Origin: a virus | IMG/VR virus record: IMGVR_UViG_3300047556_000004 | Coordinates: 1-21,724 of that record | Direction: 5' to 3' (one strand) | Length of the DNA stretch: 21,724 nt | Shown here: positions 1-21,724 of the stretch, one piece after another | How the letters are laid out: each line of letters starts with the position of its first letter | Numbering within the stretch: the first letter of the stretch is position 1 | Notes under the pieces: model-generated | Seen by the model: the letters and a program-made list of their open reading frames with translations, nothing else | Told to the model about the DNA's origin: nothing | The model's database searches: none | Position numbers and translations under genes: made by a program

Positions 1-12
1 GAAAAAGCAGAA

Positions 13-28
13 TATGATAAACATCATA
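13..28. promoter_or_regulatory. Inverted repeat in front of the regulator gene (operator candidate)
   Basis: TATGAT, four bases (AAAC), ATCATA: a perfect repeat with 6-bp arms that ends four bases before the ATG at 33. A palindrome this close to the start of a DNA-binding protein gene suggests a site for autoregulation. The window begins too close upstream to show the promoter. Arms of this length also arise by chance, so only the position supports the call. Confidence 0.4.
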
Positions 29-32
29 CGTA

Positions 33-335
33 ATGGATGCAAAAATAGTTCGACCGCAAGTTGTAGAGATACAAAAACGATTTTTTGAGGCACTTGATAT
101 GCTGATTAGCTCGGGTAAGATCAGAGGGCTACAAACCTTCTGTGATGAGTACAAGCTGCATAGGCCCAAGTATTCCAACATTAAGAACCACCTATACAAG
201 CCTAGCGATGGTACTGGGTACAAGTTCATAGATATTGATGCCCTCTCGTACCTGGTAGCCGATTACGGCATTTCATCCGACTGGCTGCTGCTCGGGAAAG
301 ATGGGATGTTCAAAACGAAAAAAGGAGGTGTTTAG
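33..335 (+). CDS. Small helix-turn-helix-like phage regulator
   Basis: A 100-residue soluble, basic protein. Residues 14-55 (RRF-type start at QKRFFEALDMLISSGKIRGL, then FCDEYKLHRPKYSNIKNH) look like a helix-turn-helix region, and residues 64-93 (FIDIDALSYLVADYGISSDWLLLGKDGMF) resemble the end of XRE/CI-type repressors of Bacteroidetes phages, where a 'xxWLLxGxGxM' motif follows the DNA-binding helices. Small proteins of this kind are common beside integrase genes in Bacteroidetes prophages. The ATG is chosen because it opens the frame and follows an inverted repeat; there is no Shine-Dalgarno site, as expected for Bacteroidota. The stop codon lies inside a strong terminator, so this is the last gene of its transcript. 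It could be the lysogeny repressor, an antirepressor or an excision factor; DNA binding is likely, its exact role is inference. Confidence 0.7.
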   Translation: MDAKIVRPQVVEIQKRFFEALDMLISSGKIRGLQTFCDEYKLHRPKYSNIKNHLYKPSDGTGYKFIDIDALSYLVADYGISSDWLLLGKDGMFKTKKGGV

Positions 336-346
336 CCTCCTTTTTT
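318..346 (+). terminator. Rho-independent terminator after the regulator
   Basis: AAAAAAGGAGG (318-328) pairs perfectly with CCTCCTTTTTT (336-346) around a 7-base loop. The stem contains the stop codon of the regulator gene in its loop. The A-run and T-run make it potentially active in both directions. Confidence 0.85.
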
Positions 347-496
347 ACTTTGCCTCACTCATACAAGCAGTTTTTTGCTTGTCAATCCTCCCGAGGCTGA
401 TTATATCCGTGGCTCCTATTCAATTCGCGACTTGACAGGCTTTGGCTGTACAACCTTAGCTTTTCGGAGCCTTCTCAATGTAGGTTCTTTTCAATT

Positions 497-527
497 AAAA
501 TGGCATTCTTCACAGAGTGCCATTTTT
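497..527. terminator. Bidirectional hairpin terminator
   Basis: AAAATGGCA (497-505) pairs perfectly with TGCCATTTT (518-526) around a 12-base loop, with T residues on one side and A residues on the other. It could stop transcription from the + strand, or read-through from the integrase on the - strand. Confidence 0.7.
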
Positions 528-593
528 AACTCTAACAAAATTATTCAGTCATTAGTAACATCCTTAACCAATAAACCATAGGGTATATATTAT

Positions 594-698
594 ATGAACC
601 AAAACTCTAGTAAAAAACCTACCTATACTGTCTCAGATTTGGTAGGTGCTAAACCTAAATACAATTACTATGAAAAACATCCTAGCTGCTGGACTTAG
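594..698 (+). CDS. Possible 34-residue small protein (doubtful)
   Basis: An ATG frame of 34 codons: MNQNSSKKPTYTVSDLVGAK followed by PKYNYYEKHPSCWT. It is polar, with no membrane segment or known motif. It overlaps a hairpin (617-647), has no ribosome binding site and no recognised relative. It is listed because it is the only ATG-started frame here with a protein-like composition; it may well be chance. Confidence 0.2.
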   Translation: MNQNSSKKPTYTVSDLVGAKPKYNYYEKHPSCWT

Positions 699-780
699 TA
701 ACCTAAAGAATTGCTCGTCTTTCCGAGCCGTCACCCATCTATAAGCCACTCGGTTTTAGTTCCGTTGGGTAATGGCAATT

Positions 781-795
781 GATTCAGTCTGAATC
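781..795. repeat. Short palindrome GATTCA-N3-TGAATC
   Basis: A perfect inverted repeat with 6-bp arms and a 3-base centre, 68 bases beyond the end of the integrase gene. It has the geometry of a dimeric protein site (same arm and centre size as the sites at 4969 and 12639) but a different sequence. No promoter is recognisable next to it. Confidence 0.3.
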
Positions 796-862
796 GTTAC
801 AAATATATATATCAAACGTTCGTTTTTGCCACTCTTTTAACCGTACACTATCATAATATGTG

Positions 863-2173
863 TTAAATAGGCGCGTTTTTAACGTAATCGAGTACTTTTC
901 GGTTGGCAATATCTAGCATCGCCCAGTCTTTTTCAATGTACACGTCGGCCATCTTCTTACCGCTATCAACATGGTTGAGGGCTAAATCAATATCATCCTT
1001 AGAAATGCTGCACCTATTTCGGGCTATGGTCGCCCACGAGTGCCTAGCGTAGTAGGTAGAGAGCGGTTCGTTAATCTTACAGGCTTTGGCTACGACCTTA
1101 AGCCCCTTGTTCACGTTGGAGGAAAAGGTATGGCTATCGCTATACCGCTGGTAGAAGTTGAACACCCGATCGCCTGTTCTATCCCTATACTTCTGCAGCA
1201 GCTCCATTGCCTCGGGTTCAACCAGTATCGAGATAAACGCCTTGTCCTGTCGTCTACCCTTCGTTTTTTTGCGGTTGTAGTTTATACGTACCATTTCGTT
1301 AGCTTCAACAATACGTTCTACATGGTATAAATCGGCTAAGTTCATGCCGACCATGTAAAAGGATAACATGAAGATATCACGCGAAAAAACAGCCCTTTCT
1401 AGCGATAATTCGCTTTCGTCCAACCTTGCTATTTTCGCTATCTGCTCCGCTGTTAGGTTTCGCTTCTCGTTGTCGGGTCGTTTCTTAAGCTTGTACTTTC
1501 TGAATGGGTAGTGTATAATACGTATCTCGTCCTTATCCTCGTCGTTGTACTCGTTCAATGCTGCATTGAATAGTACCCTCATATCGGTCATGTAGTCGAA
1601 TACGCTCACATCGCTTAAGCCCTTGCTCTTTGTAGTAACCATCTTACCGAGCTGATTCTTGCGCTTAATGGTCCTAGCACCTCTTAGGAAGGTTTCAAAT
1701 TGCTCTAGGAACTTGGCCGTTATTTCTGATATGGCTACCGATTGGCGACCGTTCGCGAAGTCGATTAGAGCGTTAAGCGTTCGGCTCATGTTGCTGGCCG
1801 TGGTGGTTCGCCCCTGTGATCGGAGCCTTTCGATATGCTGCCGAGCGAATGCGATAAAGTCAATGGAGGTGTCTGTTCCTGGTCTGGTTTCCTTAACGAA
1901 GTAGTCGGCTAGCTCCTTAGCTGTGTACATTTCGATTCGTTGACCGAGCTTCTTACTTTTTAAGTCCTCATACTTCGCTATTCGCTTGTTAAGGTCGTTG
2001 ATAATGTATATATCCTTAAGCGCAAAGTTCTTTTTGTTGATTTGCTTGTCTGTGACGTAGTATTCCGTGCTGATATACGAGTACTTTCTTTTCCAGCAAA
2101 CCCGAATGGAAACCCTATAACGGCCATCAGACCGCACCTTGTTCTTGAAAACGCATATCTTAAAAGTTGCCAT
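863..2173 (-). CDS. int: Phage tyrosine integrase
   Basis: A 436-residue site-specific tyrosine recombinase that would integrate and excise the phage at its attachment site. The layout is the usual Bacteroidetes one: an N-terminal arm-binding-like part (about 1-80), a SAM-like core-binding domain (about 85-210) and a C-terminal catalytic domain (about 240-430). Catalytic features visible are the box II arginine R377 in STYYARHSWAT, H401 in LALNHVD and the nucleophile Y412 in ADVYIEKDW; basic residues around 301-311 fit the beta-hairpin lysine. In box I the position after 'VGM' that is normally arginine is N278; R265 lies upstream. Loss of the standard box I arginine is known from the CTnDOT integrase of Bacteroides. 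The length is normal. The start at 2173 begins MATFKICVF, a typical first strand. The gene is read towards the regulator and starts 140 bases from the tRNA-like element, the usual arrangement of int and attP. Confidence 0.93.
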   Translation of the reverse strand: MATFKICVFKNKVRSDGRYRVSIRVCWKRKYSYISTEYYVTDKQINKKNFALKDIYIINDLNKRIAKYEDLKSKKLGQRIEMYTAKELADYFVKETRPGTDTSIDFIAFARQHIERLRSQGRTTTASNMSRTLNALIDFANGRQSVAISEITAKFLEQFETFLRGARTIKRKNQLGKMVTTKSKGLSDVSVFDYMTDMRVLFNAALNEYNDEDKDEIRIIHYPFRKYKLKKRPDNEKRNLTAEQIAKIARLDESELSLERAVFSRDIFMLSFYMVGMNLADLYHVERIVEANEMVRINYNRKKTKGRRQDKAFISILVEPEAMELLQKYRDRTGDRVFNFYQRYSDSHTFSSNVNKGLKVVAKACKINEPLSTYYARHSWATIARNRCSISKDDIDLALNHVDSGKKMADVYIEKDWAMLDIANRKVLDYVKNAPI

Positions 2174-2270
2174 TCTCGCTCTACGTTCGGTCTACAAAGT
2201 AGCGCAAAACGGTTCAATTATGCATCAATTTGCACCAACTATTTTTTATGAGGGGTAGGTACAAAAAGAA

Positions 2271-2297
2271 GGAGGTTCCCATTTAGTGAGAACCTCC
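2271..2297. terminator. Bidirectional terminator between integrase and tRNA-like element
   Basis: GGAGGTTC (2271-2278) pairs perfectly with GAACCTCC (2290-2297) around an 11-base loop. T-rich runs follow on both sides (GTTTTCTTTTT on the +, TTCTTTTTG on the - strand). It lies just after the 3' end of the tRNA-like element and before the integrase, so it could shield the integrase from late transcription of the lysis genes. Confidence 0.75.
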
Positions 2298-2312
2298 GAT
2301 GTTTTCTTTTTG

Positions 2313-2364
2313 TAGCGAGACCGAGAATTGAACTCGGGACCTCATGATTATGAATTATACGCTC
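2313..2364 (-). other. Probable phage attachment site (attP core)
   Basis: The stretch from the 3' strand of the D-stem (GAGC, 2361-2364) to the discriminator base is the part expected to be identical to the 3' end of the host tRNA gene. Many temperate phages integrate within the anticodon-to-3' part of a tRNA gene and restore it. Phage genes lie on both sides (integrase to the left, lysis genes to the right), so this would be attP in a circular or excised genome rather than a prophage end. The exact crossover point cannot be seen without the host sequence. Confidence 0.55.
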
Positions 2365-2386
2365 TTTAAGAGCTAACTATCGTGCT
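2313..2386 (-). pseudogene. Degenerate tRNA-Met-like element (anticodon CAT)
   Basis: The 3' half is canonical: anticodon loop TTCATAA with CAT at 2350-2352, variable loop AGGTC, T-arm CCGAG-TTCAATT-CTCGG (2321-2337, five perfect pairs and a standard T-loop), then TCTCGCT and discriminator A at 2313. The 5' half is broken: the acceptor strand AGCACGA (2380-2386) pairs at only five of seven positions, the D-loop lacks its conserved GG, and the anticodon stem has an A-C mismatch. The overall spacing still fits 74 nt. A functional tRNA is unlikely. The pattern, a good 3' half with a decayed 5' half next to an integrase gene, is what a phage attachment site copied from a host tRNA looks like. Confidence 0.7.
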
Positions 2387-2562
2387 TTGTGCTTGTTGCA
2401 GCGTTTTGATTTTGGGCTAGTACCACTATGTCTCTACAAGTGGGTCTTTACGGCATTCCCTCCGACCAAAAAAGGACGAAGGGAATTTGTCTTAAGTTGA
2501 CCGCAACTTCAACTTTTTCGACACCGCAAAGTAACGCTATTTTTTTAAGGATTGCAAACCTA
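2387..2562. other. Non-coding DNA between attachment site and lysis cassette
   Basis: No gene seen. There is an imperfect hairpin with arms at 2455-2464 and 2477-2486 (ATTCCCTCCG against CGAAGGGAAT, one mismatch) and a perfect 7-bp hairpin, AAGTTGA (2494-2500) with TCAACTT (2509-2515), followed by TTT on the + strand. Neither has a T-run on the - strand, so a clear terminator for the lysis operon is missing; they may be integrase or excisionase arm sites. Confidence 0.4.
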
Positions 2563-3144
2563 TCACTTAAGCTCTATGTACTCCGTAAAGGTAACTTTGG
2601 TATGAGGGTTCTTGCTGACGACCTCCTGCCTTATCGCCTTTGTGCCGTACTTGATGAACCAAAACTTTTTCGGAACTCTATGGACCACCTGGACTATCGT
2701 GTCTCGTGATTCAATCTTACCCGAAAACGTGCTTCTATCTATGCATCCATCCAACGTTAGCCACTTATCCACGTACTTAATGCACTTAACGGTATCGGTT
2801 CTATCCCGAAATACCGTATCTCGAACCGTGGTTGTTATGGTGTAAGTTGTGGTCGTACCGGATTGGCTAGCCGATTGGACCTTTCGAAGCTTGATGTTTA
2901 GCGATTCAATTGTTTTCGCTAGCTCCTTATTGCCATACTCAAGCTCGCTTTTGGTTAGAACAAGCTTTTCCACGCTTGCAGCCTTCAACGAATCTTGTGT
3001 TTGATAGAAGCTTACCTGCCCTAATAGAGCATGTTGGTTATTCGCCAACCGATCTACCTCCTTCTTTTGCGAGCTGTACGCTATGCCTAGATAGGTTACA
3101 GCTACAATGAGCAAGACTATCAGCCCTGCTACTAGCTTTTTCAT
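2563..3144 (-). CDS. Spanin-like membrane-anchored coiled-coil protein
   Basis: A 193-residue protein with one N-terminal membrane segment (about residues 3-22, MKKLVAGLIVLLIVAVTYLG), then a long polar helix likely to form a coiled coil (about 25-95), and a threonine-rich beta-type C-terminal part (about 97-193) with two cysteines, C121 and C134. It lacks a lipobox. The shape and the place, last in the lysis cassette and joined to the holin-like gene by an ATGA overlap (3141-3144), suggest an Rz-like inner-membrane spanin working in the last step of lysis. Similar proteins are common in Bacteroides phages (I recall the family as DUF6549, not checked). The folded C-terminal part is larger than in usual i-spanins, so another envelope role is possible. 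Confidence 0.65.
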   Translation of the reverse strand: MKKLVAGLIVLLIVAVTYLGIAYSSQKKEVDRLANNQHALLGQVSFYQTQDSLKAASVEKLVLTKSELEYGNKELAKTIESLNIKLRKVQSASQSGTTTTYTITTTVRDTVFRDRTDTVKCIKYVDKWLTLDGCIDRSTFSGKIESRDTIVQVVHRVPKKFWFIKYGTKAIRQEVVSKNPHTKVTFTEYIELK

Positions 3145-3371
3145 ACGTCTTGTTGATTTTTGTTGAACTTCTCAATAACTGTTAGAATGGACGAACCGCC
3201 CACCAATGAGCCAAAAATGTAGTACAGGCTTTCGCTTGCGGTATGCCCGAAAGCCGAAAAGAATGCTAGCACTATAAGCACTAGTAATGAAACGAGCGCA
3301 ATAAATCGCTTGTGCGATACCTCACTACGAGAGGACATCATCTCTTTAAGCCACCTTTTCATACTTTGCAA
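3141..3371 (-). CDS. Holin-like small membrane protein
   Basis: A 76-residue protein with a basic N-terminus (MQSMKRWLKEMMSSRSEVSHKR) and two membrane segments, about residues 23-41 (FIALVSLLVLIVLAFFSAF) and 48-66 (SLYYIFGSLVGGSSILTVI), ending in a polar tail. Two helices, small size and a position directly after the endolysin fit a class II holin, which would permeabilise the inner membrane and release or activate the muramidase. The gene overlaps the end of the endolysin gene by 26 bases and the next gene by four. The start could also be the second methionine at 3362. Function is inferred from topology and context; the four-helix protein at 4396-4818 is a rival candidate for the holin. Confidence 0.6.
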   Translation of the reverse strand: MQSMKRWLKEMMSSRSEVSHKRFIALVSLLVLIVLAFFSAFGHTASESLYYIFGSLVGGSSILTVIEKFNKNQQDV

Positions 3372-3912
3372 ATGCTTTTGATAGTGAAATATCGTAAGGA
3401 TCGCGCCCTATTCGTTGGGCTAGCTCCTTATACTTAGCCCCATTGTAAATAGAAGCTACCATGTGCCAATCACGAACGTTGATAGCCTTAAGCAGTCGCT
3501 TATCGGTTTCGATAAACTTCACAATTTGGTAGATTTGCCTATCTAATCCCTTTTTGGCATCATCCCACATTGCACCTACAGAAGCATATCCTAGTCTTTC
3601 CCAATGGTAGCCCATAACCTGGCCAAGACCAATAGAGGTGCTTTCCATAGCTGAATTTGGGTCAATAGCAAAAGCATCATTAAAGGCTTTCCATTCAGCT
3701 GCTTGCACATCAACCTTGTTAAGCGACCACAAGCCCGAAGGTGCGTATGGTTCACGCTTTCTAAAGTGAGCTGGCTCAAACTGAATAATTATCTTACCAG
3801 TAACAGGGTTGAACCCCTTACCGCCTGTTTCCACCTCGATAAACGCCAAAAGAGCAGCAGGGTTTATGCTACCATGCTGCTGTTTTACCAAATCTGATAT
3901 TAGCTTATCCAT
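3346..3912 (-). CDS. Endolysin, N-acetylmuramidase (DUF3380-type)
   Basis: A 188-residue protein covering one catalytic domain of the phage N-acetylmuramidase family. The start of the domain reads LLAFIEVETGGKGF, where E28 of E-T-G-G matches the conserved 'VESGG' glutamate of the family, followed by IIIQFEPAHFRKR (about 41-53), the equivalent of the conserved 'iLFExHxF' block. The SIGLGQVMGYHW segment (about 93-104) is typical of lysozyme-like folds. It has no signal peptide, so it would need a holin to reach the wall, where it cleaves glycan strands. A perfect Shine-Dalgarno site (AAGGAGG, 6 bases before ATG) supports the start at 3912. The gene overlaps its upstream neighbour by 8 bases and the holin-like gene by 26. 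Confidence 0.88.
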   Translation of the reverse strand: MDKLISDLVKQQHGSINPAALLAFIEVETGGKGFNPVTGKIIIQFEPAHFRKREPYAPSGLWSLNKVDVQAAEWKAFNDAFAIDPNSAMESTSIGLGQVMGYHWERLGYASVGAMWDDAKKGLDRQIYQIVKFIETDKRLLKAINVRDWHMVASIYNGAKYKELAQRIGRDPYDISLSKAFAKYEKVA

Positions 3913-4294
3913 GCATTGCCTCCTTTTTTACGCTCAGCACGTCGAGCTTAAGCTCAATAGGGCATTGCTCCCTATCGCATTGAACCCGACATCCCACCGC
4001 TCGCTTGTAGATGTTAAGGTCACGCTCAATACCAATCTTTTCGGCATCGGAAACACGAAGCGAAGTCTTGAGCGTGTCAATCTCCTTTCGCATATCGTTA
4101 ACCTCCTTCCGCATCTTTTCCTTATCCTCCTGCAGCACCTCGATAGTGTTGGTTAAGGCTTCGATGTCAATAGACTTGGTTTCAGCTTGCTTCCTCCGCT
4201 TATTTTCTTTGAAGTAGAGAAGAGAAACGATAATAGCACTTGTGCCACCAAGAGCACCTATTACCGCGATTAGTGTTGTTGCTATTCCTGTCAT
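3905..4294 (-). CDS. Membrane-anchored coiled-coil protein with C-terminal cysteine cluster
   Basis: A 129-residue protein: one membrane segment (about residues 5-27), a basic stop (KENKRRK), a charged coiled coil (about 40-95) and a short end with C102-x3-C106-x4-C111 (VGCRVQCDREQCPIELKL). Short cysteine-ended coiled-coil membrane proteins like this are frequent in lysis regions of Bacteroides phages, but I know of no tested function. The three cysteines could bind a metal or form disulfides. The start is fixed by a strong Shine-Dalgarno site (AAGGAGGT, 5 bases before the ATG). Its first 95 bases overlap the preceding gene in another frame. It may be an i-spanin, an antiholin or a scaffold for the endolysin; I cannot decide. 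Confidence 0.7.
   Translation of the reverse strand: MTGIATTLIAVIGALGGTSAIIVSLLYFKENKRRKQAETKSIDIEALTNTIEVLQEDKEKMRKEVNDMRKEIDTLKTSLRVSDAEKIGIERDLNIYKRAVGCRVQCDREQCPIELKLDVLSVKKEAMHG
3919..3925 (-). promoter_or_regulatory. Strong Shine-Dalgarno site of the endolysin gene
   Basis: AAGGAGG, 6 bases before the ATG at 3912. Most other genes of the window have no such site. Confidence 0.85.
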
Positions 4295-4448
4295 GTGTTA
4301 CCTCCTTTTCAATTTCTACGAATTGAGTTAGGGCTAGAATGATCTTGTCGTACTGTTCAGCTGTTAGGTTATCGCATAGGCCGTTTTCGATGCCCTTAAT
4401 CAGCATCTTTAAGGTTTTCACAAGCTTTTTTTTGGTTAAAGCATCCAT
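4200..4448 (-). CDS. Small helical protein of unknown function, overlapping both neighbours
   Basis: An 82-residue frame. The first 52 residues (MDALTKKKLVKTLKMLIKGI, then ENGLCDNLTAEQYDKIILALTQFVEIEKEVTH) look like a normal, helical, basic-to-acidic protein. The last 30 (from DRNSNNTN) lie entirely over the membrane segment of the next gene in another frame and have an odd composition (WWHKCYY), as expected for an out-of-frame tail. It overlaps the upstream gene by 53 bases and the downstream one by 95. It lacks a strong ribosome binding site. It may be a real small lysis-cassette protein whose stop was lost, extending it over its neighbour. No function recognised. Confidence 0.55.
   Translation of the reverse strand: MDALTKKKLVKTLKMLIKGIENGLCDNLTAEQYDKIILALTQFVEIEKEVTHDRNSNNTNRGNRCSWWHKCYYRFSSLLQRK
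4300..4307 (-). promoter_or_regulatory. Strong Shine-Dalgarno site of the coiled-coil membrane protein gene
   Basis: AAGGAGGT, 5 bases before the ATG at 4294, eight bases complementary to the usual 16S rRNA end. It lies inside the upstream overlapping gene. Confidence 0.85.
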
Positions 4449-4818
4449 ACTTCTGATAGATTAACCATGAAACAAAAAGCACGACCACAGTAGTCGCACC
4501 GATTAGGTAGGCGTAGTTGCCTACATTAACACCGTAATTAGTTAATGCTTCTAGGAGAAGTCCGAAGGACATGTTTATAATCAAAAGCCTGTGCCAAAAG
4601 CAAAATCTTAGCTTTGATGAGAGCCAGTATAGGATAGCATTGTATAGAAAGCTTTGTCCTATAATGGGGTAAACGTACTTTGCGATATCCTCACGAACGC
4701 CCACTATGTAAAGCGACATAGCAAGCAGAATGTACAGGTTTATTGCTACAGGTAGCAGCTTAACAACCTGAATTGCTAGCATATCGGTTACACGTTTTAG
4801 GCGTTTCTTAGTACTCAT
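4396..4818 (-). CDS. Four-helix phage membrane protein (alternative holin)
   Basis: A 140-residue hydrophobic protein with about four membrane segments: residues 17-39 (VVKLLPVAINLYILLAMSLYI), 46-66 (KYVYPIIGQSFLYNAILYWL), 76-94 (HRLLIINMSFGLLLEALTN) and 99-120 (GNYAYLIGATTVVVLFVSWL). A basic N-terminus (MSTKKRLKR) and a polar tail follow the inside-positive rule. The segment WLSSKLRFCFWHRLLIIN resembles a block shared by membrane proteins of Bacteroides phages, from memory only. Its place near the head of the lysis cassette makes a holin or holin regulator likely. Its ATG overlaps the stop of the 38-residue gene (ATGA) and has a good Shine-Dalgarno site; the end overlaps the next gene by 53 bases across an A8 run. 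Confidence 0.68.
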   Translation of the reverse strand: MSTKKRLKRVTDMLAIQVVKLLPVAINLYILLAMSLYIVGVREDIAKYVYPIIGQSFLYNAILYWLSSKLRFCFWHRLLIINMSFGLLLEALTNYGVNVGNYAYLIGATTVVVLFVSWLIYQKYGCFNQKKACENLKDAD

Positions 4819-4931
4819 TGCTTGCCTCCTGTACCTCCACCAGTGCGAGGAGGCTCTTCGCCTGTTTCTTCTCCATCTGCCGTACCTTCACCCTCTGGTG
4901 CGGTTGGCAATTCTTCGTCTAGTTCTGCCAT
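4815..4931 (-). CDS. Tiny acidic, Gly/Pro-rich protein at the head of the lysis cassette
   Basis: A 38-residue protein, MAELDEELPTAPEGEGTADG followed by EETGEEPPRTGGGTGGKQ. It is strongly acidic with a glycine-rich end, and has no membrane segment. Four lines of support: it starts with ATG right after the intergenic region, its stop overlaps the next start as ATGA (translational coupling), its composition is protein-like and disordered, and an operator-like palindrome lies 38 bases upstream. Part of the glycine-rich end is also the Shine-Dalgarno site of the next gene (GGAGG-type sequences twice), so this end may be kept for RNA rather than protein reasons. No function recognised. Confidence 0.65.
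   Translation of the reverse strand: MAELDEELPTAPEGEGTADGEETGEEPPRTGGGTGGKQ
4825..4830 (-). promoter_or_regulatory. Strong Shine-Dalgarno site of the four-helix membrane protein gene
   Basis: AGGAGG, 6 bases before the ATG at 4818, inside the 38-residue gene. A second GGAGG lies further upstream in the same gene. Confidence 0.75.
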
Positions 4932-4968
4932 TGTTTTAAATTGATTTTGGTTAATATTTATTGTTGGC

Positions 4969-4985
4969 TGTATCAGAGTGATACA
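4969..4985. promoter_or_regulatory. 17-bp palindrome TGTATCA-N3-TGATACA, copy 1 (operator candidate)
   Basis: Arms of seven perfect base pairs around GAG. The site lies 38 bases before the ATG of the first lysis-cassette gene, in the region between the divergent lysis operon and lipoprotein gene. The same 14 arm bases occur at 12639-12655, also just upstream of a - strand gene. It is probably the binding site of a dimeric phage or host regulator. Confidence 0.65.
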
Positions 4986-5107
4986 TTTGATATCAATAAT
5001 ACGAGTAAACTGCCTATGTATAAACTCAATTGCATATCTTTTTTATAAGTCGTGCATATCTCTATAATGCACTAGTGTTAATCTTCGCTAATATTGCGGT
5101 GTTGCTG

Positions 5108-5139
5108 TTGCATTTAACATTTATACACCTGTATATTTG
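5108..5139 (+). promoter_or_regulatory. Bacteroidetes-type promoter of the lipoprotein gene
   Basis: TTG (5108-5110), 21 bases, then TATATTTG (5132-5139), an exact match to the Bacteroidetes -7 box TAnnTTTG with an acceptable -33 spacing. It would start transcription near 5146, about 40 bases before the ATG. The primary-sigma type suggests expression in the lysogen. Confidence 0.65.
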
Positions 5140-5183
5140 TATTACAGTTTACTTAAACAAAACATTTTTAAACCATTTAAGCC

Positions 5184-5753
5184 ATGAAAAAAATTGCATT
5201 TTTGTTAGTTGTTCTAGGCATTATAACAATGTCCTGCCAAAAGGATGAGGTTAAGCCCGACTACCAACCTCACAAAACGTACATCAACGGTGTGGCAGTT
5301 GCCAACCATTCAGCTACCAAGTCACAGGTTCTACGTGATTTGAAGTACATCGTTAAGAATGCCAACGTTATTCTATCCTATAACGATAGCATTAACCCTA
5401 ACAATCAGATAATCGGTTTTCTGTTTGATAACAACAGAGATACGGTTAACCTTAGATTTGTGTACGATGAGTTTGCCATACTTCAAAGCGATGGAAAGAT
5501 TAATAATGCACTTCTAGCCAATAGGGATATGGTTTATGTCGTTAGAACTTATAGAGGTGAGTTTGAGCTTCCTGGTATTGACACCATAGCCTACACCCCT
5601 AATCGTATCTTAAGACGTGCCGAAACGTTGGTAAGAGCAGCTGTTAAGGCGAACGATTGGGCCACATGCTACGCGGTTATGGACACTACATTTAAATTCT
5701 ACCCAATAACAGGCGAACAGTGGCGAGAATTGAAGCGAAAAGGCATAGAGTAG
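5184..5753 (+). CDS. Phage-encoded lipoprotein (probable lysogenic-conversion gene)
   Basis: A 189-residue protein with a lipoprotein signal peptide: MKKIAFLLVVLGIITMSCQK, lipobox T-M-S-C with the lipidated cysteine C18, then QKDE. The acidic residues after the cysteine do not exclude surface export in Bacteroidota, where such signals are charged. The mature part (about 19-189) is a mixed, globular protein without a domain I recognise. The gene is alone on the + strand between the tail and lysis genes, which run the other way. It has its own host-type promoter, no Shine-Dalgarno site and its own terminator, the hallmarks of a 'moron' expressed in the prophage. Likely roles are superinfection exclusion or change of the host surface; an outer-membrane spanin partner is another possibility. 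Function is inference. Confidence 0.8.
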   Translation: MKKIAFLLVVLGIITMSCQKDEVKPDYQPHKTYINGVAVANHSATKSQVLRDLKYIVKNANVILSYNDSINPNNQIIGFLFDNNRDTVNLRFVYDEFAILQSDGKINNALLANRDMVYVVRTYRGEFELPGIDTIAYTPNRILRRAETLVRAAVKANDWATCYAVMDTTFKFYPITGEQWRELKRKGIE

Positions 5754-5771
5754 TATAATATACCACATAAC

Positions 5772-5802
5772 AAAAAAGGCTGCAAAATCGCAGCCTTTTT
5801 TT
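5772..5802. terminator. Bidirectional terminator between lipoprotein and tail-tip genes
   Basis: AAAAAAGGCTGC (5772-5783) pairs with GCAGCCTTTTTT (5790-5801) around a 6-base loop. It serves two convergent genes: the lipoprotein gene ends 18 bases before it on the + strand, and the stop codon of the tail gene lies at its right edge on the - strand. Confidence 0.9.
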
Positions 5803-8800
5803 ATTGGTTGTTACCTGTTATCTCAAACTCAAAGCTTGCGTCCATAGCGGTAGTTCCATTCCCTAAAGAAACATCAACATAGGTGCTATTTTTGGCTGTT
5901 ACCATTGCTACAACAAAGTTGCTTCCGCTTTTTGTTTTAGCACTTGCAACAGCACCTTTAGGAGCAAACCCAAAGTTATGGTAGATACGGTAAATGCCAG
6001 TTCCGACTTTTGACACCGTAGCAGATGAGCTAGTTATGCCCCATATAGAGCCAAACGAAGGAGTAGCACTTGCCAAAACATCCCCAGAAAGAAGCACACC
6101 AGGCTTATTCCAAACTCCGCTACTAGATACCTTCTCAACAGACTTGTAAACACCACCTTCCATTCCAAAGAACGAGTAGTTGGTAGCGTTTCCAATTACC
6201 CCTACGCCATTCTTTCCGAACTCTGTACGTTGAGTTGAACCATCAAAAAAGACGGTGGTAGTAGATGCACCTACGGACGAATCTAGCGAAGTAGAGACCC
6301 AATTTTGGTGAGTGTAAACTAGCTTGATCTTGTAGGTTCCTGCTGCTACTGTTACCTGCTTGTTTAAGTTTACGGTAGTTACTTCCGTATTTCCTATACA
6401 CCTTGCAGTAGCAGAGCCTAGAAAAATATCCGAAACGTTATTGTTTAGGTAAACATCCACCCTCGCCATCCCTTGTGATGTACCTGGTTGTTCTGCATAG
6501 GCTTGAACAATTAGCTGACAGGTAAATGTAAGCAACGAGTTATTGTTGTTTACCACAATTTGATTAGGCAGTAGCCTTGTTACCGTACTAGTAGTGCTGT
6601 TGCTATATGAATCTGCAGCATTGCTAACGCTCGTATTCTGTGTTGAGTTGGCAATGGCACTAAGCGTAGTAATATCGTTCCTAGTCATTACTACCCTGTT
6701 AACTCCGTTGGCATCCTTAATGCAAATCGAACCATCGGTATTAATCCAGAAGTCGCCAAATTTCGCCTCACCGTTAAACCACTCGATGATAGTAGCTAGC
6801 TTGGATATTGCTTGTGCATAAGTGCCACCAGTCCAACGGCTAGGAAGAGGGTTTCCATTACCATCAACAGGAATACCGCTCATACCAGCAATACCACCCT
6901 CACCGAGCTGCACGATCTGTGTTTCTACCACACCTCCGCTTATAACCGTTCTACCCTCCGTTCTCGCTTTCGCAAAGGTAGCATCGGCTTGAGCTGCTGC
7001 TATGGCTGCTGCGGTAACTTCTGGCGCAACCGTAAAATCAGTTGCCCTATTGCCCTTTTCAAGCTGAAAATTGGTAAAGCTAAAAGCCGAATTTTGAGGC
7101 CCATAAAAGTATAGCATTACCACCCCAGATACGTTACATGTGAACGTAGTACCATTAGGTGATACTATCGGCACCTCCTGCACGTTAACATAACCAGAGT
7201 TACGTAGTGTAAGCGTTGTTGGTGTTGCTCCGCTTATCTGCTTCCAGCTTAAAGTGTACTGCTGCCCTACAATAAGCTCCATAGTCAGCTGATGCCACGG
7301 CCCTAAGTTGTAACCTCCATAAACATCCGTAGTGCCACTGTATGTGGTTGCCCCATTACTTATAAGGTTTCTACCTCCTACCTGTACAGCATCTACCTTT
7401 ACCCCAGCCAACCGATCTAGCTCCTGTTGAATAGCCTTATTTGCATTAGACAGGGCAGTTTGATAGCTTTTGTACGCGGACGAATACGTAGCAAATTTGG
7501 CATCTACATCAGCCTTTTCGGCTGGCGTTGTTTGACCATCCGCAATAGCTGTGTTGATGCTATTCTGTAGGTTAGTTTTAGCATCTATTAGCGTTATCTT
7601 AGCGTTAAGCAAATCGGTTTTAGCCGAACCAGTTAGATAGCTATTAGCATACACTACGTTGTAGTCGTTAATGGCTCTGTCGTAGTCAATGTTTATCTGC
7701 TTATTGAGCGTATCAATAGCAGCAGCTTCGGCTTGGCTAACTACACCATCCTTGAATGCTCCATCAACGTAGGTATTGAGTGAACTAACTGAGCTGTTAG
7801 CTGTGTTGGCAGAGCTTTGAGCATTCAAACCAGCTTGCTTTGCATCGGCAATAGAAAGGTTGATATCTACTTGTGAAAGCCTAAAGGTACTTGCCTTGTT
7901 TCCTTCCTCAAGCATTACCATGTCTAGCCACAAAACACCAGTAGGAACTCCAAACATAACAAAGTTTCGGGCATCGCCTATGGTATAGGTAAATACAAAC
8001 CTAGTCCAAGCGTCAGCCTGTAGCGTATAGTGTTTCTCGGCATTCCATCCCCAATTACTTCTAACGCTGGCTATTGTAAGATCGCATACCTGATCGGCCT
8101 TTGCGTAGCCAGATATCGTGAATGTTTCCCCAACCGTTCTATCTTGGGTAAATACCGTGACATAGTTGGAGCTACCATTAATGTTGGTACCTTTTAGACA
8201 AGCAGAACCTTCATAGTATGTTGATGTGTCACGAGCAATTGAACCAGTATTTGTATATCCGAAATTGTAAAGCCGACCACCATCCTCAAAGTTGCCATTT
8301 TCGAGAAGGTTAACACCTCCAATTTGCAGGTTATTAACAGCCGTATCGTCGGTGTATTTGGTTGCTTTTTCCCAATGAGCAATATTAAAAGCAGCTCCTG
8401 CAAGCTTTTGCGTTTTACACTTAAGCAAATCGTTAACATAGCTACCATAAGTAGCATTAGCCCATAAGTCTCCCACATCGTACGCTTCCAAATCTGTCGG
8501 CTGTGATACGAATACACGTCTTTTACCGTCTGCTGTATCTTGAGCCTTAGCTGCATCAGCAAGAGCTTTAGTTACATCGGTATCGGATATTCTAGTCCAT
8601 GAGTAGGTAGTATTTACCTTTTGGAATCTATAAGAATATCCTTTTGAGGTCCAATAGAACAAATCGCCTAAATGGATATCCCTAACAGCCTCTGAAACCC
8701 AATTCGATGCAGGAACGTTGGATAGGTTAGGCTCATAGTCGAAAAACCATGAGGTAATGTTACCATCAATCTGACTTTGCAACCCTGCAATTGTGGTTGG

Positions 8801-11011
8801 AAGTACGCTGTTGATGTAGTTGTTTGCTTCATTAGCAGCTGCTTGCGCTGCTGCTGCTGCCGAACTTGCGCTACTAGCCGTAGATTGTGCCGAATCAGCT
8901 GCTGTTTTAGCCTCTGTTACCTTTGTTTGTACGTTTTCGCCATTCGCAAAGGTGAAGGTACCGTAGAAGGTACGAGTGTCTAAGTTTAAAACTATTTCCC
9001 CTTGCGTATTGGTGAAGGTTCCTGTTTTGATGCTGTCACCAGTAATGAGCGTATAGCCCTTAGTAGTAGTGAATATTCTAGCACCATCAATAACTGACGA
9101 AAGAATACCAACAGGGAACATGTAGTACCCTGCCACATCCTCTACACCTACCTTAGTAGCCGATAGGATGTAGGTAGCCGTAGCAGCCGACTTGCTAGCC
9201 TTAATGTATAGCGTGTATGGGCTTGTAGGCGTTAGCCCTGTTGCGTTAAATGCTGAAATAGTCCAAGTGCCATGGTTGTTAACAGGATAGTAGTTGTGAG
9301 CTACCACGCTCTCGCTAACGGTGAATGCATTGGCATCACCGTTAACGTTGCCTGTCATTACCGCTCCGCTAAGCTCCAATTGCGCTGCTGGGTCGTTACC
9401 TATGAGTGCTGCTTCTGCCTTAACGGTTTCGATCATGGTTACAATCTCGGAAGTAGCCTTGTAGTTGCGCCTAGCTTTTGCAGGGTCGGCTATCTTGTTC
9501 ATCCGTACCACGTTGTTAATCGCCTTAACGTCCGTAATGGTACGAATGATGGTGCTAACCTCCACGGGTATCTCGGAAACAGTTAGCGAGTAGATATACT
9601 CGTCTAGCAGGTTTCTGGTGAACCCTGTAATTAGTATCGACTTATCTACATCAAGATCGGTGTCCTTAATTGGCACCAAGTCACCAACCCAAAATATATT
9701 GCCTTGTACATCGTTGGTAAAACGCTTCAAGAACATCCTGTCAATGCTAAGCGAGTACTGAATTTGAGGCTTGGAATACTTGGTTAAGTACTCCTGCCCC
9801 TTAGTGCTTACCTCGCTTTCTGCTGCATCTATGTAGGTTTGTGGCTGGTATATGTCGATTAGTACGTACTTGTCACCCACAGCCAGCTGAAAGGCTAGCA
9901 AAGTTTCGGAAGGAAACGAGTAGCCGTTTGAATCGGTCTGCTTAATGATGGTAAACGTCTTGGCAGCATGGTCGTAATTGCTGATCTCGAACTCGTAACC
10001 TGCGAGCTTACCAGTGTTGAAATGCACCTTTGCTGGTTGACCAGGTAGTAGGTACTTGGTTTCACCATTGGTGTCTCGCTCGTTCAAGTCGAACGGCATG
10101 GCTGCATCAATGAACTGATACACGTTCGAGCCAACCGAGCTAACCTGTCCTACTCGGTGAGGGTAAACATCCTCGAATACCTTGGTGCTTTCCCATACAC
10201 CATATTTAGCAATGGAAGCAGCATCTTCAAGGTAGCTTACTGATTTCGCCTTAGTGGGTAAGCAAATCCTATCGGCTCGATACTTAGACGTGTTGATGTT
10301 TTTTGAACCTCCATACACGAATAATCGATTGATGATGTTATTGCTGCTCACCTTTTCGCGCGAAAGCTCGTAAAGCCCCTTACCCATACCATACTCGAAG
10401 GTATGTCCGTACACCGAACCAGAAGCCCCTACGTTAATGGTTCTGTTTCCATTGGAATCAATCGCTATCCTAAAGTCGGTGTCGTAGTTATCTGCAGAGC
10501 ATAGCGATTGCAGCACCGATAGGCAGGTATCAGAATCGCTAAATGTTAGCGTTTTTGTCTCGGTATTTTGGGGATATGTGCCAATAGCCCACCTATTCGG
10601 GAATATGCGGTTAGCGTTGGCAATTAGCACGTCCAAAAAGGTCTTAATGTCGCCTGTTAACGACATTCCGCTCAAGTCCTGTATGATGTTACCAGTCGTG
10701 TCGAGATTTACGTTATACTGACAGCGTAGGAGGTCATACTGAACCCCCTCGAACTGCATATCATACGAGAATCTATTCTCGGATAGCTTTCGCTCCTTTG
10801 CTGGTAGGTTCAGCGTGTAGTCACGCCCAAAAACAGTAATCTTATCGCCAACAAAAAGGCTAAGCTTGTTGGCCGATTCTACCGAAATGTCAACCGTATC
10901 TACACCAAGCTTTTCAACTCGCTGCTCGGCTCTGGTAATCCTGCTTACATTTTCCTTAGATTGCAGCTTCAACCTGCTGCCATCCAAATGAGTTACTATA
11001 ATTTGTTCCAT
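5801..11011 (-). CDS. Large tail-tip/fibre protein with carbohydrate-binding-like modules
   Basis: A 1736-residue protein directly after the Dit gene (16-base overlap), the place of the tail-associated (Tal) or receptor-binding protein. Residues about 1-490 are beta-rich and resemble the gp27/Tal hub that closes the tail tube (FGRDYTLNLPAKERKLSENR near the start, VGDLVPIKD near 450). About 690-750 is an alanine-rich coiled coil. About 752-895 holds a module with SWFFDYEP and GDLFYWTSKGYSYRF, seen in fibres of other phages. Two modules begin with G-G-x-N-L-(L/I)-x-N-G: about 895-1050 and 1208-1330; both end with a hydrophobic 'xLExGNxAxxF' strand and look like carbohydrate-binding jelly rolls. 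A helical spacer (1080-1205) separates them. The end (1335-1736) is beta-rich with no lysin motif recognised. It probably reads host surface glycans. Confidence 0.85.
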   Translation of the reverse strand: MEQIIVTHLDGSRLKLQSKENVSRITRAEQRVEKLGVDTVDISVESANKLSLFVGDKITVFGRDYTLNLPAKERKLSENRFSYDMQFEGVQYDLLRCQYNVNLDTTGNIIQDLSGMSLTGDIKTFLDVLIANANRIFPNRWAIGTYPQNTETKTLTFSDSDTCLSVLQSLCSADNYDTDFRIAIDSNGNRTINVGASGSVYGHTFEYGMGKGLYELSREKVSSNNIINRLFVYGGSKNINTSKYRADRICLPTKAKSVSYLEDAASIAKYGVWESTKVFEDVYPHRVGQVSSVGSNVYQFIDAAMPFDLNERDTNGETKYLLPGQPAKVHFNTGKLAGYEFEISNYDHAAKTFTIIKQTDSNGYSFPSETLLAFQLAVGDKYVLIDIYQPQTYIDAAESEVSTKGQEYLTKYSKPQIQYSLSIDRMFLKRFTNDVQGNIFWVGDLVPIKDTDLDVDKSILITGFTRNLLDEYIYSLTVSEIPVEVSTIIRTITDVKAINNVVRMNKIADPAKARRNYKATSEIVTMIETVKAEAALIGNDPAAQLELSGAVMTGNVNGDANAFTVSESVVAHNYYPVNNHGTWTISAFNATGLTPTSPYTLYIKASKSAATATYILSATKVGVEDVAGYYMFPVGILSSVIDGARIFTTTKGYTLITGDSIKTGTFTNTQGEIVLNLDTRTFYGTFTFANGENVQTKVTEAKTAADSAQSTASSASSAAAAAQAAANEANNYINSVLPTTIAGLQSQIDGNITSWFFDYEPNLSNVPASNWVSEAVRDIHLGDLFYWTSKGYSYRFQKVNTTYSWTRISDTDVTKALADAAKAQDTADGKRRVFVSQPTDLEAYDVGDLWANATYGSYVNDLLKCKTQKLAGAAFNIAHWEKATKYTDDTAVNNLQIGGVNLLENGNFEDGGRLYNFGYTNTGSIARDTSTYYEGSACLKGTNINGSSNYVTVFTQDRTVGETFTISGYAKADQVCDLTIASVRSNWGWNAEKHYTLQADAWTRFVFTYTIGDARNFVMFGVPTGVLWLDMVMLEEGNKASTFRLSQVDINLSIADAKQAGLNAQSSANTANSSVSSLNTYVDGAFKDGVVSQAEAAAIDTLNKQINIDYDRAINDYNVVYANSYLTGSAKTDLLNAKITLIDAKTNLQNSINTAIADGQTTPAEKADVDAKFATYSSAYKSYQTALSNANKAIQQELDRLAGVKVDAVQVGGRNLISNGATTYSGTTDVYGGYNLGPWHQLTMELIVGQQYTLSWKQISGATPTTLTLRNSGYVNVQEVPIVSPNGTTFTCNVSGVVMLYFYGPQNSAFSFTNFQLEKGNRATDFTVAPEVTAAAIAAAQADATFAKARTEGRTVISGGVVETQIVQLGEGGIAGMSGIPVDGNGNPLPSRWTGGTYAQAISKLATIIEWFNGEAKFGDFWINTDGSICIKDANGVNRVVMTRNDITTLSAIANSTQNTSVSNAADSYSNSTTSTVTRLLPNQIVVNNNNSLLTFTCQLIVQAYAEQPGTSQGMARVDVYLNNNVSDIFLGSATARCIGNTEVTTVNLNKQVTVAAGTYKIKLVYTHQNWVSTSLDSSVGASTTTVFFDGSTQRTEFGKNGVGVIGNATNYSFFGMEGGVYKSVEKVSSSGVWNKPGVLLSGDVLASATPSFGSIWGITSSSATVSKVGTGIYRIYHNFGFAPKGAVASAKTKSGSNFVVAMVTAKNSTYVDVSLGNGTTAMDASFEFEITGNNQ

Positions 11012-12108
11012 ACGATAGCTCCTGTTGTAGTTAACGATACGATCTCGTCAATGCATCCACTCACCACTATGTAGAAAGTGCCATTCGTAGCGTAGTTGTG
11101 TGTTATGGTTTGACTACCCAGCACATCGTAGGTATGAGTTCCATCACCCCAATAGATGTTGAGCAGCTTAGGCGTGTTAACCGTAATGCTTACGGTCTTA
11201 TCGGCATCGCCTGTTCGTGTGTACTTAATCACTTTTTTGATTGGTTCCGGCTCTCTTAATTTTAGCTCGAATTCGGCTACCATCTTGCTATTATTCCACA
11301 CCTTCTTAGGGTCGATGTCGTCAACTAGGTAAACTTCGAAAGGAAGCGGTGCAATGTCCTCGGGTGCTGGTGTCCATGGTGTAGCCGTTGAACCATATTC
11401 AAGCTTGAATGCATCAAGGAATATGACATCACTGCTAGTGTAAGTTTCTGCTAATGCTATAACTACCTTATCGTAGTCACCAATTATTGGATGATATTCT
11501 ATTCTATTCCACACCCCAGGTGATAAAGTAACAAGCTTTGGGTTTGCATCGTTCCATGTACCAGTAGGATTTTGATATACCGATATAGTTTTTTGAGAAT
11601 CAGAATAGACGTAAAATGATAGGGTGCTAGTCTTATCAATAACCCTATTTAGTACTAGCACGTTAGCAGGGCTAAAGTTAGTAGCCTTTGCTGAACGATT
11701 ACCTATATAAGCCTTTTCCTGCGAATTGACAAGAGATAGGCTATTTGTTCCTGCTATAAGCTCTAGCCTATTTTCGAAGCTAGAATCTATCAGTAAGTTT
11801 CGACCTGCATCCTCAACGCTCATAGACACCTCTAAACGCTTGCTGTTTGGGGTGTCAAATAGGGCCGTAAAAGCGTTAAACTTCTGTATGAAGTCGCCAT
11901 AGTTGTTAGCTTCCAAAAAGCAGCTTAAAACAATATCCCTAGCCTCGAAGTAACGCTTCGAAAGGTCAACCGCTAAGCCGTTTTGTGTCTCCCAATTCTG
12001 GGAAATGGGGTTTTTAGGCTTTGGCTTGGAGGTTATACCCTTGCTGCTTGCAACCCTAACTCCGAATTTCTTAAAATCGTTGCCATCGAGCTTATATATC
12101 ACATCCAT
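10996..12108 (-). CDS. Distal tail protein (Dit) with inserted binding module and PKD-like end
   Basis: A 370-residue protein. Residues 1-98 look like a Dit N-terminal belt domain of Bacteroidetes phages (MDVIYKLDGNDFKKFGVRVA, then FEARDIVLSCFLEANNYGDFI). At 101-252 the domain is interrupted by a module starting A-G-R-N-L-L-I-D-S-S-F-E and ending KLEYGSTATPWTPAPED, the same type as the two modules in the next gene; the Dit part resumes at about 253 (LPFEVYLVDDIDPKKVW). Residues 291-370 contain WGDG and HNYATNGTFYIVVSG, the signature of a PKD-like domain. Dit forms the hexameric ring joining tail tube and tip; extra binding modules make it an 'evolved Dit' as described in phages of lactic acid bacteria. 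The gene starts one base after the stop of its upstream neighbour. Confidence 0.82.
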   Translation of the reverse strand: MDVIYKLDGNDFKKFGVRVASSKGITSKPKPKNPISQNWETQNGLAVDLSKRYFEARDIVLSCFLEANNYGDFIQKFNAFTALFDTPNSKRLEVSMSVEDAGRNLLIDSSFENRLELIAGTNSLSLVNSQEKAYIGNRSAKATNFSPANVLVLNRVIDKTSTLSFYVYSDSQKTISVYQNPTGTWNDANPKLVTLSPGVWNRIEYHPIIGDYDKVVIALAETYTSSDVIFLDAFKLEYGSTATPWTPAPEDIAPLPFEVYLVDDIDPKKVWNNSKMVAEFELKLREPEPIKKVIKYTRTGDADKTVSITVNTPKLLNIYWGDGTHTYDVLGSQTITHNYATNGTFYIVVSGCIDEIVSLTTTGAIVWNKL

Positions 12109-12109
12109 G

Positions 12110-12625
12110 TTAGTAGGTTTTTTTGTTCTTTTCGATCTCCTTAACTACCGCATTGCCGTACTTCCTAGCGAATACTTCCGCACCGATGTACCTATTCACA
12201 CATACCTTAGAGCTATCCGTTGCCGTTACTCGAAGCTTGGCATTGTCGAAAATATCCACCATCACAAAGGCGTTATCCTTTACAACTAGCACTATTTCAG
12301 AATCATGCTTAATGAATAGCTGTGAGGTTTCATAACCGCTAACCTCAATAGCTCCCTTGCACTTACCCAGCGCAACCAGCTTTTTAGGGTTTTTCGCTAG
12401 TATCTCGTTATCTAGGTAGATGTGGTGCTTCTCCATCACGCCTACGAAGTGCTTGCGTATGTAGTCAAGTGAGGGGTACTCGTTTGACAGGCAGAAGTCA
12501 ATACCCTTGAGGTATAGACCGATAAGTTCCTCCTTATCGGTCATATCTTCCATTTGGTAGTACCACTCTTGACAAATGCCCTTTTTATCCGCTTGCTTAG
12601 CAAGCTCCTTTCCTAGTTTTGCCAT
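12110..12625 (-). CDS. Tail-region protein of unknown function with repeated beta strands
   Basis: A 171-residue protein from the ATG at 12625; a GTG 21 bases further upstream would add seven residues but lies inside the palindrome and is less likely. Residues 1-70 are helical (MAKLGKELAKQADKKGICQE, CLSNEYPSLDYIRKHF). Residues about 75-160 are a series of short beta strands with a regular pattern (NPKKLVALGKCKGAIEVSG, then SQLFIKHDSEIVLVVKDNAF, VMVDIFDNAKLRVTATDSSK), suggesting a small right-handed beta helix or similar repeat fold. I recall similar proteins in Bacteroides phages between tape measure and Dit, with no known role. Unlike its neighbours it is preceded by a regulatory-looking palindrome and a 40-base gap, so it may be transcribed or controlled separately. 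Confidence 0.7.
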   Translation of the reverse strand: MAKLGKELAKQADKKGICQEWYYQMEDMTDKEELIGLYLKGIDFCLSNEYPSLDYIRKHFVGVMEKHHIYLDNEILAKNPKKLVALGKCKGAIEVSGYETSQLFIKHDSEIVLVVKDNAFVMVDIFDNAKLRVTATDSSKVCVNRYIGAEVFARKYGNAVVKEIEKNKKTY

Positions 12626-12638
12626 AGCTTTTAGAATG

Positions 12639-12655
12639 TGTATCACTGTGATACA
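12639..12655. promoter_or_regulatory. 17-bp palindrome TGTATCA-N3-TGATACA, copy 2 (operator candidate)
   Basis: Here the centre CTG makes the repeat almost complete: TGTATCAC, one base, GTGATACA. It lies 14 bases before the ATG at 12625 and 11 bases after the end of the tape measure gene, in the only real gap inside the tail operon. Its arms are identical to those of the site at 4969-4985. Confidence 0.65.
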
Positions 12656-12665
12656 ATATTAAGCA

Positions 12666-15600
12666 TTATAAGCCTAAAGCGCGCTGGTTATCGCTTGAAA
12701 GTTTCGCAATGTTCTTGTCGATGTTTTCCAAGAATCGGTTAAACCTCGTGTTGTCGGCAATAATGTATAGCTGCGTGATAGCCTGGTTAAGCAGGTTATT
12801 CGCATTCTGCTGGTTAACACGAATGGCGTTAATGTAGCCAGCAAGCAGCGTAGCGGTTTCCTCCGTAACTGTCGAAGATATGCTACCAGATAGCCCTGTT
12901 TTAGTTCCCGAAACAAGCTTTTGCATGTCAGCAGGAAGCTGGTTTAAAATGCCCACAATGCTACCGCTAAGGTTCTTTAGCTCCGCACCCATGTTAGCAG
13001 CATCGTTCATCACATTCTCGAACCCTGCAAAGTTCCCATCCTTATCCACCCACTTCGATAGGTACTTGTTCAGAACTGCACCGACAGGCTCTTCCACCAA
13101 GCGTTGAACTAGCATCTTTCGGATAACATCGCCTACAATATCGTCCACCTTCTTACCCCATGCAGCAGCAGCGTTTTCGCCAGCTGCAAAGGCATCTATG
13201 ATAGCATTGCCGAGCTGCCCTGCAATGTCCTTAACCGTACCGCCTAGAATATCTTCGGCCATACCGCTAACTGTGTCCTCGATTTGGGTATTGATGCTCC
13301 TAATGGCCTCTTCGTACTCCTTAATCTTGCCTTTGTCGGTTTTCTTTTTTCGTTCCTCGTCGCGAATCATCGCTTGATATTCTTCCTGCTGCTTCTTAAG
13401 GTTACGAATTGAGGCTGCTTGGTTATCGTAGATAGCCGTGCCTAACGCCTTGTCGATAGCTCGCTCTAGCTCCTGGTACTTAATCTTAAGCTGGTCAACG
13501 CTCGCTTGATGCCTCTTTATAGAGCGGTCAATGCTCCTGTCGTGTGCCCTAGAAAAAGCCCCAATAGCGTTAGAAATAAGCTGAATTGAACCCTGCACAA
13601 TCCCCATTACGTTACCTGTAGCTATGGAGCTTGCCAAGCTGCTAGCATCGTTCATAAGGTTGGATATGTCGCCCATTATAGCAGCGGTCTCTTCATCCAT
13701 CGCAATACCCATATTTTGGATAGAGCCTATAACGGTATCGAAGCCACCCTTCAAAGCATCTATCGAACCAGCAGCGGAGCTGAACATCTTTTTTAAGGCT
13801 TCCTTTTTCCCTGCTTCATCGGTTGCTTCATCGTACTGCTTGAAAGCATCCTTGAGGGCAGCAAAAGGGTTCTTTTGCTGTATCGTTTGGTCCACCTTAT
13901 CCATCTGGTCGCGGATAGCCTTAAGCTGGTCTGGTGGTAGCTTCATCTTCTTCCATTCAGCCTCTAGCTTGTTGCGTATCTTTATCATCTGTGATACGCT
14001 CATGGTGTCGAGGTTGCCGAACAGCTGCTGCCAGTCCTGCGACTTCATAAGATCGTTGGTGGCTGCATCCGACTTTTCAGCATCGCGCTTTTTCTCAAGG
14101 TTCTTGGCGTTGTCCTCCATTCCAGCATCTCGCATCGCCTTGATTTGAGGTGCATACTCGTAGTCAATGGCATCCATCTTTTGAAGCGTGGTCATTGAGT
14201 TTTCGTAGGCTTTCTTGAATGTTTCTACGTCCTTCTCAATAGCTTTCATTGCCTCTTCCATTGCTCGCTCGTCGTCCTCCTGCATCTGCTTGAGCATCTT
14301 TTCCATGCTGCTTTCTTGCTGCTTCTGCAGGTCGGCATCCATATCGGCATTGATCTTGAAGAGCATGTCCTCGGGTGTCTTACCGCTACCGCCTGTTTTT
14401 TTGCCCCTAATTCGGTTGATCTCTGCTTCGCCTTTAGCTATCTTATCGAGTAGCTTTTGGCGATCGCTAGCAAAGGTTTTTGAGTTAGTATCGAGCTTAT
14501 CCAAAGCATCCTTAGCAGCCTTAACTTCTTGCTCCCAATATTCCGCATTGATAATAGCTTTAGCAGCCTCCTTGCCCTTACCGCTGTTATCCTTGCTCAT
14601 AATCTCCATCTGGGCTTTCAGCTTATTCTGCAGCTCCGTTTCAGCCTTAATTACATCGTCGTTATTAACCTTGCTATCTCGTGTTACCCTTACGGCACTG
14701 CTAGCAGCACCACCAGCAGCGTTCCCAAGAGCCGAATTAAACCCAGCTGCCAGGTATTCCCTTGTTTTTTGCCATCCTGTTAGGTTAAGCTCACCATCCT
14801 TAGCTGCTTGCATACGCTTGATGCTGTCGGTCATTTCAGCCTCCAAAGCTTGCATCTTAATCTTTTTTTCTAACGACTTAACATACTCGTCGATGGCTGC
14901 TTTTCCCTCGGCTGTTTTCATACTTTCGAGGGTGAGGTTTTTAAGAGTGCCATCGCTAAGCTTAATTAGCTCCTTAAGCTTCTCATTGCGGTACTCTCGG
15001 CTTAAATTTTCGTTATTGATGATTGAGGTAAGCGAGGTAACAGTTGACTTCTCGGCATTGATCTTACTGTTTGCCTCGTCCATTTTCTTGTTATAGCTTT
15101 CCATAGCTACCTCAGCTGCTGTTTGAGCCGTAGCAACCTTATAAAGCACAACGGCTAACCCTGCTAGCAAGGCTGCTGCAATGGCATAAGGATTGCTTAG
15201 TATAGCCTTATTCAGCGATTTTTGCGCTGCTTCCTCAACAGCCATTACCGCTGCCCTTGCCTTGTGTGCTTTGGTGAGTGGTCCTAAAGCTGCATTAAGC
15301 TCTAGGTACAACGTAGCCGACTTACTAGCTGCAACCGCTCTTTCTGCAGCAGCAGTAGCAATAAGAACGGCCTTGTAAGCTCCGTATGTGGCTACAATAG
15401 GCATTAGCACGTTAAGAATGTCCTCGTAGTGTTCTATAGCCGACGTTGCGCCTGTAATAATGCCAGAAATTAAGCCATCGTTGCTTTGTCCGATCTTGTT
15501 TAAAGCTCTATCCCAAGCATCCTGCATGTTGCTGATTTGACCTGTAATGGTTTTGCTCTGCGTCTCCATAAGGTTGAAAAACATGCCTCCCTCGTTGGTA

Positions 15601-16187
15601 AGGTTCTGAATGACTTTCTGAACTTCTGGAAAACCAACCTTACCATTTTCGACCATTTTGGATATTTCGCTATCGGCCACGCCCATAACCTTAGCCAGCT
15701 CAGATACGATAGGAATTCCAGCTTCCATGAATTGGCGCATGTCGTCACCCATTAGGCGACCTTTAGCCTTTACTTGACCATAGACAAGTATTAGCCTATC
15801 CAAAGGAACACCAACACCAGAGGCCACATTACCTAGCCTTATCAGCGTTTCGTTCACCTCATCCGCTGCGACTTGGTACGCTAGAAGCTGCTTTGCACCG
15901 CTCGCTACCTCTGTAAGCGTAAATGGTGTTTTCGCTGCTGTTTCTACGATTTGGCCCATAAGGATATCGGACTTCGCCTTGCTTCCCAGCATGGTCGTAA
16001 AGGCTACGTCAAGCTGCTGGAATTCTCCGCGAACCCTCACCATTTGGCTAACCAGTAGTCCAAATCCTGTAATGCTTGCAATGCCTCCCAAGTTCCGCTT
16101 AAAGCTATCTATGGCACTATCCATTTTTTGCCCTTCCGAAACAACATGGTTGGACATACCGCTAACCTGGTTACGAACAAAGGTCAT
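12666..16187 (-). CDS. Tail tape measure protein
   Basis: A frame of 1173 codons. Residues about 35-240 match the tape measure N-terminal domain of phages (VRGEFQQLDVAFTTMLGSKA, ETAAKTPFTLTEVASGAKQL, RLMGDDMRQFMEAGIPIVSE). Two membrane-like segments follow, about 258-282 and 329-353 (LSNPYAIAAALLAGLAVVLY), which may take part in DNA entry. The rest is mostly charged coiled coil (about 360-1173) with another mild hydrophobic stretch near 880-905. It sets tail length; by the usual 1.5 angstrom per residue this predicts a tail near 175 nm. The ATG at 16187 overlaps the stop of a 22-codon frame that looks like the true N-terminus (see 16184-16252), so about 20 residues may be missing here. Confidence 0.93.
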   Translation of the reverse strand: MTFVRNQVSGMSNHVVSEGQKMDSAIDSFKRNLGGIASITGFGLLVSQMVRVRGEFQQLDVAFTTMLGSKAKSDILMGQIVETAAKTPFTLTEVASGAKQLLAYQVAADEVNETLIRLGNVASGVGVPLDRLILVYGQVKAKGRLMGDDMRQFMEAGIPIVSELAKVMGVADSEISKMVENGKVGFPEVQKVIQNLTNEGGMFFNLMETQSKTITGQISNMQDAWDRALNKIGQSNDGLISGIITGATSAIEHYEDILNVLMPIVATYGAYKAVLIATAAAERAVAASKSATLYLELNAALGPLTKAHKARAAVMAVEEAAQKSLNKAILSNPYAIAAALLAGLAVVLYKVATAQTAAEVAMESYNKKMDEANSKINAEKSTVTSLTSIINNENLSREYRNEKLKELIKLSDGTLKNLTLESMKTAEGKAAIDEYVKSLEKKIKMQALEAEMTDSIKRMQAAKDGELNLTGWQKTREYLAAGFNSALGNAAGGAASSAVRVTRDSKVNNDDVIKAETELQNKLKAQMEIMSKDNSGKGKEAAKAIINAEYWEQEVKAAKDALDKLDTNSKTFASDRQKLLDKIAKGEAEINRIRGKKTGGSGKTPEDMLFKINADMDADLQKQQESSMEKMLKQMQEDDERAMEEAMKAIEKDVETFKKAYENSMTTLQKMDAIDYEYAPQIKAMRDAGMEDNAKNLEKKRDAEKSDAATNDLMKSQDWQQLFGNLDTMSVSQMIKIRNKLEAEWKKMKLPPDQLKAIRDQMDKVDQTIQQKNPFAALKDAFKQYDEATDEAGKKEALKKMFSSAAGSIDALKGGFDTVIGSIQNMGIAMDEETAAIMGDISNLMNDASSLASSIATGNVMGIVQGSIQLISNAIGAFSRAHDRSIDRSIKRHQASVDQLKIKYQELERAIDKALGTAIYDNQAASIRNLKKQQEEYQAMIRDEERKKKTDKGKIKEYEEAIRSINTQIEDTVSGMAEDILGGTVKDIAGQLGNAIIDAFAAGENAAAAWGKKVDDIVGDVIRKMLVQRLVEEPVGAVLNKYLSKWVDKDGNFAGFENVMNDAANMGAELKNLSGSIVGILNQLPADMQKLVSGTKTGLSGSISSTVTEETATLLAGYINAIRVNQQNANNLLNQAITQLYIIADNTRFNRFLENIDKNIAKLSSDNQRALGL

Positions 16188-16252
16188 TTGACGCTGTATG
16201 TCGTCATCTTAAACCTTACATCGTAGTCGAGTGCTCCATCATCTACGTTCAT
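16184..16252 (-). CDS. Probable N-terminal piece of the tape measure gene, out of frame
   Basis: A 22-codon frame, MNVDDGALDYDVRFKMTTYS-VK. Its ATG overlaps the stop of the T chaperone frame as ATGA, and its own TGA overlaps the ATG of the long tape measure frame as ATGA. The start resembles the beginning of other tape measure proteins ('DGAL-x-[FY]-D-x'). Just upstream of 16187 the long frame codes DDDIQRQ behind a TAA, so joining MNVDDGALDYDVRFK to DDDIQRQMTFVRNQV would need one extra base in the TTTAAG at about 16209-16214. A single-base loss, a sequencing error or recoding would each explain it; a coupled leader peptide is the alternative. Confidence 0.5.
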   Translation of the reverse strand: MNVDDGALDYDVRFKMTTYSVK

Positions 16253-16560
16253 TGTGATAAGCTGTTAATGTAGTTCATAATGTCTGTTGCATTCTCGGAG
16301 GTGAGCTTTACGTTATCTTCGCTATCCTTTTTTTCGCTGCTGCTTTCGTAGCTTGGTAGGTCGCTCATTATCCTTTGCAGAACGCTCCATGCGATGCCGT
16401 GATTGAGGTAGTGCCATGACCAGCCAAAGTGGGCGCAAAAGGCTCCCAATCGTCCGTATGGCGATCTTAAACCTCTGTGTTTTCCTCTACTCGAATCGGC
16501 ATCGTCAGCCTGTTCGCTGACATCAATCGAATAGAGTTCGTAAAATCCCCCAAATTGCAC
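16249..16560 (-). CDS. Tail assembly chaperone, T part (made as G-T by -1 frameshift)
   Basis: An open frame of 103 codons that overlaps the G gene by 94 bases in the -1 frame. Only the part after about residue 34 (SPYGRLGAFCAHFGWSWHYL, IAWSVLQRIMSDLPSY, then a polar end KKDSEDNVKLTSENATDIMN) looks like conserved protein; the earlier residues are the shadow of G. This is the T extension of the lambda-like G/G-T pair, placed as always right before the tape measure gene. It probably has no start of its own and is read when ribosomes slip near the end of G. Candidate sites are GGAAAAC at 16479-16485 (near the G stop, good for the conserved parts, imperfect heptamer) and TTTGGGG at 16548-16554 (perfect heptamer, but too early for the conserved end of G). 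Confidence 0.75.
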   Translation of the reverse strand: MQFGGFYELYSIDVSEQADDADSSRGKHRGLRSPYGRLGAFCAHFGWSWHYLNHGIAWSVLQRIMSDLPSYESSSEKKDSEDNVKLTSENATDIMNYINSLSQ

Positions 16561-17033
16561 ATTGAGTTTACTAGAAGGCTGTACTCAAGCAGCTTGGAAG
16601 GTTTAACGCTGGTAAATAGTATTTCGGTCAGCTCTTCAAGCTGCTTATCGTCATACTCGTAGCGGTAGCCTTCACCCTTTTTAATCGCTATTACATAGTC
16701 CTCTCCAAGTATCGCATAGGCTAAAATCTTAGCCATACGTCTTGCATTTTCAAAGGCAAGCTTCTTGGCTACCTGTAGGCTATTTTCTGAAATTAAATCA
16801 GCCTCATTTATGGTAATTTGTACCTGCTCGGAAGCAATTCTAAACAGGGTGGAAGCGGTAGGCTCTTGAATGGTGTACTTCTTTTGCTCGGTTATGGCGA
16901 TACGCTTGCCTAGAAAGCCTTTAAACCCCTTTATTCGCTTGTAAATTTTGCGTTCTATGGTTATACTAACGCCCTTTTCTAGCATTAGATCAATCTCCCT
17001 TTTCTCTGCATTTATCATTTCTTGCTCTGTCAT
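16467..17033 (-). CDS. Tail assembly chaperone, G part
   Basis: A 188-residue soluble protein directly upstream of the T frame and tape measure gene. It is helical and charged (ADLISENSLQVAKKLAFENA, ARRMAKILAYAILGEDYVIA, then GDFTNSIRLMSANRLTMPIR near the end), without known catalytic motifs. In siphoviruses, G and G-T coat the tape measure protein and recruit tail tube subunits during assembly; they are not in the finished particle. The name rests on position, size and the -1 overlapping frame that follows; the C-terminal 'GDFxNSIRL' block resembles G proteins of Bacteroides phages from memory. The start at 17033 follows the previous stop by three bases. Confidence 0.72.
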   Translation of the reverse strand: MTEQEMINAEKREIDLMLEKGVSITIERKIYKRIKGFKGFLGKRIAITEQKKYTIQEPTASTLFRIASEQVQITINEADLISENSLQVAKKLAFENARRMAKILAYAILGEDYVIAIKKGEGYRYEYDDKQLEELTEILFTSVKPSKLLEYSLLVNSMCNLGDFTNSIRLMSANRLTMPIRVEENTEV

Positions 17034-17036
17034 AGC

Positions 17037-17348
17037 CTATCGCATTTGAATTGGTACGTTACAAATAACATCCTCGCTGCACATTCCCTGCCTGTAATCG
17101 TCTGCAAGCGAGGCTATGGCACGACCTTGAATAGTCTTAAGCTGGCTAAAGTCGTTGGTGTTTTCTTTAAGGTTCTTGATGAGCCTTTCGTAGCCCTCCT
17201 TTACACCGTAATTCTTAGCCATATTGATCTGCTTGACTGTCAAACGCTCTTCAATCTTGGCTATTACCCTGTCGATATCCTCCTGTTTAGGAATTGGGTT
17301 CTTGAACCCTGTTAGCTTGAATTTCTTTTCTGGTGTTGCGTTGTTCAT
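17037..17348 (-). CDS. Small conserved-position protein between tail tube and chaperone genes
   Basis: A 103-residue protein from the ATG at 17348 (a GTG one codon earlier is possible). It is polar and helical (EDIDRVIAKIEERLTVKQIN, GVKEGYERLIKNLKENTNDF) with two cysteines near the end (GMCSEDVICNVPIQMR). No domain recognised. It starts just after a terminator-like hairpin and ends three bases before the G chaperone, so it is the first gene of the weaker downstream part of the tail operon. A role in tail assembly is only suggested by its place. Confidence 0.65.
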   Translation of the reverse strand: MNNATPEKKFKLTGFKNPIPKQEDIDRVIAKIEERLTVKQINMAKNYGVKEGYERLIKNLKENTNDFSQLKTIQGRAIASLADDYRQGMCSEDVICNVPIQMR

Positions 17349-17367
17349 CACTTTGCGGTTTAACCAA

Positions 17368-17404
17368 AAAAGCCCCGAAAAGATGCTACTATCTCGGGGC
17401 TTTT
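17368..17404 (-). terminator. Strong hairpin after the tail tube gene
   Basis: AAAAGCCCCGA (17368-17378) pairs perfectly with TCGGGGCTTTT (17394-17404) around a 15-base loop, with two further A residues continuing the run (T-run on the - strand). It has terminator form in the reading direction of the operon, yet tail genes continue after it, so partial read-through would lower expression of chaperones and tape measure relative to the tube protein. Confidence 0.8.
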
Positions 17405-17433
17405 CGGAATTTTTAAAAATGTAGTTCTATCAA

Positions 17434-18180
17434 TTAGGCTCCTGCCTGTGTTACCGTAACAACAGTGCTTACGCCATCTGCAGTAAGTGTAATATCTGCG
17501 GTTCTAGCCTCCGAGTTGGTGTTAGCTGCTACCTTAACGGTTGCCACCTTACCCGAGCGTGTAACGGTTAGCCACTCTACGCTGCTGTCAACACCTGCAT
17601 AGGTTAGGTTGCCAGTTGAGCTTGCGGTAATAGTCTTACCTGTAGCATCAGCAGCAGCCGTGAAGCTTAGCGATGTTGGAGATACAGAAAGTGCCCCAAG
17701 TACATAAGAATATATAGCCTTACCAGGTGAGCTTACAGCCATAGGGGTAACGGTTACATCAATAAGGGTAATACCCTTTTTTGACATATCAGCGTTGATG
17801 GTAGCCTCAATATCTCCATTAGGGATATCAAATACAAGTCCTTGTTCTGGTATTACCCTAATAGCTTTTCTTAAGACTGTTTCGGTTCCATCAAAGCCCC
17901 ACTTACCGTTGGTTACAGTACCACCAACAAGGTCTGCCATTAATTCAGGCGTTGGGTCCATTAATGAAAATGTCAGCACAGGTACTTTCTTCTGCTTTAA
18001 CCTTTCCTCTGGCGAAGATTTTCCCTCTTCGTAGTGCTCCGTTACCTCTGCTTTGTCCTGTGTGAGCTTACAGGTGTCCTTATAGGTTTTACCTATCTTA
18101 CTCATTGTTTCGGGCATGGTACCAGCAGTGCTAGCCACGCCTACTTTTATCTCACTTAGTCCTAGAGAAATTGTTCCCAT
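17434..18180 (-). CDS. Major tail tube protein with C-terminal BACON domain
   Basis: A 248-residue protein. Residues about 1-160 fit a siphovirus tail tube subunit in size and place (after head completion genes, before chaperones). Residues 164-247 (LSVSPTSLSFTAAADATGKT to TADGVSTVVTVTQAG) are a BACON domain: the W203 after a short acidic turn, the N-rich RT turn (NTNSEARTADITL) and the final VTVTQAG strand are diagnostic. BACON domains are nearly confined to Bacteroidetes and their phages (including crAss-like phages) and are thought to bind glycans or mucin. On a tube protein this would give hundreds of copies along the tail, like the Ig-like ends of other tube proteins. A terminator-like hairpin follows the gene. 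Confidence 0.85.
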   Translation of the reverse strand: MGTISLGLSEIKVGVASTAGTMPETMSKIGKTYKDTCKLTQDKAEVTEHYEEGKSSPEERLKQKKVPVLTFSLMDPTPELMADLVGGTVTNGKWGFDGTETVLRKAIRVIPEQGLVFDIPNGDIEATINADMSKKGITLIDVTVTPMAVSSPGKAIYSYVLGALSVSPTSLSFTAAADATGKTITASSTGNLTYAGVDSSVEWLTVTRSGKVATVKVAANTNSEARTADITLTADGVSTVVTVTQAGA

Positions 18181-18192
18181 TTCATAAGTTTT

Positions 18193-18600
18193 TTAATCGT
18201 GAATACTCCAAGAAATTCGAAAATTGACGTAATGCTGCTTGATCTCCGGCTCATCTATCGTAGTCTGAAAATCAATAGTTACTGCTAGACCTTTAATATT
18301 GGCTGATCTTACTGCTGCTACTGCTGCCTCTCCTAGCTCTGCAAGCCTGTTCGTGTTAGGCACATTTTGCTGAACACCATTAATAGGAATAGTTAAGTCT
18401 GGCACGTGAATATTAACGTTAGATGCTCCTAGCTGTGGGTAGTATTCCTGTGATAGCGTGATGGTATTAACTACTACATCCTCCTTAACAGAGTTAAGTG
18501 GTCTGCCCATCTTAAACACTCCACCAGTTAGGTTAAGCCCTGCAAAGGCATTCTTAAGAATGCCGTATAGAATGCTATCGGTGTCAAACGTCAGCTTCAT
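18193..18600 (-). CDS. Tail terminator/completion protein candidate
   Basis: A 135-residue protein: a helical start (MKLTFDTDSILYGILKNAF), a middle with NTITLSQEYYPQLGASNVNI and NTNRLAELGEAAVAAVRSAN, and a beta-strand end (KQHYVNFRISWSIHD). A hydrophobic N-terminal helix followed by alternating strands fits proteins of the gpU/tail terminator kind, which cap the tail tube. The main argument is order: it sits between the HK97 gp10-like gene (4-base ATGA overlap) and the tail tube gene, the usual place of the terminator. No catalytic motif is expected. Confidence 0.6.
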   Translation of the reverse strand: MKLTFDTDSILYGILKNAFAGLNLTGGVFKMGRPLNSVKEDVVVNTITLSQEYYPQLGASNVNIHVPDLTIPINGVQQNVPNTNRLAELGEAAVAAVRSANIKGLAVTIDFQTTIDEPEIKQHYVNFRISWSIHD

Positions 18601-19055
18601 AGCTCTAATGCTGTTTTAACGTTACTCTTAAGCTGCTTAAGCATAATAGGGAGGTACTGCTTAGCTATTATTTCGGACGATGCTAGCACATCTTTACCTC
18701 TCGATTCAACTGCAGCAGCGTAATTCATACCAGCTGTTACCACAAGGGTATAACCCTCCTTGTACTTAGCACCAACCTTTTGAGCTAATATTTTACCCTT
18801 AATGGCACCTTCACTACCTCCCTTAACAACCTCGTAGTTCTCTTTAATAGCTACGCCATCCTTAAAAATGACATAACCTATTGATGATCGAAGGTTACCA
18901 GTTTGGTTTAGGTAAGAGCCATTATTTCTAGCATGGGTAACACACATTTCTCCCAGGTATTGCAACCTTTTAAGGATACGCAATTCAACCACTTCTAAGA
19001 AGTTGCTTAGCCTCCTATCAATATCTGCCTGTGTGAAGTTCGGTTTTATACCCAT
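18597..19055 (-). CDS. HK97 gp10-like head-tail joining protein
   Basis: A 152-residue protein. LRSSIGYVIFKDG (about 54-66) after YLNQTGN is the typical 'TGxLRxSI' block of the HK97 gp10 family; the C-terminal part (GMNYAAAVESRGKDVLASSE, about 108-127) matches the 'YAxxVExG' block of the same family. These proteins act in completion of the connector or tail end of siphoviruses. It overlaps the downstream gene by four bases (ATGA) and the upstream one by ten. The start at 19055 (MGIKPNFTQADIDRRL) is the only sensible one. Confidence 0.8.
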   Translation of the reverse strand: MGIKPNFTQADIDRRLSNFLEVVELRILKRLQYLGEMCVTHARNNGSYLNQTGNLRSSIGYVIFKDGVAIKENYEVVKGGSEGAIKGKILAQKVGAKYKEGYTLVVTAGMNYAAAVESRGKDVLASSEIIAKQYLPIMLKQLKSNVKTALEL

Positions 19056-19381
19056 AGCCTTGAGTGTAGCTGCATTTGGTCGAATCGAAGCACCTGCAGG
19101 TTATCCACACGCCTAAACCCATCCACGCTGCTAGTTTCGCTCACAATGATCTTATCTCCAACGGATAAACGACCAGCACCGAGAGGTAGAAAAACCTTCG
19201 ACTTGTAGGTTATTGCCTGTCCATCGTCAGTTTTAACTACGCTACCCGAACCGTTAGCCTCTTCGCGACACATTGAAAAAAGCACCCATTCAGACTGACC
19301 AGGAATGAAGTTTCCATTTTCATCTTGTGTTGCATCTGCAGCAACGTACACGAATAGGTAGTGTGGGTACTGATCGAACAT
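19046..19381 (-). CDS. Head closure (stopper) protein
   Basis: A 111-residue beta-rich protein from MFDQYPHYLFVYVAADATQD. The ATG at 19381 is preferred over one 42 bases upstream because it follows the upstream stop by a single base and the conserved part begins there. The middle (SEWVLFSMCREEANGSGSVV, then KSKVFLPLGAGRLSVGDKII) fits small OB-like head closure or adaptor proteins, which close the connector after DNA packaging and dock the tail. I remember near-identical layouts in Bacteroides phages. Position between connector and gp10-like genes supports it. Confidence 0.68.
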   Translation of the reverse strand: MFDQYPHYLFVYVAADATQDENGNFIPGQSEWVLFSMCREEANGSGSVVKTDDGQAITYKSKVFLPLGAGRLSVGDKIIVSETSSVDGFRRVDNLQVLRFDQMQLHSRLWV

Positions 19382-19382
19382 G

Positions 19383-19697
19383 TTACCAGTAGTTTGAGCG
19401 ATTAACGATAGTTGGCGTACCATCCAAAGGGTTCTCTATGCCATACTTGCTGTATATGCCAGATGCAAGCTTCATATAGTTGCTCTTGTCGGTTGCAGCA
19501 ATTTGGTAGTCGCCCTCAGAGATATTGGCAGAAGTCACCAGCAGAACGTAGATAGCAGCAAGCGCAAGTTCGAAAGGCTGTGTCAACCCTGCGTAGGTAG
19601 CCGAAGCATCTACGCCTTGATCAATAAGAGCCTTTGTGAACTTACCATCAGATAGCGGATAGTTTACCGATTCTCTAAGTGCTTCTAGGTTAGTCAT
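19383..19697 (-). CDS. Head-tail connector (gp6-like) protein
   Basis: A 104-residue helical protein (MTNLEALRESVNYPLSDGKF, then FELALAAIYVLLVTSANISE and DYQIAATDKSNYMKLASGIY). Size, all-helical nature and place directly after the capsid gene fit the HK97 gp6-like connector ring under the portal. The hydrophobic stretch at about 43-57 is a buried helix rather than a membrane segment. It is one base from the head closure gene. Confidence 0.68.
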   Translation of the reverse strand: MTNLEALRESVNYPLSDGKFTKALIDQGVDASATYAGLTQPFELALAAIYVLLVTSANISEGDYQIAATDKSNYMKLASGIYSKYGIENPLDGTPTIVNRSNYW

Positions 19698-19714
19698 GGT
19701 CTAGTTAGTATAAA

Positions 19715-19734
19715 TGGGGGCTGTTACACCCCCA
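19715..19734 (-). terminator. G/C hairpin after the capsid gene (weak terminator or mRNA-end stabiliser)
   Basis: TGGGGG (19715-19720) pairs with CCCCCA (19729-19734) around an 8-base loop, six bases after the capsid stop. On the - strand it is followed by TTTATAC, a weak T-run. It may reduce read-through from the capsid gene or protect its mRNA. Confidence 0.55.
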
Positions 19735-19739
19735 CCTGG

Positions 19740-20852
19740 TTAAGCTTCCTCTTTAGCGGTTACGTCAAGAATGAACACGTCATTCTTTCCAGTAAACACA
19801 GGATATGCATACATTTCGTAGGCAACGTATCGACCGTTGTCGTTACGCCACTGCGAAATAAGGTTATCGAAGTAGGAGCTATACACCTTGTTAGGAACAG
19901 GGTCGATAGCCTCAAGAGGGTCGGAAACCTTAAGAACAGCCACCTTGTCAGCGCACTGCGAAACAAGACGACCATCCTTGAACATCGAAACGGCAGTACC
20001 TGTGTTCAGAATACCCTTGTCGTTGATCACCTCAATAGGTGCATGTTGGAGCTGGGTTAGGTAGCTGTTTACAATGTCAATGCTCAAGATAGGAGTGCTT
20101 TCGGTTTTGATCTTACCAAGGGTAAGCCCGATAAGGCTCTTTAGCTGCTTGGATTGGCAGATAAGCGAAGCGGTAGCCTTGCTCACGCGGTGCTTAACCA
20201 CTGTTTTACCAGCTAGGTCGGCCAAGTCCTCAGCGTACTGAATTACGCCTAGCACGTCCATAGTTTCAAGGGTAGCAGCGGACCAAACAACGTCGGTAGA
20301 GCGAAGCTTCTTTTTGCTGATACCATTCTCAAGGGCTGCAGACCAAACAACACCACCTGTGTTGTTAGTCTTGGTAAGGGTTACTTGACCGTCAGATAGA
20401 CCTTCCCAATACATTGCAAGAATACGCCTGTGAGGGGCGACAGCTGCCAACTCGTAAGGGTTGAACAGGTACTTCACGATCTGGGCGTACTGAGCCTTGT
20501 ACTGCTCTTGGGTAAGATTTTTCATCTTGTCCTGTAGGCGACCTTCCATGTAGTAGTAACGCTCTAGGCGATCGTTATCAATCTGCCACTCGTCACCCAT
20601 ACGTGCAAGCGTACCGGTTAGCTCACCGATAGATGGCATATCCCTCTTAGGCTTACCAGCCGACTTGTCGATAACGGTTCCAAGCATCGCTGCTGCATAG
20701 TCAGCTGTTGCTGCTGCGTATGTTTTCGATGCCTCATACTCCACGCTCATTTCCTTATCCCAACCTACCTTGTAGGTGGACGTTTTCATGTTTTCGTTGA
20801 TGAAAGCATCAAACGCCTTTTGCTTCTGAATTAGCTCTAGTATTGTAGCCAT
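19740..20852 (-). CDS. Major capsid protein
   Basis: A 370-residue protein, MATILELIQKQKAFDAFINE at the start, with segments such as YAAAMLGTVIDKSAGKPKRD, LFNPYELAAVAPHRRILAMY, TPILSIDIVNSYLTQLQHAP and, near the end, VYSSYFDNLISQWRNDNGRY. Length, helix-strand mix and place (after scaffold and decoration genes, before connector genes) fit a HK97-fold capsid subunit building the icosahedral head. It is the largest head gene seen. A hairpin follows it. Bacteroidetes phage capsid proteins are diverse, so the family name is not given. Confidence 0.78.
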   Translation of the reverse strand: MATILELIQKQKAFDAFINENMKTSTYKVGWDKEMSVEYEASKTYAAATADYAAAMLGTVIDKSAGKPKRDMPSIGELTGTLARMGDEWQIDNDRLERYYYMEGRLQDKMKNLTQEQYKAQYAQIVKYLFNPYELAAVAPHRRILAMYWEGLSDGQVTLTKTNNTGGVVWSAALENGISKKKLRSTDVVWSAATLETMDVLGVIQYAEDLADLAGKTVVKHRVSKATASLICQSKQLKSLIGLTLGKIKTESTPILSIDIVNSYLTQLQHAPIEVINDKGILNTGTAVSMFKDGRLVSQCADKVAVLKVSDPLEAIDPVPNKVYSSYFDNLISQWRNDNGRYVAYEMYAYPVFTGKNDVFILDVTAKEEA

Positions 20853-20856
20853 GGCA

Positions 20857-21444
20857 TTAGAGGGTTAGGAATTGAACATTAGGAAGTGCTGACTTAATAG
20901 CTGCGGTAGCAGCTTGAGGTAAACGGCTGGTAACTACGCCATCAGCTCTAAACATGATAGAGCAGGTTGGGTAGGTGTCAATCTCCACCTCGAATGGGTT
21001 TAGACCATCTGGGTTGATGGCCGACTTACCACTTGCACCTGCAGAATCGTAGGTCTGCAGCATGGCACCCTCTGCCAAAGCTCCTAGAGCACCAGCGGTG
21101 ATAGCAAAGCTATCGTAAGCTGCATTGGAGGTGTCAATAGTGCCAACGGTTACGGCCTTAGCTCCTGTACCAAGTACATCGGTAGCCACGAGCAAAGCAC
21201 CTTTCTTGATCTTCACAGCGGTACTATCGGTTGTGATAGCCTCGTAGAGTACGGCTGTCTTAATGAGCTTAGCGGTTCGTTCGGTGTGATCTGCCTTGAG
21301 AAAAACACCTTTTGGCAGCTTGGTAAGACCAGCTGGAAGGTTGGTTTTATCTAGGGCAAAACCTCCGTCGAACATCTTCATCGAGGAAACATCCCACATG
21401 TGGGAGTAGCTGTTTCCGCTCTGTGCGGTTGTTTTAAAATCCAT
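20857..21444 (-). CDS. Head decoration/head fibre protein
   Basis: A 195-residue protein rich in alanine, glycine and threonine: SSMKMFDGGFALDKTNLPAG near the start, a middle with repeated short strands (AVKIKKGALLVATDVLGTGA, KAVTVGTIDTSNAAYDSFAI) and a hydrophobic end (AAIKSALPNVQFLTL). The 'AVKIKKGALL-x-VG' layout resembles head fibre/decoration proteins of other phages. Position between scaffold and capsid genes, four bases before the capsid ATG, supports this. It would bind the outside of the capsid. Confidence 0.62.
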   Translation of the reverse strand: MDFKTTAQSGNSYSHMWDVSSMKMFDGGFALDKTNLPAGLTKLPKGVFLKADHTERTAKLIKTAVLYEAITTDSTAVKIKKGALLVATDVLGTGAKAVTVGTIDTSNAAYDSFAITAGALGALAEGAMLQTYDSAGASGKSAINPDGLNPFEVEIDTYPTCSIMFRADGVVTSRLPQAATAAIKSALPNVQFLTL

Positions 21445-21445
21445 C

Positions 21446-21724
21446 TTAGTTCTCTTTTTGAGGTTCGTTAATTGCCTTCATTGAATTGATAAAAGCATCC
21501 TCATCGGTATTGCCACCAGCCCCAATAACAGGAGGCTTAACGTTTGACATTCCGAGGTCGGATAGCTCCTGCTTCAAGTTGGTAACGCTTGTTTCAACCT
21601 CAGTCAAGTATCCGGTAAAGGCTTCGTCATTCTCGAACTGCATCCTTCCAAAGTCTTTAAGCTTCTGCTCTTTGAAGCTTTGGGGTATGCCGTCAAGGTT
21701 TAGCTTGGCCTGTAGCTGTTGGAG
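21446..21724 (-). CDS. Scaffold-like head protein, C-terminal part (runs off the window)
   Basis: The last 92 codons of a gene that continues beyond the right edge; there is no start in the window, as the frame is open to the last base (LQQLQAKLNLDGIPQSFKEQ upstream of the internal methionine at 21643). It is acidic, helical and rich in E, Q and K, ending in a flexible GAGGNTDEDAFINSMKAINE region. This is the style of phage capsid scaffolding proteins, and it lies directly before decoration and capsid genes. The visible part alone does not prove it. Confidence 0.6.
   Translation of the reverse strand, partial: LQQLQAKLNLDGIPQSFKEQKLKDFGRMQFENDEAFTGYLTEVETSVTNLKQELSDLGMSNVKPPVIGAGGNTDEDAFINSMKAINEPQKEN

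Follow-up and report, generated by a model that had tools for sequence, protein, structure and literature searches.

Bacteroidota are the textbook exception in which the anti-Shine-Dalgarno sequence is kept and not used. The question raised by the present locus was why strong Shine-Dalgarno (SD) sites stand before lysis genes in DNA of a phage of this phylum, and what role they may have there. The DNA analysed, referred to as the window, was the whole stretch of 21,724 nucleotides (positions 1 to 21,724 of IMG/VR virus record IMGVR_UViG_3300047556_000004).

Lysis cassette of the window and its SD sites

All genes of the lysis cassette were located on the minus strand; the genes were called, and the holins identified, computationally. 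The endolysin was an N-acetylmuramidase of 188 aa (PF11860, E=3.3e-35) at 3346..3912, and its relatives in other Bacteroidota shared 65-69% identity, with a Prolixibacteraceae genome match at 69%. The gene overlapping its start encoded a holin/spanin-like protein of 129 aa (3905..4294) with an N-terminal TM and a coiled coil, which gave weak PHROG matches of hol-like and Rz-like type (E 8e-6, 9e-4). Further upstream were an 82-aa ORF (4200..4448), a 140-aa hydrophobic protein (4396..4818) that had no match in Pfam and PHROG and is a candidate holin by sequence only, and a 38-aa ORF of uncertain reality (4815..4931), which overlapped the start of the 140-aa gene by ATGA. On the other side of the endolysin were a 73-aa hydrophobic, holin-like protein (3141..3362) and a DUF6549 protein (PF20186) in a spanin-like position (2563..3144).

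The DUF6549 gene stood 3' of the endolysin in many Bacteroidales phages, and the protein matched 101 phage records whose names gave hosts nearly all in the Bacteroidales. The capsid of the window matched that of Bacteroides phage BS-TP2. From the DUF6549, major capsid and endolysin matches, the host of the window was inferred to be in or near the Bacteroidales.

The original prediction had placed AAGGAGG or AGGAGG before the starts at 3912, 4294 and 4818 and had described nearly all other genes as lacking such a site, with the tail-tip gene as a weak exception. This description was confirmed: AAGGAGG preceded 3912 and 4294 and AGGAGG preceded 4818, all on the minus strand with a motif-ATG spacing of 6 nt, neither motif was found before any other start in the window, head and tail genes included, and the tail-tip gene (start 11011) had AGGAG only. 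The proposed tie to the lysis cassette held in part, as all three SD starts lay in the cassette, whereas its four other genes, starting at 4931 (38 aa), 4448 (82 aa), 3362 (73 aa) and 3144 (DUF6549), had no SD.

The extended SD of the endolysin (3919..3925, minus strand; context AAAAAAGGAGGCAATGC-ATG) was located in K-K-E-A codons of the 129-aa gene, the stop of which ends 8 nt inside the endolysin gene. It had 8 contiguous bp to the 16S tail and a calculated duplex energy with ACCUCCUU of -10.9 kcal/mol. The site of the start at 4294, AAGGAGG(T) (4301..4307, minus strand), was formed by K-E-V codons of the 82-aa ORF (9 bp, -12.2 kcal/mol), and the AGGAGG of the start at 4818 (4825..4830, minus strand) by Gly-Gly-Lys codons of the 38-aa ORF (6 bp, -10.6 kcal/mol); the latter site was paired in the predicted local RNA fold. 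All three sites were located within the 3' codons of an overlapping upstream ORF. Among the fetched loci, no homologues of the 140-, 82- and 38-aa genes and no clear one of the 129-aa gene were found.

Three other features of the window were recorded. Within 4093-4107 (minus strand), inside the 129-aa gene, a further AAGGAGG in K-E-V codons was followed at a distance of 8 nt by an in-frame Met, which could be an internal start for a soluble coiled-coil version or a product of chance. A divergent lipoprotein-like gene (MKKIAFLLVVLGIITMSCQ...; 5184-5753, plus strand) adjoined the cassette; in loci L084, L085 and L194, homologues encoded on the strand opposite the lysis genes lay immediately upstream of them, and one was present in L190. 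The gene possibly encodes a lysis-associated lipoprotein. In the tail module, the protein at 17434-18180 (minus strand) matched phrog_6767 over residues 4-160 and carried an extra C-terminal stretch that was Ig/BACON-like by eye.

SD sites at endolysin starts of related phages

The comparison covered related phage and prophage loci of Bacteroidota. At those with PF11860 endolysins, strong SDs were rare yet recurrent beside the endolysin. When sequences were clustered at 70% identity, GGAGG was found at -16..-5 in 19 of 83 endolysin clusters and in 62 of 1589 clusters of other genes (OR 7.3, p=3e-9). With the strict motif AGGAGG, and with the window and high-GC loci left out, the counts were 15/70 for endolysins and 28/1387 for other genes (OR 13, p=2e-10). 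These two tests superseded an earlier exploratory enrichment, which was weaker (OR 3.75). Permutation within loci gave 3.9 expected endolysin SDs against 16 observed (P<5e-6), and AGGAGG preceded 0.25% of internal phage ATGs.

Annotated phage isolates were then fetched blind to SD, the SD criterion and the prediction for lysis genes having been fixed beforehand. Five of the first eight Bacteroidota isolates (PD491P1, BS-TP2, Porphyromonas 005b, PV4-TP1 and AS73P1) carried an extended SD at the endolysin start, and in Porphyromonas 005b it was the sole SD of the phage. Of 17 loci with M15_3 endolysins of the Bacteroides clade, 16 had the SD at the endolysin and hardly any other SD nearby; several GH108 endolysins were also positive. 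In total, seven non-homologous endolysin families were SD-bearing (PF11860, GH24, Amidase_2, M15_3, GH108, Amidase_3 and one unassigned), which indicates that the SD was gained repeatedly.

The SD was centred on one host order, being found in 7/20 lineages of the Bacteroidales vs 0/25 elsewhere (p=0.002; Flavobacteriales, Sphingobacteriales, Chitinophagales and Cytophagales, with lineages assigned by us from record titles). No endolysin SD was found in the Flavobacteriales phages examined. Most endolysins of the wider sample were SD-less, including those of B124-14, B40-8, Versailles and ARB14; thus, the SD is not required for lysis. A scan of Amidase_2 endolysins, which was kept out of the headline statistic, gave new positives that, apart from a single GGAGG case, all fell in the gut clade already known; the narrow range was thereby confirmed, and claims beyond gut Bacteroidales were lowered. 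A DUF6549 scan of viral contigs yielded three loci and one further endolysin SD (L193). The prophages obtained by a PF05105 holin search of 345 Bacteroidota genomes were too few for use, and a PF11860 search of 393 genomes of the order returned mostly longer proteins that are probably cellular. Locus L095, from a contig assigned to a Legionellaceae MAG, combined a Bacteroidota-type PF11860 endolysin with many SD genes; it is either mis-binned or from a phage of another host, and it was dropped from the later tests.

The enrichment expected for lysis genes as a whole was thus found at the endolysin start, where holin and endolysin join, and did not extend to the whole cassette. Holin and spanin starts usually had no SD, so a general SD rule for lysis cassettes was rejected. 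Exceptions outside the endolysin were the holin of L084/L085, membrane genes following the endolysin in L092, L094 and L101, and the genes of the window starting at 4294 and 4818. SD sites were not equally common in structural genes, which, like other genes, rarely carried one. One structural gene with an extended SD (AAAGGAGGACTAATAT-ATG) was the major head protein gene of BS-TP2 (L198:40361), the capsid of which is the closest isolate homologue of that of the window.

Holin-endolysin junction and codon choice

The SD was associated with overlap between the endolysin and its upstream gene. Where such overlap existed, 13/35 endolysins carried an SD vs 25/377 overlapping background genes; endolysins with no upstream overlap had one in about 4/36 clusters. 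The holin-endolysin overlap of the relatives was mostly ATGA, and most SDs sat in the charged tail of the holin (KKEDKK*, KDKEEKK*, KEKEVRK*). C1_85S2P and AS73P1 had a common holin and different endolysins, while C1_85S2P and PD491P1 had a common endolysin (amidase) and different holins; AAGGAGG was present in all of them.

Codon choice at the SD position was compared across the whole class of endolysin starts, and the result bears on this class rather than on the 4294 or 4818 site by itself. Lys-Glu at this position was written AAG-GAG in 18/23 cases vs 16-22% in background genes (p=1.6e-8), and in 14/19 after the M15 clade was collapsed (p=2.4e-6). Elsewhere in the same holin tails, AAG made up 39% and GAG 32%. 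This bias argues that the RNA motif itself is selected, and we regard the site at endolysin starts as very probably a selected SD.

Three rival explanations were weighed against this reading. A few AGGAGG matches might arise by chance in GA-rich coding sequence, and the motif was indeed common in the window (23 matches vs 8.3 expected from shuffles). However, among 438 ATG triplets scanned on the minus strand, only four had AGGAGG at -15..-5, and three of these were the gene starts at 3912, 4294 and 4818, the fourth being an internal Met of the 129-aa gene; the pattern was also replicated in the isolates and exceeded the within-locus permutation. Chance is therefore refuted for endolysin starts in general and has only a very slight probability as an overall account; it may still explain the 4818 and 4294 sites if these are considered singly, as they have no relatives for comparison. 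Equally remote is the proposal that the lysis modules came from SD-using hosts, for instance with Firmicutes phages, and brought their SDs as relics. The mosaic nature of phage genomes and the mobility of lysis modules favour this; however, the nearest genome relatives found for the window endolysin were other Bacteroidota sequences with no SD, the SD survived the exchange of either neighbour, and synonymous selection acted on it, so import from SD-using phages was unsupported. The SD might also be an accident of codons if holins need a charged Lys/Glu tail, as it was mostly in frame with a K-K-E-[D/E/G]-K-K tail and such tails recur. Against this stands the codon test, in which the synonymous bias was strong only at the SD position and on which the simple form of this explanation was rejected. 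In addition, the SD of L309 was kept in another frame with Glu-Arg-Arg codons (AGG AGG), that of BS-TP3 was located about 70 nt past the annotated holin stop, and a Polaribacter (Flavobacteriales) holin homologue, although it ended in charged residues (DDKKVYEK) and had the same ATGA overlap, lacked the SD. A by-product of the holin tail is thus improbable, if less so than chance or import.

Two loci differed at the junction. In L225, a gene that was J-domain-like by eye (L225:4557-4913) occupied the endolysin slot between the holin and DUF6549 and had AAGGAGG overlapping the holin end; the SD may therefore be tied to the junction and not to what the endolysin does. In BF766P1, a phage of B. 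fragilis, the holin was separated from an SD-less endolysin by a terminator-like hairpin (GGGAGGTTTAACGCCTCCC-TTTAAA; L333:1465-1508), part of the sequence of which was also present in B124-14. The endolysin of BF766P1 may be under a different control.

Host ribosome and possible roles of the SD

The anti-SD was intact in Bacteroidales genomes. Among the 10 genomes searched for ACCTCCTTT, four had it at the end of the 16S gene, and the other six assemblies gave no match. bS21 was encoded in all 14 genomes checked, and its Tyr54, which stacks on the anti-SD, was kept in the Bacteroidales genomes. The host group, as inferred for the window, thus has bS21 of the sequestering type, in line with the original prediction. 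Strong SDs were present at 3 of 275 starts in chromosomal samples of a Bacteroidales-like host genome, which is chance level (0.9% of internal ATGs).

The rpsU (bS21) start was SD-less in six genomes (five Bacteroidales or related and one unassigned Bacteroidetes), while five Sphingobacteriales genomes had AAAGGAGG or AGAGGAGG before rpsU. In most Bacteroidales genomes examined, rpsR (bS18) carried AAAGGAGG, with an energy of -10.9 kcal/mol with the 8-nt anti-SD, equal to that of the endolysin SD. This host pattern agrees with published surveys (PMC9976891; PMC8710568). Because it has an rpsR-type core with about -11 kcal/mol in an SD-poor genome, the endolysin SD was placed in the rpsR class. 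The rpsU SD is reported to pair over 9-13 bp at -14 to -21 kcal/mol (PMC9976891), beyond the endolysin site (8 bp, -10.9) and, in energy, the 4294 site (9 bp, -12.2), the published values being for a 13-nt tail and those of the window for an 8-nt anti-SD.

Taken together, an SD of rpsR strength, selected at endolysin starts, that raises endolysin translation at the holin junction was the best explanation overall, and we lean slightly towards it. Its most likely role, for which the sequence evidence leaves the case about evenly balanced, would be SD-assisted initiation or reinitiation of the endolysin. A ribosome finishing the holin, or a fresh 30S subunit, would be held at the overlapping ATG by 8-9 bp of presumed pairing with the 16S tail, normally covered by bS21, bS18 and bS6. 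If the two genes are coupled in this way, the endolysin yield would follow the holin yield. Two published findings speak against this reading: a strong SD gives no gain with wild-type F. johnsoniae ribosomes (PMC9976891), and Bacteroidetes chromosomes, taken as a group, were reported to make no use of SDs in reinitiation (PMC6728339).

The original prediction had instead suggested preferential translation of lysis genes by ribosomes lacking bS21, with timing or stress control of lysis as the outcome. In this model, the SD would route endolysin mRNA to such ribosomes, and lysis would occur late or under stress. In F. johnsoniae, the strong SD AGGAGGU gives no translation gain on wild-type ribosomes, but on mutation or depletion of bS21 the GFP of an AGGAGGU reporter rises about 1.4 to >2-fold and rpsU 3-4-fold, with SD-less genes unaffected (PMC9976891). 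The bS21 with Tyr54 in the Bacteroidales also favours such routing. However, Bacteroidales rpsU is SD-less and rpsR has the SD instead, so that the Flavobacterium feedback is not visible there; the endolysin SD is of rpsR strength, below the pairing of rpsU; and phages of the Flavobacteriales, the hosts with the proven mechanism, showed no endolysin SD. Routing to ribosomes lacking bS21 is therefore unlikely. An SD gated by loss of bS21 or bS18 is doubtful, though a little less so, and bS18 is possibly at least as good a candidate for the gate as bS21. Still more speculative is a timing of lysis by the 30S platform, the state of which would be sensed by gut Bacteroidales phages. Complete ribosomes would then leave the endolysin SD silent, and it would be read once the occupancy of bS18, bS21 or bS6 drops late in infection; if true, endolysin translation would be a clock set by ribosome composition.

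Several known systems resemble the favoured SD-assisted start at the junction. The rpsR SD of the Bacteroidales has the same AAAGGAGG core and energy in genomes otherwise lacking SDs and is thought to be autoregulated (PMC8710568); however, it belongs to a cellular ribosomal protein gene, whereas the phage SDs stand at lysis genes and mostly inside an overlapping upstream CDS. The extended rpsU SD of the Flavobacteriales, autoregulated by ribosomes lacking bS21 (PMC9976891), is likewise a strong SD of a kind seldom seen in its phylum, which is poor in SDs and has a sequestered anti-SD, but its pairing is longer than that of the endolysin and the gene is monocistronic in F. johnsoniae. An ATGA overlap with an SD in the upstream 3' end is usual for termination-reinitiation pairs outside the Bacteroidetes, and the conclusion drawn from a survey of 720 genomes was that reinitiation in Bacteroidetes involves no SD (PMC6728339); the junctions of gut Bacteroidales phages are an exception to this conclusion. 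The bS21 encoded by some phages, thought to give their mRNAs an advantage late in Bacteroidetes infection, also ties phage expression to the bS21/anti-SD region (PMC9723584), but the feature studied here is a cis-acting mRNA site, and no bS21 gene was found in the 21.7-kb IMG/VR fragment. In full-text literature on SD with Bacteroides or Bacteroidetes phage, lysis, endolysin and crAss (subscription papers and preprints lay outside the scope), no account of the pattern was found.

Since SDs were selected repeatedly, at codon level and at one position, in unrelated phages, there must be some natural condition in which SDs are read by Bacteroidales ribosomes, and lysis is pointed to as that condition. 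The junctions are ready-made natural reporters that offer a testable handle on the translation of lysis genes, and they have a bearing on the design of expression tools for gut Bacteroides. The AAAGGAGG core was also seen apart from the junctions: unrelated small phage genes at L197:41887, L203:12823, L203:28707 and L196:23072 had a similar upstream context, AAAGGAGG(G)CAAA-, and are possibly mobile genes carrying their own SD.

Follow-up and report, generated by a model that had tools for sequence, protein, structure and literature searches.

Dispersed palindromes in a temperate Bacteroidales phage are probable operators of a small phage-encoded repressor

The two palindromes of the form TGTATCA-N3-TGATACA found in a 21.7-kb virus record (the window, i.e., the whole stretch analyzed here) are probably operators of a phage repressor which uses dispersed 17-bp dyads, and the likeliest binder is phrog_9710, a protein encoded at the left end of the same window. 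The best reading of the sequences is that of dispersed, partly stoperator-like operators of a prophage repressor, whose binding, dimerization, repression and roadblock we infer from the comparison of related phages. A shared dimeric operator had already been proposed in a sequence-only reading of the window and is supported by conservation at orthologous places, intergenic placement, coupling to the -7 box of promoters and symmetric, lineage-specific changes in both arms.

Two palindromes in the window

By comparison with the related phage G007 the window represents about half of the genome of a temperate Bacteroidales siphophage and extends from the phrog_9710 and integrase genes at the left end into the scaffold gene at the right (Table 1). 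Just past the integrase gene there is a tRNA-like match (2313-2386; Rfam 31 bits, gathering 29), a possible attachment site. The 140-aa membrane protein of the lysis cassette gave no family match in Pfam or among the PHROG profiles, and its relatives were too few to be of use in the comparison; for the 38-aa ORF no Pfam match was found. The phrog_10156 gene is kept directly after the tape-measure gene in the related phages.

Table 1. Features of the window bearing on the two palindromes
Feature	Position	Strand	Basis
Candidate repressor, 100 aa, phrog_9710 family	33..335	+	phrog_9710 E=1.2e-22
Tyrosine integrase of a temperate phage, lysogeny end	863..2173	-	Pfam Phage_int_SAM_5 E=1e-15, Arm-DNA-bind_5
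Muramidase, lysis cassette	3346-3912		neighbour of 140-aa membrane protein
Holin/spanin-like gene, lysis cassette	3905-4294		neighbour of 140-aa membrane protein
140-aa membrane protein, likely holin-like, lysis cassette	4396..4818	-	ORF with hydrophobic stretches
38-aa acidic ORF, first gene past site 1	4815..4931	-	read from sequence
Site 1, putative operator copy TGTATCA-GAG-TGATACA	4969..4985	.	exact match
171-aa phrog_10156 protein, gene past site 2	12110..12625	-	phrog_10156 E=1.9e-51
Site 2, putative operator copy TGTATCA-CTG-TGATACA	12639..12655	.	exact match; tape-measure/phrog_10156 gap
Tail tape measure protein, upstream of site 2	12666..16187	-	phrog_9959 E=5e-205

The pattern matches the window exactly at two places only, 4969-4985 (TGTATCAGAGTGATACA, site 1) and 12639-12655 (TGTATCACTGTGATACA, site 2), and both sites are intergenic, just as the sequence-only reading had described them. 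When the window was shuffled with its dinucleotides preserved, a perfect dyad pair with identical arms (arms of 7, spacer 0-10) arose in 1 of 200 shuffles. No further copy was found in the whole window with up to three mismatches allowed. The earlier statement that there is no third copy thus holds within the window but not for the phage as a whole, since the window is about half a genome and the relatives carry about 6-9 copies. Neither long repeats suggestive of site-specific inversion nor RNA families were found at the window sites.

Site 1 ends 37 nt ahead of the ATG (4931) of the 38-aa ORF with which the lysis cassette begins, in a gap wider than the 20-40-nt gaps of the operons. A near copy, CGTATCACTGTAGTACA, is present in G007 at 29354, 45 nt ahead of the holin-like gene. 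Site 2 is located in a gap of 40 nt, 10 nt past the stop of the tape-measure gene (12666) and 13 nt ahead of the ATG of the phrog_10156 gene (12625). A consensus -7 box was seen beside neither of the two window sites, and site 2, lying in a short gap a few nucleotides before a start codon and lacking a promoter box, belongs to the stoperator-like class described below.

Between the tail and the lysis genes a 189-aa lipoprotein-like gene (5184-5753, plus strand) stands alone. It has a TATATTTG box of its own (5132-5139) in front and a terminator hairpin behind (5772-5801), and the unit (5132-5801) resembles a moron that is expressed from the prophage.

Site set in related phages

A search for the motif in related phages showed that sites recur at orthologous places, among them the gap between the tape-measure and phrog_10156 genes. 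In this gap the relatives have TGTTTCACTATAAAACA, TGTTTTACTATAAAACA, TGTATCACTATAATACT, TGTATCAATTTAATACA and other sequences, near-palindromes among them; the gap is filled also in relatives whose proteins are about 50% identical, and there the two arms have changed in concert. The exact window variant TGTATCACTGTGATACA is also found in G007 (51.8 kb). The exact window pattern was in addition scanned over viral contigs, where chance matches are mixed in among the matches listed.

In the longer related records a phage has about 6-9 sites, whose variant is specific to the lineage (TGTnTYA, TGTATYA, CGTATTA, TGTCTTA or CGCATTA). In the 43 phage records of at least 30 kb, in which 9.7% of the DNA is intergenic, the relaxed motif HGTNTYANNNTRANACD gave 158 intergenic vs 21 coding matches, the genes being called as simple ATG ORFs so that a few of the coding sites lie in spurious ORFs. 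The reversed and the arm-swapped control patterns gave 1/4 and 1/7 matches (intergenic/coding) in the same records. Random scatter inside genes, considered earlier, is not what is found. Moreover, in a dyad search blind to the motif, the motif came out as the top or a near-top recurrent intergenic dyad in most of the long phage records with sites. The phage records are all related and many are fragments, and the sites and distances counted here are accordingly non-independent.

Typically a stop codon is followed after 2-10 nt by the site and after another 3-10 nt by an ATG, or else the site stands ahead of an operon. Sites recur at the promoter of the operon that precedes terminase, in the gaps between terminase and portal and between tape measure and phrog_10156, and at the promoter of a tail gene of 91 aa; before the scaffold/capsid operon there is a recurring divergent pair of sites with a distance of about 110-150 bp (126 in the majority). 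A site at the holin-like gene is found in G007. The Porphyromonas gingivalis phage005b carries three perfect copies ahead of three late operons, and in G411 a perfect site precedes the terminase operon while the terminase/portal and CI/Cro gaps hold near sites. In the CI/Cro immunity region the sites are mostly missing. Earlier the two window sites had been read as a pair by which lysis and one tail gene are controlled together. The shared operator stands, but this reading is too narrow: the two sites are no special pair and belong to a larger dispersed set that spans early and late operons.

Two further elements were observed in these phages. The operator before the terminase operon (G002 13759, G004 19034, G001 18209 and orthologues) is part of an extended dyad of 25-33 bp followed by T-rich DNA and may double as a terminator. 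In the CI/Cro intergenic regions of G001, G004, G007 and G012 an element close to GCAAATAGCAAAATTACGTCA is conserved ahead of the Cro-like gene, the CI proteins of these phages being different. Beside the paired sites, a gene of 231 aa was considered as the repressor gene and rejected, being a scaffold-like gene before capsid.

Position of the sites relative to promoters

Promoters of Bacteroides contain the Bacteroidetes -7 box TAnnTTTG. The late-promoter sites lie just upstream of this box or overlap it. Measured from the start of the site toward the next gene, the box starts at +18 to +27 in 57 sites and at -13 to -6 in 18 sites, and it is nearly absent at other offsets. With the box downstream of the site start the bound protein is placed in the -33/-7 spacer, and with the box upstream it is placed over the -7/start region. 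Either geometry is that of a repressor, the latter being unfit for activation.

Among 160 sites there are 75 that stand at a TAnnTTTG box, 36 boxless ones in short gaps and 49 unclassified ones. The boxless gap sites are found a few nucleotides, mostly 3-10, ahead of the start codon. Those with a CTA center point along the direction of transcription in 25 of 27 cases, which come from orthologous places and are non-independent, whereas promoter sites occur in both orientations. Because of their promoter location about half of all sites do not need a roadblock.

We propose that a small phage repressor silences the virus in its host. In the prophage, a phrog_9710 dimer would sit across early and late promoters and block initiation from the -33/-7 spacer or from the -7/start region. 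In the 20-40-nt operon gaps, a few nucleotides before the start codon, the dimer might stop transcribing RNA polymerase in the manner of the L5 stoperators.

The phrog_9710 protein as candidate repressor

The sequence-only reading had placed the regulator outside the window. This is probably wrong, as the best candidate is the first gene of Table 1. The phrog_9710 gene adjoins the integrase gene in the window and in G007, G001, G004, G012, G418 and phage005b, i.e., it is part of the lysogeny region. Pfam and NCBIfam gave no match over the cut-off for the protein, and a weak match to HTH_19 is under it. An AF2 model (pLDDT 80.6) has five helices, one of them at residues 44-55. The nearest fold in the PDB is the CI protein of phage 186 (prob 0.97 but weak, E=0.19), the other top matches are XRE proteins, and all matches have E>=0.001. 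The homologue in phage005b (PP754928) is annotated as "repressor protein"; this phage was recovered from culture as nuclease-protected DNA (PMC10367356).

The operator variants covary with residues 42-52 of phrog_9710. The predicted recognition helix of the window protein comprises approximately residues 43-52 (HRPKYSNIKN), and helices of the window type, LHRPKYSN, pair with operators [TCA]GTATYA. LNRTKYS[RC] pairs with TGTnTYA, L[ST]xx[KR]YRE with CGTATTA (G428 mixed T/C), LNR[PV]KYA[ST] with TGTCTTA and LHPTRYRE with CGCATTA. A scan of 10-residue windows along phrog_9710 gave the best correlation for the one starting at residue 43, inside the predicted HTH and overlapping the helix at 44-55. 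In partial Mantel tests with 29 phages the correlation of the operator with the helix given the rest of the protein was 0.43 (p=0.0002), and that with the rest given the helix was 0.04; these tests remove phylogeny incompletely, since the distances of the Cro-like and GerE proteins also correlate with the operators.

Other possible binders

That the Cro-like protein of the early lytic operon (72-90 aa) binds the sites as a genome-wide regulator is unlikely, even though it is present in nearly all phages with sites. Its distances correlate with the operator distances (r=0.64, against 0.70 for phrog_9710 and 0.67 for GerE), and in the scan of its sequence the window over the possible recognition helix ranks second. 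However, given phrog_9710 the partial correlation drops to 0.12. G411, with a perfect site and two near ones at orthologous places, lacks the protein, and at least eight phages (G436, G437, G443, G444, G447, G448, G430 and G423) have the protein but no such site set.

We regard it as quite improbable that the GerE/LuxR-like protein encoded in the same cassette binds the sites as activator boxes of late promoters. Dyad binding is typical of GerE-family proteins, two of the G007 sites lie about 16-18 nt upstream of the -7 box and GerE co-occurs with most of the phages having sites, but it is missing from phage005b, G421 and G411, which all have sites. Activation also fits poorly with the many sites that overlap or follow the -7 box or that stand 3-10 nt before a start codon without a promoter. 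The cassette as a whole was rejected as the source of the binder: G411 does carry sites, and cro+gerE+ phages without phrog_9710 lack them. Many such phages have no site set, several of these records ending short on the lysogeny side.

The cassette itself, composed of a Cro-like gene (KGWSQV...VEPKVSEAKAIE) and a small GerE/LuxR-like gene (L157:4948-5735 and relatives), has been conserved across dozens of Bacteroidales phage records, some of them without the operator. The small GerE/LuxR-like protein has an NELSAWWF motif and a hydrophobic tail.

The sequence-only reading had left open a phage or a host regulator. A phage regulator is supported, and it is very improbable that the phage exploits sites of a host regulator such as SOS/LexA or a Crp-like protein. 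The palindromic form would suit such a regulator, and the LexA boxes of Bacteroidetes are likewise dyads; the published ones, CTAA-N5-TTAG and GGA-N5-TCC (PMC8565304), are however unlike the operator. The operator variant differs between phage lineages, and in 393 Bacteroidales genomes the commonest variant has 18 exact matches, 10 of which are inside two prophages; host DNA other than the prophages is nearly devoid of the motif. An RNA-level element (hairpin, processing or terminator signal) in place of a DNA operator is hardly credible either: the extended terminase-operon dyad with its T-rich DNA, the transcription of the gap sites and the 25:2 bias of the CTA-centered ones would agree with it, but site positions 4 and 14 are often unpaired (A-A, G-A, A-C), many sites upstream of the promoter box are outside the transcript and promoter-class sites are found in both orientations.

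Comparison with known systems

The operators of phages lambda and 186 are located at a few immunity promoters. The proposed system would share with lambda and 186 CI the combination of dyad operators with an HTH repressor, 186 CI being the best, albeit weak, fold match of phrog_9710; its operators are, however, dispersed and mostly absent from the CI/Cro region. In the Streptomyces phage phiC31 the conserved inverted repeats (CIRs), about 17 bp long, are present in multiple copies, mostly intergenic, and are bound by the c repressor. The sites described here resemble the CIRs in length, symmetry, copy number, mostly intergenic location and a phage repressor as the likely binder, but repressor size and host differ.

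In Cluster A mycobacteriophages with L5-type stoperators a single phage repressor, Rep, has many sites across the genome, some of them outside promoters. The L5 sites are asymmetric, 13 bp long and mostly of one orientation, number up to 30 and are bound by a monomeric two-domain repressor (PMC6550527, PMC9283540). The present sites are like these in being dispersed (about 6-9 per phage in the relatives, two in the half-genome window), in having promoter and non-promoter classes and in a lineage-specific consensus which tracks the repressor, here the candidate phrog_9710. As to orientation, the CTA-centered gap sites run 25:2 along transcription (with orthologues non-independent), promoter sites being mixed. 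Unlike the asymmetric monomer site of L5, the site here is a 17-bp dyad with symmetric changes in both arms. There are also fewer sites, the candidate is a 100-aa protein, putatively XRE/CI-like, the hosts are Bacteroidales and the roadblock is one that we infer.

The open-access literature searched yielded no report of sites like these in phages of Bacteroidota, and genome-wide repressor sites resembling mycobacterial stoperators look new for Bacteroidales phages. The stoperator idea, reported in the same literature only for phages of actinobacteria, would thereby extend to another phylum. Going further, we suggest with a little less than even confidence that temperate Bacteroides, Alistipes and Porphyromonas phages have in common a stoperator-like network of symmetric 17-bp dyads and the 100-aa single-domain phrog_9710 repressor. 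Prophages would be silenced by promoter occlusion together with roadblocks inside operons, and operator and helix would co-evolve into separate immunity groups. Prophages of Bacteroidales are common in gut and mouth. For their silencing and mutual immunity the present analysis picks out, from among hypothetical proteins, a gene that is likely to encode the repressor, and it offers a small set of sites; were the operator code of such a repressor readable, one could predict immunity groups from sequence. As a separate observation, a distant carrier of phrog_9710, Bacteroides phage Versailles, has in place of the operator about nine clustered copies of a TTTTGC-N4-GCAAAA dyad near the integrase (L443:1626-1946, 33312).
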